Shown here: one piece after another, positions 1 through 64,000 of the stretch
Position numbering within the stretch: position 1 is the stretch's first letter
How the letters are laid out: each line of letters begins with the position of its first letter
NCBI RefSeq assembly: GCF_020883455.1
Contig: NZ_CP086615.1
Location: forward strand, 2,108,001 to 2,172,000
Length of the DNA: 64,000 nt
Origin: Spiribacter halobius
GTDB taxonomy: Bacteria > Pseudomonadota > Gammaproteobacteria > Nitrococcales > Nitrococcaceae
Direction: 5' to 3'
Program-made: the position numbers and the translations under genes
Notes under the pieces: generated by a model
The model's database searches: none
Seen by the model: the letters and a program-made list of their open reading frames with translations, nothing else
What the model was told of the DNA's origin: nothing

Positions 1-696
1 GTTAGCCTGCATCTCCCCGCGGGGCGCACCCTGGCGCTGGTGGGTGCCACGGGCTCCGGCAAGTCGACCCTGGTCAAGTTGCTGCTCCGCTTCCAGGTTC
101 CGGATGCGGGGCGCATCCTCATCGACGGCGTGCCGGTGGAGACGCTGACCCTCGACTCGCTGCGTGGCGCCATCGGCCTGGTCAGCCAGGACGTGTTCCT
201 GTTCGAGGGCAGCATTCGGGACAACATCGCCTACGGCCGCCCGGATGCCGACGACGCCGACATCGAGCGCGCAGCCCGCCAGGCCGAGGCGTGGGAGTTC
301 ATCGAGCGCCTACCCCACGGACTGGACACCGCCGTCGGCGAGCGCGGCGTGCGCCTCTCCGGTGGCCAGCGCCAGCGGCTCTCGCTCGCCCGTGCGCTGC
401 TCAAGGACCCGCCCATCCTCGTGCTGGATGAGGCGACCAGCGCGGTGGACAACGAGACCGAAGCAGCCATTCAGCGCTCGCTGGCCCATCTCTCCCATGA
501 CCGTACCGTGATCGTGATTGCCCATCGTCTCTCCACCATCGTGGGTGCGGACGAGATTGTGGTGCTGGAGGCGGGGCGGATTGCCGAGCGCGGGGACCAC
601 GCGTCGCTGCTGGCCCGGAACGGTCTCTATGCCGCCCAGTGGCGGGTGCAGACCGGGGGCGCCGCGGAGATGGAGGCCCATAGCGCTGCCAGGTAG
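1..696 (+). CDS. ABC exporter subunit, ATPase domain (5' end outside window)
   Basis: This is the C-terminal part of an ABC exporter in which a membrane domain is fused to an ATPase domain (MsbA/LmrA type). The frame is open from base 1, so the membrane half lies upstream of the window. The ATPase half looks complete: Walker [10 protein letters not shown] (bases 43-69), Q-loop LVSQD, signature LSGGQRQR, Walker [13 protein letters not shown] and H-loop IVIAHRLST. It would power export of a lipid, drug or peptide across the inner membrane, but the substrate cannot be told from this half. A TetR-family gene follows 181 bases downstream on the same strand and might control it, which is inference only. 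Confidence 0.93.
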
Positions 697-877
697 GCCA
701 TGCACGGCGTGGCCGTGTGCGACGCTACACGCGAACTTCAGCGTTGACGGTGCCTTGGGCCGGGTGCGGGCGGCGTTGAAGCCCCCTTGGCAGGCCCGCT
801 GCCCACGAGTGTGAGAGCATGGGGCAGGCGCCAGATGGCGCGAGTCACGATAACCGCGGCTTCGAGGCAGGCAGCCG

Positions 878-1609
878 GTGAGTGATACCCAGCGCAGCGT
901 CCAGGAGCGTGACCCGGCCGGCCAGCGGCGCCGCCTGCCCGGGGAAAGGCGGCGTGCGCTCATCGTGGAGGCCGCGGCGGAGCGTTTCGCCGCGCAGGGA
1001 TTCGGACTCTCCACCCGGGAGCTCGCCCGAGGCATGGGCGTGACGCAGGCTCTGCTCTACCGCTACTTCCCCTCGAAGGAGGCGCTGGTGGAGGCGGTGT
1101 TCGAGGCGGTCTTCGTGGACCGCTGGCGCCCCGAGTGGAGCGAGCGTCTCGGTGAGCACAAGGAACCCCTGGAGAACCGCCTTACCCGCTTCTACGAGTC
1201 GTTCCTGGCCAGCCGTACCGCCGTGTCCATGCGGCTGTTCATGCGCGGTGCGCTGGACGGGCAGGCATTTCCCGAGCGCTACACCCGCGCTCTCGACGAG
1301 CGGATCCTGCGTCCGGTAGTGGACGCGCTCCGGCAGGATGCCGGTCTGCCGGAACTCGCGCGCGAGCCGCTGCTTAACGGCGAGCGGGAGCTTGCCATGG
1401 TGCTGCACGGCGGGATCGTCTTCCTCGCCATTCGCAAGCACATCTATGGGACGCCGCTACCTGACGACTGCGCGGAGCACGTGTTGCTGCAGGTGCGCAC
1501 CTTTCTCGGCGGCGCGCCCCAGGTGCTGCAGAGCCTGCACTCGCCGGAATCGCCACAGATCCTGCGCATGCCGGTGCTCCGCGCACCGGACGCGATCACT
1601 CGCCCTTGA
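878..1609 (+). CDS. TetR/AcrR family transcriptional regulator
   Basis: A 243-residue DNA-binding repressor of the TetR family. After about 25 residues comes the helix-turn-helix region: RRALIVEAAAERFAAQGF, then STRELARGMGVTQALLYRYF with the typical LYRYFPSKEAL ending at about residue 72. The remaining 170 residues form the variable helical ligand domain. The start is a GTG at 878. Its 3' end overlaps by 14 bases the 3' end of the convergent cytochrome P460 gene. The ligand and targets are unknown; the ABC exporter upstream is the natural candidate because TetR proteins often control adjacent efflux genes. Confidence 0.88.
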   Translation: MSDTQRSVQERDPAGQRRRLPGERRRALIVEAAAERFAAQGFGLSTRELARGMGVTQALLYRYFPSKEALVEAVFEAVFVDRWRPEWSERLGEHKEPLENRLTRFYESFLASRTAVSMRLFMRGALDGQAFPERYTRALDERILRPVVDALRQDAGLPELAREPLLNGERELAMVLHGGIVFLAIRKHIYGTPLPDDCAEHVLLQVRTFLGGAPQVLQSLHSPESPQILRMPVLRAPDAITRP

Positions 1610-2147
1610 CGCGTTCCACGAAGGGGGCGGTGGTGAAGGTGTAGTCCTGGTCCGCGACGGATCTGTGGCACTCGAAGCAGGCGTCCATGCTGCGATCGCT
1701 GCGGCGTGCGCCGTCCGGTCGGAACCACGCGTACTCCCAGTCGCCGTTGCGCTTCTCGGGCGGATAGATTTCGCCCCAGCCGGCACGCTTCTCCTGGACG
1801 AAGACATTCGTGACCTCCGTGCCCGGCAGAAAGCGGCCGTTGGCGTCGGTGAGCGGTTGGCCGTCGTCGCCGAGCCGTGCGAGATGATCCTCCATGACCA
1901 CGACCGTGCCATCGGGCAGCGGTGCGCCGGGCCTCGCCATGGCCAGCGCGTCCGGGGCGACATAGAGGAAGCGGACGATGGGCGGTTCCCGTTCGGGCTT
2001 GTCCACCGTCATGTAGCGCACGAAGGTGGCCGCGTAGTTCTCGGGGTAGGCGACGCGCTCCGGCCCGCCCAGCGCCACCGCCGCCGCGACGGCGAGCACG
2101 GTGATCGAAACTGTGGCACCCAAGGTGTGTCTGCGTATCCGGAACAT
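1596..2147 (-). CDS. Cytochrome P460 family protein (periplasmic c-type haem protein)
   Basis: A 183-residue exported protein. The N-terminus MFRIRRHTLGATVSITVL followed by an alanine-rich hydrophobic stretch is a signal peptide or anchor. Near the C-terminus the haem c motif CFECH is followed by RSVADQDYTF, which is typical of the cytochrome P460 fold. Relatives oxidise hydroxylamine or bind nitric oxide in the periplasm; the exact activity here is unknown. The ATG at 2147 is chosen because a GGGAGA-type ribosome site precedes it and the signal peptide begins there; a longer reading frame to 2345 would run across the promoter. The gene is convergent with the TetR gene and appears to be transcribed alone from the promoter at 2208-2236. 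Confidence 0.82.
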   Translation of the reverse strand: MFRIRRHTLGATVSITVLAVAAAVALGGPERVAYPENYAATFVRYMTVDKPEREPPIVRFLYVAPDALAMARPGAPLPDGTVVVMEDHLARLGDDGQPLTDANGRFLPGTEVTNVFVQEKRAGWGEIYPPEKRNGDWEYAWFRPDGARRSDRSMDACFECHRSVADQDYTFTTAPFVERVKGE

Positions 2148-2207
2148 GGCAGGAGGTCTCCCTGGGACGGTGCTAGGGGCGGCGCGATGGCCGTGGCCCG
2201 TGCTGGT

Positions 2208-2247
2208 CCTATAGGATGACCGAATTAAGTTGTCAATTGACAACTTA
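2208..2247 (-). promoter_or_regulatory. Promoter and overlapping palindromic operator of the cytochrome P460 gene
   Basis: On the minus strand a perfect -35 TTGACA (2231-2236) lies 17 bases from TATAGG (2208-2213), giving a start about 50 bases before the P460 ATG. The -35 sits inside a perfect 22-bp palindrome (2226-2247) whose half site reads TAAGTTGTCAA. A dimeric repressor bound there would block RNA polymerase. The half site does not match the NsrR or FNR/DNR consensus as I know them; MarR-type factors often use such AT-rich palindromes, but that assignment is a guess. Confidence 0.7.
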
Positions 2248-2468
2248 GGCCCGAGCGACGGGCGGTGCGGCAAGGCAGGTACACATGGTGGGGGGATATC
2301 GGAGGCCGCGCGTCGGAGAGGGAAATCCGCGCGTCCGGGACCCAACGGCTTGAACGGGAATCCGGGTGTGGGGTGGCACGCGGAGCCGTAAGCGCTTCGG
2401 AGCGTTATCGGCAGGCTGCGGTGGGCCCGATGGCGAGGGGTGGGCGGCAGTGCCCGCGATCCGGGTCA

Positions 2469-2497
2469 GCCGCACGCACCAGACGGGTGCGTGCGGC
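2469..2497 (-). terminator. Hairpin downstream of the BI-1 family gene
   Basis: GCCGCACGCACC, a 5-base loop and its exact complement form a 12-bp stem 48 bases after the stop codon of the convergently placed membrane-protein gene. There is no T tract, so it may be a processing or stabilising hairpin rather than a classical terminator. It lies in the 397-base gap 2148-2544, which otherwise holds only the P460 leader, promoter and operator; I see nothing else in it. Confidence 0.4.
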
Positions 2498-2544
2498 GGC
2501 CGGAAGGACGCCGGGCGGGGCTAGCGCGTCCCCGCCCGTGCCGG

Positions 2545-3249
2545 CTACTCCTCGCCGGCGAAGACGCCGAGAAGGTGCAGCAGGCTGGTGAAGAGGTTGT
2601 AGATCGACACGTACAGCGTGATCGTCGCCATGATGTAGTTGGTCTCGCCGCCGTGGATGATCTCGCTGGTCTGGTAGAGGATCAGCGCGCTCATCAGCAC
2701 GATGAAGGCGGCGCTCATGGCCATCGACAGCGCCGGAATGGAGAAGATCACCGCCACCAGGGCGCCGACGAAGGCCACCAGGATGCCGGCGAACAGGAAG
2801 CCGCGCAGGAAGCTGAAGTCCTTCTGGGTAGTCAGGGCGTAGGCCGAGAGCCCGATGAACATCACGCCGGTGCCCCCGAGGGCCATCATCACGAGCTCTG
2901 CACCGTTGCTGAACGCGCCGATGTACATGTTCAGCAACGGCCCCAGCGTGTAGCCCATGAAGCCGGTCAGGGCGAACACGCTCGGCAGGCCCCAGACGCT
3001 GTTGCGCAGGGCAGAGGTCAGGAAGAGCAGCCCGAAATAGCCGCCCAGCACCAGAATCCAGTGCAGCGGCGGCGCGTTGGTGGCCATCGCCACGCCAGCG
3101 GTGACGCCGCTGAAGATCAGCGTCATCGCCAGCAGTGCGTAGGTGTTGCGCAGGACCTTGTTGGTCGAGAGTACCGACTCGCGCGCGCCGGTGCCGGTAC
3201 GTGCGCTGGCGGCCCGCTCAGACTGTACAACACGGAAATTGTCGGCCAT
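2545..3249 (-). CDS. BAX inhibitor-1 / YccA family membrane protein
   Basis: A 234-residue integral membrane protein of the Bax-inhibitor-1 (TMBIM, YccA/YbhL) family. After about 25 polar residues there are seven closely packed hydrophobic segments, including YALLAMTLIFSGVTAGVAMA, ILVLGGYFGLLFLTSAL, ELVMMALGGTGVMFIGLSAY and a C-terminal TLYVSIYNLFTSLLHLLGVF. Family members in E. coli modulate the FtsH protease or act as calcium-leak channels. The ATG at 3249 is preferred over the upstream one because GGAGGGAG lies just before it and the next residues (MADNFRVVQ) resemble family N-termini. The gene appears to be monocistronic. Confidence 0.88.
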   Translation of the reverse strand: MADNFRVVQSERAASARTGTGARESVLSTNKVLRNTYALLAMTLIFSGVTAGVAMATNAPPLHWILVLGGYFGLLFLTSALRNSVWGLPSVFALTGFMGYTLGPLLNMYIGAFSNGAELVMMALGGTGVMFIGLSAYALTTQKDFSFLRGFLFAGILVAFVGALVAVIFSIPALSMAMSAAFIVLMSALILYQTSEIIHGGETNYIMATITLYVSIYNLFTSLLHLLGVFAGEE

Positions 3250-3431
3250 CGTTCGCTCCCTCCAAGGGACTAGAGTTCTGAATTGCCGGTCAATGTGCCA
3301 TCCGGCCAGGCTGGTGTCCACGTCGATCGAGTAGACCTCGCCGCGCGGTTTGCGTTCCCGCGCCGCCGCCTTGCAGCCCCCCGGGAAAAGGCTTACCGTC
3401 TGCGCCGTTTTTCCCTGCCGGGTGGTTGCGC

Positions 3432-4037
3432 GTGAACATCGTCTGTCTCGACCTGGAAGGCGTCCTCGTGCCCGAGATCTGGATCGAGTTCGCCGAGCTC
3501 ACGGGCATCGACGCCCTGCACGCGACCACCCGGGACATCCCCGATTACGACGAGCTGATGACCATGCGGCTCAGCGAGCTGCGACGGCATCGGCTCGGCC
3601 TGCCGGATATCGAGCGGGTCATCGCACGGCTCGAGCCCATGGCCGGGGCTCGCCGGTTCCTGGACGGCCTGCGGGAGCGCTATGAGGTGGTCATCCTGTC
3701 CGACACCTTCTACGAGTTTGCTCGCCCCCTGATGCGCCAGCTCAACCGGCCGACGCTGTTCTGCCATACCCTGGACGTGGCGGATGATGGCACCATCCGC
3801 GGCTACCGCCTGCGCCTGGCCGATCACAAGCGGCATGCCGTGCGTGCCTTCCGCGGCCTCAACTTCCGCACCGTCGCCGCGGGGGATTCCTACAACGATA
3901 CCGGCATGCTGGCCGAGGCTGATGCCGGGGTTTTCTTTCGGCCGCCGCAGAATGTGGTCGAGGCCTTTCCCGACTATCCCGTGACCACCGACTATCCGGC
4001 GCTGGAGGCGGCCATCGGCCGCGGCTTCGGCGAATGA
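3432..4037 (+). CDS. thrH: ThrH: phosphoserine phosphatase / homoserine phosphotransferase
   Basis: A 201-residue HAD-superfamily enzyme. The N-terminus NIVCLDLEGVLVPEIWIEFA is nearly identical to that of Pseudomonas ThrH, which removes phosphate from phosphoserine and can transfer it to homoserine, linking serine and threonine synthesis. Motif II is in VVILSDTFYEFA and the metal-binding motif is GDSYNDTGML. The GTG at 3432 is chosen because it aligns with the ThrH N-terminus; a TTG six bases earlier is possible. It overlaps the next gene by four bases (ATGA), so the two are probably translated together. Confidence 0.9.
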   Translation: MNIVCLDLEGVLVPEIWIEFAELTGIDALHATTRDIPDYDELMTMRLSELRRHRLGLPDIERVIARLEPMAGARRFLDGLRERYEVVILSDTFYEFARPLMRQLNRPTLFCHTLDVADDGTIRGYRLRLADHKRHAVRAFRGLNFRTVAAGDSYNDTGMLAEADAGVFFRPPQNVVEAFPDYPVTTDYPALEAAIGRGFGE

Positions 4038-4621
4038 CCGGACAGGGGCCGCTGCGCGTGGCGGTGCTGGCCGATACCCACGGGTTCCTCGACCCGCGCA
4101 TCGCGGACCGCGTCGCCGAGTGTGACGTGGCGGTCCACGCCGGTGACGTGGGCGGGGCGGACGTCCTGCTCGCCCTGCAGCCGCGGGACGAGGTAGTGGC
4201 CATCCGCGGCAACAACGACACGCCGGACCGCTGGGCCGAGTGCGAGCATCATCTGCTCGAGACCCTGCCCCGGGAGGCGCGCCTCGCGCTGCCGGGCGGG
4301 GATCTGGTGCTGGTTCATGGCGATGACGGCGGCAGCCTGGCGGAGCGGCATCAGCGCTACCGCCGCCGCTTTCCCGAGGCGCGGGCCGTGGTCTACGGCC
4401 ACAGCCATCGCCAGCTGGTGGACCGTGACGAGGAGCCCTGGCTGCTCAATCCCGGGGCCGCCGGTCGGACGCGGACGCACGGCGGCCCCGGCTGCCTCAT
4501 CCTCGACTGCGCGGCTGACGGCTGGCGCGTGGAGCCGATTGTCTTCGAGCCACGCCGCTACCGCACGCGGCGCCGGCGCCAGGCGGACGGTCCCGACGGC
4601 GGAGACACGGAGAACGAGTAG
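4034..4621 (+). CDS. YfcE/MJ0936-type metallophosphoesterase
   Basis: A 195-residue calcineurin-like phosphoesterase. The two-metal site motifs appear in order: ADTHG near residue 13, HAGDVGG, RGNNDTPD, VHGDDGG and GHSHRQ, with NPGAAG near the end as in the YfcE/MJ0936 group. These enzymes hydrolyse phosphodiesters such as bis-p-nitrophenyl phosphate or cyclic nucleotides in vitro; the natural substrate is not known. The last 25 residues are Arg-rich and then acidic, an extension beyond the usual family length of about 165. It sits between thrH (4-base overlap) and hrpA (6-base gap), probably in one transcript. Confidence 0.85.
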   Translation: MTGQGPLRVAVLADTHGFLDPRIADRVAECDVAVHAGDVGGADVLLALQPRDEVVAIRGNNDTPDRWAECEHHLLETLPREARLALPGGDLVLVHGDDGGSLAERHQRYRRRFPEARAVVYGHSHRQLVDRDEEPWLLNPGAAGRTRTHGGPGCLILDCAADGWRVEPIVFEPRRYRTRRRRQADGPDGGDTENE

Positions 4622-4627
4622 GCGCTG

Positions 4628-7600
4628 ATGGCGGTGACGCGCTCCGAGGCCGATCCCGATGACCTGCGCTCGCTTGCGCGGGCGCTGGAGGACTGCCCCG
4701 GGCCATGGCGCGAATCGTTCCGGCGGCGTCTGCGCGGCCTGAAGCGCCGCGCCTCCCGCGGCCAGCCCTACGATCGCGGTGCACGCCGTCTGGCCGCGGA
4801 CCTGGAGCGGGTCCGCGCCCGCCGGGACGCCCGCCTCGCGGTCACCCTGCGGCCGAACTTCGATCTCGATCTGCCCGTTCTGGAGCGCCGCGAGGACATC
4901 GCAGAGGCCATCCAGCGCCACCAGGTGGTGGTGATCTGCGGCGAAACCGGTTCCGGCAAGAGCACTCAGCTGCCGAAGATTCTGCTCGACATGGGGCGGG
5001 GACTGGACGGGATGATCGCCCACACCCAGCCCAGACGCATCGCGGCGCGCAGCCTCGCTGCGCGCGTGGCCGAGGAGTGCGGTGCCGAGGCCGGGGCCGG
5101 GGTCGGGCACAAGGTTCGCTTTGGCGACCACACGGGCCCGGACACCCGGGTCAAGCTCGTCACCGACGGCATGCTGCTCGCCGAGACCCAGGGCGACCCG
5201 GACCTGGCCGACTACGACACCATCATCATCGACGAGGCCCACGAGCGCAGCCTCAATATCGACTTCCTGCTCGGCTACCTGAAGCGCCTCCTGCCGCGGC
5301 GGCCGGACCTCAAGGTCGTCATCACCTCGGCGACCATCGATCCCGAGCGCTTCTCCGAGCACTTCGACGGCGCCCCCATCCTGGAGGTCTCCGGGCGCAC
5401 CTATCCGGTGGAGGTGCGCTACCGGCCACTGGCCGCCGAGGACGAGGACGAGCGCGACCGCACCCTGCAGCAGGGCATCGTCGACGCCGTCGACGAGCTC
5501 GCCCGCGAGGGGCCAGGGGATGTCCTGGTGTTCCTGCCCGGCGAGCGGGAGATCCGCGAGTCCGCCGAGGCGCTGCGCAAGCACCACCCGCCGCACACCG
5601 AGGTGCTGCCGCTCTACGGCCGCCTCTCGACGGCCGAGCAGCAGCGGGTGTTCGCGCCCCACGGCCGGCGGCGCATCGTGCTCGCCACCAATGTCGCCGA
5701 GACCTCGCTCACGGTGCCCGGTATCCGCTATGTGGTGGATACCGGGCTCGCCCGCATCAGCCGCTACAGCTATCGCACCAAGGTGCAGCGCCTGCCGGTG
5801 GAGCCCATCGCCCAGGCCAGCGCGGACCAGCGCGCCGGGCGCTGCGGGCGCGAGGCCCCGGGCGTGTGCATCCGCCTCTACAGCGAGGAGGACTACCAGG
5901 CACGGCCGCGCTTCACCGATCCGGAGATCCTGCGCACCAATCTCGCATCGGTCATTCTGCAGATGAAGCACCTCGGCCTCGGCGAGATCGAGGCCTTCCC
6001 CTTCGTCGAGCCGCCGGATCCGCGCTTCGTGCGCGACGGCCTGAAGCTGCTGCACGAGCTCGGCGCGGTGGACGCGGAGAACCGCCTCACCGATACCGGC
6101 CGACGCCTCGCCCGTCTGCCGGTGGACCCGCGCATCGCCCGCATGCTGCTGGCCGGCGAGGCGGAGGGCGCGCTCGCCGAGGTGCTGGTGATTGCGGCGG
6201 CCCTGTCCATCCAGGACCCGCGGGAGCGTCCCATGGATGCCCGCGGGGCGGCCGACGAGGCCCACGGCGAGTGGCGCGACGAGCGCTCGGATTTCGCGGC
6301 GCTGCTCAGGCTCTGGGCAGACTTCCAGCGCCAGGCCCGTGCGCTCGGCCGGCGCAAGCTGCTGGCCTGGTGCCACGAGCACTTTCTCTCCCACGTGCGC
6401 ATGCGCGAGTGGCGGGACGTCCACCGCCAGCTGCGGGAGCTGGTGAAGGGCATGGGCCTGCGCGAGAACGAGCGCGCCGCCGAGCCCATGCCCCTGCACC
6501 GGGCGCTGCTCACCGGGCTGCTCTCCAATATCGCCCTGCGCAACGAGCATGGCGACTACACCGGCCCGCGGGGCCTGCGGCTCGCCATTCATCCCGGCTC
6601 GGGGCTCGCGAAGCGCAAGCCGAAGTGGATCGTCGCCGCGGAGCTGGTGGAGACGAGCCGGGTGTTCGCGCGCACGGTGGGCGAGGTGCGGCCGGAGTGG
6701 ATCGAGCCGCTGGCCGGCCACCTTGTCGCCCACCATTACCGCGACCCCTGGTGGGAGCCGAAACAGGGCCGCGTGGCCGGCCGCGAGGACGTCACCCTCT
6801 ACGGTCTGCCCATCGTCTCGGGCCGCAAGGTCAACTACGCCCGCATCGCTCCCGCCGAGGCCCGCAAGGTATTCCTGCGCGACGGTCTCGTGCCCGGGGC
6901 GCTGCCGCGGCCGCCCGCCTTCGTGCGGCACAATCTGGAAGTGATCGCCGAGGTGGAGCGCCTCGAGGCCAAGGCGCGCCGGCGCGACGTGCTGCTCGAC
7001 CCGGAGCGCCTCGCCGCCTTCTACGACGAGCGCCTGCCGCCGGAGGTGGTGGACGGGCCGACGCTGGCCCGCTGGCTCAAGCAGGGTGGAGACGACCGGC
7101 CACTGCGCCTGACGGTGGAGACACTGATGGCGCGGGAGGCCGGCGAAGTCACCCGCGACGACTATCCGGACCACCTCGAGGTCAACGGCGTCCGCCTGCC
7201 GCTCAGCTACCACTTCGAGCCCGGGCATCCGGCGGACGGCGTGACCGTGGTGATCCCGGTGGCCGCGCTCAACGCGCTCGCGCCGGAGCCGTTCGAGTGG
7301 CTGGTGCCGGGGCTGCTGCCGGAGAAGGTGATCACCCTGATCAAGGCGCTGCCGAAGCAGCTCCGCAAGAACTTCGTGCCGGCGCCGGATTTCGCCACCG
7401 CCGTGCTGGAGGCGCTGCCGGAGCGCCAGGGCTCGCTGGAGGAGGGCGTGCGCCGGGAGCTGCGGCGCATGACCGGCGTCGACATCCCGCCCGGGATCTG
7501 GGACGAGCTGGCCCTGCCGGACCATCTGCGGATGCGCTTCCGGGTGGTGGATGGCGACGGCCGGGAGCTCGCGGCGGGGCGGGATCTGCCGGCGCTGCAG

Positions 7601-8521
7601 CGCAAGCTCGAGGGGCGCGCCGAGGCGAGCTTCGGCACCCGGGAGAGCGCCGCCTACGAGCGCACCGGCATCACCGACTGGGACGTGGGCGAGCTGCCGG
7701 AGCACGTCGAATTCGACCAGGCAGGCGTGCGGCTCCGCGGCTATCCGGCGCTGGTGGCGGAGGAGGGCGGCGTGGCCCTGCGTCTGCTGGACGGTGCCGA
7801 GCGCGCTGCCGAGGCGCATCGGGAAGGGGTGCGGCGCCTGCTCATGACCCGCTTCGCCCAGCAGGCGCGGCACCTGCGGCGGGGCCTGCCGGGCTTCGAC
7901 CGGCTGGCGCTGCTCTACCGGGACGTCGGCGACAGCCGCAGCCTGCGCGAGGATTTCGTCGCCGCGGTGTTCGACCAGGTGTTCCTGGCGGAAGAAGAGG
8001 TGCCGCGGGATCGGGACGCGTTCCTGCGCGCCTGCGAGCGCGGCCGGCCTGAGCTCGTGCCCGCCGCAGAGCGCCTGCAGGCGCGCCTGGAGGAGATCCT
8101 GCAGCGACAGCAGAGCGTGCGCCGGCGGCTGAAGGGGGGCATCCCCCTCGGACTCGTGGACAGCTACCGGGACCTGCAGGAGCAGCTCGATGGCCTGATC
8201 TATCCCGGGTTTCTGCTCGCCACCCCGCCGGAGCGTCTGGTCGAGCTGCCCCGCTACCTCAATGGCATGGAGCGCCGCCTCGAGCGCCTGGACCGCGACC
8301 CGCAACGGGACCAGGCCAGTCTCGCCGTGATCCGCCCCCACCAGGAGCGCCTGAACGAGGCCCGCGAGCGCCAGCGCCGCAAGGCCATCAACGATCCCGC
8401 CCTGGAGCGCGTGCGCTGGCTGCTGGAGGAATACCGCATCTCGCTGTTCGCCCAGGAGCTCGGGACCAGGGAGAAGGTGTCGGAGAAGCGATTGGACGCG
8501 GCGTGGAAGGACGTCCGGTGA
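4628..8521 (+). CDS. hrpA: ATP-dependent RNA helicase HrpA
   Basis: A 1297-residue DEAH-box helicase with the length and architecture of E. coli HrpA (1300 residues), which unwinds RNA and is linked to mRNA processing and rescue of stalled ribosomes. A helical N-terminus of about 95 residues is followed by Walker [10 protein letters not shown] near residue 105, [21 protein letters not shown] near 201, [19 protein letters not shown] and QRAGRCGRE. Helicase-associated and OB-fold-like domains follow, then the long HrpA-specific C-terminal region (roughly 650-1297) rich in charged helices. Six bases separate it from the upstream phosphoesterase gene. Long open frames in this region on the other strand and frames are composition artefacts. 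Confidence 0.96.
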
Positions 8522-8677
8522 CGCGGCCGTTGGCCGCGTAGTTCAAGGTTCAAAGTTCAACGTTCAAAGACCGTTACCGAGCCGCCATGCCTGCATAACG
8601 GCGATGTTGCGGACTTTGAACTTTGAACTTGCCACTTTGAACTACAGGGACGGCCGCAAAGCGGCCGTCCCTGTAGT
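8521..8677. repeat. Intergenic array of GTTCAAAG arms and two hairpins between hrpA and prfB
   Basis: Three parts are seen. A hairpin ACGCGGCC-GTT-GGCCGCGT (8521-8539) begins at the hrpA stop codon. Next, GTTCAA-type units at 8541-8569 are mirrored by CTTTGAACTTTGAAC units at 8613-8642, forming a long imperfect inverted repeat. Finally a perfect 17-bp stem with an AAA loop (8641-8677) has the arm ACTACAGGGACGGCCGC. The last stem ends 43 bases before the prfB start. It may end hrpA transcription or shape the prfB leader; there is no T run. The layout of nested arms recalls the element found four times elsewhere in the window, but the sequence differs. Confidence 0.75.
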
Positions 8678-8719
8678 AGAGTACGCGCCCTCCAAACCCA
8701 GCAGACGGGAGCCATCGCC

Positions 8720-9818
8720 GTGCCCGAGACCAACGCCCTCGTCAGTCAGCTCGAAGACCTCAAGGGACGAGTGGAGTCCCTTAGGGGGTATCTTTGACCT
8801 CGCCGGCAAGCAGGAGCGGCTGGAAGAGGTTACCCGGGAGCTGGAGCAGCCGGAGGTCTGGAACGAGCCGGAGCGCGCGCAGGCGCTGAACAAGGAGCGC
8901 TCGGCGCTGGATCAGGTGGTGGGGATGCTCACGCGCCTCGGCTCCGGGCTGGAGGATGCCGGCGAGCTGCTGGAGATGGCCCGCGAGGAGGAGGACGAGG
9001 AGACCCTCGCCTCGGTGGCCGACGATCTCGAGCGCTACGAGCGCGAGGTGGCGGCGCTGGAGTTCCGGCGCATGTTCTCCGGCGAGATGGACGAGAAGAA
9101 CGCCTTCGTCGACATCCAGGCTGGCTCCGGTGGCACCGAGGCCCAGGACTGGGCGGAGATGCTGCTGCGCATGTACCTGCGCTGGTTCGAGCGCAAGGGC
9201 TTCAGCACCGAGATCATCGAGCTCTCCGAGGGCGAGCAGGCCGGCATCAAGAGCGCGACCGTCAAGGTCGAGGGCGACCACGCCTTCGGCTGGCTGCGCA
9301 CCGAGACCGGCGTGCACCGGCTGGTCCGGAAGTCGCCGTTCGACTCCGGCAACCGCCGGCACACGTCGTTCGCGGCGGTGTTCGTCTCCCCGGAGATCGA
9401 CGAGGACGTGGAGATCGAGATCGATCCCTCGGACCTGCGGGTGGACGTCTACCGGGCCAGCGGTGCCGGCGGCCAGCACGTCAACCGCACGGAGTCGGCG
9501 GTGCGCATCACCCATCTGCCCACGGGCATCGTGGTGCAGTGCCAGAACAGCCGCTCCCAGCACGCCAACCGCGACACGGCCATGAAGCAGCTCCGGGCCA
9601 AGCTCTACGAGCTCGAGCTGCAGAAGCAGCGGGAGAAAGCGGAGCAGGTGGAGGACTCCAAGTCGGATATCGGCTGGGGCAGCCAGATCCGCAATTACGT
9701 GCTGGACCAGTCCCGCATCAAGGACCTGCGCACCGGCGTGGAGATCGGCAACACCCAGTCCGTCCTCGACGGCCACCTCGACCCCTTCATCGAGGCGAGC
9801 CTCAAGGCGGGGCTGTAA
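8720..9818 (+). CDS. prfB: Peptide chain release factor 2, with programmed +1 frameshift
   Basis: RF2 recognises UGA and UAA stop codons and triggers peptide release. Translation starts at GTG 8720, reads 25 codons to CTT at 8792-8794, meets the in-frame UGA at 8795 and must shift +1 to continue at GAC 8796. The shift site AGGGGGTATCTTTGAC is the canonical one, with the internal Shine-Dalgarno-like AGGGGG at 8783-8788. The product is 365 residues, the same as E. coli RF2. The stop-recognition tripeptide SPF (in VRKSPFDSG) and the catalytic GGQ (in SGAGGQHVN) are present. RF2 abundance thus controls its own synthesis. lysS follows, as in E. coli. Confidence 0.97.
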
Positions 9819-9832
9819 CGTTCTGAAATGGA

Positions 9833-10024
9833 GGGATTAACCGCAAAGGCCCAAAGGACGCGAAGGCGTTAGCGGGTCGGCAGCAGAACACAACGACACA
9901 ACGGACACCACGTTAAACAACGGAGAACGCCACTTTGTGAATCGTTGTGCCCGTTGTGTCGTTGTGTTTATCCGAACAGCGTGCGCTGTGGCTTCGCGCC
10001 CTTTGCGCCTTTGCGGTTAATCCC
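9833..10024. repeat. Nested inverted intergenic element, copy A
   Basis: Terminal inverted repeats GGGATTAACCGC (9833-9844) and its exact complement (10013-10024) bound the element. The outer arms continue as CAAAGGCCCAAAGGACGCGAAG on the left with a near-perfect complement on the right. The inner arms read AACACAACGACACAACGG and complement. It fills the gap between prfB and lysS. Compared with the other three copies, the CAAAG units of the inner arms are CAACG here in both arms, so pairing is kept. Short open frames over it (encoding strings such as PLCRCVYP) are not genes. Confidence 0.85.
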
Positions 10025-10047
10025 GAAAGACAACGGACTTGGGAACA

Positions 10048-11538
<1,491 letters not shown>

Positions 11539-11561
11539 CGTGGAGGGAACTAACCGGGAAG

Positions 11562-11761
11562 GGGACTGACCGCGAAGACGCCAAGGACGCAAAGGGGAAA
11601 GCAAGAAGAAGATAAACACCAAGACACAAAGCGCACAAAGGTTTCACCGAGAAAATCATTTAGTTGTGTTCTTTGTGTTCTTTGTGTTCTTTGTGTTCTT
11701 TGTGTCTTGGTGTTGAATTCTCATCTCCCTTCGCGTCCTTAGCGTCTTCGCGGTTAGTCCC
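11562..11761. repeat. Nested inverted intergenic element, copy B
   Basis: The left arm begins GGGGACTGACCGCGAAGACG and the right arm ends with its near complement at 11761. The outer arms are GACGCCAAGGACGCAAAGGG versus GACGCTAAGGACGCGAAGGG, and the inner arms are AACACCAAGACACAAAG with complement. The right inner arm has grown into a 9-bp tandem repeat of TTTGTGTTC, about four and a half units at 11664-11706, not mirrored at full length on the left. The element lies between lysS and the convergent ygfZ and runs into the end of ygfZ. Confidence 0.85.
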
Positions 11762-12797
11762 TACCTCCCTCTGGCGCGGAGCCGTCGCCTGCCGGGAGGG
11801 GGTAGGGGAGCGGTAGTGGCGTCGCCGGGAGGCCGTCGACGAGGAGCTCCTCCCGCTCGGCCTCGATGCGGACCACCGCCAGTAGCTCGCAGCCGCCGGT
11901 GGGGCGGGCGGCGGCGCTCACCACCTCGCCGGCGTCACGGCCGGCAGCGGTGCGCAGGCCGGTGCCCGGTGCCGGGGGCTCCCCGGAGCTCTCGAGGCGC
12001 ACCATGCGGCGCTTGAGCCGACCGAGATAGTGCATCCGCGCCACCACCTCCTGCCCCGGGTAGCAGCCCTTGCTGTAGCTGATGCCCCCCAGGGGCTCGA
12101 GGTTGAGCATCTGCGGCACGAACCGCTCGCGGGTCTCCGGGCGAACGTCCGGCAGCCCCGCACGGATGTCCAGCAGCTCCCAGAAGCCCTCATCGGCCGG
12201 GGTCAGCCCCTGGCTGAAGCGCTCCCAGAGCGCGCCGAGCTGGCCGGCGGGAGCGCTCACCAGATAACGCACCGGTGGCTCGCCGGGCAGACGGATCACA
12301 TGCAGGTCGCCGGCGCGGGTGACGCCGCCCGGGGTCGCCGGCGGGCTGCCGGCGGCTTCCGCGAGCAGCGACTCCGCGGCCGGCCCGGCGAGGCCCAGCA
12401 CGCCCTCCTCGGCGCTCAGGTCGGTAAGCGCCACCCGGGCGCGGAGCACGAACATGCGCAGCCTCGGTAGCGAGGCCTCGATAACGTCGCGGTCCCCCAG
12501 GAGCAGCAGGCCGGTATCCGTGTGCAGGACCCGGAACAGCGCCAGCAGCCGCCCCTTGGCCGAGCACCATCCGGCCAGGCGGGAGGTGTGCTCGTCCAGG
12601 TCGGCGATGGACTGGGTCAACTGGCTGTGCAGAAAGGTGGCCGCATCGTCGCCCGCCACGTGCAGCAGGCCGAGGCGTGGCAGCGGCGCGGCCAGACCGC
12701 CATCGGCGGCGGCGCGCTCCAGCTCGGCGCTGCCGGTGAAGCCGAAGCCGGTTTCCTGGGTGTCGGGATCGAGCAGGTTGCGCCAGGGCTCGCGCAT
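11754..12797 (-). CDS. ygfZ: Folate-binding protein YgfZ (iron-sulfur cluster maintenance)
   Basis: A 347-residue member of the YgfZ/GcvT-like family, which uses tetrahydrofolate to help build or repair certain iron-sulfur proteins. The family hallmark KGCYPGQEV, with its conserved cysteine, is present near residue 235, in a context YSKGCYPGQEVVARMHYLGRL split by conserved glycines. The N-terminal half resembles the folate-binding domain of GcvT. The stop codon TAA (11754-11756) is part of the terminal sequence of repeat element B, and the last few residues (EGGRD) are encoded at its edge. Divergent from the succinate dehydrogenase locus, which contains iron-sulfur enzymes. Confidence 0.9.
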   Translation of the reverse strand: MREPWRNLLDPDTQETGFGFTGSAELERAAADGGLAAPLPRLGLLHVAGDDAATFLHSQLTQSIADLDEHTSRLAGWCSAKGRLLALFRVLHTDTGLLLLGDRDVIEASLPRLRMFVLRARVALTDLSAEEGVLGLAGPAAESLLAEAAGSPPATPGGVTRAGDLHVIRLPGEPPVRYLVSAPAGQLGALWERFSQGLTPADEGFWELLDIRAGLPDVRPETRERFVPQMLNLEPLGGISYSKGCYPGQEVVARMHYLGRLKRRMVRLESSGEPPAPGTGLRTAAGRDAGEVVSAAARPTGGCELLAVVRIEAEREELLVDGLPATPLPLPYPLPAGDGSAPEGGRD

Positions 12798-12908
12798 TTA
12801 GTCTCCCTCTCTGGCCAGCGGCAGTGAACCCGCCGTTTTCTGGAATGGTCACAAGGTGTGCGATACTTGGCGGCGAAGTCGCGTTACGACCCATAGGAGA
12901 TCGTGCCC

Positions 12909-13091
12909 ATGGCAGAGGACGTCAACCCCCGCGACGAGGACACCCGCAACGACGCCTCCCGGTCTGCGCAGGATACCACCGTCGACTGGCAGCGCCCCGC
13001 CACCTGGCCTCGTGAGATCGGCGGCAGCCGGGGCCCGGAGCCGACCCGCTACGGCGACTGGGAGCATAACGGCCGCTGCACGGATTTCTAG
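12909..13091 (+). CDS. DUF1674 / SDHAF4-like succinate dehydrogenase assembly factor
   Basis: A 60-residue protein. Its C-terminus, EIGGSRGPEPTRYGDWEHNG followed by RCTDF, is the diagnostic DUF1674 motif shared with mitochondrial SDHAF4, which binds the flavinylated SdhA subunit and promotes its pairing with SdhB. The first 35 residues are acidic and probably flexible. The ATG at 12909 has AGGAGA eight bases before it. It lies 104 bases upstream of sdhC, so genome context agrees with the family role. A 10-bp inverted repeat (CGCTCGCCCG at 13092 and complement at 13135) follows the stop codon and might reduce read-through into sdhC. Confidence 0.85.
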   Translation: MAEDVNPRDEDTRNDASRSAQDTTVDWQRPATWPREIGGSRGPEPTRYGDWEHNGRCTDF

Positions 13092-13195
13092 CGCTCGCCC
13101 GCGCATGTTGCACTGCCGCGATCTTGCGCGCTCCCGGGCGAGCGTTTACTTTGAGCCCCGCTTTTACGGGCGCTGACACGCAAAGGGTTGAGACG

Positions 13196-13576
13196 ATGAG
13201 CATAGCCAACCGGCCACTGTCCCCCCACCTGCAGGTCTACCGCCTGCCTTTCACGGCGCTGACGTCGATCAGCCACCGCATCTCGGGGACCCTGAATGCC
13301 GCCGGTTCGCTGGTGCTGGTCTACTGGGTCGTCGCCGTGTCCGCCGGGCCGGACACCTACGCGACGGCCCAGGGCTTCCTCGGCAGCCTGCCGGTCCAGG
13401 TGCTCATGTTCCTGTGGTCGTTCGGTCTGTTCTATCACCTCTGCAATGGCATTCGGCACCTGTTCTGGGACGTCGGCTACGGTTTCGAGCTGGACACGGC
13501 GCAGCGCTCGGGGCAGGCCGCAATCGGCGCTGCGGCGCTGCTGACCGTCTTCGCCTGGCTCATCGCGCTGGTCTGA
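13196..13576 (+). CDS. sdhC: Succinate dehydrogenase cytochrome b556 subunit
   Basis: A 126-residue membrane anchor of complex II, which passes electrons from succinate to quinone. The N-terminal signature SPHLQVYRLPFTALTSISHR contains the conserved SPHL and SxxHRxSG positions. Three hydrophobic segments follow, with the haem b ligand region FYHLCNGIRHLFWD in the second half. The ATG at 13196 begins MSIANRPLSPHL as in the family. It starts the sdhCDAB order, with sdhD 11 bases downstream. Confidence 0.95.
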   Translation: MSIANRPLSPHLQVYRLPFTALTSISHRISGTLNAAGSLVLVYWVVAVSAGPDTYATAQGFLGSLPVQVLMFLWSFGLFYHLCNGIRHLFWDVGYGFELDTAQRSGQAAIGAAALLTVFAWLIALV

Positions 13577-13587
13577 AGGAGCTACGC

Positions 13588-13968
13588 ATGGAATACCGCG
13601 CCCCCATCAAGCAGGCGCGCGGCCTCGGCGCTGCGCATCACGGTACCGGCCACTGGTGGGCCCAGCGGCTCACGGCGGTGGCGCTGGTACCGCTGGTGCT
13701 GTGGCTCGTTATCGGCATCGCGAGCAACGCCGGGGGCGGCTACGAGGCGGCGGCGGCCTGGGTCGGCAACCCGGTGAATGCCGTCCTGCTGATCCTGTTC
13801 TTCGGTGCGATGTTCTATCACGCGTCCCTGGGGCTGCAGGTGATCCTGGAGGACTACGTCAGCAACGAGGCGCTGCGCCTCGTGCTCATCGTCCTGGAGA
13901 AATTCGCTGCGCTGCTACTGGCCGTCACGGCCATCTTCGCAGTGCTCATGACCGCGTTCGGAGGCTGA
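13588..13968 (+). CDS. sdhD: Succinate dehydrogenase hydrophobic membrane anchor subunit
   Basis: A 126-residue second membrane anchor of complex II. Three membrane segments are seen: LTAVALVPLVLWLVIGIA, NAVLLILFFGAMFYHASLGL and LEKFAALLLAVTAIFAVL. The haem- and quinone-site region FYHASLGLQVILEDYV contains the conserved His and the DY pair. The ATG at 13588 is preceded by AAGGAG seven bases away; the open frame extends far upstream into sdhC but that part is not used. It is three bases from sdhA. Confidence 0.94.
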   Translation: MEYRAPIKQARGLGAAHHGTGHWWAQRLTAVALVPLVLWLVIGIASNAGGGYEAAAAWVGNPVNAVLLILFFGAMFYHASLGLQVILEDYVSNEALRLVLIVLEKFAALLLAVTAIFAVLMTAFGG

Positions 13969-13971
13969 GGC

Positions 13972-15759
13972 ATGGCGGGTGACTACGAGATCGTCGACCA
14001 TTCCTACGACGTCGTCGTGGTGGGCGCCGGCGGCGCGGGCCTTCGGGCGACGTTCGGCATGGCCGAGAAGGGCCTCACCACCGCCTGCCTGACCAAGGTA
14101 TTCCCGACCCGCAGCCACACCGTCGCCGCCCAGGGCGGCATCAGCGCTGCCCTTGGCAACATGGGCGATGACGACTGGCGCTGGCACGCCTACGACACCA
14201 TCAAGGGGTCGGACTGGCTGGGCGACCAGGACGCCATCGAGTACATGTGCCGGGAAGCGATCCCGGCCATCATCGAGCTCGAGCACTATGGCGTGCCGTT
14301 CTCCCGCACGGAGGAGGGCAAGATCTACCAGCGCCCCTTCGGCGGCATGACCACCCACTTCGGCGAGGGTCGCGCGCAGCGCACCTGCGCCGCGGCGGAC
14401 CGCACCGGCCACGCCATACTGCACACGCTGTATCAGCAGTCCCTGAAGCACCAGGCGGAGTTCTACATCGAATTCTTCGCGCTGGATCTGATCATGGAGG
14501 ACGGGGTCTGCCGCGGGGTGATCGCGCTGGAGCTCGCCACCGGCCGGATCCACCGCTTCCGCGCCCACGTCACGGTGCTCGCCACCGGTGGCTACGGGCG
14601 CGCCTACTTCTCCTGCACCTCCGCCCACACCTGCACCGGTGACGGCGGCGGCATGGTGCTGCGCGCGGGGCTGCCGCTGCAGGACATGGAGTTCACCCAG
14701 TTCCATCCCACCGGCGTCTACGGTGCCGGCTGCCTGATCACCGAGGGCGTGCGCGGCGAGGGCGGCTACCTCACGAACTCGGACGGCGAGCGCTTCATGG
14801 AGCGCTATGCCCCGAACGCCAAGGACCTCGCCTCCCGCGACGTGGTGAGCCGATCGATGACCATCGAGATCCGCGAGGGACGCGGCGTCGGGCCGAAGCA
14901 GGACCACATCCACCTGCACCTGGAGCATCTCGGCCCCGAGGTCATCCACGAGCGCCTGCCGGGCATCGCCGAGACCGCGCGCATCTTCGCCGGCGTGGAT
15001 GTGGCGAAGGAACCGATTCCGGTGCTGCCCACGGTCCACTACAACATGGGCGGCGTCCCCACCAACTACCGCACCGAGGTGGTCGCGCCCCGCGACGGCG
15101 ACCCGGACGCCGTGGTACCCGGTCTCATGGCCATCGGCGAGGCCGGCTGCATCTCGGTGCACGGCGCCAATCGCCTCGGCTCCAACTCGCTGCTGGACCT
15201 GGTGGTCTTCGGACGCGCGGCGGCGATCCGCGCCGCGGAGATCGTCGCCGAGCAGGGCGAGCACCGCCCCCTGCGCGCGGACAGCGCCGACCCGGCCCTG
15301 GAGCGGCTCGACCGCCTGCGTAACGCCAATGGCAGCGAGCCCACCGCCCGCATCCGTGACCGCATGCAGGCCACCATGCAGGAGTATGCGGCGGTGTTCC
15401 GCACCACGGAGACCCTGCAGGAGGGCACGAAGCGGATCCACGAGATCTTCGACAGCTTCGCCGACGTGCACGTCTCCGACCGCTCGCTGATCTGGAACAC
15501 CGATCTGGTGGAGACCCTCGAGCTGGAGAATCTGCTTGGCAACGCGGTGACGTCCATGGAGTCCGCGCTCAATCGTACCGAGAGCCGTGGCGCCCACGCC
15601 CACGAGGACTACCCCGACCGCGACGACGACAAATGGATGAAGCACACCGTGTCCTGGATGGACGAGAAGGGCCAGGTGCGGCTTGATTATCGCCCGGTGC
15701 ACATGACCACGCTGACCGACGAGATGGAGGTCATCCCGCCGAAGCAACGGGTCTACTGA
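13972..15759 (+). CDS. sdhA: Succinate dehydrogenase flavoprotein subunit
   Basis: A 595-residue subunit that oxidises succinate to fumarate and carries covalent FAD. The Rossmann motif [13 protein letters not shown] is at about residues 16-28. The FAD-linking histidine is in [17 protein letters not shown] near residue 48. Active-site regions are [12 protein letters not shown], the RGEGGYLTN loop and [13 protein letters not shown] near residue 400. Length and motifs are those of gammaproteobacterial SdhA. The upstream DUF1674 gene and the downstream sdhE encode factors acting on this subunit. Confidence 0.97.
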
Positions 15760-15807
15760 CCCCGCGGTGGTCCCCCTTCCGCACAGCGTTCAGCGAGAGG
15801 TTTCGAC

Positions 15808-16587
15808 ATGGCGAAGTTCTTCCTGCCCCCGAATTCCCGCATCAAGCCGGGCAAGGAGCACCCCGCCCCCGAGGGCGCGGCGAACGTGCGCACCTTCAAG
15901 GTCTACCGCTGGGAGCCGGACAGCGGCGAGAATCCCCGCGTCGACAGCTACCAGGTGGACCTGGACAGCTGCGGGCCGATGGTTCTCGACGCGCTGATCA
16001 AGATCAAGAACGAGATCGACCCCACGCTCACCTTCCGGCGCTCCTGCCGTGAGGGCATCTGCGGCTCCTGCGCGATGAACATCGACGGCCGCAATACGCT
16101 CGCCTGCACCAAGGCCATCGACGAGGTCGACGGTGACGTGCGCATCTACCCGTTGCCGTCGATGCGCGTGGTCAAGGACCTGGTGCCGGACATGACGCAT
16201 TTCTACGCCCAGTATGCGTCGATCAAGCCCTGGATCCGCACGCAGACGCCGGCGCCGCCGGACCGCGAGCGCCTGCAGAGCAAGGATGACCGGGAAGAGC
16301 TCGACGGACTCTACGAGTGCATCCTCTGCGCCTGCTGCCAGACGTCGTGCCCGAGCTACTGGTGGAACCCCGATCGCTACCTCGGCCCGGCGATCCTGCT
16401 GCAGGCGTACCGCTGGATCGCGGACAGCCGGGACGAGGCCACCGGCGAGCGCCTGGACGAGCTGGAAGACCCATTCAAGCTCTACCGCTGCCACACCATC
16501 ATGAACTGCGCCGAGGCCTGCCCGAAGGGCCTCAACCCGGCGAAGGCCATCGCCGAGATCAAGCGGCTGATGGTGGCGCGGCAGTAG
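15808..16587 (+). CDS. sdhB: Succinate dehydrogenase iron-sulfur subunit
   Basis: A 259-residue electron-transfer subunit. The [2Fe-2S] cluster ligands are in [20 protein letters not shown] plus the next cysteine, around residue 73. The [4Fe-4S] site is [13 protein letters not shown] near residue 172, and the [3Fe-4S] site is in [17 protein letters not shown] near residue 230. The ATG at 15808 follows the sdhA stop by 48 bases. At 259 residues it is longer than E. coli SdhB (238) and closer to the alpha-proteobacterial and mitochondrial form, which goes with the DUF1674 assembly factor at the head of the locus. Confidence 0.96.
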
Positions 16588-16598
16588 GCGGATCTCCC

Positions 16599-16841
16599 GT
16601 GAGCGAGACCGCCCGCCTGCGCTGGCGCTGCCGGCGCGGCACCAAGGAGCTGGATGCCCTGCTGGTCCGCTTCCTCGAGGGCGGCCACGCGGCGCTGGAT
16701 GAGCAGGGGCGGGTCGCCTTCGACCGGCTGCTCGAGTGCGAGGACGACGACCTCATCGACTGGCTGCTGAAGGGGGAGGTACCCAGGGATGGGACCCTCG
16801 CCGAGATCACCCGACAGATCCGCGCTGCTTCCGGGCTTTGA
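16599..16841 (+). CDS. sdhE: SdhE: FAD assembly factor for succinate dehydrogenase
   Basis: An 80-residue protein of the SdhE/YgfY (DUF339) family, needed for covalent attachment of FAD to SdhA. The conserved RGxxE motif is in CRRGTKELDALLVRFLE, and the five-helix fold is suggested by the following LLECEDDDLIDWLLKGE. The GTG at 16599, eleven bases after the sdhB stop, gives the family's usual length. Placement after sdhCDAB rather than beside ygfX alone links it to complex II maturation. It overlaps the next gene by 53 bases. Confidence 0.92.
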   Translation: MSETARLRWRCRRGTKELDALLVRFLEGGHAALDEQGRVAFDRLLECEDDDLIDWLLKGEVPRDGTLAEITRQIRAASGL

Positions 16842-17265
16842 GCTGCAACCGAGCCGCACCTTGCTCGTCGCCATTCTGCTGGTACACGCGGCGGCGGCCG
16901 CGCCGGCACTGCTGCTGCACTCGCTGGGGCCGGGCTGGCGCCTTCTCTGGCTTGCGGCAGTCCTGACCGAGCTTGTCCTCACGCTTCGGCGTCATCACTC
17001 CGGATTCAGTGGCGCCCCCGGGCTGATCGGCCGCGACGGCAGCGGCAGCTGGTGGCTGAAGGATGGCGCCGGCCGGCGCTGGCAGGGTGAGCTCCGGGAT
17101 CGTCTCGTCCATCCCGGGCTGTGCGTGCTGCGTTTCGGGCGGGGTCCGGGGGCGCGCACGGTGGTGGTGCCCGCGGATGCCTGCTCACCCGAACAGCATC
17201 GACGGCTGCGGGCGGCGCTGCTGGAGCACGGGGCCGGGGAGCACGGCGGCCAAGCCAGTCAATGA
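16789..17265 (+). CDS. YgfX-like inner membrane protein
   Basis: A 158-residue protein with two adjacent membrane segments (LLVAILLVHAAAAAPALLLH and WRLLWLAAVLTELVLTL) followed by a soluble C-terminal domain containing the RRWQGEL and VPADACSPEQHRRLRAALL stretches, the layout of E. coli YgfX (CptA). YgfX partners with SdhE in E. coli and has been described as a toxin that affects the cytoskeleton, although this is debated. The ATG at 16789 has AGGGGGAGG ten bases upstream and lies inside sdhE. The overlap suggests coupled translation. Identification rests on layout and neighbour. Confidence 0.72.
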   Translation: MGPSPRSPDRSALLPGFELQPSRTLLVAILLVHAAAAAPALLLHSLGPGWRLLWLAAVLTELVLTLRRHHSGFSGAPGLIGRDGSGSWWLKDGAGRRWQGELRDRLVHPGLCVLRFGRGPGARTVVVPADACSPEQHRRLRAALLEHGAGEHGGQASQ

Positions 17266-17289
17266 AACGCCGCTGCCGCGGAAGCCTGC

Positions 17290-17327
17290 CCGCCAGATCC
17301 GCGCCCGCAGCGATTGGTATGCGGGCT
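17290..17327. repeat. Partial copy of the 60.6-kb MITE-like element
   Basis: CCGCCAGATCCGCGCCCGCA then GC matches exactly the same sequence inside the element at 60554-60733, and the copy ends with GCGGGCT like that element. About ten bases between the two parts are missing and no left end is visible, so this is a decayed fragment. It sits in the ygfX-rpoE gap (17266-17532), upstream of the sigma-E promoter. Confidence 0.65.
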
Positions 17328-17460
17328 ATGCCCCCAAGTTGCACCGCTTCCGGCCGATCGAGTACTCTTCCGGCATTGCTGCACTGCGAACCATAAGCAT
17401 GCCACCGCGCCCCCGCCGCGCACCCGCGCTGGCAGTACGGGGACCACAGGCTTACCCGAC

Positions 17461-17488
17461 GAACTTCTCCATGAGCGTCACTGTCTAC
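17461..17488 (+). promoter_or_regulatory. Sigma-E type promoter of the rpoE operon
   Basis: GAACTT (17461-17466) and GTCTAC (17483-17488) are separated by 16 bases, matching the sigma-E consensus GGAACTT-N16-GTCTAA closely. The predicted start is near 17495, about 40 bases before the rpoE GTG. This would make the operon positively autoregulated, as known for E. coli rpoE and Pseudomonas algU. Confidence 0.7.
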
Positions 17489-17532
17489 GGCGTCACGTGT
17501 CCGCTTGCGCCGCCGCCCGGTACGGTGGCGCC

Positions 17533-18120
17533 GTGAGCACGGGCGCGGCCGACAAGGAACTGGTCGAGCGGGTGAAGGCCGGTGACAAGCAGGCCTTCAA
17601 CGAGCTTGTGCTCAAGTATCAGCACAAGCTGGTGAAGCTCATTTCCCGCTACGTGCATGATCACGCCGAGGCGCTGGACGTCTCCCAGGAGGCCTTCATC
17701 AAGGCCTACCGGGCGCTGCCGAACTTTCGGGGTGACAGCAGCTTCTACACATGGCTGTACCGGATCGGCATCAACACGGCAAAGAACCATCTGGTCTCCC
17801 AGGGACGGCGGCCCCCGGATAACGATATCGATGCCCAGGATGCGGAACGATACGACATCGAATCGCGTCTCAAGGATCAGGACTCGCCGGAGGCGCTGGC
17901 GCAGCGCGACGAGATCGAGCGCACCGTGCTCGAGGCCATCGAGGCGCTACCGCCGGATCTGCGCACGGCGATCAGGCTGAGGGAGCTGGAAGGTTTGACC
18001 TACGAGGAGATCGCACAGGCCATGGATTGCCCCATCGGTACGGTGCGCTCGCGAATCTTCCGGGCGCGGGATGCCATCGACCGGCGGCTGCGGCCGCTGC
18101 TGTCGAACACTGACAGGTGA
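17533..18120 (+). CDS. rpoE: RNA polymerase sigma factor RpoE (AlgU)
   Basis: A 195-residue ECF sigma factor controlling the envelope-stress response. Region 2 runs from DKELVERVKAGDKQAFNELV through DVSQEAFIKAYRAL to SFYTWLYRIGINTAKNHL; region 4 is ALPPDLRTAIRLRELEGLTY then GTVRSRIFRARDAI. Alignment with RpoE/AlgU starts supports the GTG at 17533, although the frame is open for another 219 bases upstream. It is followed by its anti-sigma factor gene and the gene for that factor's regulator. Confidence 0.95.
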   Translation: MSTGAADKELVERVKAGDKQAFNELVLKYQHKLVKLISRYVHDHAEALDVSQEAFIKAYRALPNFRGDSSFYTWLYRIGINTAKNHLVSQGRRPPDNDIDAQDAERYDIESRLKDQDSPEALAQRDEIERTVLEAIEALPPDLRTAIRLRELEGLTYEEIAQAMDCPIGTVRSRIFRARDAIDRRLRPLLSNTDR

Positions 18121-18127
18121 CGGGACT

Positions 18128-18778
18128 ATGCGCGACGACGTACGCGAGAAACTTTCTGCGATGGCGGACGGGGAGCTCCGCTCGCACGAGATGCGCAGTC
18201 TGGCGCACCGGCTCGGCGAGGAGCCGGAGGCGGCGGCACAGCTGGAGCGTTACTTCCTGATGCGCGAGACCCTGCGCGAGGCCCTGCGGCCCCACGCCGG
18301 GCCGCCGGGTGACGACCTCGCGGCGCGCCTGCGAGCCGCGCTGGAGGACGAGCCGGTGCATATGACCGGACGCACCCGCCGGCGGCGCCTGGTGGAGGGC
18401 GTGGCCCGCCCGGTGGCTGGTGTCGCCATCGCCGCCTCCGTGGCGCTGGCGATGGTCACTCTTTGGCCCCGCTTGAGCGAATCGCCCAACCCCACGAGCG
18501 CGCCCACACTCGAGCAGCTGGCGTCGGGCAGCCTGGAGGCGGGTGCCCCGGTGTCCGGCAGCGGTTCCGGGCTTAGCCCCGTCGCCGCGGTGGGCAGCGC
18601 CGAGCAGCGACAGGACGGGACCGACCCGGAGGCCTCGCGGCAGTGGCAGCAACTCGATCCGGCGGCGCAGGAGCGATTGAATTTCTATCTCGTGAACCAC
18701 AGCGAGCACTCGTCCACGGGCCGCCTCGGCGGTATGCTCAAGTACGCACGTATCGCCGGGCATGATCGTAGCGAGTAG
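18128..18778 (+). CDS. rseA: Anti-sigma-E factor RseA (MucA-like)
   Basis: A 216-residue single-pass membrane protein that holds sigma-E inactive. The cytoplasmic domain EKLSAMADGELRSHEMRSLA is the family N-terminus. One membrane segment, PVAGVAIAASVALAMVTLW, lies at about residues 97-115, followed by a periplasmic region of about 100 residues rich in Gly, Ser and Pro that would be the substrate for DegS- and RseP-type cleavage. Seven bases after rpoE and overlapping rseB by 17 bases. Confidence 0.88.
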   Translation: MRDDVREKLSAMADGELRSHEMRSLAHRLGEEPEAAAQLERYFLMRETLREALRPHAGPPGDDLAARLRAALEDEPVHMTGRTRRRRLVEGVARPVAGVAIAASVALAMVTLWPRLSESPNPTSAPTLEQLASGSLEAGAPVSGSGSGLSPVAAVGSAEQRQDGTDPEASRQWQQLDPAAQERLNFYLVNHSEHSSTGRLGGMLKYARIAGHDRSE

Positions 18779-19760
18779 GGCCCGCCTGGCGGCCGCCGCC
18801 TGCAGCCTGCTGTTCGGGCTCGCGCTGATCGCGGGCGCTGCCCACGCCGGCGAGCACTCCGCCCAGGCCTGGCTCGAGCGCGTCAACAGCGCGCTGCGTG
18901 ACCTGAATTACACCGGCACGTTCGTCTATCGGTACGACGGCAACATCGAAAGCCTGCGCATCTGGCACAAGGCGCTGCCGGGCGGCAGCGAGCGTGAGCG
19001 GCTGCACTCCCTCAATGGCGATGCCCGCGAGATCCTCCGCGACGACGACACCGTCACCTGCATCCTCCCGGACGCCCAGTCCGTGGTCGTCGACCGGCGC
19101 CAGGCCAGCAACCCGCTCAGCGAGCTGTTGCCTGCCGACATCGCCGCCCTGCAGCCCCACTATCGCTTCAGCCTCCGGGGCGAGGGGCGGGTGGCCGGTC
19201 GGGCCGCCGTTCGCGTGATGATCGAGCCGCGGGACGACGCCCGCTACGGCTACGAGCTCTGGGTCGACCGCGACACCGGTCTGCTGCTGCGCTCGGATCT
19301 GCGCGACGACGCCGGCGAGATCCTCGAGCAGATACTGTTCGTGAGTCTCGAGGTGGTGGATTCGCTGCCGGACAGCGCGCTTGAGCCCCATCTCTCCGGC
19401 GAGGGCTTCAGCTGGGTACGGCGTTCCGTGCAGCAGCGCCCACCGGAGACCCCGGATGACAGCTGGCGCATCACCGATCTGCCGCCGGGCTTCGAGCTGC
19501 GCATGAGCGAGATGCATTCGCTGCCGGGTAGCGAGGGCATGGTGCGCCATCATGTCTACTCGGACGGTCTCGCCACGGTTTCTCTCTACGTGGACCGGCA
19601 TGTCCATGAGGGTCTGCTCGAGGGGCTCTCCCGCATGGGTGCCATGAATGCCTATGGCCGGACCATCGACGGCTACCAGGCGCTGGTGGTGGGTGAGGTG
19701 CCGGCGCATACGGTCGAACGCATGGCGCGTTCGCTCGAGCATCGCGCCGGCACCGAGTGA
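18762..19760 (+). CDS. rseB: Periplasmic regulator RseB (MucB-like)
   Basis: A 332-residue exported protein that binds RseA and protects it from proteolysis until misfolded lipoproteins or lipopolysaccharide displace it. The signal peptide is ARLAAAACSLLFGLALIAGA ending at AHA. The large lipid-binding domain starts with AQAWLERVNSALRDLNYTGT, and the smaller C-terminal domain includes PPGFELRMSEMHSLPGSEGM. The ATG at 18762 lies within the end of rseA. The last bases of the gene contain a GAACTT that may belong to a promoter for degP. Confidence 0.9.
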   Translation: MIVASRARLAAAACSLLFGLALIAGAAHAGEHSAQAWLERVNSALRDLNYTGTFVYRYDGNIESLRIWHKALPGGSERERLHSLNGDAREILRDDDTVTCILPDAQSVVVDRRQASNPLSELLPADIAALQPHYRFSLRGEGRVAGRAAVRVMIEPRDDARYGYELWVDRDTGLLLRSDLRDDAGEILEQILFVSLEVVDSLPDSALEPHLSGEGFSWVRRSVQQRPPETPDDSWRITDLPPGFELRMSEMHSLPGSEGMVRHHVYSDGLATVSLYVDRHVHEGLLEGLSRMGAMNAYGRTIDGYQALVVGEVPAHTVERMARSLEHRAGTE

Positions 19761-19786
19761 ACTTCCCGGCCACAGCCTGGAGCTGA
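19759..19786 (+). promoter_or_regulatory. Possible second sigma-E promoter, before degP
   Basis: GAACTT (19759-19764), overlapping the rseB stop codon, lies 16 bases from AGCTGA (19781-19786), which shares CTGA with known sigma-E -10 elements. It would give degP its own stress-induced transcript starting about 25 bases before its ATG. The -10 match is partial, so this is tentative. Confidence 0.35.
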
Positions 19787-19816
19787 CGGCCGGCAACCGG
19801 TATGAGGGGAGGGTCT

Positions 19817-21253
19817 ATGACCGCGATTTCGGCCACCGCCCGGGCCTGCCTGCTGGCATTGCTTTGCGGCCTGGTGCTGCCGCTGGCCGCCAGCGCCCAG
19901 CTGCCGGATTTCACCGAGCTGGTGAAAGGCAGCAGTCCGGCGGTGGTGAACATCAGCACCACGCAGGAGGTCCAGGCCGGTCGCAGCCTGCCCGGCATGC
20001 CGGATCTGCCGGAGGATCACCCCTTCCGGGACTTTCTGGACCGCTTCATGGAGGACGGCGAGCAGCCGCCACCTCAGTTCGATTCGCGGTCGCTCGGCTC
20101 AGGCTTCATCATCTCCGAGGACGGCTACATCCTCACCAACAACCATGTGGTGGAGGGTGCCAGCGAGATCGTCGTGCGTCTGAGTGATCGCCGCGAGATG
20201 GTGGCGGAGCTCGTGGGGGCGGATGAGCGCAGCGATCTGGCGCTGCTCAAGGTGGACGCCGACAACCTCCCCACCGTGGACATCGGGCAGTCGTCGACGC
20301 TGGAGGTGGGCGAGTGGGTGCTGGCCATCGGCTCGCCGTTCGGCTTCGAGTACTCGGTGACGGCCGGCATCGTCAGCGCCAAGGGCCGGAGCCTCCCCAC
20401 CGAGAACTACGTGCCGTTCCTGCAGACCGACGTCGCCATCAACCCGGGCAACTCCGGTGGTCCGCTGTTCAACCTCGACGGCGAGGTGGTGGGCGTGAAT
20501 TCCCACATCTACAGTCGCTCGGGGGGATTCCAGGGCGTCTCGTTCGCCATCCCCATCGAGCTGGCGATGGACGTCGTCGAGCAGCTGCGCTCGGATGGCC
20601 GGGTGACGCGGGCCTGGCTCGGGGTGCTGATCCAGGACGTGACCCGTGAGCTTGCGGAGTCCTTCGGCATGGATCGCCCGGAGGGCGCGCTGGTGGCCCA
20701 GGTCCTGCCGGAGAGCCCGGCCGCCCGGAGCGGGCTGCAGGCGGGGGACGTGATCGTCCAGTTCAATGGCCGCGAGGTGCCGATGTCGGGTTCGCTGCCA
20801 CCCATGGTCGGGCGGATGCCGGTGGGCGAGACGGTGACCCTCACGGTGGTGCGGGACGGCGAGCGCCGCGAGCTCGACGTCACCCTGGAGGAGCTGCCGG
20901 AGGATGCCGGCCAGCAGCCCCGTGGCGAAGAGGGCGGCGGCCAGCAGATGCCGCCGCAGGACTCCATGCTCGACGACCTCGGGCTCGACGTGGAGCCGCT
21001 GGATCGGGAGGCGCGGGACGCGCTTGGTCTCGATGACGAGGTGGCCGGCGTCGTCGTGGTCGACGTCGGGCCGGGGGCGGCTGCCGAGGCCGGGCTGCAG
21101 CGCGGTGACGTCATCACCCGGGTCAATCGTGAGCCGGTGACGGACGTGGCCGAGCTGGAGCGTGTGCTGGCGGCGCTGGAGTCCGGCCAGAGCGTGCCGG
21201 TGCTCGTTCAGCGCCAGGACGGGCCCCGCTTTCTGGCGCTGCGGGTACCCTAG
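19817..21253 (+). CDS. degP: Periplasmic serine protease/chaperone DegP (MucD)
   Basis: A 478-residue HtrA protease that degrades misfolded envelope proteins. A signal peptide ends at AASA near residue 28. The catalytic triad is His110 (NNHVVEG), Asp140 (ERSDLALLK) and Ser213 (GNSGGPL). Two PDZ domains follow, the first from about 270 with AARSGLQAGDVIVQFNGR and the second from about 385 with AAAEAGLQRGDVITRVNRE, joined by a Gln/Gly-rich linker. The ATG at 19817 is preferred over one 15 bases upstream because GGGGAGGG lies between them. As in the Pseudomonas algU-mucABCD cluster it ends the sigma-E operon; mucC is missing. Confidence 0.94.
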   Translation: MTAISATARACLLALLCGLVLPLAASAQLPDFTELVKGSSPAVVNISTTQEVQAGRSLPGMPDLPEDHPFRDFLDRFMEDGEQPPPQFDSRSLGSGFIISEDGYILTNNHVVEGASEIVVRLSDRREMVAELVGADERSDLALLKVDADNLPTVDIGQSSTLEVGEWVLAIGSPFGFEYSVTAGIVSAKGRSLPTENYVPFLQTDVAINPGNSGGPLFNLDGEVVGVNSHIYSRSGGFQGVSFAIPIELAMDVVEQLRSDGRVTRAWLGVLIQDVTRELAESFGMDRPEGALVAQVLPESPAARSGLQAGDVIVQFNGREVPMSGSLPPMVGRMPVGETVTLTVVRDGERRELDVTLEELPEDAGQQPRGEEGGGQQMPPQDSMLDDLGLDVEPLDREARDALGLDDEVAGVVVVDVGPGAAAEAGLQRGDVITRVNREPVTDVAELERVLAALESGQSVPVLVQRQDGPRFLALRVP

Positions 21254-21293
21254 CCCCCTCGATCCACGTCCCCAGCCGCGGATGGAGGGGGCT
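21252..21293 (+). terminator. Hairpin at the end of degP
   Basis: AGCCCCCTC starts within the degP stop codon and pairs with GAGGGGGCT at 21285-21293, with an additional ATCC/GGAT pairing inside. No T tract follows directly. Together with the next hairpin it probably ends the envelope-stress transcript. Confidence 0.45.
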
Positions 21294-21367
21294 GGCGAGG
21301 CTGCTCCCGCCGGCGGCATTTGAGCACGGCGGCACAAACCCGTATCGTCTGCGCCGGGTTAGACCGT

Positions 21368-21400
21368 CGCCGCAGCGGCTCCGGCCGCTGCGGCGTCTTT
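21368..21400 (+). terminator. Rho-independent-like terminator between degP and lepA
   Basis: CGCCGCAGCGGC and its exact complement form a 12-bp stem around a four-base loop, followed by TCTTTGATT. The short T-rich tail and the position 36 bases before the lepA start suggest termination of the upstream operon or attenuation before lepA. Confidence 0.55.
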
Positions 21401-21435
21401 GATTCTGCCAACAGGGGCATCGGCCCCGGAACCGC

Positions 21436-23232
21436 ATGGACCAGATCAGGAATTTCTCCATCATCGCGCATATCGATCACGGCAAGTCGACCCTGGCCGA
21501 CCGCCTGATCGAGGGCTCGGGCTCCATGAGTCAGCGGGAGATGGGCGAGCAGATGCTCGATTCCATGGACCTGGAGCGCGAGCGGGGCATCACCATCAAG
21601 GCGCAGAGCGTCTCCCTGGAATACCAGGCACGGGATGGCCGCCGCTATCAGCTCAACTTCATCGACACCCCCGGGCACGTGGACTTCTCCTACGAGGTGA
21701 GCCGCTCGCTGTACGCCTGCGAGGGCGCCCTGCTGCTGGTGGACGCCTCCCAGGGCGTGGAGGCCCAGAGCGTGGCGAACTGCTACACGGCGGTGGAGCA
21801 GGGGCTCGAGGTCATCCCGGTGCTGAACAAGATCGACCTCCCCTCGGCGGAGCCGGACCGGGTGATCCAGCAGATCGAGGAGATCATCGGGCTGGACGGG
21901 GCGGATGTGATCCCCATCAGCGCCAAGACGGGGCAGGGGGTCGACGAGCTGCTGGAGGCCCTGGTGCAGCGCATTCCGGCGCCGAAGGGCGATCCGTCAG
22001 GGCCGCTCAAGGCCCTGATCATCGACTCCTGGTTCGATAACTACCTGGGCGTGGTCTGCCTGGTGCGCGTCTTCGACGGCGAGCTGAAGAAGGGCGACCG
22101 CATCCGCGTGATGTCCACCGGCCGCGAGTTCCAGGTGGACGAGCTCGGCATCTTCACCCCCAAGCGGACGCCCTGGAGGTCGCTCACCGCCGGGCGGGTC
22201 GGTTTCGTGGTGGCCGGCATCAAGGATATCGACGGCGCACCGGTGGGCGACACGCTGACCGATGCGCGTCGCCCCACCGAGAGCCCGGTGCCCGGCTTCA
22301 AGGTCGTGCAGCCGCGCGTGTTCGCGGGGGTGTTCCCGATCAGCGCCGATGATTACGAGGCGTTCCGCGACGCCCTCGCCAAGCTGCGCCTGAACGACGC
22401 CGCCCTGCATTTCGAGCCGGAGGTGTCCGAGGCGCTCGGCTTCGGCTTCCGTTGCGGCTTCCTGGGCATGCTCCACATGGAGATCGTGCAGGAGCGGCTG
22501 GAGCGCGAGTACGGCCTCGAGCTCATCACCACCGCGCCCACCGTGGTGCACGAGGTGGTGGACAAGGACGGCGAGGTGCACTACGTGCACAATCCCTCGC
22601 AGCTGCCGGCTCCGAATGACATCGAGGAGGTGCGCGAGCCGATCATCCTGGCCAGCATTCTCGTGCCCCAGGAATACGTCGGCAATGTCATCAAGCTCTG
22701 CGAGGAGAAGCGGGGCACGCAGAAGATGATGCAGTACGTCGGCAATCAGATCTCCCTGGAGTACGAGATGCCGATGGCCGAGGTGGTGCTGGATTTCTTC
22801 GATCGGCTGAAGTCCGCGAGCCGCGGCTATGCCTCCTTCGACTACGAGTTCCGGCGTTTCCAGGCGGAGCGGCTGGTCAAGCTCGACGTGCTGGTCAACG
22901 GCGATCGGGTGGACGCGCTGTCGGTGATCGTCCATCGCGACCAGGCGGAGTTCCGCGGCCGGGATCTCACCGAGCGGCTCAAGGAGATCATCCCGCGACA
23001 GATGTTCGAGGTGGCGATTCAGGCGGCGGTCGGCTCCAAGGTCATCGCCCGCTCCACCGTCAAGGCGCTGCGCAAGAACGTCACCGCCAAGTGCTACGGC
23101 GGTGACATCACCCGCAAGAAGAAGCTGCTGGAGAAGCAGAAGGCGGGCAAGCGCCGCATGAAGCAGGTGGGCCGGGTGGAGATCCCGCAGGATGCCTTCC
23201 TGGCCGTGCTTCAGGTGGACAGTAACAAGTAG
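21436..23232 (+). CDS. lepA: Elongation factor 4 (LepA)
   Basis: A 598-residue translational GTPase that acts on ribosomes, in initiation or back-translocation. The GTPase motifs are AHIDHGKST (residues 11-19), [20 protein letters not shown] and SAKTG. The EF-G-like domains II, III and V follow, and the LepA-specific C-terminal domain contains [14 protein letters not shown] and [20 protein letters not shown]. Length matches E. coli LepA (599). It opens the conserved lepA-lepB-rnc-era cluster. Confidence 0.97.
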
Positions 23233-23249
23233 GGCAGGGGACCCGTCGC

Positions 23250-23987
23250 ATGCTGGATTTCGAGACCCTCCTGGTGGTCCTGACCGGGGTGACCGGCGTC
23301 GTCTGGGGCTGGGACCGGTGGCGGCGACGGCGTCGCGACCCGGAGGCGCGGGTGTCGTGGTGGGTCGATCTCGCCCGCTCCCTGTTCCCGGTGATCCTCA
23401 TCGTGCTGGTGGTGCGCTCGTTCGTGGTCGAGCCTTTCCGGATCCCTTCCGGCTCGATGATCCCGACCCTGCATATCGGCGATTTCATCCTCGTCAACAA
23501 GTTCTCCTATGGATTGCGCCTGCCGGTTGGGCACCAGCTCCTGGTGCCGCTGGGCGACCCCGAGCGGGGCGACGTCGTGGTCTTCCGCTATCCGCGGGAT
23601 CCGAATCAGGACTACGTCAAGCGCATCGTCGGGGTGCCCGGCGACCGCCTGCGCTACGAGGGCAAGCGCCTTTACATCAACGGCGAGGCGGTGCCGGTGG
23701 AGGCCCTCGGCAGCTGGCAGGGCGACGAAGGTGTGCGCCTGTTCCGGGAGCGGATCGGGGACGAGTGGCACCGTATGCTGGTGCATCGCGGGGCGCGCGA
23801 TCGCGGCTTCACCTATGAGGTGCCCGAGGGGCAGTACTTCATGATGGGGGACAACCGCGACCGCAGCAGCGACAGCCGAATCTGGGGGCCGGTGCCCCGC
23901 GATAACCTGGTCGGGGAGGCATTCCTGATCTGGATGAGCTGGAATGGCGGTATCAACTGGGGGCGGCTGGGCGATGTCATCGAATGA
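23250..23987 (+). CDS. lepB: Signal peptidase I (LepB)
   Basis: A 245-residue membrane protease that removes signal peptides from exported proteins. Two membrane segments lie at about residues 3-20 and 42-60, separated by a basic cytoplasmic stretch (RWRRRRRDPEAR). The catalytic serine is in PSGSMIPTL (Ser69) and the catalytic lysine in DYVKRIVGVPGD near residue 124. The GDNRDRSSDSR box completes the family signature. It is shorter than E. coli LepB (324), as in many other proteobacteria. Eighteen bases after lepA. Confidence 0.95.
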   Translation: MLDFETLLVVLTGVTGVVWGWDRWRRRRRDPEARVSWWVDLARSLFPVILIVLVVRSFVVEPFRIPSGSMIPTLHIGDFILVNKFSYGLRLPVGHQLLVPLGDPERGDVVVFRYPRDPNQDYVKRIVGVPGDRLRYEGKRLYINGEAVPVEALGSWQGDEGVRLFRERIGDEWHRMLVHRGARDRGFTYEVPEGQYFMMGDNRDRSSDSRIWGPVPRDNLVGEAFLIWMSWNGGINWGRLGDVIE

Positions 23988-24024
23988 CGGGCCGGACGCT
24001 TTCGGGTCGACACGGGAGGTGACC

Positions 24025-24393
24025 ATGAGCGCGAAGCGGCAGCGTGGCATGACGCTCATCGGCGTGGTGCTGGTCCTGGCCATCATCGGCCTCGCCCTGC
24101 TGGTGGCAATCCGGCTGGTGCCGGTCTATATCGAGGCATACTCGATCGCCTCGGTGATGGCCGACATCGAATCGGAGAGCCGGCTCTCCGGCAACGACCG
24201 AAACCAGTTGCGGGAGACCTTCGGCCGCCGCCTGCAGGTCAACGACATCGAGTCCGTCGGCCCGCGTGACGTGGAGTTCCGCGAGGTCGCCGGCGGGCTG
24301 GAGATGTTCGTCGAGTACGAGGTGCGCGTGGACCTGCTCGGCAATCTCGATCTCGTGGCGAGCTTCCGGCGCGACGCCGTGATCCGCAACTGA
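24025..24393 (+). CDS. DUF4845 membrane protein (between lepB and rnc)
   Basis: A 122-residue protein with a pilin-like N-terminus: KRQRGMTLIGVVLVLAIIG has the basic patch, RGMTL cleavage-like site and hydrophobic helix of type IV pilins, although proteins of this family are usually annotated only as DUF4845. The soluble remainder has mixed alpha/beta character with DVEFREVAGGLEMFVEYEVR. The ATG at 24025 follows GGGAGGTGA closely; an ATG at 23974 overlapping lepB is less likely. Its fixed place between lepB and rnc is conserved in many gammaproteobacteria, yet no function is established. Confidence 0.85.
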   Translation: MSAKRQRGMTLIGVVLVLAIIGLALLVAIRLVPVYIEAYSIASVMADIESESRLSGNDRNQLRETFGRRLQVNDIESVGPRDVEFREVAGGLEMFVEYEVRVDLLGNLDLVASFRRDAVIRN

Positions 24394-24403
24394 CGGAGAA
24401 CGA

Positions 24404-25087
24404 GTGACCCTGGACGACCTGCAGCAGGCGCTGGACTACCAATTTGCCGACCCGGCACTGCTGGCGCAGGCGCTCACCCACCGCAGCGCCGAGGGCGCCA
24501 ACAACGAGCGCCTCGAGTTCCTCGGCGACAGCGTGTTGAACTTCGTCATCGCCGCCGAGGTGTTCCGCCTGCGGGACGGCGCCCAGGAGGGGGAGCTGAG
24601 CCGCCTGCGGGCGACCCTGGTGAACAAGAGCTCACTGGCGAAGCTCGCCCGGGAGCTTGGGCTCGGTGGCCACATCCGACTCGGCAGCGGCGAGCTCAAG
24701 AGCGGCGGCCGGCGGCGGGATTCCATCCTGGCCGATGCCCTGGAGGCGATCTTCGGCGCGGTGTATCTGGACGCCGGATTCGCCCGCTGCCGCGAGCTGA
24801 TCCTCGCCCTCTACGCCGGCCGGCTGGCCGACCTGCCCAGCGTGGGGGAGCTCAAGGATCCCAAGACCCGCCTGCAGGAGTACCTGCAGTCACTGCGCCT
24901 GCCGCTGCCGGAGTACCGTGTGCTGGATGTGACCGGACGCGCCCACGACCAGACCTTTCGGGTGGTCTGCGCCATCGACGAGCTGAACGCCGCCAGCGAG
25001 GGCGCCGCCGGCAGTCGCCGGCAGGCGGAGCAGCAGGCGGCCGAGGCCCTGCTGGAGACCCTGGAACAGGAGCGCGGCCGTGGCTGA
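24404..25087 (+). CDS. rnc: Ribonuclease III
   Basis: A 227-residue endonuclease that cuts double-stranded RNA, for example in rRNA precursors. The catalytic domain has the signature NERLEFLGDSVLNFVIA with the metal-binding Glu and Asp, and DALEAIFGAVYLDAGF with the second pair. The dsRNA-binding domain begins near residue 150 (DPKTRLQEYLQ) and ends with AEQQAAEALLETLE. The start is a GTG at 24404. It overlaps era by eight bases, a common arrangement. Confidence 0.96.
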   Translation: MTLDDLQQALDYQFADPALLAQALTHRSAEGANNERLEFLGDSVLNFVIAAEVFRLRDGAQEGELSRLRATLVNKSSLAKLARELGLGGHIRLGSGELKSGGRRRDSILADALEAIFGAVYLDAGFARCRELILALYAGRLADLPSVGELKDPKTRLQEYLQSLRLPLPEYRVLDVTGRAHDQTFRVVCAIDELNAASEGAAGSRRQAEQQAAEALLETLEQERGRG

Positions 25088-25988
25088 GACGCAAGCAGGC
25101 ACCCTGAAATGCGGCTTCGTGGCACTGGTCGGGCGGCCCAACGTGGGCAAGTCGACGCTGCTCAACGCCCTGCTCGGGCAGAAGGTGAGCATCGTCACCC
25201 GCAAGCCCCAGACCACGCGCCACCGCATCCTCGGCATCCACAATCTGCCGGGCGCGCAGATCGCCTATGTGGACACACCGGGTCTGCACCAGGGCCGGCG
25301 CAGCGCCATGAACCGCTACCTCAACGAGGCGGCGGCGAGCGCGCTGGCCGATGTCGACGTCCTCGTGTTCGTGGTGGACGGCGGCCGCTGGACCGAGGAG
25401 GACGACGCCGTTCTGGCGCGCCTGCGTCAGGCCGAATCGCCGGTGGTGCTGGTGATCAACAAGGTGGACCGGCTGCGGGACAAGACCCGCCTGCTGCCGC
25501 TGATCGAGCGCCTGAGCGGTCTGCACGACTTCGCCGCCGTGGTGCCGATCTCCGCCGAGCGCCGGGACAACCTGCTGGCCCTGGAGGAGGAGCTGCTGCA
25601 GCGCCTGCCCGAGGGCCCGGCGCTGTTCCCCCGGGATCAGGTCACCGACCGCGGCGAGCGCTTCATGGCCGCCGAGCTGGTGCGCGAGCAGCTGATGGCC
25701 TCCCTCGGCGAGGAGCTGCCCTACGCCTCCACCGTGGAGATCGAGGCCTTCGAGCAGGAGGGCCGCCTGCGCCGCATCGCGGCGGTGATCTGGGTCGAGC
25801 GCCCCGGCCAGCGGCGCATCGTCATTGGCGAGGGCGGCAAGCGCCTCAAGCACGTCGGCCGCGCCGCGCGCCAGGAAATGGAACGCCTCTTCGACGGCCG
25901 CGTCTACCTCCAGCTCTGGGTCAAGGTCCGCGAGGGCTGGTCCGACGACGAACGCATGCTGCGCTCCCTTGGTTACGATGAAGTCTGA
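25080..25988 (+). CDS. era: GTPase Era
   Basis: A 302-residue GTPase needed for 16S rRNA maturation and 30S assembly. The G motifs are GRPNVGKSTLLN (residues about 17-28), QTTRHRILG, DTPGLH, NKVDRL and SAERR. The C-terminal KH domain contains IVIGEGGKRLKHVG, which binds the 3' end of 16S rRNA, and ends in LWVKVREGWSDDERMLRSLG. The start is a GTG at 25080 inside the end of rnc. Repeat element copy C begins ten bases after its stop. Confidence 0.96.
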   Translation: MAETQAGTLKCGFVALVGRPNVGKSTLLNALLGQKVSIVTRKPQTTRHRILGIHNLPGAQIAYVDTPGLHQGRRSAMNRYLNEAAASALADVDVLVFVVDGGRWTEEDDAVLARLRQAESPVVLVINKVDRLRDKTRLLPLIERLSGLHDFAAVVPISAERRDNLLALEEELLQRLPEGPALFPRDQVTDRGERFMAAELVREQLMASLGEELPYASTVEIEAFEQEGRLRRIAAVIWVERPGQRRIVIGEGGKRLKHVGRAARQEMERLFDGRVYLQLWVKVREGWSDDERMLRSLGYDEV

Positions 25989-25998
25989 GCTTGTCGGG

Positions 25999-26186
25999 GG
26001 GATAACCGCGAAGGCGCAAAGGACGCGAAGAAGGAACGCGAAGGGGATTCAACACAAAGTCACAAAGAACACAAAGTTACACAGAGAAGGTCATGTCTTT
26101 CTTCGTGAATCCTTTGTGCCCTTTGTGTCTTTGTGTTTACTGCCTTTCCATCTCTCCGCGTTCTTGGCGCCTTCGCGGTTCATCCC
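25999..26186. repeat. Nested inverted intergenic element, copy C
   Basis: The left arm starts GGGATAACCGCGAAGGCGCA and continues AAGGACGCGAAG; the right arm, ending with GGTTCATCCC at 26186, is its near complement. The inner arms are AACACAAAGTCACAAAG and CTTTGTGTCTTTGTGTT. It fills the era-recO gap, so both genes on the same strand would be transcribed through it. Short frames over it encode repeats such as PLCPLCLCV and are not genes. Confidence 0.85.
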
Positions 26187-26219
26187 AAGCGGCCCAGCCA
26201 CACCGGCCACGCCCATACG

Positions 26220-26972
26220 ATGACTGCGCGGCGGGGGGCGGAGCTGGAGCCGGCGTTTCTGCTGCATGGGCGGGCGTATCGGGATACCAGCCTGCTGCTG
26301 GAGGTGCTGGGGCGCGAGCACGGGCGGATCGGGCTGGTGGCGCGGGGCGTGCGCGGGCGGCGGTCGCGACTTGCGGGGCTGCTGCAGCCTTTCCAGCCGC
26401 TGGCCATCTCCTGGCTGGCGCGCGGAGAGCTCGGCACCCTCACCGGTGCGGAGAGTGCCGGGCGCCCGGTGATCCTCAGCGGCCGCCGTCTGGTGAGCGG
26501 GTTCTACGCCAACGAGCTGCTGCTGCGCCTGCTCGGGCGCGAGGACCCGCACCCGGGGCTGTTCAACCGCTACGGCCGGCTGCTCGACGAGCTCGCCGGC
26601 GGTACCAGTGAGGCCGTGGCGCTGCGCGGCTTCGAGCGGGATCTGTTGGCGGCCCTCGGTTACGGCCTGCCCCTCAAGCACGACACGGCCGGCGACCCGG
26701 TGGAGGCCGGGCGCTGGTACCGTTACGATCCCGCGCAGGGTGTCCTGCCGGCCGACGCCGCCGGCGGCGAGCGCGGGCTCGTCACCGGCGCCACGCTGCT
26801 CGCGCTGGCGGCGGACCAGCTCGACGACACCTCGGCACGGGCCGCGCGCGATCTCATGCGCGCGGCACTGCGCCCGCATCTCGGCGCGCGGCCCCTGAAG
26901 AGCCGCGAGCTCTACGCCCGCTACCAGACCACCGGAGAGGACAGCGATGGGGCATCATCAGGGCAGTCATGA
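26220..26972 (+). CDS. recO: DNA repair protein RecO
   Basis: A 250-residue recombination mediator that works with RecR to load RecA on gapped DNA. The N-terminal OB domain has [20 protein letters not shown] and [17 protein letters not shown]; the helical middle contains [20 protein letters not shown], a well-conserved RecO stretch. The zinc-site cysteines found in some RecO proteins are absent, as in E. coli. The ATG at 26220 is 34 bases from the repeat element; the frame upstream runs through the repeat and is not used. It overlaps pdxJ by 26 bases. Confidence 0.92.
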
Positions 26973-27696
26973 GCCGCTCCTGGGCGTCAACGTGGATCAC
27001 GTGGCGACCCTGCGCCAGGCCCGCGGCACGCGTTATCCGGACCCGGTGCAGGCGGCGCTGCTGGCCGAGCAGGCGGGTGCGGATGCGATCACCGTGCATC
27101 TGCGCGAGGACCGCCGGCACATCCAGGACCGCGACGTGCGCCTGCTCGCCGAGGTACTGCAGACCCGCATGAATCTGGAGATGGCCATGGCCGAGGAGAT
27201 GCTGGCCCTGGCCGAGGACCTGCGGCCGGCGGATTGCTGCCTCGTGCCCGAGCGCCGCGAGGAGCTGACCACGGAAGGCGGCCTGGATGTGGCCGGACAG
27301 CCCGAGCGCACCGCCGAGGCCTGCGCGCGCCTGGCCGCTGCGGGTGTTCGCGTGTCGCTGTTCATCGACCCCGAGCCGGCCCAGCTGCATGCCGCCGCCG
27401 GGGCCGGCGCCCCGGTGGTGGAGCTGCACACTGGCCACTTCGCCGAGGCGTTGGAGGACGCGGCGATTCACGCCGAATTCGTGCGCCTGCGGGAGGCGGC
27501 GGTGCTCGGGCAGTCGCTGGGCCTGCAGGTCAATGCCGGTCACGGTCTGCATTACCACAATGTGGCTCCGGTGGCGGCCCTGCGCGAGATCACCGAGCTC
27601 AACATTGGCCATGCGGTGATTGCCAGGGCGCTGTTTACCGGCATCGAGGCGGCCGTGCGGGAGATGAAGCGCCTGATGCGCGAGGCCCGCCATTGA
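26947..27696 (+). CDS. pdxJ: Pyridoxine 5'-phosphate synthase
   Basis: A 249-residue TIM-barrel enzyme that condenses 1-deoxyxylulose 5-phosphate with 3-amino-2-oxopropyl phosphate to form pyridoxine 5'-phosphate. Motifs include [20 protein letters not shown] at the N-terminus, [46 protein letters not shown] and [11 protein letters not shown]. Its substrate deoxyxylulose phosphate is also the product predicted for the RuBisCO-like/cupin pair at 45-47 kb. The stop codon overlaps the acpS start. Confidence 0.96.
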
Positions 27697-28073
27697 GCGT
27701 GCTCGGGGTGGGCACCGATCTGGTGGCGGTGGCGCGCATGGCGGCTCTGCATGAGCGTTACGGCGAGCGCCTCGCCCGGCGGCTGCTGGCGCCGGCGGAG
27801 CGCGAGGCCTACCGGGCGAGCCCGGCCCCCGCGGCGCTGCTCGCCCGCCGCTTCGCCGCCAAGGAGGCCGCTGCCAAGGCCCTCGGCACCGGAATCGGCG
27901 CCCACGCCGCCTTTACCGACATCGAGCTCGTTCACGACCCAGCAGGTGCCCCGCAGCTGCGCCTCCACGGCGCCGCCGCCCGCCACGCCGAAACCCTCGG
28001 CGTCCGCCGCAGCCATGTCAGCCTCAGCGACGAGCGCGACTACGCGCTGGCTTTTGTAGTTCTCGAAGACTGA
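27693..28073 (+). CDS. acpS: Holo-[acyl-carrier-protein] synthase
   Basis: A 126-residue phosphopantetheinyl transferase that activates acyl carrier protein. The signature [12 protein letters not shown] at the start and [18 protein letters not shown] in the middle carry the metal-binding Asp and Glu. A TTG at 27693, overlapping the pdxJ stop, gives MSVLGVGTD and exactly the E. coli length; a GTG six bases later is the alternative. It ends the lepA-acpS cluster, and repeat copy D follows ten bases later. Confidence 0.92.
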
Positions 28074-28083
28074 CCGTGAGGGA

Positions 28084-28262
28084 GGGATAACCGCCAAGGC
28101 GCGAAGGACGCGAAGGGAAGGCGGGGGATAAACACAAAGGCACAAAGGATTCAAAAGAAAACCATATTCTTATTTCTTTAACTTTGTGCCCTTTGTGCCT
28201 TTGTGTTGTACTCTTCCTCTCCTCGCGTCCTTCCCTTCGCGTCCTTTGCGCCTTGGCGGTTA
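28084..28262. repeat. Nested inverted intergenic element, copy D
   Basis: The left arm GGGATAACCGCCAAGGCGCG continues AAGGACGCGAAGGGAAGG, and the right arm is its near-perfect complement over some 30 bp ending at 28262. The inner arms are AACACAAAGGCACAAAGGA and complement, around an AT-rich loop (28165-28180). This copy lies between convergent genes. Its right terminal TTA provides the TAA stop codon of the large oxidoreductase gene. Confidence 0.87.
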
Positions 28263-31200
28263 CGCCTTCTCCTGGTGCTCCCGCGCCAGGACGTAATCCA
28301 GCCACTGGCCGTTCAGGCGGTCGAGGACGCGGTTCTGTTGCTGGCGGGCGGAGAGATTGTCCAGGTCGATCCAGGACAGGGGCTGGTCCTGGCCGGCGCA
28401 GGAGAACACCGGGCGGGTGCGCTGGCCGGTGTCGGGGTCCACCTGCCACTGCAGGCACTGGGCGCAGACGCCCTTCAGCATGCACTGCATGGGGCTGCCC
28501 ACCGTGCCGAAGGCATCGCAGTCCTCCGCCAGGTAAGGCTGCAGCGAGCCGGTCAGCGCCTGCTGGAAGCCCTTGAGCAGGCCGGTGCCGCCCATCACCA
28601 TCACCCGGTCCACGTCCGAGAGCGGGATGCCGCCGGCCTCCGGGCCGATCTCGCCATCCCCGTAGCGGCGCACCACCTCGATCATGTCGGTGGCCACAAG
28701 GCTCGTGTCCTGCGCCCGGCGGGGCTCGATCATCGGCTCCTTCGCGGTGCACCAGATAATCTGATCCGCGCCTGCCTCGAGCTCGTCCTGGTGGTCGACA
28801 TCGCCCGCGGCACCGAAGGCCGCCACGTACAGCACCCGGTTGCCTGCGGCCCGCAGGGCGGCGCCGATGTCGAGCATCACCGCGGCGCCCCAGCGCCCGG
28901 CCACCACCATGATGGTGCGCCCCGTGGGCATGTCCGTGGGTGCGCCGGTGGGGCCCATGAGCACCACCGGGTCGCCGGGCTCGAGCCGCCCCACCAGTCG
29001 CGGGCCCGCGCCCCACTGCAGCACCATCAGGCGGATGCAGTCGTCCTTGACGCCGGTACCAGAGACCGTGAGCAGCGGCACCTGCAGCCGTGTGCCTTCG
29101 AGCACCGGGCTCAGGGACTCGTAGGTCTGCAGGCGGAAGAACTGCCCGGCGCGGAAGTTGCGCGCCGCCATGGGTGCCTTGACCCAGATCTCCACCATGG
29201 CCGGGTTGTCGCGTCGCACCTCGACCACCCGCGCGCGCAGGAGGTCGTCCGTTCCGGCGAGGAAATCCTCATGCCCGGCACGGTCGCCGGGGGCCAGCCG
29301 TTCCGCGGCGGCCAGCACGTGAGGATAGCTGCGCAGGGCGGAAGCGATGGCCTTGACCACGCTGCCGTGGAAGGCGGGGTGGTTGTCGCCGACGAAGGTC
29401 ACCCGGTGGCCGTCGTCGTCGTACGAGGTGAACGGCCCGAACTCCGGCGACTTGCAGTGATCCGCCGGTTCCACCGGCTGCAGCCCGTCCCGGTGCTGCA
29501 CGTGGGGCAGGAAGTTGTTGCCGTCGAGCCGGAAGGTGTTCGGGTACTCGCGCTCGTAGATGGTGTTGGGGACCGTACCCGCGGCGATGAAGATGGCGCG
29601 GGCCGGCAGACGCACCTCCTCGCCGGTGGCGAGCCAGCGGCCGTCCTTCTGACGCATGCGCCGGCACACCAGACCGCTGACGTGACCATAGCCGTCCACG
29701 TCCGCATGGATCGGGTCGAGGCCCTCGGCGTAGAACAGCCCCTCCTCGGTGGCCTTGATCACCTCCTCGTGGTTGCGCACGTAGGCCGGTGCATCGTTGA
29801 GCCCCTTGCGGTAGGCCACGGTCACCCCGCCCCAGGCGCGAAGCAGCGAGGTGAAGTCGGGCTCTTCACCGGCCTCGGCAGCGCGCTCGCGCTCGGCGCG
29901 AACGGCCCGACCATGCTCGATGAACTCGGCCAGCATCGCCGCGTCCTCCTCGTTCATGCCCTGGGTGAGTGCAGCCTCGCCCAGGGTGTCGGTCAGCCGC
30001 TCGTAGCGCGCGAGCACCTTTTCCACCTGCTTGACGTAGTAGGCCTGCACCTCGGTGGCGGTATCGATGCCGGTGAGGCCGCCCCCCACCACCACGGCGG
30101 GCAGTCGCACCTGCAGGCTCGCCAGGCTCGAGTACTTGGCGGCCCCGGTGAGCTGCAGCGCCATGAGGAAGTCGCTCGCCTGACGCATGCCGCGGGCGAG
30201 ACTGTTGCCCATGTGGATGACCCGCGGCAGACCGGCCCCGGTGGCGTTGACCACATGATCGAAGCCGAGCGCCCAGGCGTCGTCCAGGGTGACCGTCCCA
30301 CCCAGGCGCACGCCGCCATAGGCGCGGAAGTTGTGCCGGCGGGCGAGGCTCAGATAGATGAGCTTGAGGAAGTTCTTGTCCCAGCGCACGGTAATGCCGT
30401 ACTCGGCAACGCCGCCGAAGCCGAGCAGGATGCGCTCGTCCAGGTCCTCGACGAGATCGTCCCAGCGTGCCACCGGCGACTCCAGCAGCGAGTCCGGCAG
30501 CGGCTCGATCTTGAGCCCGTCCACGGCAGCCACCGCGCAGCCGGCCATGGTCAGATGATGCGCCATGGTGAACCCCGCCGGGCCGAGCCCTGCCACCAGC
30601 ACCCGGCGGCCGTTGTCCGGCTGCTGCAGGTACTGCTCCCGCCGCAACGGATTCCAGCGGGTGAGCAGGTGGTAGACCTCCACGCCCCAGGGCAGGTCGA
30701 GCACGTCCGTGAGCACCCGGGTCTCGATCTCCGGGATGTTGACCGGGTCCTGCTTCTGGTAGATGCAGGCCTTCATGCAGTCGTTGCAGATGCGGTGCCC
30801 GGTGGCCGGGATCATGGGGTTGTCCACCATGGCCATGGCGAGCGCAGCGACCGTGCGGCCATCGCGCTTGAGCACATGCATCTCCGAGATCTTCTCCTCC
30901 AGCGGGCAGCCGGTCAGGGTGTTGCCCAGCGGGTCCATCTTGAGCCCGAGCTCCGGGCGGCCCTTCTTCTCGGGGAAGCCCTTGGAGCAGAAGTCGCCAT
31001 CGTGTTCGTGGCAGTAGATGCAGTAGTGGACCTCGCTCTGGATGCTGCGGGCATCCAGGCGGTGGTCGGTCAGCGAGAACCCGTCGCGCCGGCGCCAGCG
31101 GCTCGGGTCCGCCTGCAGGCGCACCGTCCCGTCCGCGTCGGTGCGCTGCAGTGGCACCAGGTCCGTGTGGTCGACCTTCTCCGGCAGGCGGAAGCTCGCC

Positions 31201-31754
31201 CAGCCGCGCACCGTGCGCCGGCCCTCGTCGGTCTGACGCGCCAGCTTGCACCACGCCGTGACCCGCTCGATGGCCTCGGCATTGCCGGCCTCGTCGTCCA
31301 GCAGACCCATGGCGTAAGTCGCGATGGCGCGCTCGCGATCCGGCTCGGCGAGGCCTGCGGTCACTTCGTCAAGCCAGCGGTTCAGCTCCGCGAACGGCGT
31401 CTCCACTTCGCGCCGGTGCTTCTTGACCCGCTTCTGCACGAAGGTCTGCTTGAACGCCATGACCACATCGGCCTCGAGAGTGCGCGCCCGGCTCGCCTCG
31501 AGGGCGCCTTCGACCCCGAACAGGTCGGCGATGAAGGCCTCCACATGGGGGGCGAGGGCCAGCAGCAGCTCGCTGGTCTCCAGCGCCGGCGGGTCCGTGT
31601 CGCGCCGGCGGTAGTCGCCAAGCCGCGCCGCGAGGGCGGGGTCCTCGGCCTCGAGGCGCTCGCGGAAGCGCGCGTCCAGCCGGGCGAGGCCGTCCGGGGT
31701 CTGCAGCGTGGCGAAGGAGAGATCATGGCGGGCGAGGGCGGCGTCCAGTGTCAT
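28260..31754 (-). CDS. Fused GltD-like / PyrK-like iron-sulfur flavoprotein oxidoreductase
   Basis: A 1164-residue protein. Residues 1-240 are helical with no motif I recognise. Next comes a GltD/NfnB-type module: cysteines 245, 248, 256 and 283 (CIYCHEHDGDFC, TGCPLEEKI) and 323, 326, 330 (CNDCMKAC) for iron-sulfur clusters, an FAD Rossmann motif VAGLGPAG near 390 and a nucleotide-binding VVVGGGLTGIDTATE near 570. From about 860 there is a ferredoxin-reductase/PyrK-type module with FAD region NFRAGQFFRLQTYE and a C-terminal [2Fe-2S] site Cys1091-x5-Cys1097-x2-Cys1100-x18-Cys1119. These are the parts of NADH-dependent ferredoxin:NADP reductase (NfnAB) on one chain, with the large-subunit module first. 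Electron bifurcation is possible but unproven. Monocistronic; the stop codon lies in repeat D. Confidence 0.8.
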   Translation of the reverse strand: MTLDAALARHDLSFATLQTPDGLARLDARFRERLEAEDPALAARLGDYRRRDTDPPALETSELLLALAPHVEAFIADLFGVEGALEASRARTLEADVVMAFKQTFVQKRVKKHRREVETPFAELNRWLDEVTAGLAEPDRERAIATYAMGLLDDEAGNAEAIERVTAWCKLARQTDEGRRTVRGWASFRLPEKVDHTDLVPLQRTDADGTVRLQADPSRWRRRDGFSLTDHRLDARSIQSEVHYCIYCHEHDGDFCSKGFPEKKGRPELGLKMDPLGNTLTGCPLEEKISEMHVLKRDGRTVAALAMAMVDNPMIPATGHRICNDCMKACIYQKQDPVNIPEIETRVLTDVLDLPWGVEVYHLLTRWNPLRREQYLQQPDNGRRVLVAGLGPAGFTMAHHLTMAGCAVAAVDGLKIEPLPDSLLESPVARWDDLVEDLDERILLGFGGVAEYGITVRWDKNFLKLIYLSLARRHNFRAYGGVRLGGTVTLDDAWALGFDHVVNATGAGLPRVIHMGNSLARGMRQASDFLMALQLTGAAKYSSLASLQVRLPAVVVGGGLTGIDTATEVQAYYVKQVEKVLARYERLTDTLGEAALTQGMNEEDAAMLAEFIEHGRAVRAERERAAEAGEEPDFTSLLRAWGGVTVAYRKGLNDAPAYVRNHEEVIKATEEGLFYAEGLDPIHADVDGYGHVSGLVCRRMRQKDGRWLATGEEVRLPARAIFIAAGTVPNTIYEREYPNTFRLDGNNFLPHVQHRDGLQPVEPADHCKSPEFGPFTSYDDDGHRVTFVGDNHPAFHGSVVKAIASALRSYPHVLAAAERLAPGDRAGHEDFLAGTDDLLRARVVEVRRDNPAMVEIWVKAPMAARNFRAGQFFRLQTYESLSPVLEGTRLQVPLLTVSGTGVKDDCIRLMVLQWGAGPRLVGRLEPGDPVVLMGPTGAPTDMPTGRTIMVVAGRWGAAVMLDIGAALRAAGNRVLYVAAFGAAGDVDHQDELEAGADQIIWCTAKEPMIEPRRAQDTSLVATDMIEVVRRYGDGEIGPEAGGIPLSDVDRVMVMGGTGLLKGFQQALTGSLQPYLAEDCDAFGTVGSPMQCMLKGVCAQCLQWQVDPDTGQRTRPVFSCAGQDQPLSWIDLDNLSARQQQNRVLDRLNGQWLDYVLAREHQEKA

Positions 31755-31955
31755 GTGCTGCGTGCTGTTCCTGCGCGTCGGGCCGGCGGCCCGGGGGTTC
31801 CGGAATGTCGCCGCAGGATGGGCGCTGGCCGAGCAACGAACAAGCCACGGCCGGCGCGGTTATCCGCTCTATGCAGGGCCCCGGTGCCTGCCGTCCTCGC
31901 CTGCGGGCACCGACTCTGCTGGAGCCGCACGGTTGGCGCATGGCAAGCTGCAGCC

Positions 31956-32612
31956 ATGGATACCCCCGCCCACCTTGACGGCGGTCCGCCCGATGGCGTG
32001 CCCGTCGTGCTGCTGGCCCATGGTGCTGGTGTCGGCATGGAGGCGCCGCTGCTGCAGGCGATCGCGGACGGGCTGGCGGGCGCCGGATGCCGCGTGCGCC
32101 GATTCGAGTTTCCCTATATGCAGCGTGTCCGCGCCACGGGCCGCCGGCGGCCGCCGGACCCCGAGCGGACGCTCCTTCAGGCCTGGCGCGACGCCGCAAC
32201 GCAGCTCCGCGCCGAGACCCCGGCGCCTCTGGTGGTCGGTGGCAAGTCCCTGGGCGGGCGGATGGCGAGCCTTGTCGCAGAAGAGCTGCGCGCCGCCGGA
32301 CTGCTGTGTCTGGGCTATCCGTTCCATCCGCCCGGACGGCCGGAGCGGGAGCGCACGGCGCATCTTTCGACCCTCACGGTGCCGACGCTGATCCTCCAGG
32401 GCGAGCGGGACGCCTTCGGCAGCCGGGCGGAGGTCGCCGGCTATCGGCTTGCGCCCTCGATCCGCATCGCCTGGCTGCCGGATGGAGACCATGATTTTCG
32501 GCCGCGCCGGCAAAGTGGCGTTACCCTGCAGGACAATTACGGGACCGCAGTCGCCGAAGCGCGGGCGTTCTGTCAGAGTCTGGCGCCGCCTGGCATGCTT
32601 CGGGCGCCGTAG
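31956..32612 (+). CDS. Alpha/beta hydrolase of the TEX30/KANL3-like family
   Basis: A 218-residue serine hydrolase. The oxyanion-hole region LLAHGAGVGMEAPLL is followed by the nucleophile elbow VVGGKSLGGRMAS (Ser near residue 95), the acid in LILQGERDAFG and the histidine in LPDGDHDFRPR. This set matches the small bacterial dienelactone-hydrolase-like group related to TEX30. The natural substrate is unknown. The ATG at 31956 is preferred; the same frame stays open for 3.7 kb upstream, antisense to the oxidoreductase, but only this part has protein-like motifs. It is divergent from the oxidoreductase across 201 bases. Confidence 0.78.
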   Translation: MDTPAHLDGGPPDGVPVVLLAHGAGVGMEAPLLQAIADGLAGAGCRVRRFEFPYMQRVRATGRRRPPDPERTLLQAWRDAATQLRAETPAPLVVGGKSLGGRMASLVAEELRAAGLLCLGYPFHPPGRPERERTAHLSTLTVPTLILQGERDAFGSRAEVAGYRLAPSIRIAWLPDGDHDFRPRRQSGVTLQDNYGTAVAEARAFCQSLAPPGMLRAP

Positions 32613-32743
32613 ACCGGGCAGGAGACAGCGCCTGCCGCGCGGAGGCCATTCGCCGTGCATTGGGGGCGTGGGCTCGATACACGCGGCGTCGCGACACGAC
32701 GCCGGCTGACCGAATCAATTCGAAGCACAGGAGGCAGAGAGTC

Positions 32744-33616
32744 ATGGCCAGCATCGGATTCATCGGCGTGGGCATCATGGGGCGACCCATGGCGGGGCAT
32801 CTTCAGGCGGCGGGTCACGAGCTCCATCTGATACGCCACCGCTCGCCATTGCCCCAGGAGCTGCTCGACGGCGGCGCCTGCGAGTGCGGCAGCCTCAAGG
32901 AGCTGGCCGAGCGGGCCGACACGATCATCGTCATGGTGCCGGACACGCCCGACGTGGAGCGGGTGCTGTTCGGGGAGGACGGCGTCGCCAGCGGCCTCAG
33001 CGCCGGCAAGACCGTCATCGACATGAGCACCATCTCGCCCATTGCCACCCGGGACTTCGCAAAGCGCATCAATGAGCTCGGCTGCGAGTACGTGGACGCG
33101 CCCGTCTCCGGCGGCGAGGCCGGGGCCAAGAACGCCGCGCTCACGATCATGGTCGGGGCCACCGAGGAGGGGTTCCGCCGCGCCCAGCCGCTGTTCGAGA
33201 TCATGGGCAAGACCATCACCCACATCGGCGGCAACGGCGACGGCCAGACCTGCAAGGCGGCCAACCAGATCGTGGTGGCGCTCACCATAGAGGCCGTGGC
33301 CGAGGCGCTCGTATTCGCCTCCCGCGCCGGCGCCGACGTCGGCAAGGTGCGCGAGGCCCTGCTGGGCGGGCTGGCACAGTCGAAGATCCTGGAGATGCAT
33401 GGCGAGCGCATGATCAAGCGCACCTTCGATCCGGGCTTCCGGGTGGAGCTGCATCAGAAGGATCTCAATATCGCCCTGCAGGGCGCCCGCAGCCTTGGCG
33501 TCTCACTCCCCGGCACCGCCGGGGCGCAGGAGCTGTTCAACGCCTGCACCCGGGACGCGGACCATAGCGCCATCGTCCAGGTGCTGGAGAAGCTCGCGAA
33601 TCACGAGATCGGGTAG
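32744..33616 (+). CDS. 2-hydroxy-3-oxopropionate (tartronate semialdehyde) reductase
   Basis: A 290-residue beta-hydroxyacid dehydrogenase that would reduce tartronate semialdehyde to D-glycerate with NAD(P)H, as GarR and GlxR do. The Rossmann motif GFIGVGIMGRPMA begins at residue 5, the substrate motif DAPVSGGEAGAKNAALTIM lies near residue 120 and the catalytic lysine is in GQTCKAANQIVVA near 170. The ATG at 32744 follows AGGAGG. No glyoxylate carboligase or glycerate kinase gene is nearby, so the pathway is inferred from the family only. A REP pair and another hairpin follow. Confidence 0.88.
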   Translation: MASIGFIGVGIMGRPMAGHLQAAGHELHLIRHRSPLPQELLDGGACECGSLKELAERADTIIVMVPDTPDVERVLFGEDGVASGLSAGKTVIDMSTISPIATRDFAKRINELGCEYVDAPVSGGEAGAKNAALTIMVGATEEGFRRAQPLFEIMGKTITHIGGNGDGQTCKAANQIVVALTIEAVAEALVFASRAGADVGKVREALLGGLAQSKILEMHGERMIKRTFDPGFRVELHQKDLNIALQGARSLGVSLPGTAGAQELFNACTRDADHSAIVQVLEKLANHEIG

Positions 33617-33666
33617 GTAGGTAGCCGCCCTTCACGCGCAGCGGCTGTTTTCGGTGGGTGCTGGAG

Positions 33667-33737
33667 CCTGTGGGAGCGGCGCCCCCGCCGCGAATCCGAT
33701 GCACAGGAATTCGCGGCGGGGGCGCCGCTCCCACAGG
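33667..33737. repeat. REP-type inverted pair
   Basis: Two perfect complementary arms of 29 bp (33667-33695 and 33709-33737) beginning CCTGTGGGAGCGGCGCCCCC and ending CGAAT surround a 13-base loop. The arm is 28/29 identical to the one inside the uvrA-like gene at 55150 and resembles the GTGGGAGCGGC-type REP family common in gammaproteobacteria. It lies between two convergent genes, the usual place for such pairs. Confidence 0.88.
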
Positions 33738-33813
33738 CGATATCAGCTCGGGAGTCATGTGGCCGGCCCTGGCACCGTACCGTTACGCTCGCACCCGGCA
33801 GGCGAGATGAAAT

Positions 33814-33842
33814 GCCGGCATCCGCCTACGGCGGATGCCGGC
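33814..33842. terminator. Bidirectional hairpin between garR-like gene and putP
   Basis: GCCGGCATCCGCC, a TAC loop and its complement form a perfect 13-bp stem 11 bases after the putP stop codon and 198 bases after the reductase stop. There is no T tract on either side, so it may act with Rho or protect transcript ends. Confidence 0.5.
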
Positions 33843-33852
33843 CGATCGGCGA

Positions 33853-35325
33853 TTACGTCCACTGCCTCGCGGCGCGGTCGAACTGCTCGGTGACGGCCCC
33901 GGACGGCGGCGCCATCTTGCTCACCACGACGATCGTGAGCGCGCAGAGGATGAAGCCCGGAAGGATCTCGTACATGTCGAACATCCCGCCGGAGAGCTGT
34001 TTCCAGATCACCACCGTGGCGGCGCCGACGATGATGCCGGCGATGGCGCCGTTGCGGCTCATGCCCCGCCAGAACAGCGAGAGAATGATCACCGGACCGA
34101 AGGCTGCGCCGAAGCCGCCCCAGGCGTAAGCCACCAGACCGAGCACGGTGCTGTCCGGATTCATGGCGAGCAGCAGCGCGATCAGGGCGATCACCGCCAC
34201 CGCGATGCGTCCCACCCAGACCAGCTCCAGGTCACCGGCCTCCGGGCGCAGCAGAGCCTTGTAGAAGTCTTCCGCCACCGCGCTGGAGGAGACCAGCAGC
34301 TGCGAGTCGATGGTGCTCATCACCGCCGCGAGGATCGCCGCGATGACCACGCCCGCCAGCCACGGATTGAGCAGCTCGTTGGAGAGCGCCATGAAGACGA
34401 CCTCCGAGTCCTCCAGCGGGTTGTCGGCAAAGTAGGCGATACCGGTGTAGCCGGCGAAGATGGCGCCGAACAGGCCCACCACCATCCACGTCATGCCGAT
34501 CAGGCGGGCGGTGGGGACGTCTCCGGCGCTGCGTATCGCCATGAAGCGCGTGATGATGTGCGGCTGGCCGAAATACCCGAGGCCCCATGCCATCAGCGAG
34601 ACGATGCTGAACAGCGTCATCCCGCTCATGATGTTGTTGTAGCTCGCCGCCTCCTGCTGGGCGACCGCGGCCACCGTGTCCTCCCAGCCGCCGATGACGT
34701 TGATCACGATGATCGGCACCACCACCAGGGTGAAGAACATCATCAGGCCCTGGAAGAAGTCGGTCCAGGATACGGCCAGGAAGCCGCCGAGGAAGGTGTA
34801 GGAGATGATCACCAGGCCGCCCACCCAGAGCGCCACCTGGTAATTCAGCCCGAAGCTGGTCTCGAACAGCTTGGCGCCTGCCACCAGCCCGGAGGAGGTG
34901 TAGAAGGCGAAGAACAGCAGGATCACCAGCGCCGAGATCACGCGCAACGCCTTGCTCGCGTCGGCGAAGCGGTTCTCCAGGTAGTCCGGCACGGTGATGG
35001 AGTCGCTGGCCACCTCGGTGTAGATGCGCAGGCGCTTGGCGACGAACTGCCAGTTGAGGTAGGCGCCGATGGTCAGGCCGATGGCGATCCAGGCCTGGTT
35101 CATGCCGCCGGCATAGACCGCGCCGGGCAGGCCAAGCAGCAGCCAGCCGCTCATGTCCGAGGCGCCGGCGGAGAGCGCGGCCACGCCGGGGCCGAGCTGG
35201 CGGCCGCCGAGCACGTAATCGGAGAGGTTATTGGTGAGCCGGTAGAAGATGACGCCGATGGCGAGCATCGCGACCAGATAGACGATAAAGGTGACCAGCG
35301 TCGGCCCGCTGAGCGTGAATTCCAT
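33853..35325 (-). CDS. putP: Sodium/proline symporter PutP
   Basis: A 490-residue sodium:solute symporter that takes up proline. About 13 hydrophobic segments are seen, starting with PTLVTFIVYLVAMLAIGVIF. PutP-type signatures include NLSDYVLGGRQLGPGVAALS, GASDMSGWLLLGLPGAVYAG and MSTIDSQLLVSSSAVAEDFY. It is the carrier for the substrate of the neighbouring PutA. In a halophile proline is also a compatible solute, so both nutrition and osmoadaptation are possible roles. A 33-codon ORF and putA lie upstream on the same strand. Confidence 0.94.
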   Translation of the reverse strand: MEFTLSGPTLVTFIVYLVAMLAIGVIFYRLTNNLSDYVLGGRQLGPGVAALSAGASDMSGWLLLGLPGAVYAGGMNQAWIAIGLTIGAYLNWQFVAKRLRIYTEVASDSITVPDYLENRFADASKALRVISALVILLFFAFYTSSGLVAGAKLFETSFGLNYQVALWVGGLVIISYTFLGGFLAVSWTDFFQGLMMFFTLVVVPIIVINVIGGWEDTVAAVAQQEAASYNNIMSGMTLFSIVSLMAWGLGYFGQPHIITRFMAIRSAGDVPTARLIGMTWMVVGLFGAIFAGYTGIAYFADNPLEDSEVVFMALSNELLNPWLAGVVIAAILAAVMSTIDSQLLVSSSAVAEDFYKALLRPEAGDLELVWVGRIAVAVIALIALLLAMNPDSTVLGLVAYAWGGFGAAFGPVIILSLFWRGMSRNGAIAGIIVGAATVVIWKQLSGGMFDMYEILPGFILCALTIVVVSKMAPPSGAVTEQFDRAARQWT

Positions 35326-35367
35326 GTTGCCCCCGGTTCTTTTGGTGCGTTGTTTTCGGTTGCCGGC

Positions 35368-35469
35368 TCAGCGGCGCTCGGTAAACCAGGTAATGATCGA
35401 AAGCACCACGCACAGGGGCATGGGTACCAGCAGCCAGAACCAGGTCGCGGCGGTCAGGGACTCTTCCAT
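35368..35469 (-). CDS. Small single-pass protein beside putP (symporter small accessory protein-like)
   Basis: A 33-residue ORF, MEESLTAATWFWLLVPMPLC followed by VVLSIITWFTERR, is a single membrane helix with an acidic start and basic end. GGAGAGGAGA lies seven bases before the ATG, a strong ribosome site. It is between putA (44 bases upstream) and putP (42 bases downstream), same strand. Small proteins of this size and pattern are known beside sodium:solute symporters, so it may be a subunit or stabiliser of PutP. Too short to be certain by sequence alone. Confidence 0.7.
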   Translation of the reverse strand: MEESLTAATWFWLLVPMPLCVVLSIITWFTERR

Positions 35470-35513
35470 GGCGTTTTCTCCTCTCCTCGTCGTCGGTCGT
35501 TATGGGCGTTGGC

Positions 35514-38500
35514 CTACTGGGCGTAGCGCTGGGGCTCCGGAAGCATCAGCGGCGCTTCCGGCGCCTCGTCCTCCAGCGACATGAGCGAGGCATTGCCGCC
35601 GGCGGCGGTGGTGTCGATGGACAGCGCCCGCTCGGTGGCGAAGCGGTAAAGGTAGTGCGGGCCGCCGGCCTTGGGCCCGGTGCCCGACAGGCCCTCGCCG
35701 CCGAAGGGGTGCACACCCACCACGGCGCCGATCATGTTGCGGTTGGCGTAGGCGTTGCCCACCTTCATGCGGCTGACCACATGGTTCACCGTGCGGTCGA
35801 TGCGGCTGTGGATGCCAAAGGTCAGCCCGAAGCCGGTGCCGTTGATCTCGTCGATCACCCGGTCCAGGTCCCGTGCCCGGAAGCGGATCACGTGCAGGAT
35901 GGGGCCGAACTTCTCCTCCGGCAGCTGCTTCAGGCTCTGCAGCTCAAAGGCGTGGGGCGCCACGAAGGTGCCGGCCTCGGCGGCTTCGGGGTCCGGGCAG
36001 CGATACAGCAGCTTTGCCTCGCGCTGCATGTGCTCGCAGTGCTCCAGCAGCATCCGCCGGGCGTCGTCGTCTATGACCGGCGTCACGTCGGTGGACAGTC
36101 GCCAGGGATCGCCGATGCGCAGCTCCGCCATGGCGCCGGTGAGCATCTCCAGCAGCTCGTCGGCGACGTCGGTCTGCACGTAGAGCACGCGCAGGGCCGA
36201 GCAGCGCTGGCCGGCACTCTGGAAGCTGGACTTGAGCACGTCCGCCGTGACCTGCTCCAGCAGCGCCGAGGAATCCACGATCATGGCGTTCTGGCCGCCG
36301 GTCTCGGCGATGAAGGGGATGATCGGGCCCTCGCGCTCCGCCAGCTGGCGGTTGATGAGCCTGGCGGTGGGCACCGAGCCGGTAAAGGCCACGCCGTTGA
36401 CGCGCGGGTCGCGCACCAGCGGCCCGCCCACGGTCGGCCCGTCGCCCGGGAGCAGATGCAGCACCTCCTGGGGGATGCCGGCGCGGTGCATGAGCTGCAC
36501 GGCATACTGCCCGATCAGGCTGGTCTGCTCGGCGGGCTTGGCGATCACGGCATTGCCGGCCACCAGCGCCGCCGCCACCTGGCCGGTGAAGATCGCCAGC
36601 GGGAAGTTCCAGGGGCTGATGCAGACGAACACGCCGCGGCCGTGCAGGGACAGCGTGTTGCGCTCGCCCGTGGGGCCGGGGAGGGTGACCGGGCCGTTGA
36701 ACTCGCGCCGGGACTGGGCGGCGTAGTAGCGGCAGAAGTCGACCGCCTCCCGCACCTCGGCGACGCCGTCGGGGATGTGCTTGCCGGCCTCGCGACAGCA
36801 CAGGGCGATCAGCGTCGGCATCTCCTCCTCGAGCAGCTCGGCGTAGCGCTCGAGGCATGCCGCGCGCCGCTCACCGGGGGTGGCGTCCCAGTCCGCCGCG
36901 GCGGCACTGGCGCGGGCCAGGGCGCGCTCGACGTCCTCCTCCGTGGCCCAGGTCACGCGGCCGACCTCGCGGCCATGGTCCGCCGGAGAGTGCACCGGCT
37001 TGGCATCGCCGCTGCGAACCTGGCCGCTGACGGTGGGGCCGGCGTGCCATTCGCGCCGGTCCGCCGCCTCCATGCCCTCGTGCAGCCAGCGCAGGTGGGC
37101 GGTGTCGGTGAGGTCGACGCCGCGGGCGTTGCGCCGCGCCTCGCCGTAGAGGTTCACCGGCAGCGGGATATGCGGATGCGGGATGCTGCTGTAGTTCGCC
37201 ACCCGGGCAATGGGATCGGCGATGATCTCGTCCACCGGCACCTTCTCGTCGACGATGCGGTTGACGAACGAGCTGTTGGCGCCGTTCTCCAGCAGGCGGC
37301 GCACCAGGTAGGCCAGCAGGTCCTCGTGGGCGCCCACCGGGGCGTAGATGCGGCAGGGGAAGCCGAGCCCGGTGCGGCCGGTGATCTGCTCGTAGAGAGC
37401 CTCGCCCATGCCGTGCAGGCGCTGGAACTCGAAGTCGCGGTTGTCGCCGCAGACCTCCAGCACATAGGCCAGGGTGTGGGCATTGTGGGTGGCGAACTGC
37501 GGGTAGAAGCGCTCCGGATGGGCGAGCAGCTTCCTGGCGCAGGCGAGGTAGGAGACGTCCGTGTTCGCCTTGCGGGTGAACACCGGATACCCCTCGAGCC
37601 CCTGCTCCTGGGCGATCTTGATCTCGGTGTCCCAGTAGGCGCCCTTCACCAGACGCACCATGAGCCGCCGCTCGTGGCGCTCGGCCAGGTCGGCGAGCCA
37701 GTCGAGCACGTGGATGGCGCGCTTCTGGTAGGCCTGCACGGCGAGTCCCAGTCCGTGCCAGCCGCGTAGCTGCTCGTCGCCGGAAACGGCCTCGATCAGC
37801 TCCAGGGAGAGGTCCAGCCGGCCAGCCTCCTCGGCATCCACGGTCAGGCCGATGTCCGCCTCGGCCGCCATGACGCAGAGCTCGCGCAGCCGCGGCAGCA
37901 GCTCGGCGAAGGCGCGGTCACGGTTGGCCAGCTCGTAGCGCGGGTGCAGGGCCGAAAGCTTGACCGATATGCCGGGGGAGTCTATCGGGCCGCGTCCGCC
38001 AGCAACCTTGGCGATGGCGCGGATGGCGCCCGCGTACTCGTGGAAGTAGCGCCGGGCGTCGGCGTCCGTGCGCGCCGCCTCGCCGAGCATGTCGTAGGAG
38101 TAGCGGTAGCCCTCCTGCTCGGCGCCGCGGGCACGCTTCAGCGCCTCGTCGATGGTCCGCCCCATGACGAACTGCCGCCCCATGACCCGCATCGCCTGGC
38201 GCACGGCCTGCCGGATCACCGGCTCGCCGCTGCGGCGGATCAGCCGGTGCAGGGTGTTGCGGAAGTTGCGCTCGGGGCTGTCCTGCGGGCGCAGGATGCG
38301 CCCGGTGAGCATCAGCGCCCAGGTGGAGGCGTTGACGAACAGCGACTCGCTCTCGCCGAGGTGGCTCTCCCAGTCGGAGGAGCCGATCTTGTCCTCGATC
38401 AGCTTGTCCACCGTCTCCGCGTCCGGGATCCGGAGCAGTGCCTCGGCCAGGCACATGAGGACCACACCCTCCTGGCTGGAGAGCTCGTACTCGTGCATGA

Positions 38501-38708
38501 AGGCGTCGATGCCGCTCGTGTGTACGCGGGCCCGGCGGACCTCGCGTACCAGCTCCCGGGCCCGCTCGGCGATGCGCTGCTTGGCGTCCGCCGGGATCTC
38601 CGCCGCCTGCAGGAGACTGCGGACATGGGTCGTCTCGTCACAGCGGTAGGCGGCATTGATGGTGGGATACAGCGGGTGCTCGGTGAGCCGGGGCGGGTCG
38701 AACTGCAT
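35514..38708 (-). CDS. putA: Bifunctional proline dehydrogenase / P5C dehydrogenase PutA
   Basis: A 1064-residue enzyme that oxidises proline to glutamate in two steps with substrate channelling. The FAD-dependent proline dehydrogenase barrel spans about residues 90-460 (for example LSALHPRYE, MVRLVKGAYWDTEIK and the conserved YLACARKLL helix). The NAD-dependent aldehyde dehydrogenase spans about 540-1030, with catalytic Glu in FIAETGGQNAMI and Cys in FQSAGQRCSALR. It starts MQFDPPRLTEHPLYPTINAA, so the ribbon-helix-helix repressor domain of enteric PutA and its C-terminal extension are absent; this is the short, non-DNA-binding type. The ATG at 38708 is preferred because residues further upstream are not conserved-looking. 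Confidence 0.94.
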   Translation of the reverse strand: MQFDPPRLTEHPLYPTINAAYRCDETTHVRSLLQAAEIPADAKQRIAERARELVREVRRARVHTSGIDAFMHEYELSSQEGVVLMCLAEALLRIPDAETVDKLIEDKIGSSDWESHLGESESLFVNASTWALMLTGRILRPQDSPERNFRNTLHRLIRRSGEPVIRQAVRQAMRVMGRQFVMGRTIDEALKRARGAEQEGYRYSYDMLGEAARTDADARRYFHEYAGAIRAIAKVAGGRGPIDSPGISVKLSALHPRYELANRDRAFAELLPRLRELCVMAAEADIGLTVDAEEAGRLDLSLELIEAVSGDEQLRGWHGLGLAVQAYQKRAIHVLDWLADLAERHERRLMVRLVKGAYWDTEIKIAQEQGLEGYPVFTRKANTDVSYLACARKLLAHPERFYPQFATHNAHTLAYVLEVCGDNRDFEFQRLHGMGEALYEQITGRTGLGFPCRIYAPVGAHEDLLAYLVRRLLENGANSSFVNRIVDEKVPVDEIIADPIARVANYSSIPHPHIPLPVNLYGEARRNARGVDLTDTAHLRWLHEGMEAADRREWHAGPTVSGQVRSGDAKPVHSPADHGREVGRVTWATEEDVERALARASAAAADWDATPGERRAACLERYAELLEEEMPTLIALCCREAGKHIPDGVAEVREAVDFCRYYAAQSRREFNGPVTLPGPTGERNTLSLHGRGVFVCISPWNFPLAIFTGQVAAALVAGNAVIAKPAEQTSLIGQYAVQLMHRAGIPQEVLHLLPGDGPTVGGPLVRDPRVNGVAFTGSVPTARLINRQLAEREGPIIPFIAETGGQNAMIVDSSALLEQVTADVLKSSFQSAGQRCSALRVLYVQTDVADELLEMLTGAMAELRIGDPWRLSTDVTPVIDDDARRMLLEHCEHMQREAKLLYRCPDPEAAEAGTFVAPHAFELQSLKQLPEEKFGPILHVIRFRARDLDRVIDEINGTGFGLTFGIHSRIDRTVNHVVSRMKVGNAYANRNMIGAVVGVHPFGGEGLSGTGPKAGGPHYLYRFATERALSIDTTAAGGNASLMSLEDEAPEAPLMLPEPQRYAQ

Positions 38709-38791
38709 GGGGCGGATCTCCGGTGCTGCTGAGCAGAGTGTAGGGGCAGCTTCCTCGCTTGGCGAGGAGCGGCCGGTCACGGCGCTCCGGC

Positions 38792-40192
38792 TCACCCGTT
38801 CCCGGGGGCATCGTCCCCCGGGCGCGGCAGGCTTGCGGCCTCGTGCCCTTCCACCCGGCAACGCAGCGAGCCCTCGTGCAGCAGGGCGCGGACCTCCTCG
38901 CCGATGCTTACGTCCCCGGCACGGCGCAGGATGGCGTCGTCCTCCGCGCGGCGGACGATGGCGTAGCCGCGGCCCAGCGTCGCCAGTGGGCTCACGGCCT
39001 CGAGTGCGCGGGCGCTGGCCCCGAGCCGGGCGCCGCGGCGCTCCAGGTCGCGCTGCACGGCGGCGGCGAGCCGTCGCCGCAGCGCCAGGGTGTGCTCGTC
39101 CAGGCGGGCGATGCGCTGCCGGGGACTCAGCGCCAGCAGGCGTTCCTGGGCGTGGCCCAGGCGGGCTTCGGCGCCCGCCAGACGTTGGCGCAGGGCGTGC
39201 GCCAGGCGCTGCTCGATCTCGTCGAGACGCTGGGCGCGCTCCTGCAGGCGGCGGCCCGGGTGCTGCGCCTGCAGGCGCCGAGCGAGCGTCTCCAGCCGTT
39301 GCCGGGTGTCGCCCAGCCGCCGTTGCTGGGCGCGGGCGAGGCGCTGCGCCGTCCCCTCCAGCTGGCGCGCCCAGGCCTCGCCGTCCGGGCTCAGCAGCTC
39401 CGCTGCCGCCGATGGCGTCGGCGCCCGCTGGTCGGCCACGAGGTCGGCGATGCTCACGTCCACCTCGTGGCCCACGGCGCTCACCACGGGCAGCGGGCAG
39501 GCGTGGATGGCCCGCGCCACCACCTCCTCGTTGAAGGCCCAGAGATCCTCCAGCGAGCCGCCGCCGCGGGTGATCAGCAGGGCGTCCACCTCCGCCCGCT
39601 CGCCGGCCCGGCGGATGGCTGCGGCGATGGCCTCGGCTGCCCCCTCGCCCTGCACCGGCACCGGATAGATCAGCACCGGCAAGGCCGGGAAGCGTCGGCG
39701 GAGGACCGTCAGCACGTCACGCAGGGCGGCGCCGGTGGGGGAAGTGATCACACCCAGGCGGCGGGGCAGGGCGGGCAGCGCGCGCTTGTGCTCGACGGCG
39801 AACAGGCCCTCGGCATCCAGTCGCGCCTTGAGCGCCTCGAAGGCGCGCTGCAGGGCACCGTGCCCGGCGGGCTCCATGTGCTCCACGATGAGCTGGAAAT
39901 CGCCCCGGGGGACGTACAGCGACACCCGTGCCCGGACCAGCACCCGCTCACCGTGCCCGGGCTGGAAACGCAGCCGCTGCGCGCGATTGCGGAAGAGCGC
40001 GCAACGAACCTGGGCGCGCTCGTCCTTCAGGGTGAAGTAGACGTGCCCCGAGCGCGGCCGGGCGAGATTGGAGATCTCCCCTTCCACCCAAAGCAGCGGG
40101 AAGGCGCCGTCCAGCAGCAGACGCACCTCCTCGGCGAGGCGGCTGACGCTGTAGACCTCGGCGGAGATCGGCGTGGCGGGAGAGGGGTCCAT
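38792..40192 (-). CDS. xseA: Exodeoxyribonuclease VII large subunit
   Basis: A 466-residue subunit of the nuclease that degrades single-stranded DNA into oligonucleotides. The N-terminal OB fold (SVSRLAEEVRLLLDGAFPLL, WVEGEISNLARPRSGHVYFT) is followed by the catalytic domain with LGVITSPTGAALRDVL, LITRGGGSLEDLWAFNEE and SAVGHEVDVSIADLVADQRA. A long coiled-coil region (about 290-420) rich in Arg, Gln and Leu follows, then GRGYAIVRR. It is 84 bases upstream of putA on the same strand and divergent from guaB, as in E. coli. Confidence 0.95.
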   Translation of the reverse strand: MDPSPATPISAEVYSVSRLAEEVRLLLDGAFPLLWVEGEISNLARPRSGHVYFTLKDERAQVRCALFRNRAQRLRFQPGHGERVLVRARVSLYVPRGDFQLIVEHMEPAGHGALQRAFEALKARLDAEGLFAVEHKRALPALPRRLGVITSPTGAALRDVLTVLRRRFPALPVLIYPVPVQGEGAAEAIAAAIRRAGERAEVDALLITRGGGSLEDLWAFNEEVVARAIHACPLPVVSAVGHEVDVSIADLVADQRAPTPSAAAELLSPDGEAWARQLEGTAQRLARAQQRRLGDTRQRLETLARRLQAQHPGRRLQERAQRLDEIEQRLAHALRQRLAGAEARLGHAQERLLALSPRQRIARLDEHTLALRRRLAAAVQRDLERRGARLGASARALEAVSPLATLGRGYAIVRRAEDDAILRRAGDVSIGEEVRALLHEGSLRCRVEGHEAASLPRPGDDAPGNG

Positions 40193-40338
40193 GGGGTGAC
40201 GGGCGTCCTGTCGGGTTCAGCGTGCACTCTGCGTCGCCGGCGGGCGCCGGCGCAAGGCGCCGGATGACGCCGCGCTCGCTGCAAGGGAGGCGCGAACGGG
40301 CAGGCCGACGGCGGGTGCCGGCGAGGCAATCATTCGCG

Positions 40339-40368
40339 TTGCCGATACCCGCGCCCGCGCCGTATCAT
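40339..40368 (+). promoter_or_regulatory. Probable guaB promoter
   Basis: TTGCCG (40339-40344) and TATCAT (40363-40368) are 18 bases apart. They agree with the sigma-70 consensus at 4 and 5 of 6 positions and would start transcription about 30 bases before the guaB ATG. The gap 40193-40405 is shared with the divergent xseA. Confidence 0.5.
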
Positions 40369-40378
40369 GATCGGTTAA

Positions 40379-41872
<1,494 letters not shown>

Positions 41873-41958
41873 GCCGCGTCCCGGCCTTGCCTGATCCCGT
41901 TTATGCCGGGACAAGGGAACGGCGGTCGCCGTGCCCGGGCCCGGAGTGGGCCGCTGCG

Positions 41959-42025
41959 CCCGGGACACGCCGTGAATACATCCATGTAGGCTCGACTGCG
42001 GCATCCCTGCCGCAGAGGGTCCCGG
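41959..42025 (+). repeat. 67-bp structured repeat, copy 1
   Basis: It begins CCCGGGACACGCCGTGAATA, contains the small inverted repeat TACATCCATGTA and the perfect hairpin CTGCGGCA-TCCC-TGCCGCAG (41996-42015), and ends GTCCCGG, which pairs with the first bases. A second copy of equal length in the same orientation is at 51641. Both lie in gaps between convergent genes. The rest of the 304-base gap 41873-42176 shows a GC-rich hairpin-prone stretch but no gene. Confidence 0.75.
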
Positions 42026-42176
42026 GCGCTCCTGCCGCGGCTCGCGCCGGGCACCATGTACCGGAATCCCGCGCTATGCCGCGGGTCTGCAGTGCCGGGG
42101 CGGTCACTCGTTGCTGATCAGATACCTGCACTGCCGCCAGGGCACAGCGCCAATCGGTCCTCGTGCCGGCAACGCG

Positions 42177-42974
42177 CTACCCTGCCAGCCGCACCGGCGG
42201 TTCTCCCGGCGGCGTCCGGTCCCGCTCCAACCACGCCCGGATCGGGTCGCTGAGACGGATGCCCGCCTGCTGCAGGGCGTCGTGGCCGAAGAGCACGTTG
42301 AACTCCAGCATGTAGGCGTGGCCCCCCACGAGCATGAGGTCGAAGCCCGCGTGGTCAATGCCGAAGTGGCGGGCGATTCGTCCGACCAGACCCAGAGCCG
42401 CGTGGGGCACATCGTCGAACGACACCTCGCCGCCCCGGGCGACGTTGTTGTGAAAGCAGCCCTCCGGCCCTTGGCGCCAGTAGGCGGTGACCACGGCGTC
42501 GCCTACCCAGACCACCCGCAGATCCCGCTCCGCCGGCAGGCACTCCTGCAGATAGAGCACGGGCTCGCGCTCCGCCCAGCGGCGCAGGCCCGCGGCCGTC
42601 TCGACCAGCGCCACGCCGGCACCCTGGCTCGCCCGGGGCTGCTTCGCCACCAGCGGCAGGCCGAGCCGGTCCAGCGCCAGCTCCAGCGCGGCCGGCGTCG
42701 AGGGCAGGATCAGGGTCTCCGGTACGTGGTCCGGAAAGGCCGCCTGCAGGGCCCGGGTCATCTCGATCTTGTCGTGGCCGAGCCGGTAGCTCGCTGCACT
42801 CGGGAAGATCCGCGCGCCGAGGCCATGCACCAGGGCATTCACCTGCCAGTACTCCGGAAACAGCACGCCATCGGCGTGGGCCAGCGCCTCGCGGTGCTCG
42901 AGCCAGCGTTCGGGGTGGATGTAGCGGGCCGGCAGGCCGAGGCTGCGGAAGGGGTCGAAGGTAATCAGGGGCAC
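42177..42974 (-). CDS. ATP-grasp protein, RimK-like
   Basis: A 265-residue ATP-grasp ligase-like protein. ATP-site features are [17 protein letters not shown] (the P-loop-like Lys and Gly-rich turn), [20 protein letters not shown] and the metal-binding end [20 protein letters not shown]. The pattern with [10 protein letters not shown] is shared with RimK-type enzymes that join amino acids or peptides by amide bonds. Substrates are unknown. An N-terminal pre-ATP-grasp domain of about 80 residues begins [15 protein letters not shown]. It lies between guaB and guaA on the opposite strand; no partner gene suggests a pathway. Confidence 0.75.
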
Positions 42975-43078
42975 GGGTTTTCGGTTATCCTTGCGCGCTC
43001 GTCGACGCGCCTGCGAGGCGGTGCCAGTCGCCGCCGGCGCGCATTGTAGCCACGCCCGCCGGAAAACGGTATCGCCCC

Positions 43079-44656
43079 ATGGTCCAGGACATCCACGCCG
43101 AGCGCATCCTCATACTGGATTTCGGTTCCCAGTACACCCAGCTCATCGCCCGGCGGGTGCGTGAGGCGGGCGTCTACTGCGAGATCCGGCCCTGGGACGC
43201 GGAGCCGGCGCGCCTCCGCGAGTTCGCGCCCCGGGGCGTGGTCCTCTCCGGCGGGCCCGAGTCGGTGCATTTCGAGGACACGCCGCGGGTGCCGGACCTG
43301 GTCTTCGAGCTGGGCGTGCCGGTGCTCGGCATCTGCTATGGCATGCAGGCAATGGCCCACCAGCTCGGTGGCACCGTGGAGCCGTCCGCGCAGAAGGAAT
43401 TCGGCTACGCCCAGGTGCGCGCGCGTGGCCACTCGCGACTGTTGCGGGATATCGAGGACCACGCCAGTCCCGAAGGCTACGGACTGCTCGACGTCTGGAT
43501 GAGCCACGGCGACCGGGTCGCGGCGCTGCCGCCGGGCTTCAAGGTGATCGCCAGCACCGGGAGCGCGCCCATCGCCGGTATCGGCGACGACGAGCGCGGC
43601 CTCTATGGCGTCCAGTTCCACCCCGAGGTCACCCACACCCGCCAGGGCCAGCGGATACTGGAGCGCTTCGTCCGCGGTATCTGTGGCTGTGCCGGGGACT
43701 GGACCGCCGGCAACATCATCGAGGATCTCAGCGCCCGGGTGCGCGAGCAGGTGGGCGACGAGAACGTCCTGCTCGGCCTCTCCGGCGGCGTGGACTCGTC
43801 GGTCGTGGCGGCGCTGCTGCACCGGGCCATCGGCGAGCAGCTGACCTGCGTGTTCGTCGACAACGGTCTGTTGCGGCTCGGCGAGGGCGACCAGGTCATG
43901 GCCACCTTCGCCCGGCACATGGGCGTGCGGGTGCTGCGGGTGGACGCCGAGGACCGCTTCCTGGACCGCCTCGCTGGCGTGGCGGATCCGGAGCAGAAGC
44001 GCAAGATCATCGGCAACACCTTTATCGACGTCTTTGACGAAGAGGCCGGGCGCCTGGAGAACGTGCAGTGGCTAGCCCAGGGCACGATCTATCCGGATGT
44101 GATCGAGTCCGCTGGTGCCAGCACCGGCAAGGCGCACGTGATCAAGTCCCACCACAACGTCGGCGGCCTGCCGGAGCGCATGAATCTGAAGCTGCTGGAG
44201 CCCCTGCGGGAGCTGTTCAAGGACGAGGTGCGCCGCATCGGCCTCGAGCTCGGCCTGCCGGCGGAGATGGTCCAGCGCCACCCCTTCCCCGGGCCGGGCC
44301 TCGGCGTGCGCATTCTCGGCGAGGTGCGCAAGGCCTACACCGATCCGCTGCGGCGCGCGGATGCCATCTTCATCGAGGAGCTGCGCCGGCACGATCTGTA
44401 CGACCGCACCAGCCAGGCCTTCGCGGTGTTCCTGCCGGTGAAGTCCGTGGGCGTGACGGGCGACGGCCGTCGCTACGAGTACGTGGTGGCCCTGCGGGCG
44501 GTGGAGACCATCGACTTCATGACCGCCCGCTGGGCGCAGCTTCCCTACGACTTCCTCGACCATGTCTCCCGCCGCATCATCAACGAGATCGACGGCATCT
44601 CCCGCGTCGTCTACGACATCTCCGGCAAGCCCCCGGCCACCATCGAGTGGGAGTGA
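43079..44656 (+). CDS. guaA: GMP synthase (glutamine-hydrolysing)
   Basis: A 525-residue enzyme that aminates xanthosine monophosphate to GMP. The N-terminal glutamine amidotransferase has [20 protein letters not shown], the nucleophile in [16 protein letters not shown] and the His-Glu pair in QFHPEVTHT. The ATP pyrophosphatase domain has the P-loop [17 protein letters not shown] near residue 235, and the C-terminal dimer domain ends in PPATIEWE. Same length as E. coli GuaA. Confidence 0.97.
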
Positions 44657-44674
44657 GGGGGCTTCGCCGCCGTC

Positions 44675-45169
44675 ATGACGACCCCCGCGCCGGACGACGA
44701 GACCCTGATGGCCGACGCCCTGAAGCTGGCGCGACGGGCGGCGGAGGCGGGCGAGGTGCCGGTCGGGGCGGTGCTGGTTGCGGCGGGGCGGGTGGTCGGT
44801 GAAGGCTGGAACCGGCCCATTGCGGCGTGCGACCCCACCGCGCACGCCGAGATCCTCGCGCTGCGCGCCGGGGCGCGGGCGCTCGGCGCCTATCGGCTGC
44901 CCGGCACCACCCTGGTGGTCACGCTCGAGCCTTGCCCCATGTGCGTGGGGGCCATGATCCATGCCCGGGTGGAACGGGTGGTGTACGGCGCGGCGGATCC
45001 GAAGACCGGGGCCCTGGGCGGCGCCATGGCGCTGCACGAGCACGGCTCCCACAACCATCGGCTGGCCGTGACCGGCGGCGTCCTGGCCGAGGCCAGCGCG
45101 GAGCTGCTGCGCGGGTTCTTCCGGGCACGTCGGGGAAGCCGGGGGCGGCGACCGGAGGACGACGCCTGA
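44675..45169 (+). CDS. tadA: tRNA-specific adenosine deaminase TadA
   Basis: A 164-residue zinc enzyme that converts adenosine 34 of tRNA-Arg to inosine. The zinc and catalytic residues are in PTAHAEILALRAGAR and LEPCPMCVGAMIHARV. The substrate-binding stretch DPKTGALGG and a typical Arg-rich tail (RARRGSRGRRPEDD) are present. It is 18 bases downstream of guaA and probably co-transcribed, a common order. Confidence 0.93.
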   Translation: MTTPAPDDETLMADALKLARRAAEAGEVPVGAVLVAAGRVVGEGWNRPIAACDPTAHAEILALRAGARALGAYRLPGTTLVVTLEPCPMCVGAMIHARVERVVYGAADPKTGALGGAMALHEHGSHNHRLAVTGGVLAEASAELLRGFFRARRGSRGRRPEDDA

Positions 45170-45214
45170 GTCCGCCCAGAGGACTGCCAGGTGTCGGTGT
45201 GCCCGTGTTGCCCG

Positions 45215-45239
45215 TGTGGGAGCGGTCTCCGACCGCGAA
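45215..45239 (+). repeat. Single REP unit
   Basis: TGTGGGAGCGGTCTCCGACC continues GCGAA and folds into a GCGGTC-TCC-GACCGC stem. It belongs to the same REP family as the pair at 33667 but stands alone, eight bases after which the convergent cupin gene ends. Confidence 0.75.
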
Positions 45240-45246
45240 GTGCCGG

Positions 45247-45711
45247 CTACCGCCGCAGGCGCCTCGCGACCTCCGGGTTCGCGCTGATTCGGGCCACGGT
45301 GTCGTCATCGGCGAGCCGGGGGCGGTCGCGATCGCGGCTGACGATGCAGAGGAAGCCCAGCGGCTCGTCGCCGGTGGCGTGGAACTGATGGGCGGCCCAG
45401 GGGCCGATGTAGACCACGTCATGGGGTGCCACCGGTTCCAGCCGGTCTTCCAGGATGACCTCTCCACGCCCGCGCAGGATCACCACGGAATGCGGATGGC
45501 CGTGTTGCTCCAGGGAGGTGTAGCCGCCCGGCTCGACCTCGAAATAGCGGGTCTCCAGCGCGAGCGCCGCCTCGTCCTCGGCGGTGCCGAGCAGCGTCTG
45601 CCGGGTGACGCCCCGGAAATGCGTGCCTTCGGTCTTGTAGGCGTGCACCGACACGCCCTGCCACTGCCAGTCGCGGGCCCGGATCACCCGGGTCGGGCGC
45701 TCGTCACTCAT
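45247..45711 (-). CDS. Cupin-domain protein, probable partner of the RuBisCO-like protein
   Basis: A 154-residue single-domain cupin. The metal site is in SLEQHGHPHSVVILRGRGE (three His, one Glu nearby) and the second motif in IGPWAAHQFHATGDEPLGF. In Rhodospirillum rubrum a cupin encoded near a RuBisCO-like protein converts 1-methylthioxylulose 5-phosphate to deoxyxylulose 5-phosphate, releasing methanethiol; this cupin has a similar context and size. The direct evidence is only the fold and the 8-base overlap with the RuBisCO-like gene. It is the last gene of the four-gene operon starting at 48977. Confidence 0.75.
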   Translation of the reverse strand: MSDERPTRVIRARDWQWQGVSVHAYKTEGTHFRGVTRQTLLGTAEDEAALALETRYFEVEPGGYTSLEQHGHPHSVVILRGRGEVILEDRLEPVAPHDVVYIGPWAAHQFHATGDEPLGFLCIVSRDRDRPRLADDDTVARISANPEVARRLRR

Positions 45712-46816
45712 GCCGCTCCTCGAGGGCCGCGCGGAAGCGCTGGGCCGCCGTCGTGAGGTCTCCGGCGCGATACAGGTCGCCGCCGATCAGAAAGATCGTG
45801 TCTGCCCCATAGCGTGCCGCCCATTGCGGCGCGGCGTCCATGCTCATACCGCCGCCGGGCATGGGCCACGCCCCGCGCAGGCCGCCGAGAGGCGCCCGGA
45901 GGCGCTCCGCGATCGCCAGACACCGGGCCTCGCTGAAGGCGAAGCGCCCGCCTGCATTCGGATAGATGACCGCGTCCGCGCCGGCGATCCGGAACAGCTC
46001 TCCGAGCAGCACCGGCGTGTCGATGCCGTGATCCGGCCGCAGCAGCCCGCCGGTCAGGGCCGGGTGGGCGAGCACGGCGAGGCCGTGGGCGTCGCGCAGG
46101 TGTGCAACGGCCGCGAGCCCCGCGATCCAGGCATTCAGCAGCACGGTATCGCAGCCGGCGGCGCGGGCGGCCTCGGCGCGGCGATCCAGCTCCGCCGGGC
46201 CGGCGGTGACGTTGGGGCAGTAGCGCGCCTGCCCGCCGGTGGCGGCGTTGGCCCGGGTCACGGCCGCCTGGCAGCGTGCGAGGCGCTCGGCGAACGGGGC
46301 GGTGCGCTGGTCGGCGAGGCCGTGGTCGTCCTTGATCAGGTCGAGGCCGCCGCGGGCGAAGGCCTCGCAGCGCTGCGCCAGGCTGGCGGCGTCGAGACCC
46401 ACCGGCTTCAGGGCCGTTGCAAGCAGGGGACCGTCGTGCACGCGGAGCCGCGTGCGCAGCCCGGCGATGCCGAGCGCCGGGCCGCCCAGGCACGCCAGCA
46501 GGCCCGCCGGCCAGTCCACCCCCACCAGGCGGATTCCGGACTGCAGGGAGCTGTTGCCGAACAGCAGATTGAGGAGCTGGGTGAGCTCGCCGCCGGCCAC
46601 CGCCTCGGGGAAGCTGACGCCGGCCAGCCAGAGGCCGTCGCCCAGGGGCTCGAGCGAGGTGCACCGGCCAATCCATTCCGCGGCGATGGGGTCGGGCAGC
46701 GTCTCCGACGGCAACTCCGCGGTCTGCTCGAGGCAGAGCGCCTCGACCTTGGCTACCGGATCCTCACCGGGGCCGACGCGAATCTCGTAGCGCGCAAGGA
46801 AACGCGGCTCGCTCAC
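45704..46816 (-). CDS. RuBisCO-like protein (form IV)
   Basis: A 370-residue homologue of the RuBisCO large subunit, shorter than true RuBisCO. The barrel lysine is in TALKPVGL (Lys137), and the metal loop reads LIKDDHGLADQ (Lys162, Asp164), where the Glu of carboxylating enzymes is His165; His251 is in LAHPALTGG, and the phosphate loop is PMPGGGMSM near 320. Carboxylation is therefore unlikely. The Rhodospirillum rubrum protein of similar length isomerises 5-methylthioribulose 1-phosphate; other such proteins act on apionate-derived sugars. The cupin partner favours the first. It starts at GTG 46816, overlapping the upstream stop codon by GTGA. Confidence 0.85.
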   Translation of the reverse strand: MSEPRFLARYEIRVGPGEDPVAKVEALCLEQTAELPSETLPDPIAAEWIGRCTSLEPLGDGLWLAGVSFPEAVAGGELTQLLNLLFGNSSLQSGIRLVGVDWPAGLLACLGGPALGIAGLRTRLRVHDGPLLATALKPVGLDAASLAQRCEAFARGGLDLIKDDHGLADQRTAPFAERLARCQAAVTRANAATGGQARYCPNVTAGPAELDRRAEAARAAGCDTVLLNAWIAGLAAVAHLRDAHGLAVLAHPALTGGLLRPDHGIDTPVLLGELFRIAGADAVIYPNAGGRFAFSEARCLAIAERLRAPLGGLRGAWPMPGGGMSMDAAPQWAARYGADTIFLIGGDLYRAGDLTTAAQRFRAALEERHE

Positions 46817-47931
46817 GGCGTTCCGTCGCCCACCTGGTCGCCGCCAGCCTGGCGCGCCTGCTGAATGGCAAGATCCGCCGCGTTCACGAGGCCCTCGGTA
46901 TCGGCGCCGTGCTCAGGGTACGCGGCGACTCCGACCGAGACGCTCAGTGCCGCGTCGCCACTCGCCATGGCGGCCACCGCCCGACGCATCCCCTCGGCCC
47001 GCTGACGGGCATCGGCAGCGGAGCATTCCGGCATGATCAGCGCGAAGCGTTCCCCGGACAGCCGGCAGGGGACGTCCGCGCTGCGGAAGCGCTCGCGCAG
47101 CAGGCTCGCGATGGCCTGGAGCATGCGGTCGCCCTGCTCATGGCCGAAGCGGTCGTTGTAGAGCCCGAACCGGTCCACATCCACCAGCACCAGGGCAACC
47201 TGGCCGCCGCGGCGTTCGGCGCGGTGCAGCTCGCGCTCCAGGTGCTCCTTCAGGTAGGGCGGGTTGTATAGCCCGGTGAGGGGATCGCGCAGGGCGGAGT
47301 GCCGCAGCCGCCGCTGCAGGGCCATGCCGCCGAGCACCAGGCCGGCGCAGCGGGCCAGCAGCTCGGCGCGCTGCTCGAGGGTGTCGCCGAGACGCTGCGA
47401 CTCGGACTCGGGCCAGACCCGCAGCGCGCCGAGGCGCAATCCGAAGCCGCGGATGGGAAATTCCAGCGCCTCGCCGGTCGGGCCCGCGGCCTCGCGCCGG
47501 GCCAGCTGCTCCGGCGGGCTCGCCGCCCCCCGCCGACCATAGCTGCGGTTCCACTGGTTCTGGCCGTCCCAGACCCCGACCACGGCGGGTTCGGCGTCCT
47601 CCGCGCCCAGGCCGAATGCGCCCCGGGTGCCGGGCAGCAGCTGCCGGGCGGCGGAGACCATGACCTCGATGGCGTCCGACTCGGTGGGCGCAACGGCCAG
47701 GCGGGACAGCAGGCCACTCACCTGAGACAGGGGCAGGCTCGCGGGGTCGCCGCTTTCCGGTGTGGCCAGGGTGCCAAGGGTGTTCAGCTCCTCGCCCAGG
47801 GCCTCCTTGAGCGCGTGGAGCTCGGCGCCGAGGGCGTCCTGGCGCTCCAGCAGCTCGCGCAGGCGGGCCAGGGCAAGCCGCTGCGCCGCGCCCGGGCGGC
47901 CCGCGCGGCCGGCATCGGTGGGCTCGCTCAT
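46813..47931 (-). CDS. GAF-GGDEF domain protein with degenerate GGDEF motif
   Basis: A 372-residue soluble protein. An N-terminal helical stretch rich in Leu, Glu and Ala (coiled coil, about 20-60) is followed by a GAF-like sensory region and a GGDEF domain with DPLTGLYNPPYLKEHL, VALVLVDVDRFGLYNDRFGH and VSVGVAAYPEHG. The active-site loop reads SGERF instead of GG(D/E)EF, so cyclic-di-GMP synthesis is doubtful; it may bind nucleotide or act through protein contacts. The upstream inhibitory RxxD site is not evident. The ATG at 47931 overlaps the kinase stop as ATGA and it overlaps the next gene by four bases, so it is translated within a metabolic operon. Confidence 0.82.
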   Translation of the reverse strand: MSEPTDAGRAGRPGAAQRLALARLRELLERQDALGAELHALKEALGEELNTLGTLATPESGDPASLPLSQVSGLLSRLAVAPTESDAIEVMVSAARQLLPGTRGAFGLGAEDAEPAVVGVWDGQNQWNRSYGRRGAASPPEQLARREAAGPTGEALEFPIRGFGLRLGALRVWPESESQRLGDTLEQRAELLARCAGLVLGGMALQRRLRHSALRDPLTGLYNPPYLKEHLERELHRAERRGGQVALVLVDVDRFGLYNDRFGHEQGDRMLQAIASLLRERFRSADVPCRLSGERFALIMPECSAADARQRAEGMRRAVAAMASGDAALSVSVGVAAYPEHGADTEGLVNAADLAIQQARQAGGDQVGDGTP

Positions 47932-48977
47932 GCGTTGGCCCGGGTCGCCGCTTCCTCGCTCCATTGCCGGAGCAGGGCAGAGACGTGGCCGAGAAACGGC
48001 CAGGCGACCAGCAGCTGGGTGAACAGGATGGTGGAGGGCAGCGCCTCGCGCTCGCGCGCCGTGGCCGCCGGCGCCGGCAGACCGGCGAGGTTGAGGATCT
48101 CGTCCTCGAGCTGGCGCAGCGCGTCCATGGGCATGCGGCCGTCCACGTGCACCACGTTCACCGGACGCCCCCAGAAGCTGCTGGGCACCGTCGCGATCAT
48201 GAACGGCATCGCCTGCTGGCGGGTCATGTTGTTCATGTCCACCGGCATGTACAGGGAAGGCTGCGGCACTTCCGTTGGCGTGACGATGATCTCCATGTGG
48301 TAGCAGGTCTCCGGCACGCGCGCCTTCAGCTCCTCCACGGCGAGCGCCGCCAGCTCGCTCTGGTGGATGCGCACGATGACGTCCGCATTGGCCTTCTGGA
48401 AATCGATCCAGCGGCGGTAGTCCGCCTGCCGCAGCTCCATCTGGCGCCGGGCCTCCGCCGGCTCGTAGCCGCGCTCGCTGACGTCACGGTCGAGCTTCCA
48501 CTGCCATTTCACGTCGTCGTCGGAGTCCACGTACAGGCGGAAGTCCACGAAGGGCAGGAACTCCGGATACAGGGTGTGCAGCCCCTCGACGATGATCACC
48601 GGCGTCGGCCGGTGCCGGCGCGGCGCGGCGAAGGTGCCCGTCTCATGGTCGTAGACCGGAACCTCCACCGTCTCGCCGCGGCGCAGCCGCGCCAGGTGGT
48701 CCACCGCCTGGGGCAGGTGGTTCGCCCGCGGATCCAGCGGCGAGCGCCCGCTCCGCCGGCGCTGGGCGCGGTCTTCCTTGTGGTAGCCATCGAGGCTGAT
48801 CTGGCTGACCACATCGCTGCCCAGCAACCGCTCGATGCCCTGGGTGTAGGTGGTCTTGCCGCTGCCGCTGTCACCCGCCACGGCGACCACGATCGGCCGG
48901 CCCGCCTCGCGGAGGAGGCCCCGGAGATCGTCGCGGCGCTGCGCGGTATCCGCTGGGCGGCCGGGGTTGCGCTCCAT
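47928..48977 (-). CDS. Phosphoribulokinase/uridine kinase family sugar kinase
   Basis: A 349-residue P-loop kinase. Walker A is VAGDSGSGKTTYTQG (residues 33-47), followed by SLDGYHKEDRAQRR, which corresponds to the substrate-binding DxYH motif, and IVEGLHTLYPEFLPFVDFRL with the Walker B-like region. KWQWKLDRDVSERGY resembles the arginine-rich segment of the plant/cyanobacterial class of phosphoribulokinase. Such enzymes phosphorylate carbon 1 of ribulose 5-phosphate. No Calvin-cycle gene is near; instead it heads the operon for a GGDEF protein, a RuBisCO-like protein and a cupin, suggesting another ketopentose substrate (inference). Confidence 0.8.
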   Translation of the reverse strand: MERNPGRPADTAQRRDDLRGLLREAGRPIVVAVAGDSGSGKTTYTQGIERLLGSDVVSQISLDGYHKEDRAQRRRSGRSPLDPRANHLPQAVDHLARLRRGETVEVPVYDHETGTFAAPRRHRPTPVIIVEGLHTLYPEFLPFVDFRLYVDSDDDVKWQWKLDRDVSERGYEPAEARRQMELRQADYRRWIDFQKANADVIVRIHQSELAALAVEELKARVPETCYHMEIIVTPTEVPQPSLYMPVDMNNMTRQQAMPFMIATVPSSFWGRPVNVVHVDGRMPMDALRQLEDEILNLAGLPAPAATAREREALPSTILFTQLLVAWPFLGHVSALLRQWSEEAATRANA

Positions 48978-49045
48978 GGCGGGTCCTCGCGGCAGGGGGT
49001 GACGGAAGCGGACGGATCAGGTCATGGACGACCGTAGATGCTCCC

Positions 49046-49073
49046 ATTCTCCGGTCCGCCCGAGCGCTGTCAA
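49046..49073 (-). promoter_or_regulatory. Probable promoter of the kinase/RuBisCO-like operon
   Basis: On the minus strand a perfect TTGACA (49068-49073) is 16 bases from GAGAAT (49046-49051), which matches the -10 consensus at four positions. The start would be near 49038, about 60 bases before the kinase ATG. The 211-base gap is shared with the divergent rraA. Confidence 0.45.
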
Positions 49074-49188
49074 ATACTGCCGGCCCGGCGACGGCAGACC
49101 GCCTTCGGCGCTATGCTACCCAGACAGTTGTACGCCCCGCATGGGCGCGGTTAGCGTCGGCGGCGGATCGAGAGGAGTGAGTAGGAGC

Positions 49189-49668
49189 ATGGCGATCAAG
49201 ACCACCGATCTCTGCGATGAGCATGAGGAGGCACTCCGGGTGCTCGCCCCCCTGTTCGGGGATTATGGCGGGCGCCATGCCTTCGCCGGCACCATTGCCA
49301 CGGTCAAGGTGTTCGAGGACAACAGCCGCGTGCGCGAGGCCCTCGACGAGCCGGGCGAGGGTCGCGTGCTGGTGATCGACGGCGGCGGCTCGCTGCGCTG
49401 TGCCCTGCTCGGGGATCAGCTGGCGGCCAAGGCGCGGGACAACGGCTGGAGCGGCGTGGTGGTCTACGGCTGCGTACGCGATGCCGCCGACCTCGCCGAT
49501 CTCGACGTCGGCATCAAGGCGCTGAACACCCATCCCTGCCGCAGCATCAAGCGCGGCGAGGGCGAGCGTGACGTGGCGGTGACCTTTGCCGGCGTAACGC
49601 TGCGCAGCGGCGAGTGGCTCTGCGCCGATGCCGACGGCATCATCGTGGCCGAGCAGCCGCTGGCGTGA
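49189..49668 (+). CDS. rraA: RraA-type regulator of RNase E activity
   Basis: A 159-residue RraA family protein. Proteins of this family bind RNase E and lower its activity; some relatives are oxaloacetate/4-hydroxy-4-methyl-2-oxoglutarate aldolases. Conserved stretches are TTDLCDEHEE at the N-terminus, GRVLVIDGGGSLRCALLGD, VVVYGCVRDAADL and GEWLCADADGIIV. The ATG at 49189 follows TAGGAG, with the open frame upstream being non-coding. The length and the TTDLCD start favour the RNase E regulator type. Confidence 0.9.
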   Translation: MAIKTTDLCDEHEEALRVLAPLFGDYGGRHAFAGTIATVKVFEDNSRVREALDEPGEGRVLVIDGGGSLRCALLGDQLAAKARDNGWSGVVVYGCVRDAADLADLDVGIKALNTHPCRSIKRGEGERDVAVTFAGVTLRSGEWLCADADGIIVAEQPLA

Positions 49669-49743
49669 CGGCAGGACGCGGGCCTTGAACCCAGGGCCGG
49701 CGCCCGCATTGTGAACTGAGCCAGTCGCCGGGAGGAGAGACGC

Positions 49744-50202
49744 ATGCGCACACCGGTCAGCACCCTGTTGCGTGGCAAGGCAGGGCAGCTTCATGTCCTG
49801 GGTCCGGACGCCACCGTGGCGGATGCCGTACACGAGATGAACCGGCACGACGTCGGCGCCGTTCTGGTCATGGACCCGGAGCAGAATCTGCTTGGGATCT
49901 TCACCGAACGGGACGTCCTGCGGCGCGTTATCGAAGCGAACCTCGATCACGCCAGGACGCCGCTGGAGCAGGTCATGACGCGCAAGGTGATCTGCCTGCG
50001 GCCGGATACGCCGGTGCAGGACGCGCTCGCCCTGGTCAGCAGCCACAACATCCGCCATCTGCCGGTGGTGGAGAACGAGCGCGTGCTCGGCATGATCTCG
50101 GTGCGGGATCTGACCACGGCGCTGGTGAGCGAGCGCGAGCACGAGCTCGCCGAGCTCACGGACTACATCTACGGCAGCTATGGTGGCCATGCCGGAGGCT
50201 GA
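49744..50202 (+). CDS. Two-CBS-domain protein
   Basis: A 152-residue protein made almost only of two CBS domains (about 10-70 and 78-138), with GPDATVADAVHEMNRHDVGA, VMDPEQNLLGIFTERDVLRR, LRPDTPVQDALALVSSHNIR and MISVRDLTTALV. Such stand-alone pairs bind adenine nucleotides and sense energy state, often acting on another protein; the partner is unknown. It overlaps the start of hslR by some 14-23 bases and is 75 bases after rraA. Confidence 0.85.
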   Translation: MRTPVSTLLRGKAGQLHVLGPDATVADAVHEMNRHDVGAVLVMDPEQNLLGIFTERDVLRRVIEANLDHARTPLEQVMTRKVICLRPDTPVQDALALVSSHNIRHLPVVENERVLGMISVRDLTTALVSEREHELAELTDYIYGSYGGHAGG

Positions 50203-50581
50203 CGGCGTCCGCCTTGATCGCTGGCTCTGGGCGGCGCGCTTCTTCAAGACCCGCCGGCTGGCCGTGGACGCGATCAAGGGCGGCAAGGTCAGTGTCGACG
50301 GCGCCCGGGCGAAGCCGGCGCGCACGGTGCGGGCCGGGCAGCGGGTCAGCGTCACCAAGGGTGCGGTGACCTTCGATGTGGACGTTCTCGGTCTCTCCGA
50401 GCAGCGGGGGCCCGCTACGGAGGCCGAAAAGCTCTACGCCGAGACCGACGCCAGCATCGCAGAGCGCGAGCGCCAGCGTGCCCAGCGCCGGGCGGTCGCC
50501 GCCGCCATTCCGCAGCCCGATCACCGCCCGGACCGGCGCGACCGCCGCCGCCTCGCCGCCTTCAAGCGCGGCAGCGGGTGA
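50180..50581 (+). CDS. hslR: Heat shock protein 15 (S4-domain ribosome-rescue factor)
   Basis: A 133-residue RNA-binding protein like E. coli Hsp15, which binds free 50S subunits that carry a stalled nascent chain. The S4 domain starts VRLDRWLWAARFFKTRRLAV and includes GGKVSVDGARAKPA. The basic C-terminal tail (PQPDHRPDRRDRRRLAAFKR) matches the family. The start may be the ATG at 50180 or at 50189; neither has a strong ribosome site. It overlaps the glycosyltransferase gene by four bases. Confidence 0.92.
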   Translation: MVAMPEADGVRLDRWLWAARFFKTRRLAVDAIKGGKVSVDGARAKPARTVRAGQRVSVTKGAVTFDVDVLGLSEQRGPATEAEKLYAETDASIAERERQRAQRRAVAAAIPQPDHRPDRRDRRRLAAFKRGSG

Positions 50582-51576
50582 CCACGGCGCCCGCAGTCTC
50601 TGTCGTCCTGCCGGTGCGGGATGGCGGCCACTGCCTCGCCACGGCTGCGGCAAGTATCCTCGACCAGACCCGGCCGGACCTGGAGCTGCTGGTGGTGGAC
50701 GACGGCAGCCGCGACGGCGCCGTGGCGGCGCTGCCGCCGGAGCCGCGACTGCGCCGGCTGGCAGCGCGCGGCCGGGGCATCGTCGCGGCGCTGAACACCG
50801 GCCTCGCGGCGGCGCAGGCGCCGGTCATCGCGCGCATGGATGCCGACGACGTGGCCCGCCCCGACCGACTGGCACGCCAGCTCGCCCTGCTCCAGGCCGA
50901 GCCCGATGTCGATATCGTCGGCGCCGAGGTCAGGATCGTCACCGACCACGGCTCACCCGGCGCCGGCTATCGGCGCTACGAGGCCTGGATCAACGATCTG
51001 CGCACGCCCTCCGCCATCGCGGCGGCGATGTTCGTCGAGTCCCCCATTCCCCATCCCACGGCGGTGATGCGCCGGACGGCCCTGGAACGGCTCGGCGGCT
51101 ATCGCGAGGCCCCCTGGGCCGAGGATTATGACCTCTGGCTGCGCGCCCACCTGGCCGGCTGCCGGATGGCCAAGCCCGCCGGCGTGCTGCTGGACTGGCA
51201 CGACGGGCCGCATCGGCTCTCCCGGCGGGATCCCCGGTGCAGCGACGCCGCCTTCACCGCCGCCCGCGCCCATTATCTGATTCGCGGGCCGGCCGCGAGG
51301 CGGCCCCTCGTTATCTGGGGCGCCGGCACCTACGGCGGGCGGCTGTGCGATGCGCTGGTGCGGGAGGGCGGCGACGTACGCGCCTTCATCGATATCGACC
51401 CGCGCCGCATCGGCGGCCACAAGCGGAACCGTCCGGTGCAGGGGCCGGGTGACCCGCTGCCGCCCAGGGCCCTGGTGTTGGCGGCCGTGCGCTCAGCGGG
51501 CGCACGCGAGCGCATCGCCGCGCATCTGACGGGTCGAGGCCTGCGAGAGGGCACCGACTTCATCGCTGCCGGGTAG
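50578..51576 (+). CDS. Family 2 glycosyltransferase with C-terminal Rossmann-like domain
   Basis: A 332-residue protein. Residues 1-220 are a GT-A glycosyltransferase: VSVVLPVRDGGHCLATAAAS, LLVVDDGSRDG, the metal site ARMDADDVARPDRL and the acceptor region PWAEDYDLWLRAHLAGC. From about 240 a second domain begins with RPLVIWGAGTYGGRLCDALV and AFIDIDPRRIGGH, a nucleotide-binding fold as found in sugar-modifying proteins. The donor and acceptor are unknown, and no cell-surface gene cluster surrounds it. The start is a GTG at 50578. Confidence 0.85.
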   Translation: MTTAPAVSVVLPVRDGGHCLATAAASILDQTRPDLELLVVDDGSRDGAVAALPPEPRLRRLAARGRGIVAALNTGLAAAQAPVIARMDADDVARPDRLARQLALLQAEPDVDIVGAEVRIVTDHGSPGAGYRRYEAWINDLRTPSAIAAAMFVESPIPHPTAVMRRTALERLGGYREAPWAEDYDLWLRAHLAGCRMAKPAGVLLDWHDGPHRLSRRDPRCSDAAFTAARAHYLIRGPAARRPLVIWGAGTYGGRLCDALVREGGDVRAFIDIDPRRIGGHKRNRPVQGPGDPLPPRALVLAAVRSAGARERIAAHLTGRGLREGTDFIAAG

Positions 51577-51640
51577 CCTCTGGTAAAGCCGGGGAGGGGG
51601 TAGCTTTGACCTTGGGGAGGGTTCGGAGCCGTTTCCCTCT

Positions 51641-51707
51641 CCCGGGACACGCCGTAAATACATCCCTGTAGGCTCCACTGCGGCATCCCTGCCGCAGAGG
51701 GTCCCGG
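51641..51707 (+). repeat. 67-bp structured repeat, copy 2
   Basis: Same length and orientation as the copy at 41959, with the internal hairpin CTGCGGCA-TCCC-TGCCGCAG unchanged. Differences are scattered single bases (GTAAATA for GTGAATA, CCCTGTAGG for CCATGTAGG, CTCCAC for CTCGAC). It lies between the convergent glycosyltransferase and GlcG/HbpS-like genes. Confidence 0.75.
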
Positions 51708-51817
51708 TTACGGCGGCCGCTCTCCAGGCCCCGGCACGGCGTTGCTCGCCTCTTACTGCGCAGGCGAGGCAGCCGGGTGTCGACTTCCGCCTGCGGTGGC
51801 AGCCGACCTCCCGCGGA

Positions 51818-52282
51818 TTACTCCGCCGCGTCAATCCCGGGCTTGAGGCCCGCGGCCTCGATGCCGGCGAGGGCGCATTCCTCGTCTGCGTCGGAGGTGT
51901 CGCCGGTGACGCCAACGGCGCCGACGCTGTGGTTCCGGTCATCCAGCACCAGGACGCCGCCGGGCACCGGGACGAAGCGCCCGTCCGAGGCGGCGGCCAG
52001 CGCCGCCTGGAAGGCTTCGCGGCCCTGGTTGCGGGCACCGATCGTGCGGCTGCCGATGCCGAGCCCGAGCGCGCCCCAGGCCTTGCCCTGGGCGACCTCC
52101 ATGCGCAGGATCCCGGCGCCGTCCTCGCGCTCCATGGCGACGATGTGACCGCCGGCATCCAGCACGACCACCGTGAGCGGCATGTAGCCCTTCTCCCGCC
52201 CGCGGGCCTTCGCGCCCTCGATAATCGCCTTGGCCTTGGCCAGCGGCAGGGTAGTGGTGAGTGAGAAGACGTCGCTTGGCAT
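51818..52282 (-). CDS. GlcG/HbpS family protein (DUF336)
   Basis: A 154-residue small protein of the GlcG/HbpS (haem-degrading or haem-binding) family. Typical stretches are LPLAKAKAIIEGAKARGREK, MPLTVVVLDAGGHIVAMERE and PVPGGVLVLDDRNHSVGAVG, then VTGDTSDADEECALAGIEAA. Members form octamers; some bind haem, others sit in glycolate operons without known role. No signal peptide is seen. The ATG at 52282 has AAAGGAAG before it; the frame upstream of this is not used. Confidence 0.88.
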   Translation of the reverse strand: MPSDVFSLTTTLPLAKAKAIIEGAKARGREKGYMPLTVVVLDAGGHIVAMEREDGAGILRMEVAQGKAWGALGLGIGSRTIGARNQGREAFQAALAAASDGRFVPVPGGVLVLDDRNHSVGAVGVTGDTSDADEECALAGIEAAGLKPGIDAAE

Positions 52283-52502
52283 TTCTACTTCCTTTGGTCG
52301 GGTTTCGTGTTGGGTGGGCGCTGCGCAGTGTAGCGCGCGTCGAAGTCTTGTTCTGACGGTCGCGTCCATCCCGCCTGGTCGCGGCCACGCAAACGCGAGG
52401 CCTCGCAGCGGCGGTGGACGCGAACCTTAAACGTTAAACCCGAAACCCGAAACCGCGCCGGGGCCGCCAGGCGAACGTCAGTGAGCCGCGCTGGGCGCGG
52501 CC

Positions 52503-52529
52503 GTCGGCGAGCGCTGCGCGCTTGCCGAC
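52503..52529 (-). terminator. Hairpin directly after the uvrA-like gene
   Basis: An 11-bp stem (GTCGGCGAGCG paired with complementary bases, one G-T pair) with a five-base loop adjoins the stop codon at 52530. No T tract is seen. Upstream toward the GlcG-like gene the gap also holds short direct repeats of AAACCCG (52434-52453). Confidence 0.45.
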
Positions 52530-58172
<5,643 letters not shown>

Positions 58173-58200
58173 GGGCTGGGGTCCTTCGCTGCGTGGGCGC

Positions 58201-58225
58201 GCTGCCGCGGTCAGACCGCGGCAGC
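58201..58225. other. Hairpin upstream of the uvrA-like gene
   Basis: GCTGCCGCGGT-CAG-ACCGCGGCAGC is a perfect 11-bp stem 28 bases before the uvrA-like start, hence probably in its leader RNA. No LexA-type CTGT-N8-ACAG box is visible in the 317-base divergent gap 58173-58489. The gap also holds the repeat at 58290 and a TATACT on the minus strand (58273-58278) with no good -35 partner. Confidence 0.4.
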
Positions 58226-58289
58226 CTGAGGGCGTTCCGGGGGCCTGGCGCGGCCGCTACCGAAGCCCGCCAGTATACCGGTGATGACT

Positions 58290-58347
58290 AGCCCGCATCT
58301 CTCACCCATCCACGGCTGCGGGCGCGGATCGGTGAGGGATGCGGGCT
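58290..58347. repeat. Short relative of the MITE-like element
   Basis: AGCCCGCATCTCTCACC at one end and its complement with one mismatch at the other enclose a core ATCCACGGCTGCGGGCGCGG that matches the right end of the 60554-60733 element in inverse orientation. It is a 58-bp hairpin in the divergent gap between the uvrA-like gene and atoE, perhaps a solo end or an internally deleted copy. Confidence 0.72.
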
Positions 58348-58489
58348 GGCCGCGGACTGCTCACGCGGCCTGCGGGCGGTGCCGCGTCCCGTGTCGCAAT
58401 GCCGCCGTGTGAGCGGATAGACTGCGCCCGCGGTGTGAAGCGATTCGCGCCCGTCTTGGGCCAACAAACAACCGTCCGGGGGAGAGAAC

Positions 58490-59809
58490 ATGTTCAAGCG
58501 CATGACCCGCGGCTCCGTCTTCATGGTGGAGCGCTACCTGCCCGATCCCTACGTACTCGTGCTGCTGCTTACCCTGGTGGTGTTCGTTGCCGGCATGCTG
58601 GTGCAGGGCGCGACGCCCGTTGCCATGGTCGAGCACTGGGGTAACGGCTTCTGGAACCTGCTCACCTTCTCCATGCAGATGGTGCTGATCCTGGTGACCG
58701 GCTTCGTGCTCGCCAGCACTCCGTTCTTCAAGCGCATCCTGCGGGCCCTGGCCGGGACCGCGAAGACGCCCGGGCAGGCCATCGTGCTGGTGACGCTGGT
58801 CTCGCTCGCCGCGGCCTGGATCAACTGGGGCTTCGGGCTCGTCATCGGCGCCCTGTTCGCCCGCCAGCTGGCCCAGGCAGTGCCGGACGTGGACTACAAG
58901 CTGCTGATCGCCAGTGCCTATAGCGGGTTCCTCGTGTGGCACGGGGGCCTGGCCGGCTCCGTGCCGCTGGTGATCGCCACCGAGGGGCACTTCACCGCCG
59001 AGCGCATCGGCGTCATCCCCACCAGCGAGACCATCTTCGCGACCTTCAACCTGGTCATCGTGCTGGCGCTGTTCGTGCTCGTGCCGCTGATCAACCGCGC
59101 CATGCTGGGCCGGCCGGAGGACGCGGTGAAGGTGGATCCGGCCCGGCTCGCCGCCGCGGAAGAAGAATCCGAGCTGCGCTGGGAGCGCCCGGCGGACAGG
59201 GTGGAGAACAGCCTGACGCTGGGGCTCGCCATCGGCGTCATGGGCCTGGTGTTCGTCGCCTACTACTTCCTCGTCAACAACGGCGGGCTCAACCTCAACA
59301 TCGTCAACTTCCTGTTCCTCTTCCTCGGCATCTGCCTGCACGGGCGCCCGTCCCGGTTCCTGGCCTCGGTGCGGGAGGCGGTGGGCGGTGCCGCCGGCAT
59401 CATCATCCAGTTCCCGTTCTACGCCGGGATCATGGGCATGATGACGGACTCCGGGCTCGCCGCGACGCTGTCCGAGGGGTTCGTGGCTATCTCCAACGAG
59501 GTGACCTTTCCGCTGTTCACCTTCCTCTCCGCCGGCATCGTGAACATCTTCGTGCCCTCCGGCGGCGGCCAGTGGGCGGTGCAGGCGGAAATCATGCTCG
59601 GCGCCGGCGAGGCCCTGGGCGTGGACGCCGCGCGCACGGCCATGGCGGTGGCCTGGGGGGACGCCTGGACCAACATGATCCAGCCGTTCTGGGCGCTGCC
59701 GGCACTGGCCATCGCCGGCCTTTCGGCCAAGGACATCATGGGCTACTGCCTCATGGTCCTGCTGTTCTCCGGCGTGGTCATCGGCCTTGGCCTGATGTTC
59801 CTGCCGTAG
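58490..59809 (+). CDS. atoE: Short-chain fatty acid transporter AtoE family protein
   Basis: A 439-residue inner-membrane carrier of the AtoE family, which imports short-chain fatty acids such as acetoacetate or butyrate. About ten hydrophobic segments are seen. Conserved family stretches are YLPDPYVLVLLLTLVVFVAG, SLAAAWINWGFGLVIGALFA, FPFYAGIMGMMTDSGLA and VPSGGGQWAVQAEIMLGA. The Arg/Glu-rich cytosolic loop lies near residues 205-240. No acetoacetate CoA-transferase gene is adjacent, so the substrate remains open. The ATG at 58490 follows GGGGGAG. Confidence 0.92.
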   Translation: MFKRMTRGSVFMVERYLPDPYVLVLLLTLVVFVAGMLVQGATPVAMVEHWGNGFWNLLTFSMQMVLILVTGFVLASTPFFKRILRALAGTAKTPGQAIVLVTLVSLAAAWINWGFGLVIGALFARQLAQAVPDVDYKLLIASAYSGFLVWHGGLAGSVPLVIATEGHFTAERIGVIPTSETIFATFNLVIVLALFVLVPLINRAMLGRPEDAVKVDPARLAAAEEESELRWERPADRVENSLTLGLAIGVMGLVFVAYYFLVNNGGLNLNIVNFLFLFLGICLHGRPSRFLASVREAVGGAAGIIIQFPFYAGIMGMMTDSGLAATLSEGFVAISNEVTFPLFTFLSAGIVNIFVPSGGGQWAVQAEIMLGAGEALGVDAARTAMAVAWGDAWTNMIQPFWALPALAIAGLSAKDIMGYCLMVLLFSGVVIGLGLMFLP

Positions 59810-59827
59810 GCGTGTTCGCCTGAACCT

Positions 59828-59857
59828 GCTGCTGTCAGGGGCCTCCCTGGCAGCAGC
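59828..59857. terminator. Bidirectional hairpin between atoE and the lipoprotein gene
   Basis: GCTGCTG and CAGGG pair with CCCTG and CAGCAGC, joined by one G-T pair, giving a 13-bp stem with a GCCT loop. It sits between the two convergent stop codons (59809 and 59890), as expected for a shared terminator, but lacks T tracts. Confidence 0.55.
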
Positions 59858-59889
59858 GCAGCCCGGGGCCTGCGGAGGCGGGCACGCCC

Positions 59890-60813
59890 TCAGTGCAGGG
59901 CGATGCCGCAGCCCTGCAGGGCCTGCCCGTCGAGCTCCAGCGCCACCTGCCAGTCGAACGCCCGCCCGCTCATGTCATCCCGGCAGGGGGCCGGGGTCAG
60001 CGCGGCGCGGAGGCGGGCGTCGTCGGTTTCCAGTGTCAGGTCGAACCCGGTTTCCCGCGCCAGCCGGGCCTCTGCGTCCGCGGCCGGAAAGCGCAAGGTG
60101 CGCGTGCCGTAGTCGGTGACGAGGGTCGTGCGCCGCGGGCCGAGCTCCAGCCGCCAGCCCGGCTCGTTGCCGACGGCAAGGAAGTCCACGCCGCGCAGCC
60201 GCGCGTCCTCTACCAGGGAGCCGAAGCGGTCCTCCTCGCAATGGAGCGTGCGCCCGTCGGCGGTGGTTACCCGCGCCTCCCGGCCACCGCTGCGGAAGCT
60301 GACGCCTTCGGCACCGAGGTAGCGGCTGCCGGAGGCCGCAGGCACGCGTTCCAGCTCGACATTACGGGCGGGAAAGAAGAGATAGAGGCGGTCTTCGCCC
60401 GCTCGCTCGGCGACAAGCCGGCTGTCGTTGTCGCAGACGTAGGCGCGGGCGGCGAGGTCGCCCATCGGGAGCTGCCGGTCCAGCGTCCCGGGCGCGGACG
60501 TCGGCGACGGCGCCGCGCAGCCTCCGAGAATGAGGCTGAGCGCGAGCAGGGCTAGCCCGCCTATCTCACCGATTCGCGAAGCGAGGGCGTGGAGATGGCG
60601 GGCAAGACAAGGCGCGGGAGAGCACGGGCGCGCAGGCGTACTCGACAGTACGTCGAGCACCCGAGCCGAGCGCAACGCAGGTTTGTCCGCCAGATCCGCG
60701 CCCGCAGCCGTGGATCGGTGAGATAGGCGGGCTCGTGCGAGCCGGCGTTCTTCGCCCGACGCCGCGGCGCACCTGCGTCGGTCAGCGCCGGCTTGCTCCC
60801 GCAGGGCCGTCAT
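59890..60813 (-). CDS. Lipoprotein with MliC-like and COG3650-like domains, signal region interrupted by a repeat
   Basis: A 307-codon frame. A lipoprotein signal core LALLALSLILGGC lies at about residues 87-99, far from the ATG at 60813, which has GGGAGG four to five bases before it. The 60 codons in front of that core (about 27-86) are the MITE-like element at 60554-60733. After the lipobox an MliC-type lysozyme-inhibitor domain (YVCDNDSRLVAERAGEDRLY, LHCEEDRFG) is followed by a COG3650-type domain (VGNEPGWRLELGPRRTTLV, FDWQVALELDGQALQGCGIA). It may inhibit lysozyme at the envelope, if exported. Whether export still works is unclear: either translation restarts at a GTG in the element (about 48 residues before the Cys) or the gene is impaired. 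tmcA ends 66 bases upstream. Confidence 0.72.
   Translation of the reverse strand: MTALREQAGADRRRCAAASGEERRLARARLSHRSTAAGADLADKPALRSARVLDVLSSTPARPCSPAPCLARHLHALASRIGEIGGLALLALSLILGGCAAPSPTSAPGTLDRQLPMGDLAARAYVCDNDSRLVAERAGEDRLYLFFPARNVELERVPAASGSRYLGAEGVSFRSGGREARVTTADGRTLHCEEDRFGSLVEDARLRGVDFLAVGNEPGWRLELGPRRTTLVTDYGTRTLRFPAADAEARLARETGFDLTLETDDARLRAALTPAPCRDDMSGRAFDWQVALELDGQALQGCGIALH
60554..60733. mobile_element. 180-bp MITE-like element with 20-bp terminal inverted repeats
   Basis: AGCCCGCCTATCTCACCGAT (60554-60573) and its exact complement (60714-60733) are perfect terminal inverted repeats. The interior has a CTCGAC-AGTAC-GTCGAG hairpin (60640s) and no gene of its own. The length, 180 bp, is a multiple of three and it carries no stop codon in the host frame. 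No clear target duplication is seen. Fragments with the same right-end core are at 58290 and 17290. Mobility would need a transposase elsewhere. Confidence 0.8.
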
Positions 60814-60878
60814 GATGCCTCCCGATGATGCGCTGTTGCCCATGCCTCGGCCGCCGGGCATGGCTTCCGGGGGCACGG

Positions 60879-62933
60879 TCAGGCCCCGCCACCTGTGTCG
60901 GCCCCGTCAGTGCCAGCGAGCGGCCCTTGCGCAACCAGCGCCCGGAGCCGCTGCAGCGCTTCCCGTCGCCCGCGGAGGCCCGTGCGGCGGGCAATGGCCG
61001 GCAGGTCCGCGGGATGCTCGACGGCGGCCTCGAGCAGGATCCGATCGCGCTCCCGCAGGGTATCGCGCCAGGGGTCCCAGCCGGAAACGGCAGTCAGGGC
61101 GGCATGGGTATCGAGCAGGCTGCGATGACCGTGGGCGAAGGCGTAGAGGTCCCGGGCGTCGATGGCCGCGCCGCTGGCGGGTGTGGGCAGGCCGGCCACG
61201 ACGGCTGCCGCCAGGGCCGGGGACATGGCCTTCAGCGCATGCCGTCGCTGGCTCGGAAAGTGCCTCGCGAGGCGCTCCCGGGACTCGTGGTAGAGGGCCT
61301 CGCCGGCGGTGCTCAGGGGCTGCAGCACCATCACCGCATGGCTGCCGCTGGCGGCGTCGGCGCGATTGCCGACGCGCACCGGCTCGAGGCCGGCCTCGCG
61401 CCAGAACCGGAGCAGGGACGGCGTCGCCCCGAAGCTCGCGCCGAGCCAGTCGAGGCCATCGCGGCGAGCCTGATCGCGGGCAGCGGCCACGAGCCGGCAG
61501 CCGAGGCCGCAGCGCCGACGCGCGGGATGCACGGCAATGCGCAGGATGCGCAGGCCGCGATGCCGCGGGGCGTCGGCGACCCCGGCGTGGAACCCCAGGG
61601 ACTGGGCCATCAGGTGTCCTGCCGGGCGGCGGCGGCCGAGCCAGATCTCGCGGGTCAGGTCCGCCGCGAATCCGCCCTCGGGCCGGGCCGCCAGCACGCC
61701 CGTGACCTGATCCTGCTCGAGGGCGAGCCAGAGCCGGACCTCCGGGTCGTCGAGGAGCTGGCGCAGGTCCCGCGGCCGGGTCTGATAGTGGCCGGCCACC
61801 AGCAGCCCGAAGGCGGCGCGCAGCCGGGCCTCGTCGGCGCCGAGTGCACCGCCGTCGACGCTGTGGACCGCAGAGGGTCGGGAGCCTCCGGTGGGCAGCG
61901 CGGCGGGCTCGGCATCCAGCAGCAGGGCCTCGGACACGAACGCCTCCAGCGGGTCGCCGACGCGCCAGCGTACGGGGGCCTCCATATGGCGCTGACCCGA
62001 GCCGGGGAAGCGGTGGGTCAGGTGCTCCAGCAACCGCAGCGCGACGCCCCGGCCCGTGCCCTCGTAGCCGTGGATGGTGGTGGCGAGCACGGCCCGCGGC
62101 CGGCCTTCCAGCAACGCCTGCAGCCGGGGCAGCGGCAGCGCGGCCGCTTCGTCCACCAGCAGCACCCCCGTTTCGGGTGGCGGGGCCTCGGGTGGCATGA
62201 ACGCCGGCTCCCGGGGCGCGGCCTGCCGGAACAACGCCGCGGCTGCACGCCGGCTGGGCGCCGTGACGGTTACCGGCGTCCCCGCTGCCAGCAGCCGGCG
62301 GGCCGCGATGCCCAGTGCCGCGGACTTGCCCCGACCCCGGTCCGCGGTGAGCAGCAGGGGGGTGGGTGTGGCGGCGCGGGCATGGACGAGGATATCTGCC
62401 ACGGCGTCGGCCTGGTCGTCGGTCAGGCACTCGGGGTCATGCGCGCTGGCCGTCGGCCGCCAGCTCGGGAGCGCCACCTCGCCGACGGGGCAACGCCTGA
62501 CCGCCGGGTGGCTTGCGAGGAGACGGATCAGCCGGGTCAGGAAGCGACCCTGGAAGCGCCTGGGCGGGCAGCCATGGCTTGCCAGACGCTCCAGGGCGGG
62601 ATCGGCCGTTGCCGGCCAGTCGTCGGCCGGTGGTGTCAGCAGCAGCAGTGCCCCGTCGCCGCGGAGCGCGCCGCCGAGCGCGCCCAGGTCGTCCGGATCG
62701 AGGCCGCTGTGGGCGTCAAGCACCGCCGCCGTCAGATCTCCGCCGAGGGCGCGGTTGCCGTGACCCGGTCGCAGCGAGGCCACGCCGTCCGGCGCCGGGC
62801 TGCCGATCCAGAGGACCTGCGCCGGGTCGAGTCCATGCAGGCAGGCTCGGGCGTCCTCCCGGCAGGCCTCCGCCTCGCCTTCGATCCAGAGCAGCCGCCG
62901 CTCGCCGGGCGGCCAGTCCTGCCGGGCGGCCAC
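60879..62933 (-). CDS. tmcA: tRNA(Met) cytidine acetyltransferase TmcA
   Basis: A 684-residue enzyme that makes N4-acetylcytidine at the wobble position of elongator tRNA-Met. The N-terminal domain (1-170) has DUF1726-like features. An RNA-helicase-like ATPase follows with LLTADRGRGKSAALGIAARR, VLLVDEAAALPLPRLQALLE and TIHGYEGTGRG. The GNAT acetyltransferase domain has RILRIAVHPARRRCGLGCRL and LGASFGATPSLLRFWREAGL. The start is a GTG at 62933, the first in the frame; the length is close to E. coli TmcA (671). Confidence 0.93.
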   Translation of the reverse strand: MAARQDWPPGERRLLWIEGEAEACREDARACLHGLDPAQVLWIGSPAPDGVASLRPGHGNRALGGDLTAAVLDAHSGLDPDDLGALGGALRGDGALLLLTPPADDWPATADPALERLASHGCPPRRFQGRFLTRLIRLLASHPAVRRCPVGEVALPSWRPTASAHDPECLTDDQADAVADILVHARAATPTPLLLTADRGRGKSAALGIAARRLLAAGTPVTVTAPSRRAAAALFRQAAPREPAFMPPEAPPPETGVLLVDEAAALPLPRLQALLEGRPRAVLATTIHGYEGTGRGVALRLLEHLTHRFPGSGQRHMEAPVRWRVGDPLEAFVSEALLLDAEPAALPTGGSRPSAVHSVDGGALGADEARLRAAFGLLVAGHYQTRPRDLRQLLDDPEVRLWLALEQDQVTGVLAARPEGGFAADLTREIWLGRRRPAGHLMAQSLGFHAGVADAPRHRGLRILRIAVHPARRRCGLGCRLVAAARDQARRDGLDWLGASFGATPSLLRFWREAGLEPVRVGNRADAASGSHAVMVLQPLSTAGEALYHESRERLARHFPSQRRHALKAMSPALAAAVVAGLPTPASGAAIDARDLYAFAHGHRSLLDTHAALTAVSGWDPWRDTLRERDRILLEAAVEHPADLPAIARRTGLRGRREALQRLRALVAQGPLAGTDGADTGGGA

Positions 62934-62989
62934 GCGTGCGCTCAGGTCGCTTCCCCGCTGGGCCAGTCCGCCACGCCGCGGCCTGGGCG

Positions 62990-63157
62990 TCAGCCCTGAC
63001 GCTGGCGGGCTGCCTGCAGCAGGCGGCGGGCCCGGCGGCCGGCACGGCCAGAGGCCCGGCTCAGGGTCAGGGCGCGCAGCCGGCGCTGCTGGTCGTTGCC
63101 GCCGCCGTTAGCGGCCTCCGCCGCGGTGCTCAGCAGATCGGACGGCTTGCGGGTCAT
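62990..63157 (-). CDS. Small basic hypothetical protein upstream of tmcA
   Basis: A 55-residue ORF, MTRKPSDLLSTAAEAANGGG then NDQQRRLRALTLSRASGRAG and an Arg-rich end. GAGGTGGAG precedes the ATG at 63157. It is on the same strand as tmcA and 56 bases upstream of it. The composition (Arg, Ala, Gln) could suit a nucleic-acid-binding peptide, yet high-GC DNA easily yields such frames. I do not recognise a family. Confidence 0.4.
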   Translation of the reverse strand: MTRKPSDLLSTAAEAANGGGNDQQRRLRALTLSRASGRAGRRARRLLQAARQRQG

Positions 63158-63278
63158 GCTCCACCTCGGAATGCGTTTCAGGGTGGGCGCAAGATAGGCA
63201 TCCGTGCCGCGGCGCACAAGACGCCAGCCACCGCCAGTGCCGGTTTGCCGATCAGCGGTCGCTCCGTATTGGCACGGC

Positions 63279-63300
63279 CGACGCCCCACCCAGGGCGTCG
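63279..63300 (-). terminator. Hairpin downstream of the right-hand ABC exporter gene
   Basis: CGACGCCC and its complement form an 8-bp stem with a six-base loop, 51 bases after the exporter stop codon. No T tract. The surrounding gap 63158-63350 shows no gene. Confidence 0.35.
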
Positions 63301-63350
63301 TGGCGAGAGGCCACCCACGCATGGCCGAGTCACGCAAATGATCGGGTCTG

Positions 63351-64000
63351 CTAACGGTAACCGGCCGCCTGCAGTCGGAACAGCCGGGCATAGGTGCCAT
63401 CGGCGGCGATGAGCGCATCGTGACTGCCGTGCTCGAGGATGCGGCCGTCGTCCAGCACCACGATCTCGTCGGCCATGCGCACGGTGGAGAAGCGGTGCGA
63501 GATCAGGATCGCCATGCGGTCCCGGGTCAGGCTGCGGAAGTGCTCGAATATCTCCGCCTCGGCGGCGGCGTCCATGGCTGCGGTGGGCTCGTCGAGGACG
63601 AGGATGTCTGCACCCTGGCGCATGAAGGCGCGGGCCACGGCGATCTTCTGCCACTGGCCGCCGGAGAGCTCGCGGCCGTCCTGGAACCAGCGTCCGAGCT
63701 GGGCGTGGTAGCCGCCGGGGAGCTCCTCGATGAAGTCGTCCGCCAGCCCGCGCCGCGCCGCTTCCCGCCAGCGGGACTCGTCGTCGAAGCGCTCCACGTC
63801 GCCGGCGCCGATGTTCTCGCCCACGGGCAGCTGGTAGCGCATGAAGTCCTGAAAGATCACCCCGATGCGCCGGCGCAGGGTCTCCGGGTCCCAGTCCCGC
63901 AGATCGGTGCCGTCGAGCAGGATGCGTCCGGCGCTCGGCTCGTAGAGACCGGCCAGCAGCTTGATCAGCGTGGTCTTGCCGGAGCCGTTGCGCCCCACCA
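63351..64000 (-). CDS. ABC exporter subunit, ATPase domain (5' end outside window)
   Basis: The C-terminal 216 residues of an ABC exporter, read off the right edge of the window. Walker A GRNGSGKTT, the Q-loop region VIFQDFMRYQLPVGENIG, signature LSGGQWQKIAVARA, Walker B ILVLDEPTAAMD and H-loop ILISHRFSTVRMAD are all seen. The Q-loop wording (FQDFMRYQL) and the SGGQWQ signature resemble a subgroup of peptide or lantibiotic-type exporters and differ from the exporter at the left edge. Substrate unknown. The stop TAG is at 63351. Confidence 0.92.
   Translation of the reverse strand, partial: VGRNGSGKTTLIKLLAGLYEPSAGRILLDGTDLRDWDPETLRRRIGVIFQDFMRYQLPVGENIGAGDVERFDDESRWREAARRGLADDFIEELPGGYHAQLGRWFQDGRELSGGQWQKIAVARAFMRQGADILVLDEPTAAMDAAAEAEIFEHFRSLTRDRMAILISHRFSTVRMADEIVVLDDGRILEHGSHDALIAADGTYARLFRLQAAGYR

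Follow-up and report, generated by a model that had tools for sequence, protein, structure and literature searches.

An orphan phosphoribulokinase in an operon with a RuBisCO-like protein and cupin of the presumed methylthioadenosine-isoprenoid shunt in Spiribacter halobius

The Calvin cycle is usually recognised by two enzymes taken together, phosphoribulokinase (PRK) and RuBisCO. A 64,000-nucleotide stretch of the Spiribacter halobius genome (hereafter the window, to whose numbering all coordinates refer) raises the question of what a kinase of this family does when it is encoded upstream of a RuBisCO-like protein (RLP) and a cupin. The operon occupies positions 45247-48977 and consists of four genes, all on the minus strand, in the order kinase, GGDEF, RLP, cupin. 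The features discussed here, with Pfam scores where available, are as follows:

47928-48977, minus strand: kinase, an orphan phosphoribulokinase of 349 aa (PF00485 PRK, 128 bits; PRK07429; ribulose 5-phosphate-binding residues)
46813-47931, minus strand: GGDEF-domain protein with the degenerate motif SGERF (PF00990 GGDEF, 136 bits), the ATG at 47931 being the likelier start
46813-47964, minus strand: alternative longer form of the GGDEF-domain protein, from an upstream ATG at 47964 (383 aa)
45704-46816, minus strand: RLP, presumed 5-methylthioribulose-1-phosphate isomerase, GTG start, 370 aa (PF00016 RuBisCO_large, 83 bits; PDB 3qfw; tree; cupin adjacency)
45247-45711, minus strand: cupin, presumed 1-methylthioxylulose-5-phosphate methylsulfurylase, 154 aa (PF07883 Cupin_2, 45 bits; PDB 3jzv and 3ibm)
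48978-49188, no strand: intergenic region between the operon and the divergent rraA, presumed operon promoter (from the gene ends and the rraA ATG at 49189)
49189-49668, plus strand: rraA, a divergent neighbour outside the pathway (NCBIfam RraA, 233.5 bits, cut-off 136)
26947-27696, plus strand: pdxJ, a user of 1-deoxyxylulose 5-phosphate (DXP), given for context only (TIGR00559, 315 bits, cut-off 193)

The initial annotation of this DNA had described a four-gene operon joined by 4-, 4- and 8-base overlaps and had noted PdxJ in the same window, and both descriptions were confirmed. The kinase and GGDEF genes overlap by 4 bases (47928-47931) with the start at 47931 and by 37 with the start at 47964, the GGDEF and RLP genes by 4 (46813-46816), and the RLP and cupin genes by 8 (45704-45711); the four genes are probably co-transcribed. 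The gene set was also found to recur in an order-level sample of 40 genomes, 7 of which are less than 90% complete, so that single absences are weak there (among them G017, G018, G020, G021 (87%), G022 (74%) and G033 (78%)). An RLP is present in 26 of the 40, the window's own genome included, and the cupin adjoins it in all 26 (in G023 the RLP is divided between two contig ends, with the cupin on one of them). Wherever the kinase and the RLP occur together, the kinase is encoded upstream of the RLP and in the same orientation (15/15, counting G027, whose locus is split across two contigs), with an intervening GGDEF gene found in 10 of these genomes. Given this recurrence, the arrangement is not due to chance. 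The divergent order of rraA and the kinase recurs in relatives both with and without an RLP. The 54 records returned by a plasmid search each covered less than 80% of the query, at identities below 60%.

The RLP and cupin had been likened to the pair known from Rhodospirillum rubrum, and the comparisons made here agree. The best PDB match of the RLP is 3qfw (E 2e-75), which we take to be a protein from Rhodopseudomonas palustris. In a tree of 58 rows the window RLP and 3qfw fell in a 43-row clade with an SH-aLRT support of 99, with the MtnW (2oek) and RuBisCO rows outside; the assignment of this clade to the R. rubrum/R. palustris (DeepYkr) type runs through 3qfw, the R. rubrum RLP itself not being among the rows. 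The apionate pathway, which the initial annotation had named as the competing placement, does not fit, as the RLP scores 66.6 bits on the model of the decarboxylase OiaX against an NCBIfam cut-off of 700. An identity as the enolase MtnW was likewise rejected (NCBIfam MtnW models, 144.5 bits versus 513.6 and 179.5 versus 409). The cupin matches 3ibm (E 1e-56) and 3jzv (E 3e-35), the latter being Rru_A2000, described in PMC4958253 as the R. rubrum MTXu-5P sulfurylase. That paper also points to Halorhodospira halophila and Nitrococcus mobilis, where RLP and cupin homologues stand in a comparable gene order and may belong to this pathway as well. From these similarities the RLP is presumed to be a 5-methylthioribulose-1-phosphate isomerase and the cupin a 1-methylthioxylulose-5-phosphate methylsulfurylase.

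Methylthioadenosine (MTA) is a by-product of S-adenosylmethionine use. In the proposed shunt, MTA would be deaminated to methylthioinosine by a deaminase-like hydrolase, methylthioinosine would be phosphorolysed to 5-methylthioribose 1-phosphate, and MtnA would convert this to 5-methylthioribulose 1-phosphate. The RLP would then yield 1-methylthioxylulose 5-phosphate, from which the cupin would take off the methylthio group (ending as methanethiol) to give DXP for the MEP pathway and PdxJ. Candidates for all three upstream enzymes are encoded elsewhere in the genome and score over their curated cut-offs: S-methyl-5'-thioinosine phosphorylase (381 bits, cut-off 223), a TRZ/ATZ hydrolase (673, cut-off 540) and MtnA (433, cut-off 279). 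The hydrolase gene is divergent to mtnA, and its product is probably the MTA deaminase, although the family to which it belongs carries no more specific name than "TRZ/ATZ family hydrolase". Among the 40 genomes, those with MtnA are the same 26 that have the RLP (over the curated cut-off in 25, the remaining one being split over contig ends).

The R. rubrum system (Rru_A1998 RLP and Rru_A2000 cupin; PMC4958253) and that of R. palustris (RLP1 RPA2169 and cupin RPA2170; PMC5893883) are alike in their RLP-cupin neighbours, in MtnA and in the expected products DXP and methanethiol. In contrast to both, the Spiribacter operon adds genes for a phosphoribulokinase and for a GGDEF protein with a degenerate motif, several relatives also have an EamA-type transporter in the operon, and MTA probably enters via methylthioinosine and not by direct phosphorolysis. 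A methylthioinosine route is described for Pseudomonas aeruginosa (PMC6302742), which is alike in having a deaminase-like hydrolase and a methylthioinosine phosphorylase ahead of MtnA, whereas here the route would feed the RLP-cupin shunt.

A further difference from the R. rubrum and R. palustris systems is that some relatives lack a match to DXP synthase (DXS). DXS is present in the window's genome, and a match over the cut-off is missing in 9 of the 40 genomes. One of these, G022 (74% complete, no RLP), was left out; the other eight all have the RLP, the cupin, MtnA and the orphan kinase (some of them in incomplete assemblies: G005, 94% complete; G027, 91%; G033, 78%; G039, 95%). MEP-pathway genes were sampled in three of the eight: dxr, ispD and ispF were found in G026 (20 + 2 stretches) and G025 (16 + 2 stretches), and in the 18 stretches of G024 there was an ispA-like match only, with none of dxr, ispD or ispF. 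The shunt may be the main source of DXP in these eight genomes. A survey reported 181 candidate species in which DXS alone is missing; five of these had both shunt enzymes, and such a substitution was proposed (PMC10663253). Those five are alike in missing DXS while having the shunt enzymes; here the pattern is seen at order level, and two members were found to have dxr, ispD and ispF. We would like to note that G035 has a two-piece transketolase-type pair that reaches 173 bits with the DXS model, whose cut-off is 466, and might conceivably act as a DXS. A similar two-piece pair is present in the window's genome besides its own DXS.

The GGDEF protein carries SGERF at the active-site position, and a GG[DE]EF motif was present in none of the 15 readable rows of the 16 aligned. 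An active diguanylate cyclase was rejected on this ground, and the protein, having lost its catalytic motif, probably acts as a regulator that senses nucleotides or binds proteins.

The kinase itself scores 280.5 bits on the NCBIfam phosphoribulokinase model PRK07429 (cut-off 236) and is of the plant, cyanobacterial and archaea-like type, with the signature LDGYHKED. It resembles the plant, cyanobacterial and methanogen enzymes (PDB 6gve, 6hzk and 5b3f) in fold family, P-loop and all tested ribulose 5-phosphate (Ru5P) contacts, and differs from the cyanobacterial 6gve in lacking, at the aligned positions, its Cys residues, which presumably have a role in redox control. The Ru5P-binding residues given in PMC5241800 for MhPRK of M. 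hungatei, namely Arg59, Arg62, Tyr98, His100 (5-phosphate site), His55, Lys151 and Arg154, are all identical in the window kinase and in 28/28 distinct relatives. In contrast, the MhPRK Asp53 position is Gly in 28/28 relatives (DDYH to DGYH), a fixed change next to the catalytic loop that sets the clade apart from the four solved enzymes used in the comparison. Conservation of this kind does not prove a substrate, and the Asp53 position is changed in the whole clade. In a class-wide sample of 370 genomes there were full-length relatives (at least 46% identity) in five (G000, G001, G003, G024 and G321) and seven weaker relatives in which the kinase domain only was covered; G321 has the kinase, yet lies outside the genomes with a RuBisCO-family match. 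No paper on this clade was found in the open-licence PMC literature, among the matches listed.

Each of the 40 order-level genomes has one convincing phosphoribulokinase. The orphan type is present in 29/29 genomes without a detected RuBisCO and in 0/11 with one; in these 11 the PRK is of another type, which scored 219-231 bits on PF00485 and passed the NCBIfam PRK15453 cut-off in all four proteins tested, one per RuBisCO genus. In the window's genome, a search with the RLP as query matched only the RLP at E <= 1e-5; such searches recovered form-I-type proteins in relatives (E 1e-17 to 1e-22) and might miss a form II. A hidden Calvin cycle is argued against by the Calvin-cycle PRK being found in 0/29 genomes without a detected RuBisCO. 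The initial annotation had considered that the kinase might be the organism's sole and active Calvin-cycle PRK, and half of this stands: the genome has no other PF00485 match, but the partner RuBisCO is absent from the matches, and we therefore do not file it as a Calvin-cycle enzyme. The orphan kinase is also found in 14 genomes without an RLP and without MtnA (in RLP-less genomes the MtnA model gave no match at E <= 0.001), and it is absent from 11 genomes with both; as the 14 belong to one genus, they perhaps reflect a single loss. Small genomes of 1.2-2.2 Mb without a detected RuBisCO, the smallest of which are incomplete drafts, keep it too.

We would also note that the kinase being upstream of the RLP in 15/15 genomes would fit a shared pathway better than independence.

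Taken as a whole, we give a probability of roughly 0.75 to the reading that the RLP-cupin pair fits the known MTA-isoprenoid shunt, that the kinase is a phosphoribulokinase with a role needing neither the RLP nor RuBisCO, and that the GGDEF protein is a probable regulator. The kinase would add a phosphate to C1 of a ketopentose that already carries one at C5, most likely Ru5P, and a RuBisCO-independent use of it is likely. We suggest more tentatively that phosphoribulokinase activity, hence ribulose 1,5-bisphosphate (RuBP), may have a purpose besides feeding RuBisCO in this order.

The lack of a detected RuBisCO to use RuBP, together with the fixed Asp-to-Gly change, would suit a kinase with a different keto sugar (5-phosphorylated or longer) as its substrate. 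This seems unlikely to us, since all tested Ru5P contacts are conserved, the kinase and the Calvin-cycle PRK are mutually exclusive, as expected of isofunctional enzymes, and a replacement of transaldolase is improbable with a transaldolase-family gene in 40/40 genomes (a short version of it in the case of the window's genome and of the RLP-less genus). The kinase as a stand-in for a missing transaldolase was rejected on the same count. A coupling to ribose-1,5-bisphosphate isomerase was rejected because the RLP-less genomes gave no match to the MtnA model, which is related to the model of that isomerase and would probably have revealed it, and a hydrogenase link, to which two cyanobacterial relatives had pointed, failed in the third.

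No partner enzyme was found for the kinase, and PRK homologues without RuBisCO are common (Prk hits in 4,284 genomes versus RuBisCO hits in 2,141 in the survey of PMC7895386), as would be expected of a relic or passenger without a present role; nevertheless, its retention with an intact active site in all 29 genomes without a detected RuBisCO, small ones included, makes this quite improbable. The initial annotation had instead proposed that the kinase phosphorylates 5-methylthioribulose to the RLP substrate and so bypasses the phosphorylase. First place in the operon and the constant position upstream of the RLP speak for this, but a phosphorylase-isomerase route is already encoded, MtnA accompanies the RLP in 26/26 genomes, the kinase occurs without RLP and MtnA and is missing where both are present, and its 5-phosphate-binding residues are invariant while 5-methylthioribulose has no 5-phosphate; we consider the proposal unsupported and very improbable. 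Next to no weight can be given to a direct route from Ru5P to DXP by kinase and RLP, in which RuBP would be enolised, lose its C1 phosphate and be reduced: RuBisCO is known to eliminate phosphate from enolised RuBP as a side reaction, the eight genomes without a DXS match over the cut-off all have an adjacent RLP and kinase, and MTA flux alone may be insufficient for all isoprenoids, but 14 genomes have the kinase without the RLP and 11 the reverse, none of the operon's genes was recognised as encoding a reductase, and the MTA route is complete without the kinase.

For the preferred reading of a phosphoribulokinase working apart from RuBisCO, an intact PRK in 29/29 genomes without a detected RuBisCO, with a Calvin-cycle PRK instead in 11/11 with RuBisCO, suggests that the PRK product has a use so far overlooked. 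That PRK homologues without RuBisCO are common was already known (PMC7895386), and the new part is the either-or pattern; such a use could be tested in relatives that are in culture, Spiribacter and Arhodomonas among them. Methionine salvage as the sole supply of DXP has already been published as a hypothesis (PMC10663253), and the relatives with MEP genes and without a DXS match over the cut-off would be natural test cases for it.

The four-gene set described in the initial annotation is present, with overlaps of 4, 4 and 8 bases from kinase through GGDEF gene and RuBisCO-like protein (RLP) to cupin, and Pfam and NCBIfam concur with its family names for all four:

47928-48977, minus strand: phosphoribulokinase (PRK)-family kinase
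46813-47931 or 47964 (alternative starts), minus strand: GGDEF protein
45704-46816, minus strand: RLP
45247-45711, minus strand: cupin
49189 (start): rraA, divergent to the operon

The set also recurs as the initial annotation had asked. Among 40 genomes (the window's own plus relatives of the same order), an RLP was found in 26, own included, and a cupin adjoins it in all 26; the kinase lies upstream of the RLP on the same strand in 15 of the 15 genomes carrying both, with a GGDEF gene found between them in 10. Diguanylate cyclase activity is improbable for the GGDEF protein, because in an alignment of 16 rows (window included, 5 duplicate loci removed beforehand) GG[DE]EF was found in none of the 15 readable at that place. 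A gap of ~1 kb preceding the RLP is filled by an open frame of 293-350 aa at 6 of 7 loci checked, and all three frames analysed matched the EamA transporter family in Pfam. In several relatives an EamA-type transporter gene lies between the GGDEF and RLP genes (e.g. locus L043:6845-7723); it is absent from the window.

The RLP-cupin half of the operon belongs, as expected, to the methylthioadenosine (MTA)-isoprenoid shunt, a pathway already known. The window cupin matches PDB 3jzv, which is Rru_A2000, the protein that PMC4958253 identifies as methylthioxylulose 5-phosphate sulfurylase of R. rubrum; the same source gives Halorhodospira halophila and Nitrococcus mobilis both RLP and cupin homologues in similar gene organisation, and R. 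palustris RLP1 and its cupin are reported to function in the same shunt (PMC5893883). In a 58-row tree, built by a quick method and with warnings for long branches among RuBisCO rows and for unusual residue composition in six, the window RLP fell within a 43-row clade including PDB 3qfw (SH-aLRT 99), separate from MtnW-type proteins and RuBisCO. The apionate-pathway identity (OiaX) that the initial annotation had set against its reading was rejected, as was MtnW, both models scoring far under cut-off. The RLPs of two more distant genomes, G095 (L156:2473-9832) and G051 (L158:4129-9191), sit between truD and surE with ispD and ispF upstream, which sets them next to MEP-pathway genes; a cupin accompanies the RLP in G095, and none was detected in G051. 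In two other distant genomes, G205 (L159:5030-6031) and G254 (L162:7246-8055), a transketolase-type half protein precedes the RLP. Both half proteins match E. coli DXS at 27-29%, and that of L159 consists of Transket_pyr plus Transketolase_C. No cupin was detected near either RLP, and these RLPs possibly have another function.

Matches to the DXS model TIGR00204 passed the cut-off of 466 bits in 31 of the 40 genomes, including the window's own (847 bits), and did not in G005, G022, G024, G025, G026, G027, G033, G035 and G039. G022 is 74% complete and lacks the RLP; the other eight all carry RLP, cupin, MtnA and kinase. G026 is a single contig, estimated 100% complete, and its top match of 73 bits was taken for what is probably a related thiamine-diphosphate enzyme. 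The absence is less certain in G035 because of a two-piece transketolase-type pair (G035:C1:563844-565747) whose second piece reaches 173 bits; a similar pair occurs in the window's genome (G000:C1:3917357-3919269, ~171 bits). Sampling covered three of the eight: G026 and G025 have dxr (479 and 515 bits, cut-off 316), ispD and ispF, and in the sampled stretches of G024 these three were not among the matches. Since G029, of the same genus as G026, has DXS, either DXS was lost recently or patchily, or one draft is in error. A published survey lists 181 candidate species lacking only DXS, 5 of which carry both shunt enzymes, and suggests substitution (PMC10663253), so the order-level pattern adds to a published idea. 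Surprisingly, several relatives may rely on methionine salvage for 1-deoxyxylulose 5-phosphate.

The initial annotation had further proposed that the kinase phosphorylates 5-methylthioribulose to the RLP substrate, bypassing the phosphorylase route. This bypass is unsupported. The window's genome has genes for S-methyl-5'-thioinosine phosphorylase (381 bits, cut-off 223), for MtnA (433, cut-off 279) and, transcribed divergently from mtnA, for a TRZ/ATZ hydrolase (673, cut-off 540). The hydrolase we infer to be the enzyme that deaminates MTA in the methylthioinosine route, which is described for Pseudomonas (PMC6302742). MtnA and the RLP coincide: all 26 RLP genomes have an MtnA match (25 above the curated cut-off; split across contig ends in G009, G004 and G027), and the 14 without RLP have none. 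The RLP substrate can therefore be made without the kinase. The sulphate bound in M. hungatei PRK where the phosphate of ribulose 5-phosphate (Ru5P) would lie is held by Arg59, Arg62, Tyr98 and His100; His55 and Lys151 likewise contribute to binding Ru5P, and Arg154 to binding ATP (PMC5241800). None of the seven varies between the M. hungatei enzyme, the window kinase and 28 of 28 distinct relatives (38 rows, 10 duplicates dropped). Because 5-methylthioribulose has no 5-phosphate, the invariant site argues against it as substrate. The window-type kinase differs from M. hungatei PRK in having Gly for Asp53 in all 28 relatives, and from cyanobacterial PRK 6gve in that the cysteines of the latter are replaced.

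Searches with PF00485 gave one convincing PRK in each of the 40 genomes (G028 and G034 have an additional match of 20-21 bits, one marked as passing the cut-off of 22 together with its neighbours). It is of the window type in 29 (114-147 bits). Neither RLP nor MtnA is present in fourteen of these, possibly through a single loss, as all fourteen belong to genus g2, where the kinase lies beside rraA without RLP, GGDEF or cupin at 7 of 7 loci examined. The remaining 11, RLP genomes from four genera, carry a different type (219-231 bits); in each of them the RLP search gave a second match, inside a 481-524-aa open frame that we read (one in full) as probable form I RuBisCO. Their PRK lies <5 kb from that match in 6 of 11, and otherwise on another contig or far away (G002). 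One PRK per RuBisCO genus (4 checked) scored 481-500 bits on NCBIfam PRK15453 (cut-off 362) and 63-69 on the model fitting the window kinase (cut-off 236). By genus the exclusion is 12 window-type to 4 RuBisCO-type with 0 exceptions. Were genera independent, which holds only in part, chance would give perfect exclusion for these margins in 1 of 1,820; at least two changes are required on a tree built from linked neighbour proteins (25 of 40 genomes, genus g3 left out). The one apparent exception is a second RuBisCO-family protein in G003 (L029:44-2652), which was not counted as RuBisCO: OiaX is the model it fits best (473 bits, cut-off 700), and an SBD_N/NBD_C kinase adjoins it.

Outside the order, the nearest kinase relatives found are in cyanobacterial MAGs G406 and G407 (47-48% identical); such relatives are rare, E <= 1e-90 being reached in 2 of 244 cyanobacterial genomes. 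There the kinase lies between Oxidored_q6 and NiFe-hydrogenase large-subunit genes by Pfam (L181:7331-11722, L184:6746-10526), an arrangement that by eye resembles a hox-type operon; this setting was not found at a third cyanobacterial relative (L192). Both MAGs also carry another, higher-scoring PRK, and G407 a third PRK-family protein resembling PDB 9qkn by eye (L193:2482-3423). G321, distant within the same class, has a 46% identical kinase (L153:7878-8969) among neighbours that look unrelated by eye, and no RuBisCO-family match was found there in a class-wide genome search.

Selection against carrying both PRK types is an alternative explanation of the exclusion that would fit the same data. 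We read the pattern as suggesting that PRK activity is retained, with either enzyme type sufficing. The initial annotation had held that a sole, active PRK serving a Calvin cycle would contradict its proposal: the window's genome does have one convincing PRK, of the window type, and RuBisCO was not detected there. That PRK homologues occur without RuBisCO was known before: one survey gives Prk matches in 4,284 genomes and RuBisCO matches in 2,141 (PMC7895386). The other surprise that remains is that across this order a PRK has been kept without a detected RuBisCO.
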